A DNA stretch of 64,000 nucleotides, taken from positions 1 through 64,000 of the forward strand of contig CANGOX010000007.1 in NCBI GenBank assembly GCA_947455605.1, written 5' to 3'. Source of the DNA: Chitinophagaceae bacterium (GTDB lineage Bacteria > Bacteroidota > Bacteroidia > Chitinophagales > Chitinophagaceae). A program made the translations under genes and the position numbers. This document shows, piece by piece, positions 1 through 64,000 of this stretch (position 1 is its first letter; every line of letters begins with the position of its first letter). The notes below the pieces were generated by a model. That model did not search any database. It saw only the letters and a list, made by a program, of their open reading frames with translations, and was not told where the DNA came from.

Positions 1-147
1 ACTCCAAACTCCAAACTCCAAACTCCAAACTCCAAACTCCAAACTCCAGACTCCAGACTCCAGACTCCAAACTCCAAACTCCAAACCCCAAACCCCAGAC
101 TCCAAACTCCAAACTCCAGACTCCAAACTCCAGACTCCAAACTTCCT
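1..147. repeat. Degenerate heptamer tandem array (ACTCCAA/ACTCCAG)n, truncated by window edge
   Basis: About 20 consecutive 7-bp units actccaa/actccag/accccaa directly upstream of pyrF. Confidence 0.95.
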
Positions 148-159
148 TATCTTCGCCCC

Positions 160-972
160 ATGAACCGCCCCCAACTTATTGAACAGGTCAGGCTTAAGAA
201 AAGCTATCTCTGTGTAGGACTGGATACCGACATTACCAAAATCCCCAAACATCTTCAATCGCATTCCGATGCGGTTTTTGAATTCAATAAAGCCATCATT
301 GACGCTACCAAAGACCATTGTATAAGCTATAAGATCAATACCGCTTTTTATGAATCGCAGGGATTGAAAGGGTGGGAGGCAATGGAAAAAACGGTTCACT
401 ATATACCCAAAACACATTTCACTATCGCTGATGCCAAACGTGGCGATATTGGCAATACCTCTTCTCAATACGCAAAAACCTTTTTTGAAGTATTACCCTT
501 TGATGCGGTAACCGTTGCTCCTTATATGGGTGAAGACAGTGTTCGCCCCTTTCTTGAATATGAAAATAAATGGACCATTGTGCTTGGCCTCACTTCCAAT
601 GCCGGAAGCAACGATTTTCAGCAACTCGCTTTCAAGTCAGGCATCACTGAAAAACATTTGTATGAGAAAGTGCTGGAAAAAGTGAGTTCATGGGGCACTC
701 CATCCAATCTCATGTTTGTAGTAGGTGCCACCAAAGCCAGTGATCTTGGCCATATCCGCACCATCATACCCGAACATTTCTTACTGGTGCCCGGTGTTGG
801 AGCACAAGGGGGAAGTTTGCAGGATGTCTCAAAATACGGACTGAATAAGGACTGTGGCTTACTCGTAAATGCCAGTCGTGCCATCATTTTTGCAGGAGGC
901 GGAGAAGATTTTGCAGAACAGGCTACACTTGTTGCCAAAGAATATCAATCCGAAATGGCTAAGTATCTTTGA
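160..972 (+). CDS. pyrF: Orotidine 5'-phosphate decarboxylase
   Basis: [24 protein letters not shown]..., [31 protein letters not shown] decarboxylase type 2 signatures. Confidence 0.95.
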
Positions 973-982
973 ATCAATAAGG

Positions 983-1591
983 TTACATTTTCGCTTTGAT
1001 CATCGCTGCCACTTTCTCTGCCCAGATCAAATGCTCTTTGCCCGAATAATGTAAATGATCATCTGCCAGTAAAGTAAGGTCGTTCTGGGCTTTTCTGGTA
1101 TCCTCAGTTATGTTGATGAATTTCGTTTGGAATTGTTTTGCAACCGATTCGCAGATTGCATTATAGGCATCTATTTCTTCGCCGATCTTTTTGAAATCTT
1201 TTTTGGAAGCATAAGGCGTAAGCCCCCAATCGGGAATTGAGATAAGGATTACCTGATCAGCTCTTTCTCCACTGAGATGAATAGCTTTAAGCACCAGGAA
1301 TGCCAGATCCGTTTTAAATTCATCGATCGATAAACCCCGGTATTGATTATTCACTCCCACGAGCAAGGTGATAAAATCATACGATTCGTTGAGTTTTGTA
1401 TGCAGGAGTTGCGCTGCCAGTTCAGCGCTGGTCCAGCCCGTTTTGGCAATGATCTCAGGAGCCTGAAAATGATACCCCGCCTTCCTTAGTAACTGAACTG
1501 CCTGATAAGGAAAACTTTCATGAAGTGGCACAGATTCACCGATGGTATAAGAATCTCCTAATGCGAGATAAGTATAGTGGTGTTTGCTCAT
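983..1591 (-). CDS. SGNH/GDSL-type hydrolase
   Basis: YLALGDSYTIGE block, GVNNQYRG block, DHLHYSGKEHLIWA C-terminal block; start placed at internal Met (ORF opens at 1618). Confidence 0.85.
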   Translation of the reverse strand: MSKHHYTYLALGDSYTIGESVPLHESFPYQAVQLLRKAGYHFQAPEIIAKTGWTSAELAAQLLHTKLNESYDFITLLVGVNNQYRGLSIDEFKTDLAFLVLKAIHLSGERADQVILISIPDWGLTPYASKKDFKKIGEEIDAYNAICESVAKQFQTKFINITEDTRKAQNDLTLLADDHLHYSGKEHLIWAEKVAAMIKAKM

Positions 1592-1669
1592 AGAGTAGAT
1601 TTTACCGCTAAGTGGCAAGGTCGAAAAGCTATGCTAAGCGTTTCCTCGCGAACCCTCGTTTCCTCGCGG

Positions 1670-2935
1670 TTAAAAATGATTTTTTAGGATCTCATAAAAT
1701 GCATACACATCCCCAAAACTGCAATACAAAGGCGCAGGTGCCACCCGTATCACCCCTGGTTCCCGATAGTCAACAATGATACCGCTCTCTATCATCTTAT
1801 CATGGATCTCTTTTCCCCGTTCTTTAAAATACAAAGAAAGTTGTGCCCCACGGCTCCCGGCATCTACCGGCGTGATGATCTCGAATTTCAAATTGGGTAA
1901 TTGATGCAAAAGATATTCCAGATAGGCAGTTAACTGTATACTTTTAGCTCTTAACTTTTCAATTCCTGCCTCTTCAAACATTTCCAGGGCCGCTTTTAAA
2001 GAAACAGTATTCAATACCTGTGCGGTACTGATATTCCAACCACCGGCATTCGGTTTAGGAATAAATCCCTTCTCCATCTTAAACCTTGTCTTCTCATCAT
2101 TACCCCACCAACCTCCAAGTCTCGGAGTTCTTACATCAGAAGCGAAATATTCATTCACATACACACCTCCCACAGCACCCGGACCACCATTCAGGTATTT
2201 ATAACTGCACCACACTGCAAAATCAACACCCCAATCATGCAGGTGTAAGGGCACGTTGCCTGCCACATGCGCCAGATCAAATCCGGCAATAGCGTTTACA
2301 TCATGGGCCGCTTCGGTTATACGTTGCATATCAAATAACTGTCCGGTATAATAATTAATACCACCTAACATGACCATTGCCAGACTTTCCCCATGCAATT
2401 CAATGGCCGCAATAATATCTTCAGTATGCAAAATTTTCTCTCCATCCTTTGGCTTGATCTCAATGATCGCTGTTGCAGGATCTAATCCAAAATGCCTCAC
2501 CAGCGTTTCTACTGCATATTGATCAGAAGGGAAAGCACCTGCTTCCATCATGATCTTGAATCGGGTATCGGTTGGGCGATAAAAACTCAGCATCAGTAAA
2601 TGCAGGTTCACGGTTAAGGTATTCATGACCGTAACCTCATCTTCTTTACAACCCACAATTTTTGCCAGAGAGGGTTTCAGGTATTCCTGATAATACAACC
2701 ACGGATTCTTCCCTTTGGTAAAACCACCAATGGCTTCTTCTTTCCAGGTGTTTAATTCTGTCTGAATAGCAGGTTCCACCGAAACTGGCTGCAACCCCAA
2801 TGAATTACCACAGAAATAGATCACATCCTTCCCGTTCTTCTTAGGAAAATGGAACTGTTGTTTAAACCGTGCCAGCTCGTCCAACGCATCCGAGCGTTTG
2901 GCGAATTCAATATCAGTTGTAAAAACATGAGACAT
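1670..2935 (-). CDS. kynU: Kynureninase
   Basis: YFCGNSLGLQP, GFDLAHVAGNVPLHLHDWGVDFAVWCSYKYLNGGPGAVGG PLP-binding region. Confidence 0.95.
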   Translation of the reverse strand: MSHVFTTDIEFAKRSDALDELARFKQQFHFPKKNGKDVIYFCGNSLGLQPVSVEPAIQTELNTWKEEAIGGFTKGKNPWLYYQEYLKPSLAKIVGCKEDEVTVMNTLTVNLHLLMLSFYRPTDTRFKIMMEAGAFPSDQYAVETLVRHFGLDPATAIIEIKPKDGEKILHTEDIIAAIELHGESLAMVMLGGINYYTGQLFDMQRITEAAHDVNAIAGFDLAHVAGNVPLHLHDWGVDFAVWCSYKYLNGGPGAVGGVYVNEYFASDVRTPRLGGWWGNDEKTRFKMEKGFIPKPNAGGWNISTAQVLNTVSLKAALEMFEEAGIEKLRAKSIQLTAYLEYLLHQLPNLKFEIITPVDAGSRGAQLSLYFKERGKEIHDKMIESGIIVDYREPGVIRVAPAPLYCSFGDVYAFYEILKNHF

Positions 2936-2964
2936 GAGGAATCCTTTCCTGCAAGGTAAAGGGA

Positions 2965-3046
2965 AATAGCGGATTGCGGATTAGTGGATTGGCGAATTAT
3001 ATATTAACGGATTTAATCAGCTAATCCGTAATCCGCCAATCCGTTA
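2965..3046. repeat. Intergenic mirrored short-word array (gcggatt/ggattagc... and its inverse)
   Basis: gcggattgcggattagtggattggcgaatt ... aatcagctaatccgtaatccgccaatccgttaat; arms complementary. Confidence 0.85.
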
Positions 3047-3121
3047 ATGATAAAAATTTTACCAATGGTTCTTTATTTCATCCCGTTTGGTTTATTTTCA
3101 TGGCACCCAAAACTACACTCC

Positions 3122-5662
3122 ATGAGAATCATCAAACTGATCCTTTTATTTTCGTGTTTTGCCCTGGCATCATTCGCGCAAAATAATCCCGTTACCAAAG
3201 CCAATTACCAGCTCGCCGCCCGTTTTTCACCTAAGAAACTCGATAAAATGGTGTTCAGCACCAGCGTTGACCCACACTGGCTCAAAAAAAGCGAACGCTT
3301 CTGGTATATGTACGAAACTTCAGAAGGGAAAAAATGGTATATCGTAGATCCGGTTAAAGGAGAGAAGAAAGTATTATTTGATAATGCCGATCTCGCTGCC
3401 AAGATCACCCGTATCGTAAAAGATCCTTTTGAAGCACAACACCTCGGTCTCGACAGTATGCGTTTTATCAAAGATGAGAACTGGATCCAGTTTGAAGTAA
3501 AAAGCACATTGGAAATTGAAAAGAAAGATTCTGCTGCCAAGAAAGGAACGCCCCCGGTGAAAGAAAAGAAAACATTCTATTTTGAATACAACCTTACTAC
3601 AGGTGAACTGACAGAACTGAATGATTTCAAAAAGCCAAAACGGAAACCTACCTGGGCTTCCATTTCTCCCGATGGCAATGTGATCCTGTTTGGTAAGAAT
3701 TATAATTTGTTCTGGATGGACAAAGCCAATTACGAAAAAGCTTTAAAGAACGAAGATGATTCAACCCTTGTTGACCATGCATTAACTACTGATGGTATTG
3801 AGAACTTCAGTTATTTTTCAGAAGGTAATCTCTCTGGTACAGGGGATAACAATGTAGATAAAGAAAAGAACAAAAATAAAAAGAAAGCCGTTTTTGCGTA
3901 TTGGTCGCCCGACTCTAAACATTTTGTATTGGGAAGAACGGATAACCGTAAAGTAAAAGACCTCTGGGTGATCAACAGTTTGAGTGATCCACGCCCAACT
4001 TTAGAAACCTACAAATACTGGATGCCCGGTGAAAAAGAATCACCCATTGATCATGTATATCTGTTTGATGTAGCCAGCCAGACAGGGAAGGAATTGAGTT
4101 TGTCCTTATTCAAAGACCAGAATATTTCTGTATGGGCCGATCCCGGAAAGATCAATCAGCGTGATGATGACTGGCGCCCCCTGAAATGGTTGGGCACCAG
4201 TGATAAATTCTATTTCACCCGCACCAGCCGAGATCTGAAAAAAGTAGATGTATGTGTTGCTGATGTAACAACCGGAACCATCAAGCCTTTGATAGAAGAA
4301 CGTTTCAATACTTATATCGAAACCAGAAGACTGGGATTGGTGAATGATGGTAAAGAGTTCATACAGTGGAGTGAACGTGATGGCTATGCACATTTTTACC
4401 TGTATGATGCGGATGGTAAACTGAAGAACCAGATCACATCAGGAACTTATCACGTAGAAAATATTTTGGGTATTGATGATGCCAAACGCATTCTCTATTT
4501 CTCTGCAAACGGTAAAGAAGCATGTGAAGATCCATACTATCTGCATGCCTATAAAGTAAATTTCGATGGTACAGGGCTAAAACTGCTGAACCCCGGCGAA
4601 TATGAACACGCAATGAATATGAATGATGGAAAATCTTTCTTCATTGATAACTATTCACGGGTAAACACTGTGCCAAAATCAACACTCTTTGCTGCTGATG
4701 GAAGAAAAGTGATGGATCTCGAAACTTCAGACCTGAGTTCATTATTTGCTGCAGGGTATAAATTCCCGCAGGTATTTAAAGTGAAAGCAGATGATGGCAT
4801 TACTGATATCTATGGAGTGATGTACAAACCTTTTGATTTTGATTCTACTAAGAAATATCCGGTTATCGAATATGTTTATCCCGGTCCCCAAACTGAAGCC
4901 GTAAACAAAGCGTTCAGTCGCGGAATGGACAGAACAGAACGCCTTTCTCAATTAGGATTTGTGGTGATCACCATGGGTAACCGAGGCGGACATCCCTCAC
5001 GCAGCAAATGGTACCACAATTTCGGTTATGGCAACCTGAGAGACTATGGGCTGGCCGATAAAAAAGCCTGTGCAGAACAATTGGCAGACCGTTATCCATA
5101 TTTAGACATCAACCGCGTAGGTATCCATGGTCACTCTGGTGGAGGTTTCATGAGTACCGCAGCCATGTTGGTATATCCCGATTTCTTTAAAGTAGCGGTT
5201 TCTTCATCAGGTAACCACGATAACTCCGTTTACAACCGTTGGTGGAGCGAACAGCACCATGGTGTAAAAGAAGTGATCGGTGATAAAGGTGATACCAGTT
5301 TTGTATACAACATTGAAAAGAACCAGGATCTGGTAAAAAACCTGAAAGGGCATTTAATGCTCTCAACAGGTGATATCGATAACAATGTACATCCTGCCAA
5401 TACAACCAGAGTTGCCAATGCACTCATCAAAGCCAATAAACGTTTCGACCTCGTAGTATTACCCGGCCAACGCCACGGCTATGGAGATATGGTTGAATAC
5501 TTTTTCTGGCGTATGGCAGATTACTTCACAGAATATCTGATGGGAGATAAAACAACACGTAGTGTAGATATCGAAGAGATCAATAAAGACATAGAACAAA
5601 GCGGCGCCAAAGGTGGAGTGGCTTCGGGAAGGAGAGGACCGGAGGACGAAGAAGATTATTAG
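3122..5662 (+). CDS. S9 family peptidase (dipeptidyl peptidase IV-like), secreted
   Basis: Signal peptide MRIIKLILLFSCFALASFAQ; GHSGGG nucleophile, GDIDNNVH Asp, GQRHGYG His triad. ORF opens at 3047, more likely start 3122. Confidence 0.9.
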   Translation: MRIIKLILLFSCFALASFAQNNPVTKANYQLAARFSPKKLDKMVFSTSVDPHWLKKSERFWYMYETSEGKKWYIVDPVKGEKKVLFDNADLAAKITRIVKDPFEAQHLGLDSMRFIKDENWIQFEVKSTLEIEKKDSAAKKGTPPVKEKKTFYFEYNLTTGELTELNDFKKPKRKPTWASISPDGNVILFGKNYNLFWMDKANYEKALKNEDDSTLVDHALTTDGIENFSYFSEGNLSGTGDNNVDKEKNKNKKKAVFAYWSPDSKHFVLGRTDNRKVKDLWVINSLSDPRPTLETYKYWMPGEKESPIDHVYLFDVASQTGKELSLSLFKDQNISVWADPGKINQRDDDWRPLKWLGTSDKFYFTRTSRDLKKVDVCVADVTTGTIKPLIEERFNTYIETRRLGLVNDGKEFIQWSERDGYAHFYLYDADGKLKNQITSGTYHVENILGIDDAKRILYFSANGKEACEDPYYLHAYKVNFDGTGLKLLNPGEYEHAMNMNDGKSFFIDNYSRVNTVPKSTLFAADGRKVMDLETSDLSSLFAAGYKFPQVFKVKADDGITDIYGVMYKPFDFDSTKKYPVIEYVYPGPQTEAVNKAFSRGMDRTERLSQLGFVVITMGNRGGHPSRSKWYHNFGYGNLRDYGLADKKACAEQLADRYPYLDINRVGIHGHSGGGFMSTAAMLVYPDFFKVAVSSSGNHDNSVYNRWWSEQHHGVKEVIGDKGDTSFVYNIEKNQDLVKNLKGHLMLSTGDIDNNVHPANTTRVANALIKANKRFDLVVLPGQRHGYGDMVEYFFWRMADYFTEYLMGDKTTRSVDIEEINKDIEQSGAKGGVASGRRGPEDEEDY

Positions 5663-5663
5663 G

Positions 5664-5760
5664 TCTGAAGTCTGGAGTCAGAAGTCTGGAGTCAGAAGTC
5701 TGGAGTCAGAAGTCTGGAGTCTGGAGTCTTGAGTAATCATAACTCCAGACTCCAGACTTT
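5664..5760. repeat. Heptamer array gtctgga/gtcagaa followed by inverse actccagac: hairpin between convergent genes
   Basis: (gtctggagtcagaa)n ... cataactccagactccagac; inverted arms between the S9 peptidase and the YciI-like gene. Confidence 0.9.
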
Positions 5761-6174
5761 TCACTCCTGACTCTTTTTGGGTTTCCCAACACTAAAACTC
5801 CCCACCGCACTCGTCCACCACGGATGGATCTCATAATTCAACCTTCCGCTTTTTACTGCCGGATCTGTTTCCAATAATTTTTCCACTTCTTCCTTATTCG
5901 GACAATCAAAAATAAAAAGGCCTATCCATTTCCCATCATCTCCAAATGGCCCGGCTACTTTTAGTTTACCTTCCTGATATAAACGGTTAATATTGGCCAT
6001 ATGCCCCTCCTGAATTTTTGCCGCCGTAACAGAATCCTGCCCGCGGTCAGGACCCGCCGTCAACATCACAAAAAAATACTGCCTGATCTGATTTTCTAAT
6101 TTCTTCTCCTCTTTCTTTTGTGCCATCAGGAAAAATGGCATGGTTAACAGCAAAGCAAATATTATCCTTTTCAT
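5761..6174 (-). CDS. YciI-like domain secreted protein
   Basis: MKRIIFALLLTMPFFLMAQ signal; FFVMLTAGPDRG...HMANINRLYQEGKLKVAGPFGDDGKWIGLFIF; ORF opens at 6357 but Met at 6174 fits the signal peptide. Confidence 0.8.
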   Translation of the reverse strand: MKRIIFALLLTMPFFLMAQKKEEKKLENQIRQYFFVMLTAGPDRGQDSVTAAKIQEGHMANINRLYQEGKLKVAGPFGDDGKWIGLFIFDCPNKEEVEKLLETDPAVKSGRLNYEIHPWWTSAVGSFSVGKPKKSQE

Positions 6175-6443
6175 AAGCAAGATTTGTACATTAAATATAA
6201 ATACCTCCGCGCAAACTCCCTGCTCACCCCGCCTCTGCGGTGAGAAAAGCTGGAAAAAAGAATGAGAATTACTATGTACAGACCATTTTTTCACCGCAGA
6301 ACCGCAGAGGACAGTGAGATAACCGCAGAGGAAAGAAAATACTAAACAAAACCCCACTCACTCACCCCATATCTTTAATTTTGTACAGTTAAGAGTCTGG
6401 AAACAACCCCAAACTCCAAACCCCAAACTCCAAACTCTCCCAC

Positions 6444-7628
6444 ATGGCTGCCAGAACTGATCTATTCCAATCTCCTGATTATTACATGATCGATGATCTT
6501 CTTACCGAAGAACATAAACTCATTCGCGAAACTGTGCGGATGTATGTTAAAAAGGAGATCTCACCCATTATTGAAGACTATGCACAAAAAGCTGAATTTC
6601 CCGTACAGATCGTAAAACAAATGGGAGAATTGGGTTGTTTCGGGCCAACTGTGCCAGAACAATATGGGGGTGGGGGATTGGACTATATCAGTTACGGCCT
6701 CATGATGCAGGAACTGGAAAGAGGCGATAGTGGTGTAAGAAGCACAGCCAGTGTACAGGGTAGTCTGGTTATGTTCCCTATCTATGCATACGGCAACGAA
6801 GCACAACGCAATAAATACTTACCCAAACTCGCCAGTGGCGAATGGCTGGGATGTTTCGGATTAACGGAACCTGATCATGGAAGTAACCCTTCCGGTATGC
6901 TCACCCATATCAAAGATGCAGGTGACCATGTAATACTTAACGGTGCCAAAATGTGGATCAGTAATGCACCCTTTGCACAGATAGCGGTTGTTTGGGCAAA
7001 AAATGAGCAGGACGAAATTCAGGGTGTAATAGTTGAAAGAGGCATGGAAGGATTTTCCACACCCACCACCCATGGCAAATGGAGCTTACGAGCCAGTGCA
7101 ACCGGAGAATTGGTCTTCGATAATGTAAAAGTGCCCAAAGAAAATATTCTCCCCAATGTAAAAGGATTAAAAGGCCCGCTTGGATGCTTATCCAAAGCCC
7201 GGTATGGTATTGCCTGGGGGGCATTAGGTGCGGCGATGGATTGTTATGATACGGCTTTGCGTTACAGCAAAGAACGTATTCAGTTCGACAGACCCATCGG
7301 CGGCTTTCAGTTACAACAAAAGAAACTTGCCGAAATGATCACCGAGATCACCAAGGCTCAACTGATGGTTTGGCGTTTAGGCGTTTTAATGAACGAAGGC
7401 AAAGCCAACCCGCAACAGATCAGCATGGCCAAAAGAAATAGCTGTGAGATAGCTACCAATATCGCACGCGATGCACGCCAGATGCTTGGTGGAATGGGTA
7501 TCACCGGCGAATACAGCATCATGCGCCACATGATGAACCTCGAAAGTGTGATCACCTATGAAGGCACACACGATATTCATCTGCTGATCACGGGAATGGA
7601 TGTAACCGGCCTAAATGCGTTTAAATAG
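6444..7628 (+). CDS. Acyl-CoA dehydrogenase, glutaryl-CoA dehydrogenase-like
   Basis: GCFGLTEPDHGSNPSGM, YEGTHDIHLLITG, ARQMLGGMGITGEY motifs. Confidence 0.88.
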   Translation: MAARTDLFQSPDYYMIDDLLTEEHKLIRETVRMYVKKEISPIIEDYAQKAEFPVQIVKQMGELGCFGPTVPEQYGGGGLDYISYGLMMQELERGDSGVRSTASVQGSLVMFPIYAYGNEAQRNKYLPKLASGEWLGCFGLTEPDHGSNPSGMLTHIKDAGDHVILNGAKMWISNAPFAQIAVVWAKNEQDEIQGVIVERGMEGFSTPTTHGKWSLRASATGELVFDNVKVPKENILPNVKGLKGPLGCLSKARYGIAWGALGAAMDCYDTALRYSKERIQFDRPIGGFQLQQKKLAEMITEITKAQLMVWRLGVLMNEGKANPQQISMAKRNSCEIATNIARDARQMLGGMGITGEYSIMRHMMNLESVITYEGTHDIHLLITGMDVTGLNAFK

Positions 7629-7652
7629 TGCAGTTTACTTACAGCCAATTTA

Positions 7653-7673
7653 AAACACATAGGGTCATAGGTT
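7653..7673. repeat. Left 21-bp inverted repeat of GxxExxY unit
   Basis: aaacacatagggtcataggtt, perfect reverse complement of 8179-8199. Confidence 0.92.
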
Positions 7674-7738
7674 TGGAAGGGAGGGCATAGAGTATAAATA
7701 CCTGATGTATGGATGATGGCTGTGATTAATTTTGGATT

Positions 7739-8155
7739 GTGAGGGTAACTAAAAAATATATAGACAGCCTAAGCTATTCGATTATTGGATGTGCCATTGA
7801 AGTTCATAAAGCATTGGGCCCCGGATTGTTAGAGAGTGTATATCAAAAATGTTTGGTTAGAGAACTTCTGTACAAGAACTTCGACGTAAAATCACAATTA
7901 AAGGTTCCGATTAATTACAGAGGACTAGATGTAGAGGCAGATTTGCGGTTGGATATTTTGGTAGATGATTTGGTAGTTGTTGAGATAAAGGCGGTCGATG
8001 CAATGAACCCTGTTTATGAAGCCCAAGTACTTAGTTATATGAAGCTTCTTAATAAGCCAAAAGGAGTGCTTCTCAATTTCTGTTGTACTAATATTTTTAA
8101 AGAAGGACAAAGGACTTATGTCAACGAGCAGTATGCAATCCTACCTAATCTATAA
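7739..8155 (+). CDS. GxxExxY family protein (PD-(D/E)XK-like)
   Basis: GCAIEVHKALGPGLLESVYQKCL (GLLESVY = GxxExxY), LDILVDDLVVVEIKAVDAMNPVYEAQVLSYMKLLNKPKGVLLNF; GTG start. Confidence 0.92.
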   Translation: MRVTKKYIDSLSYSIIGCAIEVHKALGPGLLESVYQKCLVRELLYKNFDVKSQLKVPINYRGLDVEADLRLDILVDDLVVVEIKAVDAMNPVYEAQVLSYMKLLNKPKGVLLNFCCTNIFKEGQRTYVNEQYAILPNL

Positions 8156-8178
8156 AGAGACTATCTGCCCTAATTTCT

Positions 8179-8199
8179 AACCTATGACCCTATGTGTTT
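8179..8199. repeat. Right 21-bp inverted repeat of GxxExxY unit
   Basis: aacctatgaccctatgtgttt; imperfect similarity extends inward to about 8160 (actatctgccct). Confidence 0.92.
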
Positions 8200-8219
8200 C
8201 ATAAAAAAGCTCAATTAGA

Positions 8220-8726
8220 ATGAAAATATTTCTATTAGGAATGATGGGAACAGGTAAAAGTTATTGGACAAAAAAGCTTTCCAAAAAACTAAAGAACGGT
8301 GGTTACGATCTTGATTTTTTGATCGAGTCGCATGAAGAAAGAACCATTGCGGAATTATTTGACGAAGAAGGGGAGGCATATTTCAGAAAAACGGAAGCTA
8401 AGATCCTTCGGTGGTTTGGAGAAAAGAAAACTTTTGTTCTGGCTACTGGCGGCGGTACACCCTGCTTTCATGAGAATATGGACTGGATGAATAAAAACGG
8501 GATTACCATCTGGATCGATGAACCCATCGATATATTGGTGGAACGACTCAAACCCGAAAAAGAACACCGTCCTCTGATACGCGAATTATCAGATCATGAA
8601 CTTGCTGATTTTCTTTCCCGAAAATTAGCAGAGCGTGATTCGTTTTATCGTCAGGCAACCTATCATTTACACGGCAATGCCATCAGCGATGCGGGTTTTG
8701 CCAAAATCATCAAAGAAAATGGATAA
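8220..8726 (+). CDS. aroK: Shikimate kinase
   Basis: LLGMMGTGKSYWTKKL P-loop, DLDFLIE, FRKTEAKIL, ATGGGTPC. Confidence 0.92.
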   Translation: MKIFLLGMMGTGKSYWTKKLSKKLKNGGYDLDFLIESHEERTIAELFDEEGEAYFRKTEAKILRWFGEKKTFVLATGGGTPCFHENMDWMNKNGITIWIDEPIDILVERLKPEKEHRPLIRELSDHELADFLSRKLAERDSFYRQATYHLHGNAISDAGFAKIIKENG

Positions 8727-9105
8727 AAGATTTCTGATCATAGCCGCATGGTTAGGGGCGCTCTCTGTGGCACTGGGTGCTTTTGGTGCGCATACCCTCA
8801 AAGAATATCTATCGCCTCAATCACTCACCACTTTTGAAACCGGCATCCGATACCAGTTCTATCATGTGTTTGCCTTGGCACTAACCGGAGTTTTGTATAG
8901 ATCGTATCCCAATAAAAAGATAAAACTGGCCGGTAATCTCTTTATAACCGGTATCATTTTCTTCAGTGGCTCTTTGTATGCATTATCCATTTCAGGACCA
9001 GAAAATTTCAGGTGGATAGGTGCTATAACACCTATGGGGGGTGTATTCTTTATTGCCGGCTGGATCTTTCTGGCTATAGGCATACAAAGATCCGAAATAC
9101 AGTAA
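8719..9105 (+). CDS. DUF423 family membrane protein
   Basis: AWLGALSVALGAFGAHTLKEYLSPQSLTTFETGIRYQFYHVFAL; ATG overlaps aroK stop (ORF opens at 8635). Confidence 0.88.
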   Translation: MDKRFLIIAAWLGALSVALGAFGAHTLKEYLSPQSLTTFETGIRYQFYHVFALALTGVLYRSYPNKKIKLAGNLFITGIIFFSGSLYALSISGPENFRWIGAITPMGGVFFIAGWIFLAIGIQRSEIQ

Positions 9106-9192
9106 AGTGGAAAACTGTGGCCGGTTTCAGCAGTTTTGCACATAGCCCCCTGTTGCGGTATCTGCTTAGGCGCTTAGCTTATATTTGTTTCC

Positions 9193-11754
9193 ATGGCAAA
9201 TAGTCTCAAAAAGAAAACGCCACCTCCGCCGGATCCCGAAAAGCTTACCATAGATAAGGAAGCCGAAGTAACCGTAGCTGAAGTTGTAAAAGACGAACGT
9301 ACCACCAAGATCGCCGGTGCTGTCAGCTTATTGATCGCCGTTTTCCTTTTTGTTTCCCTCACTTCATATTTATTTACCTGGCAGGAAGACCAGGATAAGA
9401 TCCACCAGTTCGGAATCAAAATATTTGCAACAGACGATGTAAAGGTTACCAACCTCCTGGGTGTACTGGGTGCTTATATTGCCCATAACCTGATCTATAA
9501 AGGATTTGGAATTGCCTCCTTCCTTTTCTGTACTACTTTTTTTGTATTAGGGATGAACCTGCTTTTTGGAAAAAAAGTATTCAGCCTGGTACGTAACCTG
9601 CGATATGTTTTGGTAGGATTGGTAGTACTGAGCACGGCACTCGCATTTGCAACCGGTGGCAATGCCTTCTCATGGGGTGGGGCTGTTGGCGAATATTCAT
9701 CCGGATGGCTGGTAAAATGGACCGGTAATGTAGGCACCGGTGCCATCATCTTTGTTGCGGCATTCAGTTATATCATCTGGCGGTTTAATCCGGTATTCAG
9801 ATTGCCCGATTGGAAATTCAGCCGTCCGCAAAAAGCGAATACAGATGCTTTACCCCTTACAGAAGATGATGAACTCCCGGTAACCAAAGAATGGACCGAT
9901 GAAGAAGAAGCCGGCGCACTGTTAATGATAGATGATGAAATTGAAGTAGAAGAGCCCGTTAGCCAGAATAAAATGAAGAACGAGGGCAAAGGCGTGGTTG
10001 TGATCATGCCCCATGGCGCGGAAGCCGCTGCCAACCCGATGAACGATTTTGATGTAGTGGAAAAAGAAGAGGAAGAAGAACCCGTTGTTCATGAAATGGA
10101 ACCATTGGTAACACAGGAAGTATATACCCCAAAAACAACTCCAGACCCCAAACTCCAGACTCCAAACTCAAATCTTGAATTGGAGATCAAAGAAGTTCCC
10201 GAAGTAGAAGAAGAGATACCCGCAGCTCCTGTTGGCAGCCTCGCCACCAAATACGATGCAACCCTTGATCTGAAAGGCTACAAATACCCAACTCTCGACC
10301 TGCTTGAAACCCATGGCAGCGAAAAGATCGTACACGATCCTGAAGAACTGGAAACCCATAAGAACCAGATCATCGCCACGCTTAAGAATTATGATATTGC
10401 CATACAAAGGATTGCGGCAACAGTAGGTCCTACAGTTACTTTATATGAGATCGTACCCGCGCCCGGTGTTCGTATCAGTCGTATCAAAAACCTGGAAGAT
10501 GATATCGCCCTAAGTCTGGCAGCCTTAGGAATTCGTATCATCGCACCCATACCCGGTAAAGGAACCATTGGTATTGAAGTGCCGAATGTACGCAAGTCGG
10601 TAGTGAGTATGCGTACGCTATTGGCTTCCGATAAATTCCAGAACAGCGGATTTTCATTGCCTATTGCGATAGGTAAGAAGATCGATAACGAAAATTTTAT
10701 TGTTGACCTCGCCAATATGCCGCACCTGTTAATGGCGGGTGCTACCGGACAAGGTAAATCAGTAGGATTGAACGCTATCCTGGTTTCCCTGCTCTATAAA
10801 AAACATCCATCCCAACTCAAATTTGTACTGGTAGATCCCAAGAAAGTAGAGTTGAGTTTATACAGAAGGATCGAAAAACATTTCCTTGCCAAATTACCCG
10901 GTGAAGAAGAATCCATTATCACCGATACCAAGAAAGTGGTGCATACGCTCAATGCATTATGTATCGAAATGGATAACCGCTATGATCTCCTGAAAGAAGC
11001 CCATTGCCGTAATATCAAAGAATACAACGAGAAGTTCTCTGCACGAAAACTCAATCCCGAAAAAGGTCATCAATATTTACCTTTCATTGTACTGGTAGTA
11101 GATGAGTTTGCCGATCTGATTATGACCGCCGGAAAAGAAGTGGAAATGCCTATCGCCCGTTTGGCACAGTTGGCAAGGGCCATTGGTATACACCTGATCA
11201 TTGCTACACAAAGACCTTCTGTGAATATCATCACCGGTACCATCAAAGCCAATTTCCCGGCACGTATCGGTTTTAAAGTATCCAGCAAGATCGATAGTCG
11301 TACCATCCTCGATGCAGGCGGTGCCGAGCAATTAATCGGAAAAGGAGATATGCTCGTAAGTTATAACGGAGAGATCACCCGTTTACAGTGTGCATTTGTT
11401 GATACACCCGAAGTAGAACGCGTTTGCGAATTCATCGGGGATCAGAAAGGATATCCGCAGGCATTCTTATTACCGGAATATGTAGACGAGAAAGACATGG
11501 ATGGTAAAGACTTTGATGCCAACGATCGCGATCCATTATTTGAAGATGCAGCACGACTTATTGTACAGAGCCAAATGGGTTCTACCTCTCTGATTCAACG
11601 TCGAATGAAACTTGGCTATAATAGAGCTGGTCGTCTAATGGATCAACTAGAAGCGGCTGGAATTGTGGGTCAAAATCAAGGTAGTAAGGCTCGGGAAGTG
11701 ACCTTCAAATCATTGACTGAATTGGAAGAATTCTTTCTGCAAAATAATATATAG
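9193..11754 (+). CDS. ftsK: DNA translocase FtsK
   Basis: N-terminal TM segments; MAGATGQGKSVGLNAIL Walker A; LVVDEFADLI; C-terminal gamma-like winged-helix region FDANDRDPLFEDAARLIVQSQMGSTSLIQRRMKLGYNRAGRLMDQLEAAGIVG. Confidence 0.97.
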   Translation: MANSLKKKTPPPPDPEKLTIDKEAEVTVAEVVKDERTTKIAGAVSLLIAVFLFVSLTSYLFTWQEDQDKIHQFGIKIFATDDVKVTNLLGVLGAYIAHNLIYKGFGIASFLFCTTFFVLGMNLLFGKKVFSLVRNLRYVLVGLVVLSTALAFATGGNAFSWGGAVGEYSSGWLVKWTGNVGTGAIIFVAAFSYIIWRFNPVFRLPDWKFSRPQKANTDALPLTEDDELPVTKEWTDEEEAGALLMIDDEIEVEEPVSQNKMKNEGKGVVVIMPHGAEAAANPMNDFDVVEKEEEEEPVVHEMEPLVTQEVYTPKTTPDPKLQTPNSNLELEIKEVPEVEEEIPAAPVGSLATKYDATLDLKGYKYPTLDLLETHGSEKIVHDPEELETHKNQIIATLKNYDIAIQRIAATVGPTVTLYEIVPAPGVRISRIKNLEDDIALSLAALGIRIIAPIPGKGTIGIEVPNVRKSVVSMRTLLASDKFQNSGFSLPIAIGKKIDNENFIVDLANMPHLLMAGATGQGKSVGLNAILVSLLYKKHPSQLKFVLVDPKKVELSLYRRIEKHFLAKLPGEEESIITDTKKVVHTLNALCIEMDNRYDLLKEAHCRNIKEYNEKFSARKLNPEKGHQYLPFIVLVVDEFADLIMTAGKEVEMPIARLAQLARAIGIHLIIATQRPSVNIITGTIKANFPARIGFKVSSKIDSRTILDAGGAEQLIGKGDMLVSYNGEITRLQCAFVDTPEVERVCEFIGDQKGYPQAFLLPEYVDEKDMDGKDFDANDRDPLFEDAARLIVQSQMGSTSLIQRRMKLGYNRAGRLMDQLEAAGIVGQNQGSKAREVTFKSLTELEEFFLQNNI
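10136..10171 (+). repeat. Heptamer repeat inside ftsK linker coding TTPDPKLQTPNSN
   Basis: actccagaccccaaactccagactccaaactcaaat in frame in the linker between TM and motor domains. Confidence 0.85.
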
Positions 11755-11768
11755 TTAAGTACACTTTA

Positions 11769-12686
11769 GTGATAAAATTTATCAAAAATATATTCTCTTT
11801 AAAGAAGAATCCAGAGCACCTTGATATGGATACTGCTGTGGAATTCTCAAATAATTGTGAAACGAATAACTCACCGAGGTCTATAGAAAGTATCGATAAA
11901 GTTCCAAAAGAACTTGATGAGGTTGAGATTGAGAGAATGGTTAATGAAATCGCAATCGCAGAGATTGAGAGTGAAGGAAATTCAAATGATGGAACAAACT
12001 TTGATGCCAACGACCGCGACCCCTTATTTGAAGATGCAGCGCGATTGATTGTACAGAGCCAAATGGGTTCTACATCTCTGATTCAGCGTCGTATGAAACT
12101 TGGGTATAACCGCGCTGGTCGCTTAATGGATCAACTCGAGTCGGCAAGAGTCATTGGCCCAAATCGAGGAAGTGCTGCACGTGAAGTTTTGTTTGATACA
12201 TTGGAAAATCTTGAAGAATACTTAATTGCTCTTGAAAAAGGTATGCCTTACCAATTGCATGATGGTAATACTTCTTTAGCTCAATTTGTTGAGAACCATA
12301 AAGTACGAATTGCCAATCGGGTACTGGAACTTCGTAATGCTAAAGAGAATGAGCTTACACGTATCGAAAAGGAAAGAATAAAACAGAAGCTAATAGAGAA
12401 GGATAGAATAAAAAACCTTCACAAAGATGCGCTTAAGGAGTTAATTGCAGAAGGGAGAATTTTCAATCAATTTATAAATCGGGAAGGTAAAAGGGAACCA
12501 ATTCCGCAGGATGTCATGGACGCAGTCTGGAATAGAGACGGTGGACAATGTGTTAAATGCGGCGGTCAGGAAAATTTAGAATTTGATCACATTATCCCTT
12601 TTTCTAAAGGAGGGGCAACTACTTACAGAAATATGCAGCTATTGTGTAAAAGTTGTAATATAGAAAAATCTAATAAGATAGGTTAA
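11769..12686 (+). CDS. FtsK C-terminal (gamma-like) domain / coiled-coil / HNH endonuclease fusion
   Basis: FDANDRDPLFEDAARLIVQSQMGSTSLIQRRMKLGYNRAGRLMDQLE identical to FtsK C-terminus, then Lys/Glu-rich helix and VWNRDGGQCVKCGGQENLEFDHIIPFSKGGATTYRNMQLLCKSCNIEKSNK (HNH with CxxC pairs). GTG start uncertain. Confidence 0.93.
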   Translation: MIKFIKNIFSLKKNPEHLDMDTAVEFSNNCETNNSPRSIESIDKVPKELDEVEIERMVNEIAIAEIESEGNSNDGTNFDANDRDPLFEDAARLIVQSQMGSTSLIQRRMKLGYNRAGRLMDQLESARVIGPNRGSAAREVLFDTLENLEEYLIALEKGMPYQLHDGNTSLAQFVENHKVRIANRVLELRNAKENELTRIEKERIKQKLIEKDRIKNLHKDALKELIAEGRIFNQFINREGKREPIPQDVMDAVWNRDGGQCVKCGGQENLEFDHIIPFSKGGATTYRNMQLLCKSCNIEKSNKIG

Positions 12687-12734
12687 GTTTGTACAACTCT
12701 GTAAAGTAGAGGGATAGCTATTCAAACCCTATTC

Positions 12735-12842
12735 AGTCCCTGTGGAGAAACCTCTTTGGGTTCGGTGCCGAGCGAAGGCGAAGGCAGCCAAATCATGCGA
12801 AGCTGATTTGGCAGAGGCCAAAGTAGTTTCGGAACAGGGACG
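12735..12842. other. Structured imperfect palindrome downstream of HNH fusion gene
   Basis: Outer arms gtccctgt-ggagaaacctctttgg / ccaaagtagtttcggaacagggac; inner hairpin gccaaatca-tgcgaagc-tgatttggc. Confidence 0.75.
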
Positions 12843-13026
12843 AGGCCTAGCGGCCCGAGCGACAATGAGTCACGATTAGTAGTGTTTACGAAATCATAAA
12901 GAAAGACCGAAGTTTGCTTTTAACCGATTCTCAACCCATACAAACCGATATCCCCCTAAACTTAACAACCTCACAAACGTCATAAGAAACCTAAAACCTA
13001 TATTTGCGCCCATTAATCCCCACCAG

Positions 13027-13656
13027 ATGAATAAACTATACGCTTGTCTTTTATGTATACTCACAATATCCGGATCGGCTTTTTCACAAAATGATCCGGC
13101 AGCTAAAAAAGTATTGGATGCAGTAGGCAGTAAAGTAAAAGCAGCCAAAGGCATTACCGCCAATTGTACCCTCAGTTCCTTCACGAGCAAGGGCAAACCC
13201 AATGGCAGCCAATCTATAAGCCTGCAGATGAAAGGAGAGAAATACCTCCTCAACCAAGGTAAGACAGAGATCATTTGCGATGGTAAAGATGTGTACCGCT
13301 TCGACGGTGAAAAAACAATCACTAAATCTGCCGTAGACGAAAGCAGCCAAACCCTCAGCCCCGCAAAATTGCTGGCCGGCGCATACGACAAGGATTTTAC
13401 TTACAAATTACTGCCTTCAACCACTGCTTTTTATGAGATTGAAATGAAGCCGATCGATAACCGTAAGAACTTCCAGAAAGTGAACCTGTTCATCGATAAG
13501 GCCAAAAGCACATTCTCCAAAGCAAGGATCCTCGATAAGAGTAATAACATAACCGAAGTAAAGATCGCCAACCTCAACCTCAATGCGGTGGTACCGGATT
13601 CTAAATTTGTATTCAACAAAAGCAAATACCCGAAAGACGTAGAGATTCTCGATTAG
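13027..13656 (+). CDS. lolA: LolA-like outer-membrane lipoprotein carrier protein
   Basis: Signal peptide plus KKVLDAVGSKVKAAKGITANCTLSSF..., GEKYLLNQGKTEIICDGKDVYRFDGE. Confidence 0.85.
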   Translation: MNKLYACLLCILTISGSAFSQNDPAAKKVLDAVGSKVKAAKGITANCTLSSFTSKGKPNGSQSISLQMKGEKYLLNQGKTEIICDGKDVYRFDGEKTITKSAVDESSQTLSPAKLLAGAYDKDFTYKLLPSTTAFYEIEMKPIDNRKNFQKVNLFIDKAKSTFSKARILDKSNNITEVKIANLNLNAVVPDSKFVFNKSKYPKDVEILD

Positions 13657-13677
13657 GGAAAAACAAAATTTTAACAG

Positions 13678-13706
13678 GCCGGGCATAACAATGCCCGGCT
13701 TTTTTA
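13678..13706 (+). terminator. Rho-independent terminator after lolA
   Basis: gccgggcat-aaca-atgcccggctttttt. Confidence 0.9.
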
Positions 13707-13729
13707 TATCTGTTATGTAAATTCAAAGC

Positions 13730-14863
13730 ATGAAAGCCCCACTTATCTTTTTCTTCTCATTGATACTGTTTACATCGCAGGCACAATACACGGTCCGATT
13801 GGTGGTAACCGATATTGCTACACGTAAGTATGATGATGTATATGTAACCGGCAATTTCAATAACTGGAACCCCAAAGATGAGAACTATAAACTCAAACCC
13901 TTTGGTGGCAACAGAAAGAGCTTGGTGATCAAAGACATTGCCCCTGGTACCTATGCATTCAAATTCACCCGTGGTAGTTTAGATAAAATTGAGACCACGG
14001 CTGATGGAAGGGATATTAACGACAGGGTATTGGAAGTGAATGGCGACATCTCCCTCGATTTCACCATCCCCGGCTGGAAAGATGAGTATCCCGAAACGCC
14101 CAAACGATATACCGCAAGCCCTCAGGTTCGTTTACTGGACACTGCGTTCAATATGCCCCAGCTCAACCGTAAAAGAAGGATCTGGATCTATCTGCCAAAA
14201 GGATATGCTGCATCATCCAAAATATATCCGGTATTGTATATGAACGATGGACAAAACCTGTTCAATGAAAAAACATCTACAGCAGGAGAGTGGGGTGTTG
14301 ACGAATGCTTAGACAGCCTGCAGACAAAACTGAATAAAGAATGTATCGTGGTGGGCATAGATCATGGCGGCGATAAACGCAATACAGAATACAATCCTTA
14401 TGATGATCTCCAGAATGGAAAAGGAGAAGGTAAACTATATATAGATTTTCTGGCAACTACGCTAAAACCCTTTATCGATAGTAAATACCGAACTAAAAAA
14501 GGCCCGGAAAATACCTATATCGCCGGAAGCCAGTTAGGTGGATTGATCAGTCTCTACGCTGTTATGCAATATCCTAATGTATTTGGCAGTGCCGGTGTAT
14601 TCTCTCCCGTATTCTATACAAGCCCTTTCATTTACAGTGATGCAGAAAACTTTGTAACACCCGGTATGCCTAAGATCTATTTATACGCCGGAGGAAAAGA
14701 AACCACCACGGCCGTAAGCGATCTTCAGCGAATGGGCGATATCCTCCAAAAGAAACCCAAATACAATATCCGCCGCGTCATAAGCCCCCTCGGCCAACCC
14801 AATGAAACCTACTGGCGACAGGAGTTTGCCGTTTTTTATAAATGGATGATGAGTTTTGAATAG
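13730..14863 (+). CDS. Esterase-family alpha/beta hydrolase with N-terminal glycogen-recognition-like domain
   Basis: Signal peptide; VYVTGNFNNWNPKDENYKLKPF; IWIYLPKGYAASSKIYPVLYMNDGQNLF; IAGSQLGGLISLYAVMQYPNVFGSAGVFSP. Confidence 0.87.
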   Translation: MKAPLIFFFSLILFTSQAQYTVRLVVTDIATRKYDDVYVTGNFNNWNPKDENYKLKPFGGNRKSLVIKDIAPGTYAFKFTRGSLDKIETTADGRDINDRVLEVNGDISLDFTIPGWKDEYPETPKRYTASPQVRLLDTAFNMPQLNRKRRIWIYLPKGYAASSKIYPVLYMNDGQNLFNEKTSTAGEWGVDECLDSLQTKLNKECIVVGIDHGGDKRNTEYNPYDDLQNGKGEGKLYIDFLATTLKPFIDSKYRTKKGPENTYIAGSQLGGLISLYAVMQYPNVFGSAGVFSPVFYTSPFIYSDAENFVTPGMPKIYLYAGGKETTTAVSDLQRMGDILQKKPKYNIRRVISPLGQPNETYWRQEFAVFYKWMMSFE

Positions 14864-14955
14864 TGAGTAGTGAGTAGTGAGCAGCTTATAAAGTTACGAT
14901 AGCAAAAAAATGTAACACCTTCCAGCCGTAATTTTTAATTATTAATTTCTAATTA

Positions 14956-15861
14956 TTAATTGATCATATAAGTCACTCCCTCAATCGCCAATTCCGTATC
15001 CAAAAACACTGCTTTCGCTTCATCCAGAAACTCGTGGAGGTTTTCATATTTGCTGCTGAAATGGCCAATGAGTAAACGCTCGGCTGCTGCTTTTTTGGCA
15101 ATGTTTGCCGCCTGTTCTGTTGTGGAATGAAAACGGGCTCTGGCTCTTTCTGCAAGGTCTTTCAGATAGGTAGATTCATGATAAAGCATACTTACCTGTT
15201 GCACTTTCGCACATAAACTTTCATCATAAATGGTATCTGCACAAAACGCATAGCTGCGGGGTGTTTTGTTGGGAATGGTCACCGTTTCATTTTTGATGAT
15301 GGAGCCATCTTTGGTCTCATAATCATCCCCATTCTTCAATCGCTCATAATACACAGCGGGGATTCCCGAGGCCAGTACTTTTTCCTTATTGATCTTTCTG
15401 GGTTTCTTTTTCTCACGGATCACAAATCCCCAGCAGGGGATGCGGTGCTGGGTAGCAAAACACTCCACCTGAAATTTTGCGGTATCTACGATCAACCCTT
15501 CTTTTTCCAGTTTGTGAAAGATCAAGGGAAACGGGAGGGTGGTATCGGCTACTTTCAGCTGCAGTTGAATGATGTCTTCCAGTTGTGGCGGCCCATACAG
15601 GTTCAGTTCCTGCTCCCTGCCCAATAAACCCATACTGGTAACCAAACCGATCAATCCAAAATAATGGTCGCCATGCAGGTGAGAAATGAAGATATGGTGG
15701 ATCTTACTCCACCGGATTTTATACCGGGCCATCTGGATCTGCGTACCTTCACCGCAATCTATCAGGAATAGCTGGTCGTTCAGTGTCACCACCTGTGCGG
15801 TAGGGTGCCTGTCGTACGCCGGTAGCGCTGAATTATTGCCAAGTATGGTAACGCCAAACAT
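14956..15861 (-). CDS. rnz: Ribonuclease Z
   Basis: ISHLHGDHYFGLIGL, IDCGEGTQIQMARY, LYHESTYL, LLIGHFSSKY. Confidence 0.95.
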   Translation of the reverse strand: MFGVTILGNNSALPAYDRHPTAQVVTLNDQLFLIDCGEGTQIQMARYKIRWSKIHHIFISHLHGDHYFGLIGLVTSMGLLGREQELNLYGPPQLEDIIQLQLKVADTTLPFPLIFHKLEKEGLIVDTAKFQVECFATQHRIPCWGFVIREKKKPRKINKEKVLASGIPAVYYERLKNGDDYETKDGSIIKNETVTIPNKTPRSYAFCADTIYDESLCAKVQQVSMLYHESTYLKDLAERARARFHSTTEQAANIAKKAAAERLLIGHFSSKYENLHEFLDEAKAVFLDTELAIEGVTYMIN

Positions 15862-16037
15862 GATGAGGATGAATTGCTTGCAACATTAAGCAAATTAGCC
15901 TGTTATGCTGCTAAAATGATGGGAATTCGTCGCAGGATATGTTCATAGTTCATCCTCCATGGACCATGGACTATGCACAATGGTCGTTTTTCCCCTAAAA
16001 ATCCCCAATAAAATGGTGCTTTTTCCATTATATTCCC

Positions 16038-16045
16038 TACTTTTG
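16038..16045 (+). promoter_or_regulatory. Bacteroidetes-type -7 box (TAnnTTTG) upstream of rpsO
   Basis: TACTTTTG 55 bp upstream of rpsO ATG; no clear -33 element seen. Confidence 0.5.
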
Positions 16046-16099
16046 CAGCCGATAAAAAAATAGAAGAAAACATTCCGGAGTCTTTTTAAACACTTTTAG

Positions 16100-16372
16100 A
16101 TGCCTTATTTAACAATTGAGAAGAAAGCAAACATTTTTGCTGAATTTGGTGGAAAAGCCACTAACACAGGTTCTATTGAAGGTCAAGTAGCCTTGCTGAC
16201 CGTTCGTATTGCCGAGATTTCCAAGCACTTACAAGCTAACAAGAAAGATCATTCTACCCAGCGTGGACTGATGCAGATGGTTGGTAAACGCAAGCGTTTA
16301 TTGACTTACATGCAGAAAACCAACCTCCAGGGATACCGTGCCCTGATCGAGAAACTGGGTCTGAGAAAATAA
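16100..16372 (+). CDS. rpsO: 30S ribosomal protein S15
   Basis: GSIEGQVALLTVRIAEISKHLQANKKDHSTQRGLMQMVGKRKRLLTYM. Confidence 0.97.
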   Translation: MPYLTIEKKANIFAEFGGKATNTGSIEGQVALLTVRIAEISKHLQANKKDHSTQRGLMQMVGKRKRLLTYMQKTNLQGYRALIEKLGLRK

Positions 16373-16393
16373 TTGTCACCATCATGACAAAGG

Positions 16394-16431
16394 CTATTCC
16401 CAACTGGTATTTTTAAAGCGGTTGGGAATAG
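16394..16431 (+). terminator. Hairpin between rpsO and pnp (terminator/processing structure)
   Basis: ctattcccaac ... gttgggaatag, 11-bp stem followed by T-rich ttatttctgtt. Confidence 0.75.
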
Positions 16432-16537
16432 TTATTTCTGTTAGTGTCTGTTTTTGCTTCCCCATTCCTTAACAAGGGCCACGAATAACCCCGTTTCCTA
16501 CCCGCGTTCTTCGTTTCCCATATTACAAAAAGAGATT

Positions 16538-18688
16538 ATGTTATCACAACCAATCAGTGTGAGTTTCGATTTAGGCGGTGGCCGCGAGGTTTTCGTCGAA
16601 ACCGGAAAATTAGCCCGTCAGGCCGACGGCGCCGTAACTGTTCGCCAGGGCAATTGCGTCATTTTAGCTACCGTTGTAGCCAACAAAGACCCTAAAGAAG
16701 GGCAGGATTTCTTTCCTTTAAGCGTTGATTATCAAGAGAAATTTGCATCAGCCGGTCGTGTACCCGGCTCTTTCTTCAAGAGAGAAGCCAGGCTGAATGA
16801 CTATGAAATATTGACCAGCCGTTTGATCGACCGTGCACTCCGTCCTTTGTTCCCAGAAGATTATCTGTGCGATGTACAGGTATTGATCAGCCTGGTATCA
16901 AGCGATGCTGAGGTATTGCCCGATTCATTGGCTTGTTTAGCCGCTTCAGCTGCCTTGGCTGTATCGGATATTCCCATCAAAGAAATTATCAGTGAAGTAA
17001 GAATTGCCCGTGTAAACGGTACTTTCATCGTAAACCCAACCCGTTCTGAACTGAAAGCCTCTGATCTGGAATTCCTGATCGCTGCAACGGAGAAGAACCT
17101 GATGATGGTGGAAGGTGAAGCAAAAGAGTGTGATGAGTCTGAACTGATCAAAGCCTTACAACTGGCACACGATGCGATCCGCATCCAGATCAAAGCCCAG
17201 GCCGAACTGAGAGCCAAGAAAGGTGTTACCACCAAAAGAGATTACAAAAAACCTGCATCTGACGATGCTGTTATGGAAAAAGTGAACGCTTTTGCCAAAG
17301 ACAAGGTTTATGAAATATCCAGAAAAGGATCTTCAAAGAACGAGCGTTCTGAAGCATACAGTGCATTGAAAGATGAACTGATCGCCAGCCTCGGTGAAGA
17401 AGTGACCGATCTGGAAAAGAAATTAGCCAAAAAATACTATGAAGACCTGAAATGGGAAGTAGTAAGAAACATGATGATCGACGAAAGAGTACGCCTCGAT
17501 GGCCGTAAGCTGGACGAAGTTCGTCCACTGGCTATGGAAGTAGAGCCCCTGCCAACACCGCATGGTTCTGCATTGTTCACAAGAGGTGAAACTCAATCAC
17601 TTACAACGGTTACTTTCGGAACTAAATTAGATGAATTGCTGCTCGAGAGCGCTGCAAAATCAGAATATACCAAGTTCTTCCTCCATTATAACTTCCCGCC
17701 ATTCTCAACCGGTGAGGTGAAGATGATGCGTGGTGCAGGACGTAGAGAGATCGGTCACGGTAACCTGGCTATGCGCAGCTTAAAGCAGATGATGCCGGGC
17801 AGCGAGTATGCATACACGGTTCGTGTAGTGAGTGATATCCTGGAAAGTAATGGTTCTTCTTCTATGGCCACCGTTTGTGCCGGTTCGCTGGCGCTGATGG
17901 ATGCGGGTGTGCCTATCCGCAACCACGTAAGTGGTGTAGCCATGGGTTTAATTACCCGTGAAGATGGTAAATATGCGATCCTGACCGATATCTTGGGTGA
18001 TGAAGATCATCTGGGAGATATGGACTTCAAAGTAACCGGTACCCGCAATGGTATCTGTGGTGTACAGATGGATATCAAAGTAGATGGTTTGAGCATGGAT
18101 GTGATGATGGAAGCCCTCACACAAGCTAAAAAAGGACGTTTACATATCCTGGATGCGATGTATGAGTGCATGCCCGCCCCACGTGCAGAAGTTAAGCCAC
18201 ATGCTCCACGTATGATCAAACTGATCATCGACAAGGAATTCATTGGTGCAGTGATCGGACCAGGTGGTAAAGTGATCCAGGAGATCCAGCGCGAAACAGG
18301 TGCTACTGTAAATATTGAAGAAGTTGGCAATACCGGTGAAGTAAGTATCTTCTCTGCATCCAAAGAAAGCCTGGATAAGGCCGTAACCTGGATCAAGGGT
18401 ATTACAGCTACTCCGGAAGTAGGTGATGTATATGAAGGTCCTGTAAAAGGCATCAAAGAATTCGGTGCTTTTGTGGAGTTCATGCCGGGTAAACAAGGCT
18501 TATTGCACATTAGTGAGATCAGCTGGAAGCGCCTCGAAACCATGGACGGACTGTTTCAGGAAGGGGATATGGTGAAAGTGAAACTGGTAGGTGTAGATCC
18601 TAAGACCGGAAAATTCAAATTAAGCCGCAAGGCATTGATGCCAAAACCTGAGTTCAAACCAAGGGAAGGCGAAAATGCTGAAGGATAA
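16538..18688 (+). CDS. pnp: Polyribonucleotide nucleotidyltransferase
   Basis: FFPLSVDYQEKFASAGRVPGSFFKREARL, KH (IGPGGKVIQEIQRETGATV) and S1 domains; start set at MLSQPISVSFDLGGG. Confidence 0.97.
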   Translation: MLSQPISVSFDLGGGREVFVETGKLARQADGAVTVRQGNCVILATVVANKDPKEGQDFFPLSVDYQEKFASAGRVPGSFFKREARLNDYEILTSRLIDRALRPLFPEDYLCDVQVLISLVSSDAEVLPDSLACLAASAALAVSDIPIKEIISEVRIARVNGTFIVNPTRSELKASDLEFLIAATEKNLMMVEGEAKECDESELIKALQLAHDAIRIQIKAQAELRAKKGVTTKRDYKKPASDDAVMEKVNAFAKDKVYEISRKGSSKNERSEAYSALKDELIASLGEEVTDLEKKLAKKYYEDLKWEVVRNMMIDERVRLDGRKLDEVRPLAMEVEPLPTPHGSALFTRGETQSLTTVTFGTKLDELLLESAAKSEYTKFFLHYNFPPFSTGEVKMMRGAGRREIGHGNLAMRSLKQMMPGSEYAYTVRVVSDILESNGSSSMATVCAGSLALMDAGVPIRNHVSGVAMGLITREDGKYAILTDILGDEDHLGDMDFKVTGTRNGICGVQMDIKVDGLSMDVMMEALTQAKKGRLHILDAMYECMPAPRAEVKPHAPRMIKLIIDKEFIGAVIGPGGKVIQEIQRETGATVNIEEVGNTGEVSIFSASKESLDKAVTWIKGITATPEVGDVYEGPVKGIKEFGAFVEFMPGKQGLLHISEISWKRLETMDGLFQEGDMVKVKLVGVDPKTGKFKLSRKALMPKPEFKPREGENAEG

Positions 18689-18705
18689 AATAATAACCAT
18701 AACTG

Positions 18706-18795
18706 GTTAAAGTAGTTAAAAGGGTTAAAAAGGGTTAAAGTAGTTTCATTTACTACTTTAACCCTTTTAACTTTTTTAACCCCATTTAACCCCAT
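18706..18795. repeat. Mirrored ggttaaa-type array upstream of prmA
   Basis: gggttaaagtag (18732-18743) / ctactttaaccc (18753-18764) perfect core plus extended ggttaaa / tttaacc words. Confidence 0.9.
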
Positions 18796-18805
18796 GTAAC
18801 CACCG

Positions 18806-19627
18806 ATGAGTAATTACTGCGAGATCTCGATACCTGCCCAACTGCCCATTCAGGAATTGCTGATTGCCGAATTGGCCCAGATAGGGTATGATGGATTTGA
18901 AGAATCTGAGATCTCTCTCAAAGCCTATATTACTGAGGAACAATTTGTGGCACCTGAATTAAATATTATATTGAATAAATACAATTTAAAATATTCAATA
19001 TCAATCATTAAGAAACAAAATTGGAATGAACTCTGGGAATCAAATTTTGAACCGGTGCAGGTTGACGATTTTGTAGGGATAAGGGCATCTTTCCATCCTT
19101 CATTCGCCAATGCGACCCATGAGATCGTGATCACGCCTAAAATGAGCTTTGGTACCGGGCACCATGCAACCACCTATTCGGTGATGCAATTGATGCGTGA
19201 ACTGGATTTCAGGGGTAAGACAGTATTTGACTTTGGCACCGGCACCGGCATTCTCGCCATCCTGGCTGAAAAGCTTGGGGCTACGAAACTTCTGGCAGTT
19301 GACAATGATGACTGGTGCATAGAAAATGCTTCAGAAAATATATCAATTAATGCTTGTAAATATATTGATATTCAGAAAGTTGACGGGTGTGAATTAAATT
19401 CTACATATCAGATCATATTGGCCAATATCAACAAGAATATCATCCTGGATAATATTGAGGCGCTGGCTGCCGGACTAGAAAAAGGAGGCGACCTGGTCCT
19501 GAGTGGGTTATTGATAGAGGATGAGGCCGATATCCGGGCTGCGTGTGAAGCGTTAAAACTGGTTCATAAAGCAACCGTTCAGCGGAACGCATGGATAGCC
19601 ATATGGTTTACAGGTGAAAACTTATGA
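18806..19627 (+). CDS. prmA: Ribosomal protein L11 methyltransferase
   Basis: ITPKMSFGTGHHATTYSVMQLMRE, VFDFGTGTGILAILAEKLGA. Confidence 0.94.
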   Translation: MSNYCEISIPAQLPIQELLIAELAQIGYDGFEESEISLKAYITEEQFVAPELNIILNKYNLKYSISIIKKQNWNELWESNFEPVQVDDFVGIRASFHPSFANATHEIVITPKMSFGTGHHATTYSVMQLMRELDFRGKTVFDFGTGTGILAILAEKLGATKLLAVDNDDWCIENASENISINACKYIDIQKVDGCELNSTYQIILANINKNIILDNIEALAAGLEKGGDLVLSGLLIEDEADIRAACEALKLVHKATVQRNAWIAIWFTGENL

Positions 19628-19697
19628 TTTTTGGTTATTAAGAAATCATTATCTTCAATTTGTTATTTTTGTACCCCCAAACTTCAACCACCCCCTG

Positions 19698-20351
19698 ATG
19701 AACGAACTTTTGCTCATTCTATTAGCTTATTGTATCGGGTCAGTGCCTACAGCCGTGTGGATCAGTAAATCTCTTTTCGGAATTGATATTCGAGATTACG
19801 GCAGCGGTAATGCAGGCGCAACCAACACTTTTCGGGTTTTAGGCTCCAAATGGGGCACGATCGTAATGATGGTAGACATCCTGAAAGGGGTGATCGCAAC
19901 TTCTCTGTATATCTTACTTCCTTATTATTTAACCGACGAACTGCACCGCACTAACCTGATGATCGGCTTGGGACTGGCAGCGGTGATCGGGCATATTTTT
20001 CCTATCTGGGCCGGCTTTAAAGGCGGTAAAGGCGTGGCTACTTTATTGGGTATGGCGGTGGCCATTCAACCGATCGTAGCCGTTTGCTGTATCGGGGTTT
20101 TTCTGATCGTATTGTTCCTTACCCGTTTTGTATCCCTGAGTTCTATACTGGCAGGTGTATCTTTTATGGTATTCATCCTCTTCATCTTCAATGAAAAAGA
20201 AACCCTTTACCGCATCTTCGCAGTAATGGTGGCTTTGATGGTGGTTCTTACCCACCAGAAGAACATTGGAAGGATCCTGAAAGGAACGGAGAGCAAGATC
20301 CCCATCCTCAAACACCGCGACCGTCGCAGACGACGTCGCCAGGGGCAATAA
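19698..20351 (+). CDS. plsY: Acyl-phosphate glycerol-3-phosphate acyltransferase PlsY
   Basis: GSVPTAVWISKSLFGIDIRDYGSGNAGATNTFRVLG, GFKGGKGVAT; start at internal ATG. Confidence 0.95.
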   Translation: MNELLLILLAYCIGSVPTAVWISKSLFGIDIRDYGSGNAGATNTFRVLGSKWGTIVMMVDILKGVIATSLYILLPYYLTDELHRTNLMIGLGLAAVIGHIFPIWAGFKGGKGVATLLGMAVAIQPIVAVCCIGVFLIVLFLTRFVSLSSILAGVSFMVFILFIFNEKETLYRIFAVMVALMVVLTHQKNIGRILKGTESKIPILKHRDRRRRRRQGQ

Positions 20352-20477
20352 GATTCCAACGTTTTACGGTGCATTCCACAAGGGTTACCTGTTTTTCAGG
20401 GCAAATTCTCATGCAGATACTGCATTACATAAAGCGATTCAGTAATTTGCACTTTTATCATATACCAGATTTACATC

Positions 20478-21272
20478 ATGAGAATAATAGCCCTTGCCCT
20501 GATCCTTTCAGTGAGTTTGTTTGCCTGCGTTACCAATGCCATCACCGGCAGAAGCCAGCTAAGCCTGGTATCCGACGGAGAATTGCAGACAATGTCGTTA
20601 ACCCAGTACAAACAGTTTCTCTCTACCAATAAAGTAGTTACCACCGGTGTTAATGCAGAAATGAATAAAAGAGTGGGCGCAAATGTAGCAGCGGCCATTG
20701 CTAAATATTATGCCGATAAAGGCATTGCTAACAGCACGGTAAAATATGATTGGGAGTTCAATCTGGTAGATAGTAAAGAAGTAAATGCCTGGTGCATGCC
20801 CGGCGGGAAAGTTGTGGTATATACAGGTTTGTTACCCGTAACGCAGAATGAAACCGCTTTGGCCATCGTAATGGGACATGAAATTGCGCATGCTGTTTTG
20901 GGACATGGAAAGGAGCGGATGAGTCAGGAAATGGCTGCACAGGGTCTGGGAGCCATTGGTAATGCTGCACTGGGAACGGATACCAAATCGGTGAATATAT
21001 TCAACCAGGTATATGGATTGGGTGCTGAATACGGTGCCTTATTGCCAAACTCACGGAAAATGGAGCTGGAAGCGGATCACTTTGGGCTGATCTTCGCTGC
21101 TGCGGCAGGGTATGACCCGAGGCTGGCGGTTGATTTCTGGACAAGAATGTCTAATCTGGGAGGTGGCCAGAAGCCACCGGTTTTCCTGAGCGACCATCCC
21201 AGTGACGAACAACGCATCCAAAAGATAAGGGAATTGATGCCCGAGGCAATGCAGTACTATCGCCCTAAATAG
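20478..21272 (+). CDS. M48 family metallopeptidase lipoprotein
   Basis: Lipobox-like LFACVTNAITGRSQL; VMGHEIAHAVLGHGKERMSQ (HExxH); ELEADHFGLIFAAAAGYDPR. Confidence 0.95.
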   Translation: MRIIALALILSVSLFACVTNAITGRSQLSLVSDGELQTMSLTQYKQFLSTNKVVTTGVNAEMNKRVGANVAAAIAKYYADKGIANSTVKYDWEFNLVDSKEVNAWCMPGGKVVVYTGLLPVTQNETALAIVMGHEIAHAVLGHGKERMSQEMAAQGLGAIGNAALGTDTKSVNIFNQVYGLGAEYGALLPNSRKMELEADHFGLIFAAAAGYDPRLAVDFWTRMSNLGGGQKPPVFLSDHPSDEQRIQKIRELMPEAMQYYRPK

Positions 21273-21458
21273 TTGGTGAGGCAATTTGCGGAAACCTGCG
21301 TAGTTATTAGAAAAATTGAACATACCATGAGCTAAACCATTGATTTTCCTGTTAAATCGGGGCAAATCCTGCAAAATAGCCCTGATTTGTTTGCAAACTC
21401 TGGTAACAATTTTTTAACTTTGCCCTCCTTTATTACCCACCTAAATTTTCTTTTAGGC

Positions 21459-22127
21459 ATGTCAAATCCAACTTTGTTAGAAAAATTACAGTTGAAGGAT
21501 GAGAAGAACCTGTTGATTCAGGGGTTACCATCCTCCATCGAGAAGCAGTTTGCCAAGATCACGTACGCAAAGAACGTTACCCCCTTGCTGAAAAGCAAAA
21601 AAGTGGATTTCGCCCTTTTGTTCGCCCTTAGCCAGAATCAACTGAATAATGTACTCAATGAGGTTTTTCCGGCATTGCATGAAGACACCAAATTATGGGT
21701 GGCTTATCCAAAGACTGCCAGTAAGATCGTGAGTGACCTGAACCGGGATTGCAGCTGGGATCTGTTGACGCAGAAAGAATACGAATGTGTTCGCCAGGTG
21801 GCCCTTGACCATGTTTGGAGTGCTATGCGCTTTAAAAAACTGGACAAGATACCTAACCGTACCCGTGCTTTTGGCTCAGAAGTAATCACGAATGAGATCA
21901 ACGGGATCGATTTTGAAAAAAGACTGGTGGTACCCCCGGTAGAACTGAGTAAGTTCTTTACCAAGCATAAGGAAGCCCAGGAATTCTTCGTATCGCTTTC
22001 CTTTACCAACCAGAAAGAATATGTGAGCTGGATTGAAGGAGCCAAAAAAGAGGAAACCCGCAAACGCCGCCTCGAAACAGCCCTTGAAAAATTACTTGCA
22101 GGTAAAAAGAACCCTTCAGAAAAATAG
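21459..22127 (+). CDS. YdeI/OmpD-associated family-like protein
   Basis: FEKRLVVPPVELSKFFTKHKEAQEFFVSLSFTNQKEYVSWIEGAKKEETRKRRLETALEKLLAGKK. Confidence 0.75.
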   Translation: MSNPTLLEKLQLKDEKNLLIQGLPSSIEKQFAKITYAKNVTPLLKSKKVDFALLFALSQNQLNNVLNEVFPALHEDTKLWVAYPKTASKIVSDLNRDCSWDLLTQKEYECVRQVALDHVWSAMRFKKLDKIPNRTRAFGSEVITNEINGIDFEKRLVVPPVELSKFFTKHKEAQEFFVSLSFTNQKEYVSWIEGAKKEETRKRRLETALEKLLAGKKNPSEK

Positions 22128-22130
22128 AGA

Positions 22131-22658
22131 ATGAACCATATTAATATTGAGATCAAAGCAAAATGCTTCCACCCAGAAAAAGTGGAAGCATTTTTGCTTT
22201 CTAAAAATGCCCGCTTTATAGGGCTCGACCACCAGAAAGACACGTATTTCCATGTGCCCAAAGGCCGGTTGAAACTGCGCCAGGGTAATATTGAGAAAAC
22301 CCTGATCTACTACGAACGACCCGATCAGGAAGGTCCCAAGCAATCTGATTTCTCCCTCAGTCAGGTAGGTGATGGCCCGGCAACGGAGCAGGTGCTGGAA
22401 AAAGCCCTGGGTGTGAAAGTGGTGGTTGATAAATACCGTAAGATCTTCTTCATTGATAATATCAAATTCCATCTTGATGAAGTACCCGGACTGGGTTCCT
22501 TTGTAGAGATCGAAGCCGGCAACAAAACCGATCCTTCTCTAACCATTGAAACCTTACGTGACCAGTGCGATTTCTATATCAAGGCCTTTGAGATTTCAGA
22601 GGCAGATCTGATTCACAACAGTTATAGTGATATGCTTTTAGCAAAAAGATCTCTGTAA
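22131..22658 (+). CDS. CYTH-domain protein (class IV adenylate cyclase-like)
   Basis: NIEIKAKCFHPEKVEAFLLSKNARFIGLDHQKDTYFHVPKGRLKLRQ (ExExK, RxKxR). Confidence 0.85.
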   Translation: MNHINIEIKAKCFHPEKVEAFLLSKNARFIGLDHQKDTYFHVPKGRLKLRQGNIEKTLIYYERPDQEGPKQSDFSLSQVGDGPATEQVLEKALGVKVVVDKYRKIFFIDNIKFHLDEVPGLGSFVEIEAGNKTDPSLTIETLRDQCDFYIKAFEISEADLIHNSYSDMLLAKRSL

Positions 22659-22773
22659 ACCGCTGTTCCTATATGTACTCTGTATTAAAAAACGAGCTTG
22701 ATGCTTCGTAGGTACCTGTTTTTTCAACACAGAGGACACATCGGAAAGGTGTTTACCAGAGAAAAGTAAAAGG

Positions 22774-22824
22774 GCATATAGAAAACTATCTGCCCTTTTT
22801 CTTGACCTATGATCCTATGTGTTT
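22774..22824. repeat. Gene-less copy of GxxExxY unit end
   Basis: agggcatatag-aaa-actatctgccctttttcttgacctatgatcctatgtgttt; matches 8160-8199 and its inverse. Confidence 0.8.
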
Positions 22825-22833
22825 TAAAAACGA

Positions 22834-24753
22834 CTACTTAAGCGTTTCATCCAGCCATTTATAGAATTCACGCTGCCATACTATGGCATTCTGTGCGCTT
22901 AACACCCAATGGTTCTCATCGGGGATATATAAGAAACGGCTTTTGATGCCTTTCAGTTGTGCTGCCTGGAAAGCCTGTTGTCCCTGTTCAATCGGTACAC
23001 GGTAATCGCGTCCGCCCTGTATGATCAGGATGGGGGTATTCCATTTGTCAACAAAATTGCTGGGTGATTGATCAAAGGATCGTTTGGCTACGGCATTATT
23101 CTTATCCCAATAGGGTCCGCCTTTTTCCCAGTTCTCAAAAAAGATCTCATCAGTGGTGCCATACATGCTTTTGAAATCGAATACACCATCATGGGAAATG
23201 AAAGTTTTGAAACGCCCTTCGTGCTGTCCTTCCAGTGCAAATACAGAGAAGCCACCAAAGCTGGCACCTACACAACCCAAACGGGTTTTATCAACAAAGG
23301 GTTCTTTGGATACAGCATCAATGGCGCTGAGATAATCTTTGATCACCTGTCCGCCCCAATCCTTGCTCACCTGCTCATTCCATTCGGTTCCGAAACCGGG
23401 CATACCTCTTCTGGCAGGTGCCACAACTATATATCCCTGTGATGCCATCAGCTGAAAATTCCAGCGGAAAGAATAAGATTGGGTAAGGGGTGATTGGGGG
23501 CCGCCCTGGCAATAGAGCAGGGTAGGGTATTTCTTACTTGCATCAAATCCCGGTGGATAGATCACCCAGACCAGCATTTGTTTTTTATCGGTAGTGGTTA
23601 CAAATCTTCTTTCTGTTCTTACCTTATTGATTTTTGCATACGCAGCATCATTTACATGGGTAAGCTGGATAAGTGCTCCGTTGGCAGGATCTAATTTATA
23701 CAATTCAGTTGCACGGTTCATATCATTGCGGGAAAGAAAGAGCTTGCCTTCTGCTTCACCTACAATGCCACTCACATCAAAATCGCCTTTGGTGATCTGT
23801 GTAATAACCGGGTCGGCTTTTGTACTTAGTGGGTTCGTTACTTTAAACAACTGTAAAGTGCCACTGACAGGAGCAATAAAGTAAATCAGGGATCCATCTT
23901 TACTCCAGCTGAAACTTTCTACATGTATCTCATCGCGTTTTGCAGTGAGGTTGATCTTTGTTTTCCCATCAGTTATAATGATATCCTGTTTATCGGCTTC
24001 ATATCCTTCACGCTTCATTTGTAACCAGGCCAATTGGCCATTGGTATTAAATGCCGGGTTCACATCATAACCCTTATTGTCTTCGGTAAGATTACGGGTA
24101 ACACCACTTTCTGCATCATACTCATACAGATCGGTATTGGTGCTGAGTGCATATTCGGTACCTGTTTTTTTCTTGGCAACATATACCAGGTGTTTGCCAT
24201 CGGGGTTCCATACATAATCTTCATCACCGCCAAATGGTTTCTGCGGACAATCGATAGGCTGGTTAAAAAGGATATCATTCCCTTTACTCAGATCAGGCTT
24301 ACCGTTAACTACCGGAGAAATAAAGATATGGTCGAACTTACCATCTTCCCAGGTATCCCAATGACGGTAATTGAGTGAATTGAAGATGTATACATTTGAT
24401 TTTTTCAGATCGGGATACATATCGGCACCGGTCACATTCATCACTTTCGTATTCTTTACACCGGCATAAAATTTCTTGTTGGAGGAGATCTTGGTATCCA
24501 CCAGAAAACTATCCGTGTTGGGAATCTCAAACGATTCACCACCACTGGTTGCCATTGCGTAGAGTTTGCGTTTGCTTTTGTTCGAATCTACGTTTGGTGT
24601 ACTAATAGAAAAGATCAGATATTGCTCATCAGTGGAAATTCCCACCCCGCTTACTCTTTCCAGTTTCCAGAGTTGTTCGGGGGTAAGATTGGTTTGAGCA
24701 TTTGTGTTGAGTAAAAATGAAGTGAAGCAAAGTAAAATGAGAAAGCGTTTCAT
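22834..24753 (-). CDS. S9 family peptidase (prolyl oligopeptidase / acylaminoacyl-peptidase type), secreted
   Basis: Signal peptide; GASFGGFSVF, GGRDYRVP, ENHWV triad. Confidence 0.92.
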   Translation of the reverse strand: MKRFLILLCFTSFLLNTNAQTNLTPEQLWKLERVSGVGISTDEQYLIFSISTPNVDSNKSKRKLYAMATSGGESFEIPNTDSFLVDTKISSNKKFYAGVKNTKVMNVTGADMYPDLKKSNVYIFNSLNYRHWDTWEDGKFDHIFISPVVNGKPDLSKGNDILFNQPIDCPQKPFGGDEDYVWNPDGKHLVYVAKKKTGTEYALSTNTDLYEYDAESGVTRNLTEDNKGYDVNPAFNTNGQLAWLQMKREGYEADKQDIIITDGKTKINLTAKRDEIHVESFSWSKDGSLIYFIAPVSGTLQLFKVTNPLSTKADPVITQITKGDFDVSGIVGEAEGKLFLSRNDMNRATELYKLDPANGALIQLTHVNDAAYAKINKVRTERRFVTTTDKKQMLVWVIYPPGFDASKKYPTLLYCQGGPQSPLTQSYSFRWNFQLMASQGYIVVAPARRGMPGFGTEWNEQVSKDWGGQVIKDYLSAIDAVSKEPFVDKTRLGCVGASFGGFSVFALEGQHEGRFKTFISHDGVFDFKSMYGTTDEIFFENWEKGGPYWDKNNAVAKRSFDQSPSNFVDKWNTPILIIQGGRDYRVPIEQGQQAFQAAQLKGIKSRFLYIPDENHWVLSAQNAIVWQREFYKWLDETLK

Positions 24754-24807
24754 AAAATCAGGTTATGATGATAGAATGAGTGAATGATAGCATGATAGCA
24801 TGTTGTG

Positions 24808-26094
24808 TTACTTTTTTGATTTGGCGTAATCGAATACCAATTGGCAGAAAGTTTTTACACCTACGTCCAGTTTACTGTCATCTATATAAAAATCCGGGGT
24901 ATGGTGGGCCGGAGCATTTTCTTCTGTTACTTTAGGATCTCTTGCACCTAAATAGAAAAAGAAGGAAGGCGCTTTGGTTCCATAAAAAGAAAAATCTTCG
25001 GCACCGGTATCCCAATGGTGCAGGCGTACATTATTTTCTCCTGCTGCTTTTTGTAAAGAGGGGAGTGACTGTGCCACCAGTTTAGGATCATTATAAGTAA
25101 CCAGTGTTTTGGTATAGATGCTTACTTCTGCTGTTGCACCATATGCTTCTGAAATATTCTTCACCATATTGCGGATGCGCTCGTGTACTTCTGTCTGCAT
25201 TTTGCTGTCGAGTGTACGTATGGTTCCTTCCATCACCGCTTCTTCCGGAATGATATTGGGGCGAACACCGGAACTGATCTTTCCAACAGTAATGATCACA
25301 GGGGCTTTGGTAATATCCATCTGACGGCTTACAATGGTCTGCAGGTTTTGAATGATGGAAGTACTGACCACGATCGGATCGATGCTTTTCCAGGGAGCAG
25401 CACCGTGTGATTGACGGCCTTTTATTTTAATAGTGAACCAGTCTGAAGAAGCCATGAATGCTTCGGGTTTATAGTAGATCTTTCCCAGATCGAGACCGGC
25501 TTCTATGTGCATGCCGAAAACTGCGTCTACTTTCGGGTTATCGAGTACACCTTCTTTTACCATTAAGGGAGCACCACCTTCTTCTGTTCCTGGAGGGCCT
25601 TCTTCAGCAGGTTGGAAAAGAAAGACCACCGTTCCGGGCAGATCATTTTTCATCTTACTCAATACTTCAGCTGTACCTAATAACATGGCTATATGCGAAT
25701 CATGTCCGCAGGCATGCATTACGCCTACGGTTTGTCCATTGTATTCAGCAGTTGCGTTTGATTTAAAGGCCAGTGCATTTCTTTCGGTAACCGGCAATCC
25801 GTCAATATCTGCACGAAGAGCTACTACCGGGCCGGGCTTTCCACCTTTTAATATTCCCACCACACCTGTTAAGGCGGAGCGTTTTGTTTCAATACCCAGT
25901 TGCTTTAAATATTCTTCTATCTTTTTGCCGGTCTTCACTTCCCGGTTAGAGAGTTCGGGGTTCTGGTGGAAGTATCTTCTCCATTCAACCACTTTGGGCG
26001 TTTCATCTTTAATTAACTGGTCGTAATTGGCCGGGAGGTTCTGGGCCGAGGCGGCTGTGGTTAGGAACAGGCTTAAGGTCAATATTCTTTTCAT
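24808..26094 (-). CDS. M20 family amidohydrolase/carboxypeptidase, secreted
   Basis: ALRADIDGLPV, MHACGHDSHIAMLLGTAEVL, FLFQPAEEGPPGTEEGGA. Confidence 0.93.
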   Translation of the reverse strand: MKRILTLSLFLTTAASAQNLPANYDQLIKDETPKVVEWRRYFHQNPELSNREVKTGKKIEEYLKQLGIETKRSALTGVVGILKGGKPGPVVALRADIDGLPVTERNALAFKSNATAEYNGQTVGVMHACGHDSHIAMLLGTAEVLSKMKNDLPGTVVFLFQPAEEGPPGTEEGGAPLMVKEGVLDNPKVDAVFGMHIEAGLDLGKIYYKPEAFMASSDWFTIKIKGRQSHGAAPWKSIDPIVVSTSIIQNLQTIVSRQMDITKAPVIITVGKISSGVRPNIIPEEAVMEGTIRTLDSKMQTEVHERIRNMVKNISEAYGATAEVSIYTKTLVTYNDPKLVAQSLPSLQKAAGENNVRLHHWDTGAEDFSFYGTKAPSFFFYLGARDPKVTEENAPAHHTPDFYIDDSKLDVGVKTFCQLVFDYAKSKK

Positions 26095-26301
26095 TCATCA
26101 AATTTGAATAGGAAAGATACAAAATTGGATTGCTGAAATGTGGCTGCCTGTTGTAATTGTTCAGTTTTTTGTGAACAGGGTATATGTGAATTGTGTAAAT
26201 TAAATGGTCAATTGTATAATTAGAACCTATTAATAGGTACGACCTTTATGTTGCCGGTATGTTAAATAGCCGGATTTTATATAAACTGATAAATTCAACT
26301 T

Positions 26302-26727
26302 ATGAAAAAAATCACCCTTTTACTGTTGGCTGCCGGCCTTTTCAGTACTGTTTCCATGAAAGCTTCTTCTGTTACTGAGCCTGTAAGCAAAACCAAAACT
26401 GATTCATCCGCTGCTAAAAACATTGTGCTGGATGATGCAGTTGCACGTGATGCGATGCATGAGTTCAGGAGTTTATCGAGGGTTGACAGAAAAATGCGGA
26501 TCGCAGAAGCCAAAAAAGCAGTAAAAGATTATAAAGCACAGAAAGCAGCCGGTGGAGAAGTAAGTACCAATACCTTGTTATTGGTGATACTGGCCATCAT
26601 TTTACCGCCATTGGCCGTATATCTTCACGAAGGAACCGTTAACGGAAGATTTTGGTTAAGCTTGTTGCTTACTTTATTATTCTGGTTACCGGGGGTGATC
26701 TATGCGTTGATAGTTGTATTAGGATAG
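26302..26727 (+). CDS. YqaE/Pmp3 family membrane protein with N-terminal extension
   Basis: LLLVILAIILPPLAVYLHEGTVNGRFWLSLLLTLLFWLPGVIYALIVVLG. Confidence 0.9.
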   Translation: MKKITLLLLAAGLFSTVSMKASSVTEPVSKTKTDSSAAKNIVLDDAVARDAMHEFRSLSRVDRKMRIAEAKKAVKDYKAQKAAGGEVSTNTLLLVILAIILPPLAVYLHEGTVNGRFWLSLLLTLLFWLPGVIYALIVVLG

Positions 26728-26748
26728 AGAATATTGAATATTGAACAA

Positions 26749-26793
26749 AGTATAAAGAATGTTGAAGTATTTTACTTCAACATTCTTTGTTTA
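26749..26793. terminator. Hairpin between convergent yqaE-like and GNAT genes
   Basis: aaagaatgttgaagta-ttt-tacttcaacattcttt perfect stem. Confidence 0.8.
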
Positions 26794-26812
26794 CTATTCA
26801 TGATTTGGTTAT

Positions 26813-27367
26813 TCATTTATTCCAATCCCATACTACTACATCCCATTCATCCATCGTGTCCTGATAAGTGTGGATGGTTTGGAAACCGGTGTTTTGATGG
26901 GCTTTCAGGGATCGGTAATTGGAAGTTGAAATCTCTGTAACCAGCAGCTCATATTGATTGCCGTAGACTTCTTTATGGAATTGATAGAGTTGATCGAACA
27001 AGCCCTTTCCCCTGTGCGTTTTGGCAATGCAGATCTGTCCCATTAAATAATAGCGATAGTCACTTAATGGTTTACCTTTAAAGGATAAGGGTTCCAGGTG
27101 ATGGATCATTTCATGTAAAACAGGTAAAACGGCAGCTGCTTCTTTGAACGCGGTCAATGCATAACCCACAACTTCATCCCCATATTTTACGATCACGGCC
27201 GGAGCAATGGTATGTAATTCTTCCAATAGCGGCAGGGTGTATTCCCAGGTAATAAAACCATGTGATTGTTTTTCCTCAGCCGAGAGATCATTCCGCAGGT
27301 TCTCTTTCGAAAGTGCCGCTATCTGCACCAGCTCAGTGGTTTGTTTTACAAGGCTGAAAGAATACAT
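26813..27367 (-). CDS. GNAT family N-acetyltransferase
   Basis: YLMGQICIAKTHRGKGLFDQLYQFHKEVYG...LVTEISTSNYRSLKAHQNTGFQTIHTY. Confidence 0.82.
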   Translation of the reverse strand: MYSFSLVKQTTELVQIAALSKENLRNDLSAEEKQSHGFITWEYTLPLLEELHTIAPAVIVKYGDEVVGYALTAFKEAAAVLPVLHEMIHHLEPLSFKGKPLSDYRYYLMGQICIAKTHRGKGLFDQLYQFHKEVYGNQYELLVTEISTSNYRSLKAHQNTGFQTIHTYQDTMDEWDVVVWDWNK

Positions 27368-27466
27368 AGCAGAATTAAAAATTAGAAATTACAAATTAAT
27401 AATTGATAGGAGTATTGTTATCTGTTCGGATTTAATTTTTAATTTCTAATTCTTAATTTTTAATTA

Positions 27467-29041
27467 TTATCGGTGTTCTCCAAACACTTTTCTCAACACA
27501 TCAGAGATCTCACCCAGTGTGCAGTAGTTTTCTACGGCATCAATTACAAGCGGCATCAGGTTGCGGCCATCTTTGGCTGCGGCAGTGATCTCAGTTAAAC
27601 AGCGTTCAGCGTTCTGCATTGAGCGTTTAGCTTTCAACGTATTTAGTTTTTCAGTTTGCAGTACACGGATATGGTCATCGATCTTAAAACCGGGGATTGG
27701 CGTTTCTTTATCCACCGTAAATTTATTCACACCCACAATGATCTTCTCGCCACTTTCAATATTGCGTTGGTATTCGTAGGCGCTACGGGCAATTTCATCC
27801 TGCATAAAGCCGGCTTCAATGGCACTTACGCTGCCACCCATCGCATCGATCTTATTCACCAGCTCCCAGGCTTTCTGTTCCACTTCATTGGTGAGGGATT
27901 CTACAAAATAACTTCCTGCCAATGGATCAACCGTATCCGGCGCACCACTTTCAAATGCTACTATCTGCTGGGTACGTAATGCAATGCGTGCGGCTTCTTC
28001 TGTAGGCAGGCTTAATGCTTCGTCGTAACCATTGGTATGTAAACTTTGTGTGCCGCCTAAAACGGCAGCCAGTGTTTGTATGGTTACGCGTGATATATTA
28101 TTGAGCGGTTGTTGTGCGGTTAAAGTAGCACCACCGGTTTGTGTATGAAAACGGAGCATCAATGCTTTTTCATCTGTGGCACCCAGGTCTTTCATGATCT
28201 TTGCCCACATCCTTCTCGCAGCGCGGAACTTGGCCACTTCTTCAAACAGGTTATTATGTGCATTGAAGAAAAAGGAGAGGCGTTTGCCAAATACATTGAT
28301 ATCCAGACCTTTTGCCAGTGCGGCCTGCACATATGCTTTCCCATTGCTGAGCGTAAAAGCAATTTCCTGTACTGCCGTACTGCCTGCTTCGCGGATATGG
28401 TATCCGGAAATAGAAATGGTATTCCATTTGGGTAATTCCTTACTGCACCATTCAAAAATATCGGTGATGATCCGCATGGAAGGTTTGGGCGGATAGATAT
28501 AAGTGCCCCTTGCCGCGTATTCTTTTAAAATATCATTCTGGATTGTGCCGGTGATCTTCTTCAGATCAGCACCTTGTTTTTTGGCGAGGGCCACATAAAA
28601 CGCAAGCAAAATGAAGCCTGTTGCATTGATGGTCATGGAAGTGCTTACCTCTTCCAGTTTGATGCCTTTAAACAGCAGCTCCATGTCTTCAATGCTGTCT
28701 ATGGCCACCCCTACTTTGCCTACTTCACCTTCAGCCAATGCATGATCACTATCGTAGCCGATCTGTGTAGGCAGGTCGAATGCCACACTTAATCCCATCA
28801 CTCCCTGGGATAATAAATAATGGTATCGTTTATTACTTTCTTCTGCGGTGGAGAACCCTGCGTATTGGCGCATGGTCCATAGTTTGCCGCGGTACATATC
28901 TGGTTGTACGCCTCGGGTATAGGGGAACTCACCGGGTAGTTCAGTTTGAAGTTTGGAGTCTGGAGTCTGGAGTGCGTCCTCGGCGGTATACAGCCGTTTG
29001 ATTTCTATGCCGCTATCGGTAAAAATTTTCTTTTCGCTCAT
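27467..29041 (-). CDS. Methylmalonyl-CoA mutase-like large subunit (catalytic barrel, no B12 domain)
   Basis: [61 protein letters not shown]. Exact acyl-CoA substrate not certain. Confidence 0.88.
28941..28976 (-). repeat. Heptamer repeat inside mutase 5' coding region
   Basis: + strand agtttggagtctggagtctggagtgcg; encodes [13 protein letters not shown] in the N-terminus. Confidence 0.85.
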
Positions 29042-29092
29042 ACAGCCTTCGTTTTAGTTAAACCACCAATCAACCCGTAAACCAATAAACTG

Positions 29093-29596
29093 CTACAAAA
29101 GTTTCTTTGCTTCAAAACTCAATGCCTCGCTCACTAGTTCATGGAAGTTCGCATTTTTATCGCTCATCAGATTTTCCAGGATGGCTCTCTGCAGATCGAG
29201 GGCGCTGGCATCTACGGGTAATGAAGCGGTTACCTGATTAATGATCAGCAGATTTTTCTCCTTCAGATTTTTCACGGCATTCCATGCATCCGGGGCGATA
29301 TAGATCTGTTGGGTGATATTATAATCAAATTCGTCACGGATATTACGGGTTAATACCAATTGCATATCACGGGCTGATAATCCATCATGGGGGGTGCGGC
29401 TGATCAGGTTGGAAATAGCGATCCGGTCAACCAATAAGATCAAACGCTCATAAGCCTGAAGCTGAAGTGTATTGGAACCGGAACTGACCGGTTTTTCTTC
29501 AATCGCCGGTTTGGGCTTATCCAGAAAAAAATAAACCATAACTGCTGCTATGCCTATGGCGATCAGGATAATATAAATGGTCTGGTTATCGAACAT
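29093..29596 (-). CDS. Conserved hypothetical membrane-anchored protein
   Basis: Single N-terminal TM (IYIILIAIGIAAVMVYFFL) plus soluble domain; start at MFDNQTIY. Confidence 0.7.
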   Translation of the reverse strand: MFDNQTIYIILIAIGIAAVMVYFFLDKPKPAIEEKPVSSGSNTLQLQAYERLILLVDRIAISNLISRTPHDGLSARDMQLVLTRNIRDEFDYNITQQIYIAPDAWNAVKNLKEKNLLIINQVTASLPVDASALDLQRAILENLMSDKNANFHELVSEALSFEAKKLL

Positions 29597-29631
29597 GGAA
29601 CAGTTTTGGCAAAAATAAGGCAAACGGGGGA

Positions 29632-29671
29632 GTTGGGAGTTGGGAGTCTGGAGTTTGGAGTCTGGAGTTGG
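29632..29671. repeat. Heptamer array ggagttt/ggagtct
   Basis: gagttgggagttgggagtctggagtttggagtctggagttggg. Confidence 0.85.
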
Positions 29672-29739
29672 GCGGTTGGCGCTGATTTTTCCGGTATCGA
29701 AAATGCGGTAATGAGGATAAATGCAGAATAGTTGTAAAT

Positions 29740-30108
29740 TTGCACATACAAATGAAGATTATGGGAACCATGACAGCTACCACACCGGTTACATTAACAG
29801 CAGGCGCAATTGGCGAGATCAAGCGTTTGATGGGGGAGGAAGGATTTGATACTACCCAACGTTTACGTGTGGGCGTAAAAGGGGGTGGTTGCAGCGGTAT
29901 GACCTATGTTCTGGGTTTTGAAAAACCAGAAGCAGAAGATGAAAATTTTGAGATAGAAGGCATACAATGCGTAATGAATAAAAGTCACCAGTTATATGTA
30001 TTCGGTATGGAAGTAGATTGGCAGGGCGGATTGAACAGCCGTGGGTTTACTTTCAGTAATCCGAATGCGAGTAAGACTTGCGGATGTGGAACATCGTTTG
30101 CGGTGTGA
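29740..30108 (+). CDS. Iron-sulfur cluster assembly accessory protein (HesB/IscA/SufA family)
   Basis: LRVGVKGGGCSGMTYVLGF ... KTCGCGTSFAV (three conserved Cys). Confidence 0.95.
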   Translation: MHIQMKIMGTMTATTPVTLTAGAIGEIKRLMGEEGFDTTQRLRVGVKGGGCSGMTYVLGFEKPEAEDENFEIEGIQCVMNKSHQLYVFGMEVDWQGGLNSRGFTFSNPNASKTCGCGTSFAV

Positions 30109-30145
30109 TACCCCCCGGCCCCCTGAAGGGGGAGTTATGATATTT

Positions 30146-30174
30146 GGCCACACTTGTTAGTGTGGCTTTTTTTT
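30146..30174 (+). terminator. Rho-independent terminator after iscA-like gene
   Basis: ggccacacttgttagtgtggctttttttt. Confidence 0.88.
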
Positions 30175-30331
30175 GTCATTGCGAGTAGGAACGATGAAGC
30201 AAACTGAGCATAGGACAAGAAATAAATGAGCTTACATGAGATTTACAGATTGGTACGGGTTGTCTTGATCGCTCCACTAAAGCTACAACACTAAACTTTG
30301 TAACACAGTTTGCTTCGTTCCTCGCAATGAC
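30175..30331. mobile_element. MITE/REP-like element with CGTCATTGCGAGG terminal inverted repeats
   Basis: gtcattgcgagtaggaacgatgaagcaaactg ... cagtttgcttcgttcctcgcaatgac. Confidence 0.75.
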
Positions 30332-30507
30332 GTTAGAATTCAGCATGTAAGGCTACTGTCATTTTGTGCATTTGCATTCATACCAAGGAAGACCCATATG
30401 GTAAGTGCGGCTATTTTCATTTAATTAAATAGGTATTCATTGTGATTTAAAAACATACGGCACTACTAAGAGTGCCGTATGTTATTTTAACATCATTGTT
30501 TCAAAAA

Positions 30508-33500
30508 TTACACTGCCCCCATCTTTTTCAGCAGTTTCATGTTCTCTCGTTTGTGGATGAATTTGTGAACAAGGCTGTAGATCACTGGCAATATCAATAG
30601 CGTAAGTATGGTTGAAGTGATGAGACCACCGATCACCACTATGGCAAGTGGTTTCTGTGTTTCACTGCCAATACCCGTACTTATGGCTGCGGGTAAAAGT
30701 CCGATGGCGGCCATCAGCGCAGTCATCACTACAGGACGTACCCGCGAGATCACACCTTCGTATACCGCATCCTCGAGATGCATTTTTGCAGCCAGGTTTT
30801 TACGAAAAACACTTATCAAGATCACACCATTCTGAATACACACACCAAACAGGGCAATAAAGCCGATACCTGCACTGATACTAAAGTTCATGCCGGTAAC
30901 ATGCAGGGCCAGTATACCGCCGATCAATGCAAAAGGTACATTGAGGATGGTGAGTGTGGCATCTTTTACATTGCCGAATGTGATGAAGAGAATGATAAAG
31001 ATCACCAGCAAACAGGCCGGCACTACATTGGCCAGGGTTTTGGATGCACGGATCTGGTTCTCAAATTCTCCATTCCAGGTATTGGTATAATTTTTCGGAA
31101 GCTTTACCACACGGTTCACTTTTTCCTGTGCTTCTGCAATGGTGCTGCCCAGGTCTCTTTCGCGGATTGAGAATTTTACAGCAATATATCTTTGGTTATT
31201 ATCCCTGTAAATAAAGGCAGGGCCCGTATTGGAATGAAATACACAGATCTCTTTTAAAGGGATCTTGGCACCATCGTTACCGGGTACCATCAGGTTCTCT
31301 ATCTTTTTCTGATCATCTCTGAATTCTTTCTGGTAACGGATCCGCACGTCAAACCTTTTTTCTCCTTCATATAAGATGGTGGCCGCTTTACCACCGATGG
31401 CCATTTCTATTACCGCCTGTGCATCGGCCATATTTACACCGTATAAAGCCATTTTATTTTGGTCGAGTTCAATCCTGAATTCCGGTTGACCCAGGTTACG
31501 CAGAATACCAAGATCTTCAATACCTCTTACGGTTTCCAATTGTTTCAAAGTAGCTTTGGCCAATGAATCGAGTGTATTAAAATCAGGGCCGAAGATCTTA
31601 ACGGCTAATGCTGCGTTAACACCCGCCACAGCTTCTTCTACATTATCACGGATCGGTTGAGAGTAGTTGAGTACAATACCCGGCAGTTTTCTTAACTGTA
31701 AATCCATTTCTTCAATTAGCTTTTCAGAAGTAAGCCCTTTGCGCCATTCTTTTTTGGATTTGAGGTCTACCTGTATCTGCACATTAAAAAACCCTTTGGG
31801 ATCCGTTCCGTCATTGGTTCTGCCCACCTGCGATAAACTCTGTTTCACTTCCGGAAAACGTGAGAGAATATCCACCATGGTATTACCGATAAAATTGGCT
31901 TCATTCAATGATACGCTCATCGGTAATTCACTTTCTACCCATAGGGCGCCTTCATCCAATTGCGGCAGGAATTCCGTTCCGAGGAATCTGGCTGAAAAGA
32001 AGGAGAGCCCCATGGCAATTACAGCGATCAATAAACTTGTCTTGGGCGCTTTGGCAATTACTTTATAAGATCGGGAGATCATTCCTTCAAAGAATAATAC
32101 AATCGGATTGTGTTTCTCCCGCACATTTTTTCTTAACAGGATACTGGATAATGCCGGCACCAACGTTAAGGTAAAGATCAATGCACCCAATAAAGCAAAG
32201 CCCAGTGTATACGCAAGCGGAGAGAACATTTTTCCTTCTACTTTCTGGAATGCGAAGATGGGGATCAGACAAGTGATGATAATAAGTTTTGAGAAAAAGA
32301 TCGCTTTCCCCATTTCACTACCTACATTCTTGAACAATCCAAGCTTGGCAAGTTTGTTGAATTTTTCCATCCCCACTTCTCTGGCCCGTTTATCCAATGC
32401 CACAAACAATCCTTCTACCATTACCACGGCACCATCGATGATGATTCCAAAATCCACTGCACCCATACTAAGCAGGTTCGCACTCATGCCTTTGATGCGC
32501 ATACAGATAAAGGCGAATAATAAGGCCAATGGAATAATGATACTTACGATCACTGTAGTACGCCAATCGGCCATGAACAGTAATACGATGGCAGTAACCA
32601 GAATAATTCCTTCGATCAGGTTATGGATCACGGTTTCGGTACAATAGTCCATCAGGTTGGTACGATCGTAGAATGTGTCGATCTTAGTATCACGTGGTAA
32701 TACATTCTCATTTAGGTCTTTGATCTTCGCACGGATATTATCCAGAACGATGGCCGGATTTTCTCCTTTTCGCATCACAATGATCCCTTCCAGTACATCG
32801 GTATGTTTATCTCGGGCCACTTGTCCTAATCTGGGTTTACCCGCTTCTTTTACTTCGGCAACATTCTTTACCAATATGGGCAAGCCATTGATCTTGGTGA
32901 TGATGATGTTATTGATATCGTTAATATCATTTAACAGACCAATCCCACGAACAACAAATGATTGACCATTTCTTTCGATCACATCACCACCTACATTCAC
33001 ATTACTCTTGCCCACTGCATTATATACATCGAGTGAACTGAGGTTGTATTTGCTCAGCAGATTAGGATTTACACTTAACTCAAATACTTTTTCTTCACCG
33101 CCAAAACTGTTCACATCGGCTACCCCGGCAACAGATTTGAATTGTCTGTCGAGTATCCAGTTCTGAATAGTGGTCAGATCCCGGATAGACCTTGTGGCAC
33201 TTTTTAAAGTATACCGATAGATCTCGCCGGTTGGACCATAAGGAGGCTGTACATCAGGCTTTACACCATCGGGAAGGTCTGCGCCGCCTAAGCGGCTTAA
33301 TACCTGCTGACGGGCAAACGCATCATCCACATCATCATCAAAAATGATCCGGATATAACTTAATCCAAAGGCAGACGTGGTTCTGAGGTTTGATTTTTTC
33401 TGAACAGAATTCAGAACGGTTTCCAATGGAATGGTGACAAATTTTTCTACTTCCTCTGCACTTCTTCCCGGCCATTGGGCAATGATCACCACCTGGGTAT

Positions 33501-33639
33501 TGGTTACATCGGGAAAAGTTTCGATAGGGGTATTCTTATAACTGATCACGCCAATCACTACCATGATCCCTGTAAAGAAAAATACCAGGTAACGGTGGCG
33601 TAAGGAGAAATAGATAATATTTTTTATGAACTTATTCAT
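30508..33639 (-). CDS. CusA/CzcA family heavy-metal efflux RND transporter
   Basis: RND architecture: ETFPDVTNTQVVIIAQWPGRSAEEVEKFVTIPLE, SMGAVDFGIIIDGAVVMVEG. Confidence 0.94.
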   Translation of the reverse strand: MNKFIKNIIYFSLRHRYLVFFFTGIMVVIGVISYKNTPIETFPDVTNTQVVIIAQWPGRSAEEVEKFVTIPLETVLNSVQKKSNLRTTSAFGLSYIRIIFDDDVDDAFARQQVLSRLGGADLPDGVKPDVQPPYGPTGEIYRYTLKSATRSIRDLTTIQNWILDRQFKSVAGVADVNSFGGEEKVFELSVNPNLLSKYNLSSLDVYNAVGKSNVNVGGDVIERNGQSFVVRGIGLLNDINDINNIIITKINGLPILVKNVAEVKEAGKPRLGQVARDKHTDVLEGIIVMRKGENPAIVLDNIRAKIKDLNENVLPRDTKIDTFYDRTNLMDYCTETVIHNLIEGIILVTAIVLLFMADWRTTVIVSIIIPLALLFAFICMRIKGMSANLLSMGAVDFGIIIDGAVVMVEGLFVALDKRAREVGMEKFNKLAKLGLFKNVGSEMGKAIFFSKLIIITCLIPIFAFQKVEGKMFSPLAYTLGFALLGALIFTLTLVPALSSILLRKNVREKHNPIVLFFEGMISRSYKVIAKAPKTSLLIAVIAMGLSFFSARFLGTEFLPQLDEGALWVESELPMSVSLNEANFIGNTMVDILSRFPEVKQSLSQVGRTNDGTDPKGFFNVQIQVDLKSKKEWRKGLTSEKLIEEMDLQLRKLPGIVLNYSQPIRDNVEEAVAGVNAALAVKIFGPDFNTLDSLAKATLKQLETVRGIEDLGILRNLGQPEFRIELDQNKMALYGVNMADAQAVIEMAIGGKAATILYEGEKRFDVRIRYQKEFRDDQKKIENLMVPGNDGAKIPLKEICVFHSNTGPAFIYRDNNQRYIAVKFSIRERDLGSTIAEAQEKVNRVVKLPKNYTNTWNGEFENQIRASKTLANVVPACLLVIFIILFITFGNVKDATLTILNVPFALIGGILALHVTGMNFSISAGIGFIALFGVCIQNGVILISVFRKNLAAKMHLEDAVYEGVISRVRPVVMTALMAAIGLLPAAISTGIGSETQKPLAIVVIGGLITSTILTLLILPVIYSLVHKFIHKRENMKLLKKMGAV

Positions 33640-33674
33640 GGGTAGTTACATTAAGATGACTGAATACGATACCG

Positions 33675-34775
33675 TTATTGATTTTCGAGAATAGCATTGT
33701 AGAACAATACCTGGTTCTTCGAAATAATGATATCTCCAGCATTCAGTCCGCTGCTGATATAGGCACGGTTATTTTCAGTTTTCAGGATCCGTACTTCCTG
33801 AAGTTTCAGGTCGCATTTGCTCTTATAGATCACTACATAGTTCTTACCACCTTCAAATACCATGGCATCCTGCGGGATGCTTACTGCTTTTACATTCTCG
33901 GTATTTTCGATCAATACATTCGTGAACATTTCCGGTTTCAGCAATAAACCATCATTGGGGAGATTGATACGGATCCGCATTACTTTATTATCCGGATTCA
34001 ATACTTCACTGATCTTATCAACTTTACCTTTAAATATTTTATCGGGATAAGCCAGCGTTTTTACCTGTGCAGAATAGCCTTCATGGATCCTGGCGATGTC
34101 TGTTTCAAATACATTGGCCCATACCCAAACATCTTTCAGGTCTGAGATCGTAAAGAGATTATCTGCATTATCATTCCTGATAAAATTTCCGGCGTTCGCT
34201 TTCTTCTCAACAATAAATCCGCTGATAGGGGCTTTTACCGTGTACACACCGGTTGCATTGGTGTTGCCTCCACCATTGATACGCAGGGCGTCTGTGATCT
34301 TTTGATTGGCGGTTAAAGCTTTCTGATAATTCTCTTTGGCTTCTTCATATTCTTTCTCACTGCTGATCCCTTTTTCGAACAGAAGTTTGGTATTCTCCAT
34401 CTGCCTTTTGGCAATGGCAATATCGGACCCTGTTGTTTTTAAGTCGTTGTAATTTCCTGCAATATCAGCGCTTTTGATCACGGCCAAAACTTGTCCGGCA
34501 CTCACTCTGTCGCCAAGGGATACTTTTACTTCGGTTACCTGCCCACTCGTGAAAGGAAATACTTTCACCACTTTGTTTTCATTAAAACCCACTTCGCCTG
34601 AAAGCTGTAACTGGTTATTGATATTACTTATCAAAGCAGTATCCAGACTGATTCTTGAGCTCATTGAATCACTCACACAAACAGGTTGAGGGGTGTCATC
34701 TTTTTTCGGTTCCTGTTTGCAGGAAACCATCATAGCCATACTGAGTGCGGTAATATAGAATGCTGAATATTTCAT
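33675..34775 (-). CDS. Efflux RND transporter periplasmic adaptor subunit (CusB/CzcB-like)
   Basis: GQVTEVKVSLGDRVSAGQVLAVIKSADIAG, APISGFIVEKKANAGNFI; lipoprotein-type signal. Confidence 0.92.
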   Translation of the reverse strand: MKYSAFYITALSMAMMVSCKQEPKKDDTPQPVCVSDSMSSRISLDTALISNINNQLQLSGEVGFNENKVVKVFPFTSGQVTEVKVSLGDRVSAGQVLAVIKSADIAGNYNDLKTTGSDIAIAKRQMENTKLLFEKGISSEKEYEEAKENYQKALTANQKITDALRINGGGNTNATGVYTVKAPISGFIVEKKANAGNFIRNDNADNLFTISDLKDVWVWANVFETDIARIHEGYSAQVKTLAYPDKIFKGKVDKISEVLNPDNKVMRIRINLPNDGLLLKPEMFTNVLIENTENVKAVSIPQDAMVFEGGKNYVVIYKSKCDLKLQEVRILKTENNRAYISSGLNAGDIIISKNQVLFYNAILENQ

Positions 34776-34794
34776 TGTATCTGTTTGAATGATT

Positions 34795-36105
34795 TTATTT
34801 GATGATATCGGTACCTGTATGATAATTCAATTCTTCTTTGGCCAGTTGAAGTCCCAGATGTTGCTGCACCAGCCTTTGCTGTGATTGTGTATAGTCATTA
34901 AAGAAATCCAGAAATTCCAGCAGGTTGATCTGTCTTTGCTGATAGCTGGTTAAGATATTCTGGTACATCTCCTGGTATTTGGAATAGAAAGTGGTTTGTA
35001 CAGTACTGTTTTGTTTTACCGATAGCAACCATTTGTAATAGGCATTGCTGATATTGTTCCTTAACTCTGTTTCAGCACTTAACACAAGGGTCTGTTGCTG
35101 TTTCACACCAAACTCAGCCGATTTGATATTGCCCTGGTTCTTATTCAGAAGCGGCAAGGGCAATGAAATACCTAAGCCCACATAATTGGGTGCAAAGCTT
35201 GAGTTACGATCGAAGTTGGGCCCCAGCGTGATATCCGGAACGCGTAATGCTTTCTGATAAGAGAGGTTCTGCTGTTGAAAAAGTGTTTGTGTCTGTTGCA
35301 GCAGATAAGCAGGGTTATTCTTTTTACCTGTTTCAAACAGGATCTCAGTATCCACCAATGCCGTGGTTGCTCCATCAGCAGCCGGTAAGGGTTTGATAAA
35401 ATTATTGTCCTTTATCTGTAAGATCGTTTTCAGATCGGCCTGCGTATCCGCGATCGACTTATTCAGTTCGGTCATATCCTGTTCCAGTGAGATCACCAGT
35501 GCCTGTATACGCAGATAATCTTTCTGCGCAATATTGCCGGCATTCAACTGGGCATTCATCCCGATTAGCAGTTTATTTAACTGCGCCAGTTGTTCTATGT
35601 AAATGGCACGGGTATCCAGCTGTTGTATGATCGTATAATAATCAATACGTAACTGATAACGCAGGTTCCGCAATACATCCTGTAACTGCAGCTCACTCAG
35701 TTTGGTATTGGTGGTAGCAAGGTCGATGAGTTTGGAACGTTTGCCTGCTGTTTTGATCAGCTGTTGGATCTGTATATAATATTGTCCGCTGTACGAGCCG
35801 TCTGCATTCTTTCCATAAGGAAAGAATTTGCCATTGGCAGCGATCACCTGATCGGTATTTAACACAGGGTTATCCCATAGCCTGGCCTGCTGTATCAATG
35901 CTTTTTGGGCATCAACATTGTAATGACCCGCTAAGAGAACCAGGTTACTGTCGAGAAAGCGTTTCTCCATATCCTGTAAACCCAGTCTTAAGGTATCGGC
36001 CATTTGAGCCTGGGAATGCATAGGAGAGGTAACGCTTAGAAAAATTAACGCGGTAAAGAATAAAACCGACTTCTTGGATACACAGGTAAACATGATCTGC
36101 ATCAA
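34795..36105 (-). CDS. TolC family outer-membrane efflux protein (CzcC-like)
   Basis: Long alpha-helical repeats; operon position with adaptor and RND pump. Confidence 0.87.
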   Translation of the reverse strand: MMQIMFTCVSKKSVLFFTALIFLSVTSPMHSQAQMADTLRLGLQDMEKRFLDSNLVLLAGHYNVDAQKALIQQARLWDNPVLNTDQVIAANGKFFPYGKNADGSYSGQYYIQIQQLIKTAGKRSKLIDLATTNTKLSELQLQDVLRNLRYQLRIDYYTIIQQLDTRAIYIEQLAQLNKLLIGMNAQLNAGNIAQKDYLRIQALVISLEQDMTELNKSIADTQADLKTILQIKDNNFIKPLPAADGATTALVDTEILFETGKKNNPAYLLQQTQTLFQQQNLSYQKALRVPDITLGPNFDRNSSFAPNYVGLGISLPLPLLNKNQGNIKSAEFGVKQQQTLVLSAETELRNNISNAYYKWLLSVKQNSTVQTTFYSKYQEMYQNILTSYQQRQINLLEFLDFFNDYTQSQQRLVQQHLGLQLAKEELNYHTGTDIIK

Positions 36106-36165
36106 ATAAATTTGAAATCAATAAATAGAGAAAGGGCAGCTCGCTGCCATTAGCACAAAGGTAGG

Positions 36166-36543
36166 TTATGCTTTGGGAGGGGGCGGATTGATCTCGCTGA
36201 AGTATAAATAACAATAGGATTCCTTGATAGGAACCGCACAAACACAATTTCGCTGTTGAAGTTCGGGTAACCGATAGTGAGAGGACAGACTTATCGCCTT
36301 GAATGAAACATGCTTATGAAAGTGAAGGTCTTTATGATGTTGCGATTGCTCAGGAATGGCGTTTTTATGACCCAACATTACTTCTACAACATATTCAGCT
36401 ACGGTTTCAGTGATATTAACCTCTTCTGATCCGGCAGCCGCATTATTAGGCTTAAAATCCTGCGCATAAATACTCAGATTGAGCAGTTGTAAGGCTACCA
36501 GCAGGGTAATAAAACGGGTTATATGTTGTTTAAAAATGCTCAC
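36166..36543 (-). CDS. Small secreted His-containing protein at head of efflux operon
   Basis: Signal peptide; VMLGHKNAIPEQSQHHKDLHFHKHVSF; same strand immediately upstream of czcC-like gene. Confidence 0.7.
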   Translation of the reverse strand: MSIFKQHITRFITLLVALQLLNLSIYAQDFKPNNAAAGSEEVNITETVAEYVVEVMLGHKNAIPEQSQHHKDLHFHKHVSFKAISLSSHYRLPELQQRNCVCAVPIKESYCYLYFSEINPPPPKA

Positions 36544-36728
36544 TGAATTATCTCCTGCAAAGTAAAGTCAGTTGCAAGACAAAAATTGTTAAATTATAAT
36601 TAATCAAAACATGGTTGCATAATCCGGGAAGGAATAGATAGTTGGAGAGAGGTGCGAGGGTTGATTTATTTTCAAAATGAGCCGGGGCTTTTATCGTTCA
36701 GGCCGCTTTTGCATACCCACCGAAAAAA

Positions 36729-36751
36729 GCCCGCAGTTTTCGCTGCGGGCT
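36729..36751. terminator. Bidirectional-looking terminator downstream of secDF
   Basis: agcccgcagttttcgctgcgggct flanked by A-run and T-run. Confidence 0.88.
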
Positions 36752-36773
36752 TTGTATAAAAAGAATCTGAAAT

Positions 36774-39700
36774 TTATTTATCCTTCGCTTTACCCAAAGC
36801 TCTGTTCTTTGCAAAATCCACCAGGATCGGCGCCGCCACAAAGATAGAAGAGTAGGTACCGGTGATCACCCCGATCAACATCGCAAAGGCAAAGCCTCTG
36901 GTTACTTCACCACCAAAGATGAAGAGGATCAGAATGGTTAAGAACACGGTAAGTGAAGTCATGATGGTACGGCTAAGGGTCTCATTGATCGCACGGTTGA
37001 TCACCGCACCATTGTCTGCACCTTTCATCAATCCGCTGTCTTCACGGATACGGTCATACACGATCACCGTATCGTTCATGGAGAAACCGATCACCGTTAA
37101 TACCGCCGCAATAAAATGCTGGTCGATCTCTAACGGGAATGGAACGAATTTACGCGCATAACTAAACACGATCAGGGTTACCAATACGTCATGTAACAAA
37201 GAAACGATCGTACCCAAAGAATATCTCCAGTCGCGGAAACGGATAAAGATGTACAGACAGATAATGATCATCGCAAAGATGGTCGCTTTCTGCGCACCTG
37301 TTTTCAGGTCATCTGAGATAGTTGGTAATACGGTTTGTGAACTCTGTTTATAATTCTTTTCAAAATCAGTAAAGTTGATATTCTGCGGTAAATGGTTCTT
37401 CAGACCGGCAAACAATTTCTGCTCAACCAGTGAATCCACATTTGTACCGGTTTCATGGATCTTATAAGAAGTGGTGATATTCACCTGGTTCTTCACATCC
37501 ACAGTTTTAATGATCACCGCTTCGCCGAATTCTTTTTTCAATTCGTCACGGATCTCATCAGGACTAACCGCTTTGTCAAACTTAACGGTATAGCTACGTC
37601 CACCTGAGAATTCAACCCCTTCATCAAAACCATTGAAATAGGTGCTGATACCCAGAACCAGGATCACGGCAGATAACATATACGCATACTTTCTGTATTC
37701 GATGAATTTGAAAGAAGCGTGTTTGAAGATCTTTTTAGAGATACCTGTAAAGTATTCGAAGTGACGGTTCTTATTCATGTACCAGTCTGTGATCAACCTT
37801 GAAACAAGGATACCGCAGAACAGAGATAATAAGATACCGATGATCTGTGTAGTGGCAAAACCTAACACCGGACCTAATCCGAAATATGCCAGGATGATAG
37901 CGGTTAAGAGGGTAGTAACGTGTGCATCCAATACAGGAGACAGTGAACGTTTATATCCATCGTTAACAGCATTCTGGTAGCTCTTTCCTTTGGTTAGCTC
38001 TTCTTTGATACGTTCGAAGATGATTACGTTCGTATCCACTGCTAAACCTACGGTCAATACCAATCCGGCAATACCCGGAGCCGTGAGCGTAAAGCCCAAT
38101 GCACTAAGGATACCGATGGTAAACAGCAGGTTAAGGATCAGGGCCACGTTCGCAACCCATCCACCTGTGTTAAAGTATAACAGCATCAAAGCAAAGATCA
38201 CAACGAAGGCGATGAGGAACGACATGGCACCACCCGTTACAGAAGCTTTACCCAGCGTTGGTCCCACCTGTTGTTCCTGTACGATCTTAGCAGGAGCAGG
38301 CAGTTTACCACTTTCGAGGATCTCTGCAAGGTCCTGTGCTTCTTTTAAAGTATAGGATCCGGCGATCTGAGAGTTACCGGTAGTAATAGGTTCGTTAACA
38401 TTAGGAGCAGAATAAACAAAGTTATCCAGTACAACAGCTACAGGCTTGCCTACATTGCGTGCAGTCATTTTAGCCCAGATATTGGTGCCCACTTTGTCCA
38501 TATTCATTTTGATGGCGATACGTCCACGCTCATCATAATCCTGAGAAGCACTGATGCCTTCACCACCTAATTCAGCCTGACCATTGTCGAGGGTTTTGAT
38601 GGCATACAACATCAATATGTCTTTCAGCTTAGGATCGTTCAGTTCCGCTTTACCGTACATGAATACCAGGTTAGCCGGGAATTTGCTTTTTACAAAATCC
38701 ATACGCAGGTAATCATTCAGGGTACCGGTATCTTTAGAAGGGATATATCCAACAGCAGCAGGATAGACAGCTTTACCGTCGGTTCCCTGGTAAGGTTGTG
38801 TAAACTGGATCAATCGGGCCAGAGGGTTCAGGTTGGCTTTGATCTTGGCAGAATCCACTTTAGCGGCACCTTTAGTGTTGCTGCCGGAAAGATTTGAGAT
38901 GGTAGCTGTTTTCGCAGTATCAGCCGCTTTAGAGCCCGCAGCAGCAGTAATTTTAGCTTTCAGTTTGGCAACAGCAGAAGTATCAGTTGTTGCGGGAGCT
39001 TCAGCTTTCTTAGCGGTATCAGCAGGTGTAGCTCCATTCAGGTATTCCTGTACAGCTTTATCAGCCGAAACGATACCGTTCTGGAGTTCTTTGCTTTCGA
39101 AAGTGTATACTTCAAAGAATTGTAAGTTGGCAGTAGATTGTAAGAAAGCACGAACTCTTTCCTTATCGGTTACACCGGCCAGTTCAATACTGATAATGCC
39201 TTTGGCAGGATCAGGGTTGATATTGGGAGATGCTACACCAAAACGGTCAATACGTGTACGGAGGATACGGTAGGTGGTATTGAATGCGATATTCGCCTGG
39301 TCTTTCAGGTAAGTAGCTACAGCATCATCACTCGCATCAAATTTCACTTTACCGTTACTGCGTGCAGCAAAGAAGGGAGCCAGTTTAGCAGAAGGATTCA
39401 CTTTCAATAATTCCTCACGGAATAAAGTGATCAGGTCTGCGCCACTATTGGCTTTTCTTCCAACCGCCTGCTCAAGGGCTTTGTTGAACTGGGCGTCTTT
39501 GGTATAGTTGGCCAGGGATTTCAGCAAGCCGTCAAGGCCCACTTCCATGGTCACACTCATTCCACCCTGCAGGTCAAGCCCCAACATCAGTTCTTTCTCT
39601 TTGGCATCACGATAGGTGGTCAGACCAAAAGCCAGTTTCGTGTCTTTGGTACTGTCCAGTAAACGTTTCAGCCTTTCTTTTTTGATGTCGGAAAGCGTGT

Positions 39701-39893
39701 CTGCATAAGCAGCCTGTAATTCTTTATTACCCGCGTATTTTGCTTCCGGAGTTGGGAACTTTTTCATCCACTCTGTGGCTTTTTTATCCATATCCCCTTC
39801 ATGGCCCTTAACGAACCAGGTAAAGGATAATTGATAGACACAGATAAGTATCAAAGCAATCGCAAAAAATCGCACTAAACCTTTCAGTTGCAT
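36774..39893 (-). CDS. secDF: Protein translocase subunit SecDF fusion
   Basis: LGLDLQGGMSVTMEV (SecD), NLLFTIGILSALGFTLTAPGIAGLVLTVGLAVDTNVIIFERIKEEL, then SecF FEGVEFSGGRSY-like region and IGFSMNDTVIVYDRIRED. Confidence 0.97.
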   Translation of the reverse strand: MQLKGLVRFFAIALILICVYQLSFTWFVKGHEGDMDKKATEWMKKFPTPEAKYAGNKELQAAYADTLSDIKKERLKRLLDSTKDTKLAFGLTTYRDAKEKELMLGLDLQGGMSVTMEVGLDGLLKSLANYTKDAQFNKALEQAVGRKANSGADLITLFREELLKVNPSAKLAPFFAARSNGKVKFDASDDAVATYLKDQANIAFNTTYRILRTRIDRFGVASPNINPDPAKGIISIELAGVTDKERVRAFLQSTANLQFFEVYTFESKELQNGIVSADKAVQEYLNGATPADTAKKAEAPATTDTSAVAKLKAKITAAAGSKAADTAKTATISNLSGSNTKGAAKVDSAKIKANLNPLARLIQFTQPYQGTDGKAVYPAAVGYIPSKDTGTLNDYLRMDFVKSKFPANLVFMYGKAELNDPKLKDILMLYAIKTLDNGQAELGGEGISASQDYDERGRIAIKMNMDKVGTNIWAKMTARNVGKPVAVVLDNFVYSAPNVNEPITTGNSQIAGSYTLKEAQDLAEILESGKLPAPAKIVQEQQVGPTLGKASVTGGAMSFLIAFVVIFALMLLYFNTGGWVANVALILNLLFTIGILSALGFTLTAPGIAGLVLTVGLAVDTNVIIFERIKEELTKGKSYQNAVNDGYKRSLSPVLDAHVTTLLTAIILAYFGLGPVLGFATTQIIGILLSLFCGILVSRLITDWYMNKNRHFEYFTGISKKIFKHASFKFIEYRKYAYMLSAVILVLGISTYFNGFDEGVEFSGGRSYTVKFDKAVSPDEIRDELKKEFGEAVIIKTVDVKNQVNITTSYKIHETGTNVDSLVEQKLFAGLKNHLPQNINFTDFEKNYKQSSQTVLPTISDDLKTGAQKATIFAMIIICLYIFIRFRDWRYSLGTIVSLLHDVLVTLIVFSYARKFVPFPLEIDQHFIAAVLTVIGFSMNDTVIVYDRIREDSGLMKGADNGAVINRAINETLSRTIMTSLTVFLTILILFIFGGEVTRGFAFAMLIGVITGTYSSIFVAAPILVDFAKNRALGKAKDK

Positions 39894-40074
39894 ATTAGTA
39901 ACGGTTTATTATTTTTTAGAGCGGCAAAGATAGGGGAATGGGAATGAAATCCGCTATCCGTGCCTGAGTTTGGTTTTTTAGCCCCAACTAATTGTTTTCC
40001 ACTATCCTTTCAGGGGTTTTCAGGCCTTACTGAAATAGGAAATGAATGGGGGTTTAACGGGGTGATGTTTACGC

Positions 40075-40106
40075 AAAAAATGCCGGAACAGGTTCCGGCA
40101 TTTTTG
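40075..40106 (-). terminator. Terminator after FKBP gene
   Basis: aaaaaatgccggaacaggttccggcattttt. Confidence 0.88.
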
Positions 40107-40120
40107 GAAATATATAAGTT

Positions 40121-40597
40121 CTATTTGACGTCGGTGAGGGTTACATCAAAATAAATGGGTGAATTGGGAGGAATGCTGGTACCTGCCCCTGTACAGCTAT
40201 AAGCCAGGGCAGAAGGGATCACCAATTTGATACGTCCGCCTTTTTTGATCAGGGGGATACCTATTTTCCAGCCATCGATCACGCCTGATAAAGCCAGGGT
40301 AATGGGGTTGGCAGTAGCATCAAATGTGGTTCCGTTCAGCAATTTGCCGGTATAAACCACTGATATATTGGACGATAGGGTTGGAGCAGGATCGGAACCG
40401 GGCAGGATGATCTGGTATAATAACCCGCTTGGGTCTTGCGTATAGGTAATGTTGTTGGCCGTACAAAACGCCACCATCGCATCTTTTTCGGAAGCAACGG
40501 TTGCAGGCTGGCAGCCGCTAACATCCGCTTTCTTGCAGGAATTCAACATCATACCCGAAATAATCAACACAAAAACCAATAATTTTCTCATGAACAT
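40121..40597 (-). CDS. FKBP-type peptidyl-prolyl isomerase lipoprotein
   Basis: Lipobox MMLNSCKK; NISVVYTGKLLNGTTFDATANPITLALSGVIDGWKIGIPLIKKGGRIKLVIPSALAY. Confidence 0.9.
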   Translation of the reverse strand: MFMRKLLVFVLIISGMMLNSCKKADVSGCQPATVASEKDAMVAFCTANNITYTQDPSGLLYQIILPGSDPAPTLSSNISVVYTGKLLNGTTFDATANPITLALSGVIDGWKIGIPLIKKGGRIKLVIPSALAYSCTGAGTSIPPNSPIYFDVTLTDVK

Positions 40598-40624
40598 TTT
40601 TTTTAATAGACTCTATTTTATCAA

Positions 40625-40960
40625 TTAAGGCTGCATCTCTGCCTTGTTTTGGGCATTTTTTTTAGCAGCCACTAACTCCATAAACCTTTGTTCCTGCATT
40701 TCCCACCTGAATTTCCGGTAAATAAACGCCATAAAAAACGAGATCGACAGGATGGCAAGCAACAAAACCAGGTAGTTCAACTTTGAATTGGCCTCCATAT
40801 TGGCGCGTTCATACCAGCCACTCTCCATTACCCCGATCACGCTGATGCCGATGGCAAAACCCGCAGAAAGCCCGATCATAAAAGGGCGGAAACTGGTTTT
40901 TTCCTTTTCCCTGTTCTCAATCCAAAAGGTCAGAAAAGTCTCATTATCCTGCATCGACAT
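40625..40960 (-). CDS. Hypothetical two-TM membrane protein
   Basis: TM segments PFMIGLSAGFAIGISVIGVM and YLVLLLAILSISFFMAFIY. Confidence 0.6.
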   Translation of the reverse strand: MSMQDNETFLTFWIENREKEKTSFRPFMIGLSAGFAIGISVIGVMESGWYERANMEANSKLNYLVLLLAILSISFFMAFIYRKFRWEMQEQRFMELVAAKKNAQNKAEMQP

Positions 40961-41090
40961 GGCGCAAAAGTAATTGTTCTTAATAGAATATGCTCTCAGT
41001 ACCGGCTAAGTCGGTGGCAGGTATTCTTTTTTTTCGTTCCAAAAGCTTAACTTTCAGCAGATTGTACAATTATTTGCCAAAACGATTGCC

Positions 41091-41774
41091 ATGAATTTTA
41101 TCAAAAAAAATGGTATCCTGCTATTTGCTGTGATACTGGCAGCGCATCTTTACTTCATTTACGCGGGTAATACGGAGTTGCGGATGGCTACCAAACTGTT
41201 ATTACTTCCATTGTTGGCTTTATACCTCTATGCTTCTGCTGAAAAAGCAGGCCGGGATATGAATCTTCCTGCGTTTGCCGGCTTGTTCTTTTCTTTTCTG
41301 GGCGATCTCCTGCTTACCCAAAGCGGGGAATTGTATTTTTTATTGGGTATGGCGGCTTTCATCGGTACACATATCGCAAACAGTATTTACTTTCTGAAAC
41401 TGCAACCCCTGTCTTTTGTAAAGAATCATCCGGCATTGATGGCCGCTTTTATTTTGGTGCTTGTTTCAGGAATTGTGATGGGATCATTGGGCAATAGTCT
41501 GGGAAGTTTCAGGGAACCGATCATTTTATACATGGCCATTATCTGTTGCATGGCTGTTTTTGCTGCCAATACCTATAACCACCCTGTTTTACAGGGGCTG
41601 GCCATACGCTATTTTATTCCTGGCGCTGCCTTATTTGTGCTATCGGATGCCTTGTTGGCTTTGAATAAGTTTTTGTACCACCAAGCGTATCTGGATCTTG
41701 CCGTGATGCTTACCTATGGTGCTGCCCAATGCTTGTTGGTGCTGGGTTTCAGCCGAAGGGCGGCCAACCGGTGA
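41091..41774 (+). CDS. Lysoplasmalogenase family (YhhN/TMEM86) membrane protein
   Basis: TKLLLLPLLALYLY, AGLFFSFLGDLLL, FIPGAALFVLSDALLALNKF. Confidence 0.86.
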   Translation: MNFIKKNGILLFAVILAAHLYFIYAGNTELRMATKLLLLPLLALYLYASAEKAGRDMNLPAFAGLFFSFLGDLLLTQSGELYFLLGMAAFIGTHIANSIYFLKLQPLSFVKNHPALMAAFILVLVSGIVMGSLGNSLGSFREPIILYMAIICCMAVFAANTYNHPVLQGLAIRYFIPGAALFVLSDALLALNKFLYHQAYLDLAVMLTYGAAQCLLVLGFSRRAANR

Positions 41775-41838
41775 TACCTAATTGATCAGACCACTTTGAA
41801 TTGTAAAAGAAACCGGTTATTTTCATGTAACTGATATT

Positions 41839-42531
41839 ATGGAAGCATTTTTACAAAAGAGAACATTAACAATTTTCTGGATCATATTACTGATCCATTG
41901 TGTATTACAGCATTTTCATCTTCCCTATGTGGCAATTACCAAACCATTTCTGGTGCCTTTATTGCTTTTACATATCATTCTGAAGGATAACAATATCGGT
42001 AAGCCTGCCGGAAAATTCATTTTCTATATCGGGTTGATGCTGGCCTTTCTGGGAGATGTACAACTGATCATCATCAACGATACTTTTTTCCTCAGCGGAA
42101 TGATCGCTTTTCTTTTTGTGAATCTGTTTTACAGTTTTACATTTTTATCAATGGCTGAATTTCGTATGCGGAAAGTTCTGCCGGTATTGGGGGCTGTTAT
42201 CCTGCTTGCTTTTACAGGTGAATGGGTGATGTATTTTATAGGGGATGAACTGGGTGGATACCGGTATCCGGTTATTGCGTATATGATCGCTATATCTATT
42301 ACAACTGTTACCGCTGTGAATGTGGCCGGTAATGAAAAATACCGTGAGGCAGCTTTGCAATACCTTATTCCTGCTGCTATTGTTTTTGTTATTGAAAACG
42401 GTCTGGTTGCGGTGAATAAATTTCATTATAAGAGTAACAAAGATCTCTTTGTTTTAGTAATGTTCACTTATGGCCTGGCACAATTCCTTTTTGTAAAAGG
42501 GGTGCTGAAAGCCTATCTGCAAAAAGATTGA
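41839..42531 (+). CDS. Lysoplasmalogenase family (YhhN/TMEM86) membrane protein, second copy
   Basis: TKPFLVPLLLLHI, IGLMLAFLGDVQLI, LIPAAIVFVIENGLVAVNKF; paralog of preceding gene. Confidence 0.82.
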   Translation: MEAFLQKRTLTIFWIILLIHCVLQHFHLPYVAITKPFLVPLLLLHIILKDNNIGKPAGKFIFYIGLMLAFLGDVQLIIINDTFFLSGMIAFLFVNLFYSFTFLSMAEFRMRKVLPVLGAVILLAFTGEWVMYFIGDELGGYRYPVIAYMIAISITTVTAVNVAGNEKYREAALQYLIPAAIVFVIENGLVAVNKFHYKSNKDLFVLVMFTYGLAQFLFVKGVLKAYLQKD

Positions 42532-42562
42532 GCTGTTCGTCATAAGATGAACTGTAAAAAAA

Positions 42563-42592
42563 GAACCCCGTTATGTTGCCATAACGGGGTTC
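42563..42592. terminator. Terminator between lysoplasmalogenase and groEL (convergent)
   Basis: gaaccccgttatg-ttgc-cataacggggttc. Confidence 0.92.
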
Positions 42593-42626
42593 CTGTATTT
42601 TATTAATCAGCGATTAACGGGATTGA

Positions 42627-44261
42627 TTAATATCCACCCATGCCACCCATATCAGGTGCACCATGAGAATGAGGCGCTTCAGCTTTTGGCTTATCGGCGA
42701 TCACACATTCTGTGGTTAACAGCATAGCTGCGATAGACGCAGCATTTTCCAATGCTACACGGCTAACTTTGGTAGGATCGATAACACCTGCTTTGAACAG
42801 GTTCTCGTAAACTTCGGTACGGGCGTTGAAACCGAAATCTCCCTTACCTTCTTTGATCTTCTGAACCACGATAGAACCTTCGATACCGCTGTTCACAACG
42901 ATCTGGCGAAGTGGTTCTTCGATCGCTCTTTTCACGATCTGGATACCGGTAGTTTCGTCTTCGTTGGCACCTTTCAGTTTTTCGAGGCTTTCTACTGCGC
43001 GGATATAAGCAACACCACCACCCGGTACAATACCTTCTTCAACAGCAGCCCTGGTTGCGTGCAGTGCATCGTCAACACGGTCTTTCTTTTCTTTCATTTC
43101 AACTTCTGTGGCAGCACCTACATACAAAACAGCTACACCACCGCTTAATTTAGCGAGACGTTCCTGTAATTTTTCGCGGTCATAATCAGAAGTGGTATTC
43201 TCGATCTGTGCTTTGATCTGGTTTACACGTGCAACGATATCAGCTTTCTTGCCTTTACCGCCAACAACGATGGTATTGTCTTTATCGATCGTAACAGAAG
43301 CAGCTGAACCTAAATAGGTAAGGTCAGCGCTTTCCAGTTTGAAACCTTGTTCTTCGCTTACCACGATACCGGCAGTTAAGATCGCAATATCAGTGAGCAT
43401 TTCTTTTCTGCGGTCGCCAAAGCCTGGTGCTTTTACAGCAGCCACTTTCAGCGTACCACGTAATTTGTTTACCACCAGTGTTGCCAATGCTTCACCTTCG
43501 AGGTCTTCAGCAATGATCAACAACGGACGGCCGCTTTGTGCAACTTTCTCCAGAATATGAAGAATGTCTTTCATAGCGCTGATCTTCTTGTCGTAGATCA
43601 GGATGTATGGGTTCTGCAGTTCCACTTCCATTTTTTCGCTGTTGGTAACGAAATAAGGAGAGATATAACCACGGTCGAATTGCATACCTTCTACCACATC
43701 AACAGTGGTATCGGTTCCTTTGGCTTCTTCAACAGTGATCACACCTTCTTTACCAACTTTTGACATAGCGGTAGCAATTAATTTGCCGATTTCGCTGTCG
43801 CTGTTGGCAGAGATAGTTGCAACCTGCTCAATTTTTTTAGAATCGTTACCAACGGCTTGTGATTGTGCTTTCAGGCTTTCGATCACTTTGGCAACGGCTT
43901 TATCAATACCACGTTTCAGGTCCATTGGATTGGCACCGGCAGCAACGTTCTTCAAACCTTCGCTGATAATGCTCTGTGCTAAAACAGTAGCGGTAGTAGT
44001 ACCATCACCGGCAATATCTGCGGTTTTAGAAGCTACTTCTTTCACCATTTGTGCACCCATGTTCTCAATAGGATCTTCTAGTTCAATTTCTTTGGCAACA
44101 GTTACACCATCTTTGGTTACCTGTGGTGCGCCGAATTTCTTTTCAATAACCACATTACGGCCTTTTGGTCCGAGGGTTACTTTTACTGCGTTGGCTAAGA
44201 TATCAACGCCTTTTTTCATTTTATTCCTTGCTTCGATATCGAAGAAAATCTGTTTTGACAT
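42627..44261 (-). CDS. groEL: Chaperonin GroEL
   Basis: [37 protein letters not shown]-terminal GGMGGY. Confidence 0.99.
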
Positions 44262-44326
44262 ATTATTTTAATTTGAAAATTTGAAAATGTGAAAATTTGA
44301 AAATCAGCAGATCATCAAATATCAGA

Positions 44327-44608
44327 TTAAACAATAGCGAGAATGTCGCTTTCACGCATGATCAGGAGGTCCTGGCCTTCGATCTGGATCTCTGTTCCGG
44401 CATATTTACCATATAAAACGGTATCGCCAACTTTTACAGTTACGGGCTCGTCTTTTTTACCGGCTCCGGCAGCTACGATAGTGCCACGTTGTGGTTTCTC
44501 TTTTGCAGTATCAGGGATAATGATTCCGCCTGCAGTTTTTTCTTCAGCAGCGGCTGGCTTAACAATTACTCTGTCATGCAGAGGAGTAACGTTGAGTTTT
44601 TTTGCCAT
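44327..44608 (-). CDS. groES: Co-chaperonin GroES
   Basis: [40 protein letters not shown]. Confidence 0.98.
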
Positions 44609-44822
44609 ACGTTATAGGTTTTTAATTGATTGAGTTAATAATGTATCTGGCTATCCACGATTATTATGCCATAGGGGAGAATCAGGTCAAATTTTCAGAA
44701 ACCGGGCCAAACCCTTCCGATAGCAAGCATAGACTGTCAGAAAGGACGCAAAGATGGGGTAAGTTTTTGAATTGACGGTGTCAAAATTGCATAGTACGGC
44801 GGCCGGGAATCGATACGCAAAA

Positions 44823-44847
44823 AGCCGGCCCCTTAAGGACCGGCTTC
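44823..44847 (-). terminator. Terminator downstream of globin-like lipoprotein gene
   Basis: agccggccccttaaggaccggct with A-run on its left (T-run on the minus strand). Confidence 0.85.
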
Positions 44848-44878
44848 ATGAAAACGTGCGGGAAGGCAAATGCGGAAC

Positions 44879-45436
44879 TTATTTCTGAACCACCTGACCC
44901 CTGAGGGTATTTACAATAGCCCCTACCGAGCCGATCAGGTTATCGGGCAATTTGTTCTTTTTGGCACCTGCAACCAGGTCGGTAATAAACTGGTCGAAAT
45001 CTGTCGTTGCTGCCTTCCCGTTCATCCTTGGGTTTTTGGCGGGATCATGTGCCGTAACCATATCGTCGCCGGCATATGTAAAGTTTTTAGACCCTGTTGC
45101 GGCACAAAACAGGTCGGTCAGGTTCTTGCTCAATTCGGCAAAACCACTGGTATTCCCTGCCGTTACTTCTGCCAGCAGTACTTTGAAGAATCCATTCAAT
45201 TTGGGATCTGCAGCGATCACAAATATGGTGCTGTCAACTACCGAACGGATACCCAAACGCCCCTGTTCGATCATGACCGTACTACTGGTTGGGTCTTTTA
45301 CGAGGGTAGTGCCTCCCAATGAATCGTATAGTGTGAGACGGGTTGCCATACCCTCATCATTTTTACTGCAGGAACTGAAGATAACAGTGGATCCTGTTAA
45401 GAGAATCAGTAAAGAAAAGAAAATTGATTTTTTCAT
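44879..45436 (-). CDS. Lipoprotein with group 1 truncated-hemoglobin-like domain
   Basis: Lipobox STVIFSSCSK; LYDSLGG...FFKVLLAEV...LTDLFCAATGSKNFTYAGDDMVTAHDP...TTDFDQFITDLV resembles trHbN pattern. Confidence 0.65.
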   Translation of the reverse strand: MKKSIFFSLLILLTGSTVIFSSCSKNDEGMATRLTLYDSLGGTTLVKDPTSSTVMIEQGRLGIRSVVDSTIFVIAADPKLNGFFKVLLAEVTAGNTSGFAELSKNLTDLFCAATGSKNFTYAGDDMVTAHDPAKNPRMNGKAATTDFDQFITDLVAGAKKNKLPDNLIGSVGAIVNTLRGQVVQK

Positions 45437-45459
45437 CGTTTTTGTTTTAGGGTGGTGTA

Positions 45460-45888
45460 TTAAATAATTTTTTTAAGGGCTATATAGGCTTTGTAACTGA
45501 GAGAACGGGAGGAGACAGGGCAACCGCTTTTCATTTCTGCTGTTGTGGGCACTACACGGAAAGCAGGTAAAAGAAGTTCTGATCTGAAATTGGTAAGAAC
45601 CTTGTCTGCATTGGTTTGCAGCGGATAGAAAGTAAATACAAGAATTGCAGATTCGGGATTGCATAGCACATGATCAATTCCTTTTTGTTGATACATCCAG
45701 GCTGTGATCTTTTGTGCATCGGATTCACTGATCTGTTTTTTGATGTCGATCCTTGCCATGATTCTTGTATAGGTATCGGGTGCTTTGGGCCGGGTAACCA
45801 TATAAATATGCACAGCCAAAATCAATAGTAATACACTCAAAACTGAAGCTGACCAGATGAGGATCTTTTGAACATTTTTTCTTTTCAT
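45460..45888 (-). CDS. Small membrane-anchored protein, possibly HMA/ferredoxin-like fold
   Basis: One TM then ARIDIKKQISESDAQKITAWMYQQKGIDHVLCNPESAILVFTFYPLQTNADKVLTNFR (beta-alpha-beta-beta-alpha-beta by eye). Confidence 0.55.
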   Translation of the reverse strand: MKRKNVQKILIWSASVLSVLLLILAVHIYMVTRPKAPDTYTRIMARIDIKKQISESDAQKITAWMYQQKGIDHVLCNPESAILVFTFYPLQTNADKVLTNFRSELLLPAFRVVPTTAEMKSGCPVSSRSLSYKAYIALKKII

Positions 45889-46097
45889 AAATGGGTTTTA
45901 AAATGAAAACGAAATGAATACCCTCACAAACGGCATTCGATCCAATCCGGATTTGAATCATGAAAAAAAATGGCCCTGTTTCCCGAATAAAAAAAAGCTA
46001 AAGGGGATTCTGTGAAAAAACGGACTTATCATAAAACCATTGATAGAAATCACACGTAAATAGTGGAAGCTTTAAGCAAGGTTGTATCAAGGTGGAG

Positions 46098-46119
46098 ACC
46101 CGTTCGTTCCCGAACGGGT
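46098..46119 (+). terminator. Terminator-like hairpin upstream of nusB promoter
   Basis: acccgttcg-ttcc-cgaacgggt followed by attttcatttt. Confidence 0.7.
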
Positions 46120-46127
46120 ATTTTCAT

Positions 46128-46158
46128 TTTGCACGGGGCGGTTTATGCAATATATTTG
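46128..46158 (+). promoter_or_regulatory. Bacteroidetes housekeeping promoter TTTG-N19-TAnnTTTG for nusB
   Basis: TTTG at 46128-46131, TATATTTG at 46151-46158, spacer 19; ATG at 46184. Confidence 0.8.
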
Positions 46159-46183
46159 CGGCTCCCAAATAAGTTCTTACCAG

Positions 46184-47113
46184 ATGATAAGCAGAAGAAA
46201 TATTCGTGTGAAAGTGATGCAGTTACTCTATATGATAGAAGCTGCCGACAACCTGGTTGCCTTTAAAAAGCCGGTAGAAGAGTTGCAGAAACAGCTCGAC
46301 AGAAGCCGTGAATTATTCGTTTACCTCCTTTATTTCCTTACCGAAGTGGCCCGCTATGCCGAAACCAGTGCCCAGGCACGCGCTTCCCGCAACCTGCCTT
46401 CACAGGATGACCTGAATGTGAATATCAAGATTGCCGGTAATGAATTTCTCTGGCAGATACTGGAAAACCCTTCTTTTCAGAAAGCCCTGGAACTGGATAA
46501 ACCACAGCTGATCATTGATAAAGAACTGGTTAAGAAGATCTATACAGAGCTTACTGAAACTGATAAATACAAGGAATACATCTCTCTCCAAAGCCGCGAA
46601 AAAGCCAAGGAAAAGGAGATCATCAAGCTGATCTTTACCCAATTGATGCTTCCGAATGAGTCGTTCATCAACCACCTCGAAGAATTATTCAATAACTGGG
46701 ATGATGATGCGGATATGATGGACCAGCTGATGCTGAACTATATCCAAAAACCTGCCGGTTATAACCTGCAGGAAATGTTGAGTCCGGAAAAATGGGATTT
46801 TGCCAAAACCCTGCTCTCCACTACTTTGGAGAAAAAGGAATACTGTGCAGAACTGATCAAACCCAAACTGAAGAACTGGGATTCTGAACGTATTGCAGTG
46901 TTAGATATGGTACTGATGCGGATGGGCGTTTGTGAGTTATTGTATTTTGAGACCATACCTACCAAAGTAACCATTAACGAATATATTGATCTGGCCAAGG
47001 ATTACAGTACTCCCCAAAGCGGACAGTTTGTGAACGGGATCCTGGATAATATCCATAAGGAAATGCTTGAATCGGGTAAGATCAGGAAGATAAATTTTAA
47101 GAATAAGGCTTAA
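46184..47113 (+). CDS. nusB: Transcription antitermination protein NusB
   Basis: RRNIRVKVMQLLYMIEAADN; LKNWDSERIAVLDMVLMRMGVCELLYFETIPTKVTINEYIDLAKDYSTPQSGQFVNGILDNI. Longer Bacteroidetes-type NusB. Confidence 0.93.
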   Translation: MISRRNIRVKVMQLLYMIEAADNLVAFKKPVEELQKQLDRSRELFVYLLYFLTEVARYAETSAQARASRNLPSQDDLNVNIKIAGNEFLWQILENPSFQKALELDKPQLIIDKELVKKIYTELTETDKYKEYISLQSREKAKEKEIIKLIFTQLMLPNESFINHLEELFNNWDDDADMMDQLMLNYIQKPAGYNLQEMLSPEKWDFAKTLLSTTLEKKEYCAELIKPKLKNWDSERIAVLDMVLMRMGVCELLYFETIPTKVTINEYIDLAKDYSTPQSGQFVNGILDNIHKEMLESGKIRKINFKNKA

Positions 47114-47204
47114 GTACGAACACTTATCTTTACGGCGTTTTACAAATTGCCGTTGAGCAGTTTCGGTGAAACAGAAAAACAATCATTCAAATAAAATCAA
47201 TCAA

Positions 47205-47525
47205 ATGTTGCAATTGAACGCTATTTTATTACAAGCCGCTCCGGGTGGAGGAGGAATGGTACAGTTATTATTAATGGGAGGTATCATCCTGGTTTTCTGG
47301 TTATTCATGATCCGTCCGCAGGCAAAAAAGGCAAAAGAACAGAAGAAATTTGTTGACAATATGCAAAAAGGCGATAAAGTGGTTACCATCGCCGGTATAC
47401 ATGGTACGATCAATAAGATCAACGAAGACAATACCATTCAACTGGAAGTAAGCCCAGGCAGTTACCTGAAGATCGAGAAATCTACGATCAGTATGGAATG
47501 GTCTGCTGCGCTGAACAAAGCCTAG
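47205..47525 (+). CDS. yajC: Preprotein translocase subunit YajC
   Basis: FWLFMIRPQAKKAKEQKKFVDNMQKGDKVVTIAGIHGTI. Confidence 0.96.
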   Translation: MLQLNAILLQAAPGGGGMVQLLLMGGIILVFWLFMIRPQAKKAKEQKKFVDNMQKGDKVVTIAGIHGTINKINEDNTIQLEVSPGSYLKIEKSTISMEWSAALNKA

Positions 47526-47549
47526 TTGACTGTTCTTAAACATATTTTA

Positions 47550-47577
47550 CCAACCGGGTGGCTTCCACCCGGTTTTT
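47550..47577 (+). terminator. Terminator after yajC
   Basis: ccaaccgggtggcttccacccggtttttt; overlaps the 5' part of the ORF-track coaE call, favouring a later coaE start. Confidence 0.88.
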
Positions 47578-47644
47578 TATTGAAATAGCGGCAGAGACAA
47601 AAGAATTGATAACTTTCCTTTCTGATCAATTAAAACTCCGGATC

Positions 47645-48241
47645 GTGGCTTTACGTATTGGCCTTACTGGCGGCATAGGAAGTGGAAAAAGTCTCGTTGC
47701 ACATCTCTTTACTGTGCTGGGTATTCCTGTGTTTGATGCAGATTCAAGAGCGAAGCAGATCATGGAATCGAATGCGGATCTCAGAAAAGCACTGGTTGAA
47801 AAATTTGGCGCAGAAACCTATACCAATGGGCATTTAAACCGTAAATACCTGGCCAATATTGTGTTCAACGACAGTTATCAATTGGCATCACTCAATGCAT
47901 TGGTGCATCCTTATACCATTGAAGCTGCAGAGAAATGGACATTGGAACAAACTACCCCATACACCGTAAAGGAAGCGGCTTTATTTTTTGAAGCCGGCTC
48001 TGCTTTTGGGATCGATTATATGATCGGGGTATATGCTCCTGTACATCTTCGGATCAAACGCGTAATGGACAGGGACGGGATTACCCGGGACGAAGTAAAA
48101 TCCCGTATGCAAAAACAGATACCGGAAGAGATCAAAATGCGTTTATGTGATTTTGTGATCATGAATGATGAACAACATCTTCTGATACCCCAGGTATTGA
48201 AACTGCATGAGCAGTTTTTACAAGAATCAAAAGAGCCCTGA
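47645..48241 (+). CDS. coaE: Dephospho-CoA kinase
   Basis: LRIGLTGGIGSGKSLVAHLFTVLGIPVFDADSRAKQIM; GTG start at 47645 placed after the yajC terminator. Confidence 0.94.
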   Translation: MALRIGLTGGIGSGKSLVAHLFTVLGIPVFDADSRAKQIMESNADLRKALVEKFGAETYTNGHLNRKYLANIVFNDSYQLASLNALVHPYTIEAAEKWTLEQTTPYTVKEAALFFEAGSAFGIDYMIGVYAPVHLRIKRVMDRDGITRDEVKSRMQKQIPEEIKMRLCDFVIMNDEQHLLIPQVLKLHEQFLQESKEP

Positions 48242-48242
48242 T

Positions 48243-48602
48243 ATGCAGAAAGTGAATGTGCTGGAAAAAATGGAATTGGTTACCGATCATTGGAACCCCA
48301 GGATTGTGGGTGAACTGAATGGGCAACATGTGAAACTGGTAAAATTCAGCGGCCCTTTTACCTGGCACCATCATGAGCAGGAGGACGAATTATTCTATGT
48401 AGTAAAAGGATCTTTTGTGATGGAGCTTCGCAACAAGGATATCGAATTGAAAGAAGGCGATTTTCTGATCGTGCCCAAAGGAGTTGAGCACCGGCCCAAT
48501 GCTGCAGAAGAAGTTTGGGTAATGCTTTTTGAACCCGCCGCAACTTTGAATACAGGAAATACAGCGAACGAATTCACGAAAAAAGAGCTGGAGAAATTAT
48601 AG
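48243..48602 (+). CDS. Cupin-domain protein
   Basis: FTWHHHEQEDELFYVVKGSFVMELRNKDIELKEGDFLIVPKGVEHRPNA. Confidence 0.93.
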   Translation: MQKVNVLEKMELVTDHWNPRIVGELNGQHVKLVKFSGPFTWHHHEQEDELFYVVKGSFVMELRNKDIELKEGDFLIVPKGVEHRPNAAEEVWVMLFEPAATLNTGNTANEFTKKELEKL

Positions 48603-48748
48603 GTCCCCAAAAGTGCAACTGAAGTAAAGTGTGATTTTTCACCCATTAATGAGGGCATATTAAAGACACAGGCTAATCGGAATCAGCTATTTTCTATTTA
48701 TTCACATGTTTTCCACCATTTTGACAAATTATTAATCCTCAGATCCTT

Positions 48749-49114
48749 ATGCAACAAAACAGGAAATGGTTATGGATCATAAGTGGCTTACTGCTAATCT
48801 CTCTTTCGTTGTATGGGCTGATCTATAGCTGGGTTGTGCCTAAAACTGCTGCCTGGACAACCCCGCAAAAATGGCGGATGCTTCCTTTGCGGCAATCCAA
48901 AACGGTTGTGCAAGATTATCTTGGCGAACCGATCCCGGCCAGAGATCCTAAGGATTCAACTTATGAAGAATGGGGGGCGGGAACCAAAGGAAAACGATAT
49001 TTTCTCAGGATAGATTATGCTGATACAGTTGCAGTGGGCTACTCCATTCGATATCACTACGCCAATTGGTTGGTGGATAGAAATTATCTGATTGATAGCT
49101 TTTCTGTGAAGTAG
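48749..49114 (+). CDS. Hypothetical membrane-anchored protein
   Basis: N-terminal TM IISGLLLISLSLYGLIYSWV; no recognised domain. Confidence 0.6.
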   Translation: MQQNRKWLWIISGLLLISLSLYGLIYSWVVPKTAAWTTPQKWRMLPLRQSKTVVQDYLGEPIPARDPKDSTYEEWGAGTKGKRYFLRIDYADTVAVGYSIRYHYANWLVDRNYLIDSFSVK

Positions 49115-49120
49115 GTTGAG

Positions 49121-49182
49121 GTGAGTAGTCAGTAGTGAGTTGTCAGTGGGGTTATCTCACTACTCACTACTGACAACTCACT
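49121..49182. repeat. Mirrored heptad array gtgagta/gtcagta between convergent genes
   Basis: gtgagtagtcagtagtgagttgtcag ... tcactactcactactgacaactcac. Confidence 0.9.
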
Positions 49183-50128
49183 TCACTATCCTATAACACC
49201 ACCGCTTCAGCTTTCCCTCAAAATCAAACGGAGTAGTGGCTTTGGTGATATCACGGATCTCCGTGGCTTTAATCTGGTCATTTTCCAGTATGAATTTTGA
49301 GAAGTTGGTGCTGAAATAAACGATACCGCCAGCTGTGGTGGCTGCAAGTACATCATTTAATAACTCCACATGATCGCGCTGGATATCGAGAAAATCCTTC
49401 ATGCGCTTGCTGTTGCTGAATGTTGGTGGGTCGATAATCACCAGATCATAACTTTCCGGTGCAAGGGTTTTCAAATATTGTTTTACATCTGCGTGATCAA
49501 ATTTGTATTGGTCCTTATCCTTCATCAGATTGATCACAAAATTATCTTCGGCCCAGTTCAGGTAGGTTTTGGAGAGATCTACCGAAGTAACAGAAGTTGC
49601 GCCACCGGCTGCAGCATACACTGAGAAAGAACCCGTATAACAGAATAAATTCAATACCCGCTTGTCTTTACAAAGTTCCTTCACCATCTGGCGGGTGATA
49701 CGGTGGTCGAGGAACAGGCCCGTATCGAGGTAATCCGTCAGGTTTACCTGAAATTTTAATCCGTTCTCCATTACGGTAAAAAACTCCTGCTTCGTATCCA
49801 TTTTTTCATACTGGCCTTCGCGGTGCGACATCCGCTTGCGTTGTCTTACATAGATATGATCCTGCGCAATACCTGTGATCTCAGTTATGATGAGTAAGCA
49901 TTCATCCAGCCAAACCTCATGCTCCTCATCCGTCATACCATGTCTGCGCAGATACTCCGCCAGGTAAACCTTATCCTCATACAATTCAATACAGAAAGGA
50001 AATTCTGTAAGATCATGATCATACACCCGGTAACAGGATATCTGCATCCGCCTTGCCTGTTTGCTTCGGTGCTTGTACACTTTTGTCAGGCGGTTGCGGA
50101 ACATATCTGATTTCTGGGCCTCACTCAT
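49178..50128 (-). CDS. Class I SAM-dependent rRNA methyltransferase (RlmI/RlmK-like)
   Basis: VLNLFCYTGSFSVYAAAGGATSVTSVDLSKTYLNWAEDNF, DLVIIDPPTFSNSKRM. Confidence 0.9.
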   Translation of the reverse strand: MSEAQKSDMFRNRLTKVYKHRSKQARRMQISCYRVYDHDLTEFPFCIELYEDKVYLAEYLRRHGMTDEEHEVWLDECLLIITEITGIAQDHIYVRQRKRMSHREGQYEKMDTKQEFFTVMENGLKFQVNLTDYLDTGLFLDHRITRQMVKELCKDKRVLNLFCYTGSFSVYAAAGGATSVTSVDLSKTYLNWAEDNFVINLMKDKDQYKFDHADVKQYLKTLAPESYDLVIIDPPTFSNSKRMKDFLDIQRDHVELLNDVLAATTAGGIVYFSTNFSKFILENDQIKATEIRDITKATTPFDFEGKLKRWCYRIVK

Positions 50129-50136
50129 GAAAGATC

Positions 50137-50294
50137 TGTTTATGGGTTTACTGGTTTATTTGTTTATTGAAAAAAAACACCCGTATTAAATTTTCGGTGC
50201 ATACTACAAAGAAACACCTATTTGCCTGCATAAAACTGAGATGCTTTTCTCCCGCCGTACAAATAAACCCATAAACAAGTAATTCAATAAACCC
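50137..50294. repeat. Mirrored gtttat(g/t)ggttta arms flanking intergenic region
   Basis: tgtttatgggttta (50137-50150) and taaacccataaaca (50264-50277) perfect 14-bp inverse. Confidence 0.85.
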
Positions 50295-50320
50295 TATATT
50301 TAAAACCTAAAACATGCTTC

Positions 50321-51952
50321 ATGAAACGAACGCTTTTTGCAGCATTGCTGGTATGGATGTGGGGCTCTTTGCCTGCACAGGAATACAGCAATTTTGCTGA
50401 ACAAACCAACCGGCTGAATACATTGGCCAAAGCCAATCCTACGCTCGTAACCCTGCGATCGCTTACCAAAACCAATGGTGGCAAGGATATCTGGCTTTTA
50501 ACCATTGGTACGGGTAAAACAGAAAACAAACCTGCAATTGCCGTAATAGGGGGCACCGAAGGGAGCCATTTACTGGGAACTGAATTGGCCATTGGCTTTG
50601 CGGAGAACCTGATCAAGGGTAGTAATACAGACAGTATTAAAAATCTGCTGGCTAAAACCACGTATTATGTATTTCCGAACATGAGTCCGGATGCGATGGA
50701 GCAATATTTTTCGAAACTGAAATATGAGCGTAACGGAAATGCTACTCAAACAGATGATGACAGAGATGGCAAATTAAATGAGGATGGTTTTGATGATCTT
50801 GACGGAAATGGAAAGATCACGCTGATGCGTGTAGAATCTCCGGTAGGTGATTACAAAATGCATCCCGATGATCCAAGGGTATTGATCAAAGCCGATCCGT
50901 CTAAAGGGGAAAAAGGAAAATACCTTTTATTGATGGAGGGGATTGATAACGATAAGGACGGACAATTAAATGAAGACGGGGAAGGAGGTATCGCATTCAA
51001 TAAGAACCTTACCTATAAGCACAGCACATTTGCAGCCGGTGCAGGCGATTTTCCTGCGAGTGAAAAAGAGACACGCGCCATGCTGGATTTTTTATATGAT
51101 GCATTCAATGTATATGCAGTGATCAGCTTTGGGAGTAATAATAACCTGTCAACACCCATAGCATTTAACCCTATTGCCGCAAGAGAAAGGATCCTCGCGG
51201 GTTATCTCGAACCCGATGCCAAAGTAAATATGATGGTGAGTGAGCTTTATAATAAGGTGACGGGTTTAAAAGATGCACCCAAAAATGTAAATACGGGTGG
51301 CGATATTCTTTCCTGGGGTTATTTCCATTTTGCGCGGTTCAGTTTCAGCACACCGGGCTGGTGGGTACCCAGGGCCAAACCGGATACGGCTAAAAAAGAA
51401 AAAGCCTTTACAATAGAAGATCCCACTGCCAATTACCTGCGCTGGGCACAGCAACAGGGCATCAGCAATACATTCACTGAATGGAAAACGGTGCAGCATC
51501 CGGATTATCCGAATCAAAAGGTGGAAGTAGGCGGTATTGATCCGTATGTATTGACCAATCCTCCTTATAAAATGACCGTTGAGCTCGTAAAGAAACACAC
51601 AGATTTTCTGGTGAAACTGGCAGGTCAACAGGCAGAGATCGATGTGCTGAATGTAAAAACAGAAAAACTGGCCAATGGCCTTACCCGGGTGAGTTTTGAT
51701 TTAGTGAATAAAGGAGGATTATCTACACACAGTAAACTGGGTGAGAGAAGTTATTTTCTCAAGAAGCTGAAAGTAGCTGTGAAAACAAATGATAAGCAGG
51801 AGATCATCGGTGGCAGAAAAATCAGTCTGCTGAGTTCGCTGGATGCCAACAGCTCACAATCTTTCAGCTGGATCATTAAAGGAACGGGTAAAGTATCTAT
51901 TGAAGCGGGTTGTCCTACCGCAGGCGTAAAAACCATTGACCTGAGTTTATAA
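50321..51952 (+). CDS. M14-like carboxypeptidase paralog lacking catalytic residues, with EF-hand-like loops
   Basis: Homologous along its length to the next gene, but HSNE -> EGSH, SFH -> SFG, YSNELW -> FSTPGWW; DDDRDGKLNEDG and DNDKDGQLNEDG loops. Confidence 0.85.
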   Translation: MKRTLFAALLVWMWGSLPAQEYSNFAEQTNRLNTLAKANPTLVTLRSLTKTNGGKDIWLLTIGTGKTENKPAIAVIGGTEGSHLLGTELAIGFAENLIKGSNTDSIKNLLAKTTYYVFPNMSPDAMEQYFSKLKYERNGNATQTDDDRDGKLNEDGFDDLDGNGKITLMRVESPVGDYKMHPDDPRVLIKADPSKGEKGKYLLLMEGIDNDKDGQLNEDGEGGIAFNKNLTYKHSTFAAGAGDFPASEKETRAMLDFLYDAFNVYAVISFGSNNNLSTPIAFNPIAARERILAGYLEPDAKVNMMVSELYNKVTGLKDAPKNVNTGGDILSWGYFHFARFSFSTPGWWVPRAKPDTAKKEKAFTIEDPTANYLRWAQQQGISNTFTEWKTVQHPDYPNQKVEVGGIDPYVLTNPPYKMTVELVKKHTDFLVKLAGQQAEIDVLNVKTEKLANGLTRVSFDLVNKGGLSTHSKLGERSYFLKKLKVAVKTNDKQEIIGGRKISLLSSLDANSSQSFSWIIKGTGKVSIEAGCPTAGVKTIDLSL

Positions 51953-51969
51953 ACCTTAAACAAAGAATC

Positions 51970-53712
51970 ATGAAACTGACTATACAAATTGCGATCGCTT
52001 CTGTGGGTTTGTGGATGGGCACTTCTGCCATGGCACAAACACCGGAGCAGATGTTTAAAGCTGCGGGATCGCCCGTAAACCCTAAAGTAACCGTTACCTG
52101 GAACCGCTATTATGATCATGCGGGTTTGGGAGAGATCTGTAGAAAGATCGCGGCGGCGCATCCGAACCTGGCGAAATTCGAATCCATCGGTAAATCCTAT
52201 GAGGGCCGTGATCTCTGGTGTTTAACCATTACCGATTTCAAAAAAGGAGATCCTGCGCGTAAGCCGGGTATGTACATAGATGGCAATATTCACTCCAATG
52301 AGATCCAGGGTGCTGAGTTTGCTTTGTACACTGCCTGGTATCTCACAGAATCTTTTGACGACACAAAGTTCATCCAGGAATTACTTGAAGACAAAGTGTT
52401 TTATGTGATACCTACCATCAATCCTGATGGACGCGATAGTTATATTCATAAACCCAATAACCCCAATTCTCCCCGTTCAGGGATGTTGCCCGTAGATAAT
52501 GATGGAGATGGGTTGATAGATGAAGATACTTATGAGGACCTTGATCATGATGGCAATATCACTTTAATGCGCAGGAAGAGTCCGAACGGACGTTTTAAGA
52601 TCGATCCGAAAGATCCACGCAATATGGTACAAGTGGGGCCTGATGAAAAAGGCGAGTATGAACTATTGGGCACTGAAGGACTGGATAAAGATGGTGATGG
52701 CCGTGTAGGTGAAGATGGTTATCATTTTCAATATGATCCTAACCGCGATTGGGGTTGGGGATGGCAGCCGAATTATATCCAGAATGGTGCGTATAAATAT
52801 CCATTCTCATTACCCGAGAACAGAGCGGTAATGGAATTTGTGATGAAACATCCCAATATTGCTGCAGCGCAATCTTTTCATAATGCAGGGGGTATGATCT
52901 TACGTGGTCCGGGCGGACAGGAAGACGTGAACACCTATAATGCAGCCGACCTGCAGGTATATGATGCGATCGGTAAAAAAGGAGAGGAGTTTCTGCCAGG
53001 TTATAAATACCTGGTGGTATATAAAGATCTATATTCTGCCTATGGTGGTGAATTGGATTGGTTTTATGCGGGTAGAGGCATCTATACCTATTCGAACGAA
53101 TTATGGACACCTTATCTGATGTTCATGAAAGAAGGCTCACGCGATCCGTTTGATAATCCAACGTATAGTTTCGACAGGTATTTACTTTTTCAGGATGCAT
53201 TTGTGCCATGGAAAGAATACAATCATCCCCAGTTTGGTAAAATAGAAATTGGTGGGTTCAAGAAAAATTTTACCAGGGCACATCCGGGTTTCTTGTTGGA
53301 ATCGGATGCACACAGGAATATGGCATTCAGTATCTATCATTGTTATTCAACACCAAAATTAGAAGTGCAGGACATTGTTGAAAAAGATCTGGGAGATGGA
53401 TTGAAAGAAGTAACTGCCGTGATTGCCAATCAACGCATGATGCCTACACATAGCAGTCAGGATGCGAAGAATAAGATTGAGCGGCCAGATTATATCAGCC
53501 TTACAACATCCGGAAAAATTTTATCCGGAATGACGGTGGAAAACAGAGACCTGAATCTAACTACTGAACAGAAGAACAACCCGCAAACCATTGAAGTACC
53601 TAATATCCCCGGCATGGGGGCGGTAACAGTTAAATGGATCGTGCAGGGAGGAGGTAAGTATACGGTGAATGTGGATAGTAAGAAAGGAGGGATAGTGATT
53701 GGGAGTAAATAA
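51970..53712 (+). CDS. M14 family zinc carboxypeptidase with EF-hand-like loops
   Basis: GNIHSNEIQGAE (HxxE), INPDGRDSY, AQSFHNAGG, YTYSNELW; DNDGDGLIDEDTYEDLDHDGNITL. Confidence 0.92.
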   Translation: MKLTIQIAIASVGLWMGTSAMAQTPEQMFKAAGSPVNPKVTVTWNRYYDHAGLGEICRKIAAAHPNLAKFESIGKSYEGRDLWCLTITDFKKGDPARKPGMYIDGNIHSNEIQGAEFALYTAWYLTESFDDTKFIQELLEDKVFYVIPTINPDGRDSYIHKPNNPNSPRSGMLPVDNDGDGLIDEDTYEDLDHDGNITLMRRKSPNGRFKIDPKDPRNMVQVGPDEKGEYELLGTEGLDKDGDGRVGEDGYHFQYDPNRDWGWGWQPNYIQNGAYKYPFSLPENRAVMEFVMKHPNIAAAQSFHNAGGMILRGPGGQEDVNTYNAADLQVYDAIGKKGEEFLPGYKYLVVYKDLYSAYGGELDWFYAGRGIYTYSNELWTPYLMFMKEGSRDPFDNPTYSFDRYLLFQDAFVPWKEYNHPQFGKIEIGGFKKNFTRAHPGFLLESDAHRNMAFSIYHCYSTPKLEVQDIVEKDLGDGLKEVTAVIANQRMMPTHSSQDAKNKIERPDYISLTTSGKILSGMTVENRDLNLTTEQKNNPQTIEVPNIPGMGAVTVKWIVQGGGKYTVNVDSKKGGIVIGSK

Positions 53713-53813
53713 TTTTTAATTAATAATTAAAAATTGTAAGCCGCAGATTTGCCGTTGTTGGCCGCCTTACCAACAATGATGGGAGTTTATCTCGATTGAT
53801 TAACAGCATAATA

Positions 53814-53904
53814 AAACCGTCATTTAGAACGAAGTGTAGCGAAGAGAGAAATCTGCTAAATGATTAGCAGATTTTTCCTCGTTCCTCGTCGAAATGACGG
53901 TTTC
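53814..53904. mobile_element. REP/MITE-like palindrome (CGTCATTTCGAC...)
   Basis: aaaccgtcatttagaacgaag ... cgttcctcgtcgaaatgacggttt with inner atctgctaaatgattagcagat hairpin. Confidence 0.75.
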
Positions 53905-53986
53905 TTATTTTGGCGATGTTGATCTTATGACCAACATCATTTATGATCTCGAGTTGATGGTGATAAGACTAACAACGGCGTTAGAT

Positions 53987-55177
53987 CTACTTCAATTTCG
54001 CCAATGCTTCCTTGATCCTTGCCCAGGCTGTTTCAATATTTTCCATGCTGGCGGCAAAGGAAAAGCGAACGCAGTTTGGTTCACCAAAAGCATCACCCAT
54101 TACACAGGAAACATGGGCGTTGTTTAAAATATACATACTCAGGTCAGAAGCATTTTTAATGATTTCTGTTCCATCAGATTTTCCATAATAAGCGCTTACA
54201 TCAGGAAATACATAGAAGGCGCCTTCGGGAGCAAAGCATTTGAAACCCGGGATCTCATTCACCAGTTCCAATGTGCGTTTGCGTCTGCGGGTAAATTCTG
54301 CAGTCATCTCGTGTGAAGGACGCAGATCGCCTGTAAGGGCCGCAACGGCTGCTTTCTGGGTAACAGAAGTAGGACCGCTGGTAAATTGTCCCTGTATCTT
54401 TTCACAGGCTTTGGCAATGGTTACATTGGAAGCCATATATCCTAAACGCCAGCCGGTCATGGCAAAACCCTTACTCAATCCGTTGATCAATACTACACGG
54501 TCTTTCAGATCTTCAAACTGTGCAATACTTTCGTGATTGCCGGTGAAGTTGATATACTCATAGATCTCATCGGCCAGGATAATAATATTGGGATGTTTTC
54601 TGAATACCACTGCCAATGCTTCTAACTGTTCTTTGCTGTACACTGCACCGGAAGGGTTACAAGGTGAAGAGAACATGAACACTTTTGTTTTTGGCGTAAT
54701 GGCGGCTTCGAGTTCTGCTGCCGTACATTTAAAACCATTTTCAACAGAAGTTCTGATCTCCACTACTTTGCCACGGGCAATTTTTACCAGTTCAGAATAG
54801 GTTACCCAATAAGGGGTAGGGATAACTACTTCATCGCCTTCATCTACCAAAGCCAGAATGGCATTTGCCAGACTTTGTTTGGCACCGGTAGAAGCAACAA
54901 TGTTTTCAGGCTTATATACCAGGTTGTTGTCGCGTAATAATTTAGTGCAAACCGCTTCGCGCAGATCCATATAACCGGCTACAGGAGAGTAGTGGCTCCA
55001 GTTATCATTGATGGCTTTGATAGCGGCATCTTTAATATGTTGTGGCGTATCAAAATCCGGTTCACCCAGACTCAGATTGATCACATTAAAACCTTTGGCT
55101 GCCAGTTCACGGCCCAGTTTAGCCATTTTGAGTGTTTCGGGCTCATTAAACCTGTCGAGAAGCGAAGAAAGTTGCAT
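53987..55177 (-). CDS. Pyridoxal-phosphate-dependent aminotransferase (aspartate aminotransferase family)
   Basis: INLSLGEPDFDTPQHI, SSPCNPSGAVYSKEQL, NGLSKGFAMTGWRLGY. Confidence 0.94.
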   Translation of the reverse strand: MQLSSLLDRFNEPETLKMAKLGRELAAKGFNVINLSLGEPDFDTPQHIKDAAIKAINDNWSHYSPVAGYMDLREAVCTKLLRDNNLVYKPENIVASTGAKQSLANAILALVDEGDEVVIPTPYWVTYSELVKIARGKVVEIRTSVENGFKCTAAELEAAITPKTKVFMFSSPCNPSGAVYSKEQLEALAVVFRKHPNIIILADEIYEYINFTGNHESIAQFEDLKDRVVLINGLSKGFAMTGWRLGYMASNVTIAKACEKIQGQFTSGPTSVTQKAAVAALTGDLRPSHEMTAEFTRRRKRTLELVNEIPGFKCFAPEGAFYVFPDVSAYYGKSDGTEIIKNASDLSMYILNNAHVSCVMGDAFGEPNCVRFSFAASMENIETAWARIKEALAKLK

Positions 55178-55269
55178 ACAGTTTTTACATTAATAAAATT
55201 GAATATTCGATGATTTTGCGGCGTAAAGTTCGGCAAAAGAAAGCAAACGGATGTAAGTTTTGGGGGGTG

Positions 55270-55436
55270 TTTGTTTATTGGTTTACTGGTTTATTGGTTT
55301 ATTCGTAAACTGGTCTTTTGGTCTTTTTTAAGAGAGATACACAGATTCAATGATTTGAGCAAGTTCCTCAATCAGTAAGCAACCAATAAACCAGTAAACT
55401 AATAAACCAACGGATAAGTAAACCAATCAACCAAGC
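55270..55436. repeat. Mirrored octad array (ggtttatt)n / (aataaacc)n
   Basis: gtttactggtttattggtt (55281-55299) perfect 19-bp inverse of aaccaataaaccagtaaac (55381-55399). Confidence 0.92.
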
Positions 55437-55472
55437 CCTCTTTCGCCTAAATTTGATGAGCAATAAACCTAT

Positions 55473-56897
55473 ATGCCACACGAATCGATCTCTGTTTTTG
55501 ATATGTTTAAAATAGGCGTGGGTCCTTCCAGCTCTCATACGCTTGGGCCATGGAGGGCGGCTCTGCGTTGTATTGATACGATCAAAGAACGGGCAACATT
55601 GGATCAGGTGGCTTCTGTAACAGTATTGTTGTATGGCTCTTTAGCCAAGACCGGTAAAGGGCACGGAACGGATATAGCCGTGATACTGGGTTTATGCGGT
55701 GAAGACCCGGTTACAATTGACGTAAATGCCATTACACCCAAGATCAATACCATCCATGCAGAGAATCGTATGTTATTGGGTGGTGAGGTATGGATCGATT
55801 TTGTGGTAGCAGAAAAGGTTCAGTTTCTCCATAATGAAACATTGGCTTTTCATCCTAACGGACTTTCCTTTTTAGTAGCCCTGAAGAACGGTGATAACTG
55901 GAGTGAAACCTTTTTCTCCGTTGGTGGAGGATTTGTGGTGAAGGAAGGAGAAAGTGGTGGTGGTAAAGCCAGTATTGATCTTCCGTTTCCCATCAATACC
56001 GCTAATGACCTGTTGCATTGGTGCATGAATGGAATGGCCATCAATGAGGTGGTAATGGAAAACGAATCGGCCTGGCGCCCCGAAGCAGAAACACGCGCAG
56101 GTATTTTGAAGATCTGGAACAGCATGAAAGAATGTACATTCCGCGGTTGCCATGCACAGGGAGAATTACCCGGTGGCTTACAGGTAAGAAGAAGGGCCTT
56201 TGCGCTGAATGAAAAATTGATGAAGGGGCATACCTATACCAACTATGATGAATGGATGCAATGCATCAAAGAAGGTGGTAACGATTTCAAATACACACTC
56301 GATTGGGTAAGCTGTTTTGCATTGGCCGTAAATGAAGAGAACGCCTCTTTTGGACGAGTAGTTACGGCACCTACCAATGGGGCAGCCGGTGTAATACCTG
56401 CTGTATTGCAATACTATATTGCTTTTTGTGATGGTTATACAGAAGATAAGATCATCCGTTTTTTATTGGTGGCATCAGAGATCGGAAGCATTTTCAAAAA
56501 AGGAGCCACTATATCTGCTGCTATGGGGGGATGCCAGGCTGAGATCGGGGTATCTTCAGCAATGGCAGCTGCTGCATTAACGGAATGTATGGGTGGTACC
56601 CAAAGACAGGCACTGATGGCGGCAGAAATTGCCATGGAACATCATTTGGGATTGACCTGTGATCCGATAGGTGGGTTGGTTCAGATCCCCTGTATTGAAA
56701 GAAATACCATGGGCGCCATTAAAGCAATTACAGCCTCACAACTGGCATTACAGAGTTCACCTGATTATGCCATTGTAAGTTTAGACAAAGTGATCAAAAC
56801 CATGTGGGATACCGCTTTGGACATGAGCAGTAAATACAAAGAAACCGCAGACGGAGGCCTGGCTATCCATATACCGATCAGCTTGCCTGAGTGTTAA
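55473..56897 (+). CDS. sdaA: L-serine ammonia-lyase
   Basis: [61 protein letters not shown]. Confidence 0.96.
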
Positions 56898-56978
56898 TTC
56901 GTGAGTAGTGAGTAGGGTTTTGCTTCCGCATTCTATCATTCTATCATTCACTCATTCACACATTCACTCATTCACTCA

Positions 56979-58163
56979 TTAATTCATCAACGGATCCACT
57001 TCAAACATTTCCATATCCACATCTGAATAATCCCGGATCTCATTGTATAATGTTCCTCTTTCAATCGGTTGTCTTTTTACCTGACGGATCAGGTTCACCA
57101 GATCGGCAGTGCTCATAGCCGGATTCTGTTCCTCACTTCCTGCCATTGCGTAGATCTTGGTGGTATCATCAATGGTTCCGTCAATATCATTCACACCAAA
57201 GGAAAGGGTTAGCTGTGCATTCTTTCTACCCAGCATTGGCCAATAGGCCTTGATATGCGGGAAATTATCGAGATACAAACGTGATACGGCATACATCCGC
57301 ATATCCTCGATCACGGATGATTCAGGCACATCACTCATGTCATTATCCATGTTACGGAATTTGAGTGGGATGAATGTATTGAAGCCACCGGTTTCATCCT
57401 GCAGTTTGCGCAGGCGGTCCATATGGTCTATGCGGTGCCAGAATTTTTCTACATGACCATATAATAAAGTGGCATTGCTATGCATACCCAACTGATGTGC
57501 CGCTTTGTGAATATGTAACCAGCCCTCGGCATCCACTTTATCCTCACAGATCTGTGTGCGGATCTCCGGATGAAATATTTCAGCACCGCCGCCGGGTAAG
57601 GAATCCAGCCCGGCTTCATGTGCCAATTTCATTCCTTCTTCCACCGATACTTTGGCTTTGCGGAACATGTAATCCAGTTCAACCGGCGTAAAAGCTTTTA
57701 CATGCAGATCTGGGCGATGGGCCTTGATGGTTCTTAATAATTCAAGAAAGAATTCAAGATTCATTTTAGGGTGCACACCACCCACAATATGCACTTCGGT
57801 TACCGGCTTGCCATCATAGCTTTTTACAATATGCATCATTTGCTCTATACTCAGTTCCCAGCCTTCTTCCTTGTGGGCATACAAACGGGAGTAGGAGCAG
57901 AATTTACAGGAGAATACACAAACATTAGTGGGTTCTATATGGAAGTTGCGGTTGAAATAGGTCTTGTTACCATGTTTCTGTTCACGTACCCAGTTGGCCA
58001 AAGCTCCCAGCCAGGAAAGCGAGCCTTTTTCAAAAAGGGTAACCCCTTCCTCAAAAGTGATCCTTTCTTTTCTTAAAATCTTTTCACCTATTTTTTTGAG
58101 TGCTGCATCTGCTGTGTAAGCAACCAGTACGGATGGATCTGAAGCCGGGGAAGTCATACTCAC
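56979..58163 (-). CDS. mqnE: Aminofutalosine synthase MqnE (radical SAM)
   Basis: NVCVFSCKFCSYSR (CxxxCxxC), EVHIVGGVHPKM, GGGAEIFHPEIR. Confidence 0.93.
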   Translation of the reverse strand: MSMTSPASDPSVLVAYTADAALKKIGEKILRKERITFEEGVTLFEKGSLSWLGALANWVREQKHGNKTYFNRNFHIEPTNVCVFSCKFCSYSRLYAHKEEGWELSIEQMMHIVKSYDGKPVTEVHIVGGVHPKMNLEFFLELLRTIKAHRPDLHVKAFTPVELDYMFRKAKVSVEEGMKLAHEAGLDSLPGGGAEIFHPEIRTQICEDKVDAEGWLHIHKAAHQLGMHSNATLLYGHVEKFWHRIDHMDRLRKLQDETGGFNTFIPLKFRNMDNDMSDVPESSVIEDMRMYAVSRLYLDNFPHIKAYWPMLGRKNAQLTLSFGVNDIDGTIDDTTKIYAMAGSEEQNPAMSTADLVNLIRQVKRQPIERGTLYNEIRDYSDVDMEMFEVDPLMN

Positions 58164-58275
58164 GAATTTGATGGCAAAATTAATTAGTAATTAGTAATTA
58201 GTAGTTAGTAATTATCATTTGAGGGGAAATAATTACATGATATTGGTCATACGACCCACCGGGGTGTAAGTACTA

Positions 58276-58322
58276 AGGCCGCAGATTCGCAGATTAATAA
58301 ACAATCTGCGAATCTGCGGCCT
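58276..58322. repeat. Perfect 20-bp-stem hairpin of gcagattc words
   Basis: aggccgcagattcgcagatt-aataaac-aatctgcgaatctgcggcct. Confidence 0.93.
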
Positions 58323-58340
58323 CAATGACTAATCGGCTAA

Positions 58341-58380
58341 AAAAAACGCGGATAATGGAACTTTCCCATCATCCGCGTTC
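58341..58380 (-). terminator. Terminator-like hairpin downstream of MFS gene
   Basis: aacgcggat(aatggaactttcccatc)atccgcgtt, A-run on its left. Confidence 0.8.
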
Positions 58381-58415
58381 AATTACTAACTACTAATTAT
58401 TAATTACTAATTAAC

Positions 58416-59660
58416 CTAGTGCTTCACCGCTTCCAGCGCATTCCTATCATGCTTATACCTGAACACCAGCGGAAAGATAATTCCCAATACCAACGCATAG
58501 CCGGCAAAGCTTAACCAGATATTATGCCAGTTCTTTTCACCTGTGGCAGAGGTAAAGTAGTCTACCACCAGGCCGCTGATGGTTCCGCCCAGATAGGCAC
58601 CAATTCCATTGGTCATAAGCATAAATAAACCCTGTGCACTGGCCCTGATCTTGATATCGGCTTCTTTTTCAACAAACAGGGAGCCTGAGATATTGAAGAA
58701 GTCGAATGCCATACCATAAATGATCATAGAGAGCACTAAAAGGTAGAGCCCTGGTCCGGGGTTGCCATAGGCAAAGAGGCCAAATCGGAATACCCAGGCA
58801 AAAATGCTCATCAGCATTACATTCTTGATACCAAAGCGTTTTAAGAAAAAGGGTATGGTAAGGATGAACAATGTTTCAGAGATCTGCGAAAAGGAGATCA
58901 GCAGGTTAGGGTGTTTTACCCCAAATGAATCCGGATAGAGATTCTTGAAATCATCCAGAAATGGTGATCCGAATGCATTGGTGATCTGCAGAGAAGCCCC
59001 AAGCAGCATGGCAAAGAGGAAGAAAATGATCATCTTCTTTCTTTTGAAAAGAACAAAAGCATCCAAGCCTAATGCAGAGATAAAGCTCCGGATTCCTTCA
59101 ATTTTTACACGGGTGCAGGCAGGCATGGTAAATGCATATAAACCCAGCAGTATACCTGAGCCGGCACTTACATATAATTGCATCGGACTTTTGGTCCAGC
59201 CTAAAAAATCTACCATCCACATGGCCACAATAAAACCAATGGTTCCCCATACACGGATCGGAGGGAAGTCTTTAACGATATCAAAGCCTTTCTTTTCAAG
59301 GATGATATACGATACGGTATTGTTCAAAGCAATGGTTGGCATGAATGCCATGGAGTTGAGCAGCATGATGAGATAAAAAGTGCGATAATCCGTAATGGTG
59401 GATGCCCAGATCAATAAGACCGCACCAATGATATGCAGGCTGCCCAATACTTTTTCTGCATTTACCCAGCGATCTGCCACGATACCCATCAGGGCTGGCA
59501 TGAAGAGTGAAGCGATACCCATAGTAGCGTAAACGGCTCCTACTTCACCACCTGTAAAATGGAGGGTTACGATCATATAACCACCCAGTGAGATCAACCA
59601 GGATCCCCAGACAAAAAATTCCAGAAAATTCATCAACAGGAGGCGGGTCTTAATGCTCAT
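58416..59660 (-). CDS. MFS transporter, nucleoside permease (NupG/XapB)-like
   Basis: MSIKTRLLLMNFLEFFVWGSWLISLGGYM; 12-TM pattern; ORF opens at 59837 but Met at 59660 is the likely start. Confidence 0.9.
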   Translation of the reverse strand: MSIKTRLLLMNFLEFFVWGSWLISLGGYMIVTLHFTGGEVGAVYATMGIASLFMPALMGIVADRWVNAEKVLGSLHIIGAVLLIWASTITDYRTFYLIMLLNSMAFMPTIALNNTVSYIILEKKGFDIVKDFPPIRVWGTIGFIVAMWMVDFLGWTKSPMQLYVSAGSGILLGLYAFTMPACTRVKIEGIRSFISALGLDAFVLFKRKKMIIFFLFAMLLGASLQITNAFGSPFLDDFKNLYPDSFGVKHPNLLISFSQISETLFILTIPFFLKRFGIKNVMLMSIFAWVFRFGLFAYGNPGPGLYLLVLSMIIYGMAFDFFNISGSLFVEKEADIKIRASAQGLFMLMTNGIGAYLGGTISGLVVDYFTSATGEKNWHNIWLSFAGYALVLGIIFPLVFRYKHDRNALEAVKH

Positions 59661-59718
59661 AGCGAGGGGTTTGATTTTGTAAAAACGATTTGGGAAGATA
59701 ATGAAAAAATAATATCCA

Positions 59719-59803
59719 AATGACCGTCTTTGCGAGTTACGACCGTGTCCTCCTTCTCTATCGCTAAGGCAGACAAGGTCGTTCCTCACAGTAACGGCGG
59801 GTA
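59719..59803. repeat. Degenerate REP-like palindrome
   Basis: accgtctttgcgagttacgaccg ... ggtcgttcctcacagtaacgg; eroded version of the CGTCATTGCGAGG element. Confidence 0.5.
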
Positions 59804-59819
59804 AAGGGTGGGCACAAAA

Positions 59820-59850
59820 AAAAGAGCCTGTTTTCACAAGCTCTTTTCAA
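59820..59850 (-). terminator. Terminator after trxA
   Basis: aaaaagagcctgttttcacaagctctttt. Confidence 0.82.
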
Positions 59851-59865
59851 ATCATTGGCACACGA

Positions 59866-60183
59866 TTAAATATGCGCCTGGATCTTTTTCTCCAATACCG
59901 ATTTAGGTACGGCGCCAATTTGTTTATCAACGATCTGTCCGCCTTTGATGAAAAGGATAGCAGGGATGGAAGTAATACCATAGTTCACACTCAACTGAGG
60001 GTTATGGTCAACATTTACTTTGCCCACGTTCACTTTACCATCGTATTGTTTTGCGAGTTCTTCAATAACCGGCCCGATAGCGCGGCATGGTCCACACCAT
60101 TCTGCCCAAAAATCTACCAGTGTCAGTTTATCGCTGTCCAGCACGTTGGTCTGGAAATTTGCGTCTGTCAGTTCTAAAGCCAT
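59866..60183 (-). CDS. trxA: Thioredoxin
   Basis: LVDFWAEWCGPCRAIGPVIEELA. Confidence 0.97.
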   Translation of the reverse strand: MALELTDANFQTNVLDSDKLTLVDFWAEWCGPCRAIGPVIEELAKQYDGKVNVGKVNVDHNPQLSVNYGITSIPAILFIKGGQIVDKQIGAVPKSVLEKKIQAHI

Positions 60184-60447
60184 TTTTTCTAAAATTTAAA
60201 TTGTTATAATTTTTTCTTCGATAGTTACTGGAAAGATGTCAAATATAAATCCAAAGCATGGTTTATGCTGATTTGACTTTTCCACCACTGTTATTAATGA
60301 CGTTGCATCAGGGCTAACCTGACAAAGGGGCGGAATCTGGCCAAAAACGGGTAATTGTCAAGCAAAAGTCATAAAGTTATTCCCAATTCTTTTTCTGTTG
60401 CAGAATCGATGAATTACAGGTATCTTTCTCATGTAATAATTAGTAAT

Positions 60448-61170
60448 ATGAACAGAAAACAATTTTTATCAGCTTCTGCAATCCTTTCAGCATCAGCTAT
60501 TTTACCTAATCAATCGGTTGTGGCGCAGAATTATTCAGCCAACGGGCTGGATAAATTAACAGATGCCAAGGGCGATTTTTTACACCTGCCATTGCCATAT
60601 AATAAGAATTTTCTCGAACCGTATATGGATGAAGAAACGGTTTACCTCCACCATACTTTTCACCACGGTGGAGCCGTAAAGGGAGCAAATAAAGATCTGC
60701 AGATGATCCGGAAAGCTATGGATGAGAATAATCTGGAAACTGTGGACTACTGGACAAAAAAGCTCAGTTATCATTTCTCTTCGCATGTTTTGCATACTAT
60801 CTTCTGGACAAACCTTACCAACAAAAAGAACGAACCCACCGGTGAGTTGCTGAAACGGATTGAAAAGGATTTTGGCAGTTATGATAAACTGAAAGCGTAT
60901 CTGTCTAAAACATCCAAAGATGTAGATGGAAACGGATGGGGGATACTTGGCTATCAACCCTACTCAGACAAACTGGTGATCCTCCAATGCGAAAACCATG
61001 AAAAACTTACGCAATGGGGTGTGATCCCGATATTGGTGATCGATGTATGGGAACATTCCTATTACCTTAAATACAAGAACAAACGGAATGATTTTGTGGA
61101 TGCGATGCTGAATATTATTAACTGGGATAATGTGGCGGAGCGGTTGAATGTGGCAACCAAATTAGTTTAG
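60448..61170 (+). CDS. Secreted Fe/Mn superoxide dismutase family protein
   Basis: Signal peptide; YLHHTFHH, LHTIFW, VIDVWEHSYYLKYKNKRNDFVDAMLNIINWDNV; metal ligands retained. Confidence 0.88.
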   Translation: MNRKQFLSASAILSASAILPNQSVVAQNYSANGLDKLTDAKGDFLHLPLPYNKNFLEPYMDEETVYLHHTFHHGGAVKGANKDLQMIRKAMDENNLETVDYWTKKLSYHFSSHVLHTIFWTNLTNKKNEPTGELLKRIEKDFGSYDKLKAYLSKTSKDVDGNGWGILGYQPYSDKLVILQCENHEKLTQWGVIPILVIDVWEHSYYLKYKNKRNDFVDAMLNIINWDNVAERLNVATKLV

Positions 61171-61172
61171 TA

Positions 61173-61316
61173 CGTCATTGCGAGGAGGAACGACGAAGCA
61201 AACTGTGGATTGAAAAAATGGTGTGATCCCTATTTAAGTCACGTTTTGCAGTAACTCTATACAAAAGGATTCCCCAATACTTCCAAGCACAGATTGCTTC
61301 GTTCCTCGCAATGACG
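61173..61316. mobile_element. MITE/REP-like element with CGTCATTGCGAGG terminal inverted repeats
   Basis: cgtcattgcgaggaggaacgacgaagcaaactg ... agattgcttcgttcctcgcaatgacg; same family as 30175-30331. Confidence 0.8.
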
Positions 61317-64000
61317 TTAGCCCACCAACCCCACATGCACATCCACATCCGGATTGCCCATCAGAAAATCTGCCATCTCTTCATTCATCTGGAAACCTTT
61401 TTCAAAAGAAACCAGACTCACTTTCAGATTGTCTTTCGGTTCGTAGATATTGAAGCGTAAAGATGATTTACCAGGGAAATTGCGGACGTTCTTATCTACA
61501 AAATTTACAAAATCCGGTGTAACAGATGCCGGGTGTACATTAATTTCAATACTGCGGGTGAGATTTTGTTTTACGGTTTCGAGCAACGACATCACATTGA
61601 TCTTAAAATCGAATTCATTCGGGCGGTTATATCTTGGGCGGAAGAAACCGTTGAGTAAAATATTGGTTCCCTTTTCGAGATAGTTCTGGAACTTGATATA
61701 GTCTTCACTCCACAAAAGAAATTCTGTTTTACCTGTAAAATCTTCGATCACAAATGATCCGAAATTTTTTCCTGTTTTGGTAACGCGATGTTGTACATCT
61801 ATCACCAAACCTGCTACGCGTAAACCTTTACCCGGGTTGGGCTGCAGGTGCAGCGTATCTTTGATCTCATTAAAATCATTGATCTTGGTAATGCCGTAAT
61901 ATTTCAATTCAAATTTGAAATGATCCAATGGATGGCCGCTCATGAACATACCCGTCACATCTTTTTCATGATCGAGTAATTCCGTTAAGGTCCATGGTTC
62001 GCAATTAGGCATTTTAGGCATCTGCACCTGCATGGCCGAAGTTAGATCGCCAAACAAAGTATTGGCCGAACTCATGCTGGCCGTTTGGTTAGCCTGTCCG
62101 TAATTGATGATACGTTCCAATCCATTCATTCGCTCACCATCCGGTACATAAAAATATTGTGCCCGGTGATAAGCCGTAAAGCAATCGAAAGCACCTGAAT
62201 AGGCAAGGCTTTCCATCGATTTCTTGTTCACGCTTTTCTGTAATACCCGTTTGATAAAATCAAACATATCGGTATACCATCCATTCTTTTCTCTTTCCGC
62301 AATAATATTATCAACGGCTGCATCACCCACACCCTTCAATCCTCCCAAACCAAAACGGATCTCACCTTTTTTGTTTACGGCAAATCCTTTCAGTGATTCA
62401 TTGATATCCGGTCCGAGTACTTTAATACCCATCCGTTTACACTCTTCCATAAAGAAGGTGATCTTTTCAATGGCACCGGCGTGGTTGAGTACAGCCGACA
62501 TATATTCTCCCGGGTAATGCGCCTTCAGGTAAGCCGTTTGATAGGCAACCAATGCATAACAGGTAGAGTGAGATTTATTGAATGCGTATTGTGCAAATGC
62601 TTCCCAGTCGGTCCAGATCTTTTCCAGTTTATCAGCAGGATGTCCTTTTGCTGCAGCGCCGCTGATGAATTGAGATTTCATTTTATCCAGTACCGATTTC
62701 TGTTTTTTACCCATGGCTTTACGGAGAACATCCGCATCGCCTTTGGTAAAGCCTGCCAGTTTCTGGCTAAGCAACATTACCTGTTCCTGGTAAACGGTGA
62801 TACCGTAAGTATCGCCCAGGTATTCTTCCATATCGGCCACATCAAAACTTACCGGTTCACGCCCCCATTTACGGTCGATGAATTTGGGGATGTATGCAAT
62901 AGGACCGGGGCGGTACAGGGCGTTCATCGCAATGAGTTCATCAAATTTATCGGGCTTCAGTTCGCGCAGGTATTTTTGCATACCCACACTCTCAAACTGG
63001 AAGGTAGCATTGGTTTCGCCTTTCTGGTAGAGTTGAAAGGTTTTCTCATCATCCAAAGCAATATTATCGAGATCGATAGTTACGTTATGATTTTGCTTGA
63101 TCAGTTGCAGCGCTGTTTTCAGAATGGAGAGGGTTTTCAAACCCAAAAAGTCCATCTTGATTACACCGGCATCTTCGATCACCGATCCTTCAATCTGTGT
63201 AACCCAAAGGGTTGAGTCTTTGGAAGTGGCTACAGGCAAGAGATCTGTAAGATCACGCGGAGCGATGATGATACCTGCGGCGTGGATTCCGGTGTTTCGT
63301 ACAGATCCTTCGAGTCTTTCGGCTTCATGCAATACCTGTGCTCGGATATCATTGCCGTTATAGATCTCGCGGATCTTTTTTACGTTATCAATATCTTCCT
63401 GTTGATAGGCTTCTTTTTCTTCGAGTGATTTTTCACCTTCTTTGATCGTGAGCGGTGCATGTAATACACGACGTAATTCAGTACCCGGTTTATCGGGCAC
63501 TAATTTGGCGAGCATATTACTTTCTGCGAGCGGCAGATCCAATACACGGGCTACATCTTTGATACTCATTTTGGCAGCCATGGTACCATAGGTGATGATC
63601 TGTGCTACCTGGTTCTTACCGTATTTATCAACTACATAATCAATTACTTTCTGACGGCCCTCATCATCGAAGTCCGTATCAATATCGGGCATGCTCTTAC
63701 GATCCGGATTAAGGAAACGCTCAAACAGCAGATTGTATTTAATTGGATCGATATTGGTGATACCGATACAGAATGCGACCACACTACCGGCAGCCGAACC
63801 ACGGCCGGGGCCTACGAACACACCCATGTCGCGCCCTGCCTTAATGAAATCACTTACGATCAGGAAGTAACCGGCAAAACCCATGGTCTTTATGGTGAAC
63901 AATTCAAAATCGATCCGTTCCTGTATGGCAGGGGTGAGATCATTGTATCTCAGTTTGGCGCCCTCTCTGGTTAAGTGCTGCAGAAATTCCCACTGGTTCA
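61317..64000 (-). CDS. dnaE: DNA polymerase III subunit alpha (5' end beyond window)
   Basis: GFAGYFLIVSDFIKAGRDMGVFVGPGRGSAAGSVVAFC, PDIDTDFDDEGRQKVI; frame stays open from 63902 to 64000 (…QERIDFELFTIK). Confidence 0.97.
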   Translation of the reverse strand, partial: NQWEFLQHLTREGAKLRYNDLTPAIQERIDFELFTIKTMGFAGYFLIVSDFIKAGRDMGVFVGPGRGSAAGSVVAFCIGITNIDPIKYNLLFERFLNPDRKSMPDIDTDFDDEGRQKVIDYVVDKYGKNQVAQIITYGTMAAKMSIKDVARVLDLPLAESNMLAKLVPDKPGTELRRVLHAPLTIKEGEKSLEEKEAYQQEDIDNVKKIREIYNGNDIRAQVLHEAERLEGSVRNTGIHAAGIIIAPRDLTDLLPVATSKDSTLWVTQIEGSVIEDAGVIKMDFLGLKTLSILKTALQLIKQNHNVTIDLDNIALDDEKTFQLYQKGETNATFQFESVGMQKYLRELKPDKFDELIAMNALYRPGPIAYIPKFIDRKWGREPVSFDVADMEEYLGDTYGITVYQEQVMLLSQKLAGFTKGDADVLRKAMGKKQKSVLDKMKSQFISGAAAKGHPADKLEKIWTDWEAFAQYAFNKSHSTCYALVAYQTAYLKAHYPGEYMSAVLNHAGAIEKITFFMEECKRMGIKVLGPDINESLKGFAVNKKGEIRFGLGGLKGVGDAAVDNIIAEREKNGWYTDMFDFIKRVLQKSVNKKSMESLAYSGAFDCFTAYHRAQYFYVPDGERMNGLERIINYGQANQTASMSSANTLFGDLTSAMQVQMPKMPNCEPWTLTELLDHEKDVTGMFMSGHPLDHFKFELKYYGITKINDFNEIKDTLHLQPNPGKGLRVAGLVIDVQHRVTKTGKNFGSFVIEDFTGKTEFLLWSEDYIKFQNYLEKGTNILLNGFFRPRYNRPNEFDFKINVMSLLETVKQNLTRSIEINVHPASVTPDFVNFVDKNVRNFPGKSSLRFNIYEPKDNLKVSLVSFEKGFQMNEEMADFLMGNPDVDVHVGLVG

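Follow-up and report, generated by a model that had tools for sequence, protein, structure and literature searches.

A gamma-HNH gene directly behind ftsK in a Chitinophagaceae genome, and its relatives in chromosomes and phages

A gamma domain joined to an HNH nuclease

The gamma domain of FtsK, together with KOPS, provides the compass of chromosome segregation. It binds KOPS and, through an overlapping surface, XerD, for which R1289 is the strongest contact in the E. coli protein (PMC5052618). The domain is also found outside the translocase, in motorless phage proteins (phrog_13700; Gordonia phage Hedwig gp56; the PIF1-gamma protein of MT835895). Hedwig gp56 (L294, 814-1833), a protein of 339 aa, is annotated as an FtsK-like translocase, and Pfam gives only gamma and no motor. 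The protein of the gut phage MT835895.1 (L177, 1002-3095) is by eye, from its translation, a PIF1/RecD-like helicase with a C-terminal FtsK gamma domain. Mobile elements may also supply their own activator of XerD, as does the Vibrio cholerae IMEX, whose factor XafT replaces FtsK (PMC9765430). A further class that bears on this locus is that of the phage HNH endonucleases (PF01844; the PHROG HNH families; gp27 of Bacteroides phage BS-TP3).

The window analyzed here, by which we mean the whole stretch of 64,000 nucleotides (positions 1 to 64,000 of contig CANGOX010000007.1), contains on its forward strand a gene in which a gamma domain is joined to an HNH nuclease. By its database matches the window comes from a member of the Bacteroidota close to Sediminibacterium and other Chitinophagaceae. 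It follows ftsK (9193-11754), which encodes 853 aa with, by Pfam, four transmembrane segments (4TM), an alpha domain, an FtsK_SpoIIIE motor and, at residues 778-837 (11524-11703), the gamma domain. Fourteen base pairs separate the ftsK stop codon from the GTG start of the second gene (11769-12686, 305 aa), a start backed by the resemblance of the resulting N-terminus to those of other members of the family. From this spacing, the two genes are probably co-transcribed. The fusion begins with an amphipathic helix (11769-11804) that may contact the membrane, modeled by AlphaFold as a short helix at residues 2-12 with low confidence. The gamma domain occupies residues 82-142 (12012-12194) and is followed by a long charged helix or coiled coil at residues 178-227 (12300-12449; pLDDT about 73-89) and by the HNH domain at residues 261-303 (12549-12677), a region of mixed confidence in the model. 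The winged helix is modeled confidently, and its Foldseek matches are the E. coli and P. aeruginosa gamma domains of known structure (2ve8, 2ve9, 2j5p), among them KOPS-bound 2ve9 (TM 0.92 by target) and 2j5p (E 2e-4).

The first-pass annotation had assigned the segment shared by the two genes to the FtsK gamma family and had described a zinc HNH domain at the end of the second, and Pfam bears out both assignments. PF09397 scores 87.5 bits in the fusion (E 5e-25) and 91.8 bits in FtsK against a cut-off of 30.6, while PF01844 scores 49.9 bits (E 4e-13) against 21.4. The nuclease is not degenerate: D273-H274, N288, N297 and the CxxC pairs at 261/264 and 293/296 are invariant in all six genome-encoded fusions. 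No FtsK_SpoIIIE motor was found by Pfam in the 305 aa, and by the criterion of a RecA-type motor the protein is not an FtsK/SpoIIIE translocase. It shares with FtsK the gamma fold, the recognition helix and the KOPS/XerD contact residues, and in several members the host's own sequence, but lacks the motor, the alpha domain and 4TM, and has a nuclease in their place. With the phage endonucleases it shares the zinc HNH, and with those of BS-TP3 and of prophages also the coiled coil and, in its family, a place in the lysogeny module; the N-termini, however, differ. The motorless phage proteins likewise carry gamma outside a translocase, but have only gamma by Pfam (gp56) or a helicase instead of the nuclease. 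The HNH of Cas9 and IscB shares an HNN-type active site with that of the fusion and resembles it weakly in sequence, but no RuvC domain was found in the fusion, which gives no sign of RNA guidance. To our knowledge XafT has no HNH; it is likened to the fusion by description, not sequence, as an element-type activator of XerD, activation by the fusion being hypothetical. In PADLOC there was no strong family match over the length of the fusion, only weak matches in the HNH region (best E 3e-5).

Exchange with ftsK and matching to the host

A stretch of 236 nt at the end of ftsK (11500-11735) recurs as a direct repeat in the fusion gene (11988-12223), at a spacing of 488 nt and with 78% identity. 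Within it, the tract from FDANDRDP to MDQLE (about 11512-11652 in ftsK and 12000-12140 in the fusion) is identical at 47 of 47 amino acids over 141 nt, and the 17 nucleotide differences between the two sets of 47 codons are all silent. The earlier reading, that the C-terminal gamma domain of FtsK is copied onto the HNH gene that follows, is thus upheld, with 46 aa and about 16 sites revised to 47 and 17. It had further attributed the identity to selection on the protein. The two genes use the same codon at 29 of 44 degenerate positions, where 17.5 are expected from codon bias, and none of 5000 simulations reached 29. This excess shows recent DNA exchange, so that selection alone does not account for the identity. 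Among 31 further ftsK genes from the genus, none matches the fusion at 47 of 47 residues, and they share with it 11-20 of 37-43 degenerate codons, fewer than the window ftsK. In the wing, just 3' of the tract, there is no excess of shared codons (3 of 10), and here the fusion carries GSAAREV, a motif in common with the fusion of the congener G167, the FtsK genes having GSKAREV or GSKPREV at this place. By these codon comparisons, the two copies exchanged DNA recently in this lineage, over a limited tract ending at the wing, and then diverged silently.

The last 28 residues of the window FtsK (11659-11754) are 61% identical to those of congeners, compared with 82% between two congeners. Replacement of the 3' end of ftsK by foreign DNA was considered from this diverged tail and from codon usage, and was set aside, the codon signal being marginal (about 2% of windows are as odd).

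A gamma tree, built on 72 columns only, so that its fine branches are uncertain, groups the L004 gamma with its own FtsK (support 100/97) and the L005 gamma with its own (99/94). The L004 gamma agrees with its own FtsK at 65 of 66 residues and shares 43 codons with it, with 30 expected (0 of 5000 simulations); here too the sharing above codon bias shows recent exchange. The L005 gamma is host-like in protein, not in codons. In the phage contig L185 the gamma domain is nearest to the FtsK of Candidatus Azobacteroides (60 of 72 residues; next best 49). The gammas of L094 (genome G418) and L123 (G836) do not have their own FtsK as closest relative, and that of L003 (G167) is not specially close to its own, though of its family's type. 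A topology that places all fusion gammas in one clade, and with it a single origin for them, is rejected (AU test, p 0.023; lnL 66 lower); when the coiled-coil-HNH portion of these gamma types is considered, a single origin is not rejected (p 0.078). On these trees and alignments, then, the fusion gammas are scattered among those of FtsK, and several match the FtsK of their own host. A host-specific partner would account for such matching, and so, more simply, would homologous recombination.

The setting of the gene raises another explanation: a selfish or homing HNH gene might spread through cleavage of ftsK, its gamma segment serving as an arm of homology or restoring the end of the cut gene. 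Two congeners were examined, G167 and G089, and in both a LolA-like gene comes directly after ftsK with no insert at the junction. The window carries about 1.16 kb more than G167 behind ftsK, and its fusion has ftsK and the LolA-like gene as neighbors, with no repressor adjoining. This insertion exactly behind ftsK, the exchanged tract and the diverged tail of FtsK described above all speak for homing. However, ftsK is uninterrupted, gamma is not among the DNA readers known from homing, and the same insertion site was not found across genomes: the fusions of G167, G836, G917 (L004) and G918 (L005) lie on contigs without ftsK, and that of G418 lies 2.3 Mb from it. The G167 fusion is 57% identical to that of the window over the matched part. 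Among the eight gamma-HNH proteins a place beside ftsK is thus known for the window genome alone and is not a rule of the family, and we regard homing as improbable.

Downstream of the fusion lies an interspersed palindromic intergenic repeat of about 140 bp (12717-12863), strongly folding (z -4.3), with six copies in the genome (others on G000 contigs C114, C82, C111 and C2). It was considered as the end of a mobile unit and rejected, since the five other copies occupy intergenic spots beside ordinary genes and the repeat is not specific to the fusion. No Rfam match was obtained between 11400 and 13100, the repeat included.

Relatives in chromosomes and in phage lysogeny modules

The fusion is not a one-off. 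Besides that of the window, seven gamma-HNH proteins were found: five come from other Bacteroidota genomes (L003, L004, L005, L094 and L123), while L185 and L186 are encoded on viral contigs. With the shared segment placed in the gamma family, the HNH intact and homologous fusions in hand, none of the three refuting outcomes named in the first-pass annotation came about. In L186 a likely transmembrane helix is present, and the gamma has diverged (39.5 bits against the cut-off of 30.6). Short basic N-termini resembling that of the window protein also occur on other gamma fusions, and a likely transmembrane helix is present at the N-terminus of L007 as well as of L186. The same coiled-coil-HNH unit occurs with other or degenerate N-termini in L006 (=L142), L007, L143, L144 and BS-TP3. 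No full-length gamma-HNH fusion was found in the phage and plasmid collections, and no GenBank phage match covered it. An HNH tail like that of the fusion (60% identical over 60 aa) ends a TerD-family-annotated protein of a Deinococcus radiophilus plasmid (L178, 1106-2683), and tails like this one stand on other N-termini in the viral contigs L190 and L193.

These data bear on whether the gene is simply an accident, the end of ftsK fused to an HNH gene with no function. As a single-gene insertion in one species, from a family present in 2 of 399 genomes of the order (E<=1e-55), it might be taken for one. Eight homologues with one architecture, invariant HNH residues and an exchanged tract in which 17 silent differences have left every amino acid the same all argue otherwise, and an accident seems to us very improbable.

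The phage relatives have a characteristic setting. A repressor gene (phrog_4) lies directly upstream of the coiled-coil-HNH gene in L183, L186 and phage BS-TP3 (PHROG); in L006 the upstream gene has an S24 C-terminus homologous to the L186 repressor; in L185 the repressor directly upstream is a weak match; and in L005 and L184 a phrog_8 regulator lies two genes upstream, with one gene between. In five loci a gene for a small lipoprotein or secreted protein adjoins the phage-type HNH gene. The argument from the lysogeny module covers about seven phage or prophage loci, with a recognizable gamma only in L005, L185 and L186 and repressor calls that vary in strength. Since these coiled-coil-HNH relatives sit in the lysogeny module, prophage cargo is the likely source of the fusion. 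On the chromosomes no common neighbor was found among the fusion copies: L004 adjoins a Fic gene, the G167 fusion lies beside an ABC-3C system (CTD6, MC2) and a gene with a weak M78-like match (E 0.045), and other relatives are in islands. In G836 a gene resembling, by eye, a REP-associated tyrosine transposase (L160, 9564-10112) is directly upstream of the gamma-HNH gene. An ftsK-linked system, as first proposed, is therefore not a trait of the family, and that picture gives way to one of phage-type cargo whose targeting domain is refreshed from the host.

Docking and possible roles

By alignment, the KOPS/XerD contact residues are kept in all six genome-encoded fusions, and the equivalent of R1289 maps to the QR preceding GYNRAG. 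With these residues kept, the fusions may plausibly dock on KOPS or XerD. We know of no KOPS for Bacteroidota, so that we can only infer that the fusion would bind the same KOPS site as FtsK. The protein might then serve the Xer machinery itself, gamma activating XerD in aid of element integration or chromosome resolution, with the HNH assisting; the retained R1289 equivalent and the precedent of a mobile element that brings along an activator of XerD (PMC9765430) speak for such a role. Several phage relatives, however, reside in elements that encode an integrase themselves (BS-TP3, L183, L184), and the gene is rare and sporadic, so we would give an Xer accessory function little weight. Of the roles suggested at first, chromosome-dimer, defence or selfish, the last two are favored over dimer resolution, given the rarity of the gene and its relatives in phages.

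The phage relatives also raise the possibility of a nuclease for takeover or killing of the host, in which gamma would direct the HNH to many host KOPS sites that the phage genome would lack, so that host DNA would be destroyed on induction. A host-matched gamma would be a natural rule for telling self from non-self, and the family is present in phages. Yet the genes are downstream of the repressor and co-oriented with it, and are thus probably expressed in healthy lysogens, and the copies on chromosomes are intact although no antitoxin is seen with them. We consider killing of the host unlikely. Position after the repressor suggests instead expression in the lysogen, and thus a function like superinfection exclusion.

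The explanation that we prefer, with a probability of roughly 0.4, is that the fusion is a prophage-derived accessory nuclease, probably used against other phages or elements and docking on KOPS or XerD through its host-matched gamma. In phages the coiled-coil-HNH gene sits in the lysogeny module and is probably expressed by the lysogen, and its gamma would repeatedly have been acquired from the FtsK of the host of the time or rewritten by it. Such a gamma should recognize the targets of that FtsK, KOPS octamers and/or XerD. The amphipathic or transmembrane N-terminus probably keeps the protein close to the membrane, dimerization is probably the task of the coiled coil, and the HNH would nick or cut DNA. 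Its most likely use would be in conflict with other phages or mobile elements, as a nuclease docked on the host KOPS/Xer machinery. The window gene would be a single copy of this kind, without phage context, behind ftsK.

A broader proposal, which we put forward tentatively and with considerable doubt, is that these proteins represent a class of nucleases aimed by a domain copied from the host's segregation motor and refreshed by gene conversion on change of host, with KOPS/Xer as address or self-recognition signal. A literature search for FtsK gamma with HNH, or for phage-encoded gamma domains, returned nothing on such a fusion, most subscription literature lying outside it; as far as the searched literature shows, the architecture and its evolutionary pattern are apparently new. 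A mobile nuclease equipped with the host's own compass would, if this is true, represent a new means of targeting for such enzymes, and the use of KOPS/Xer sites in phage-host or phage-phage conflict would become testable. The matching of gamma to the host also offers a natural example of how recombination with an essential gene can refresh a domain.
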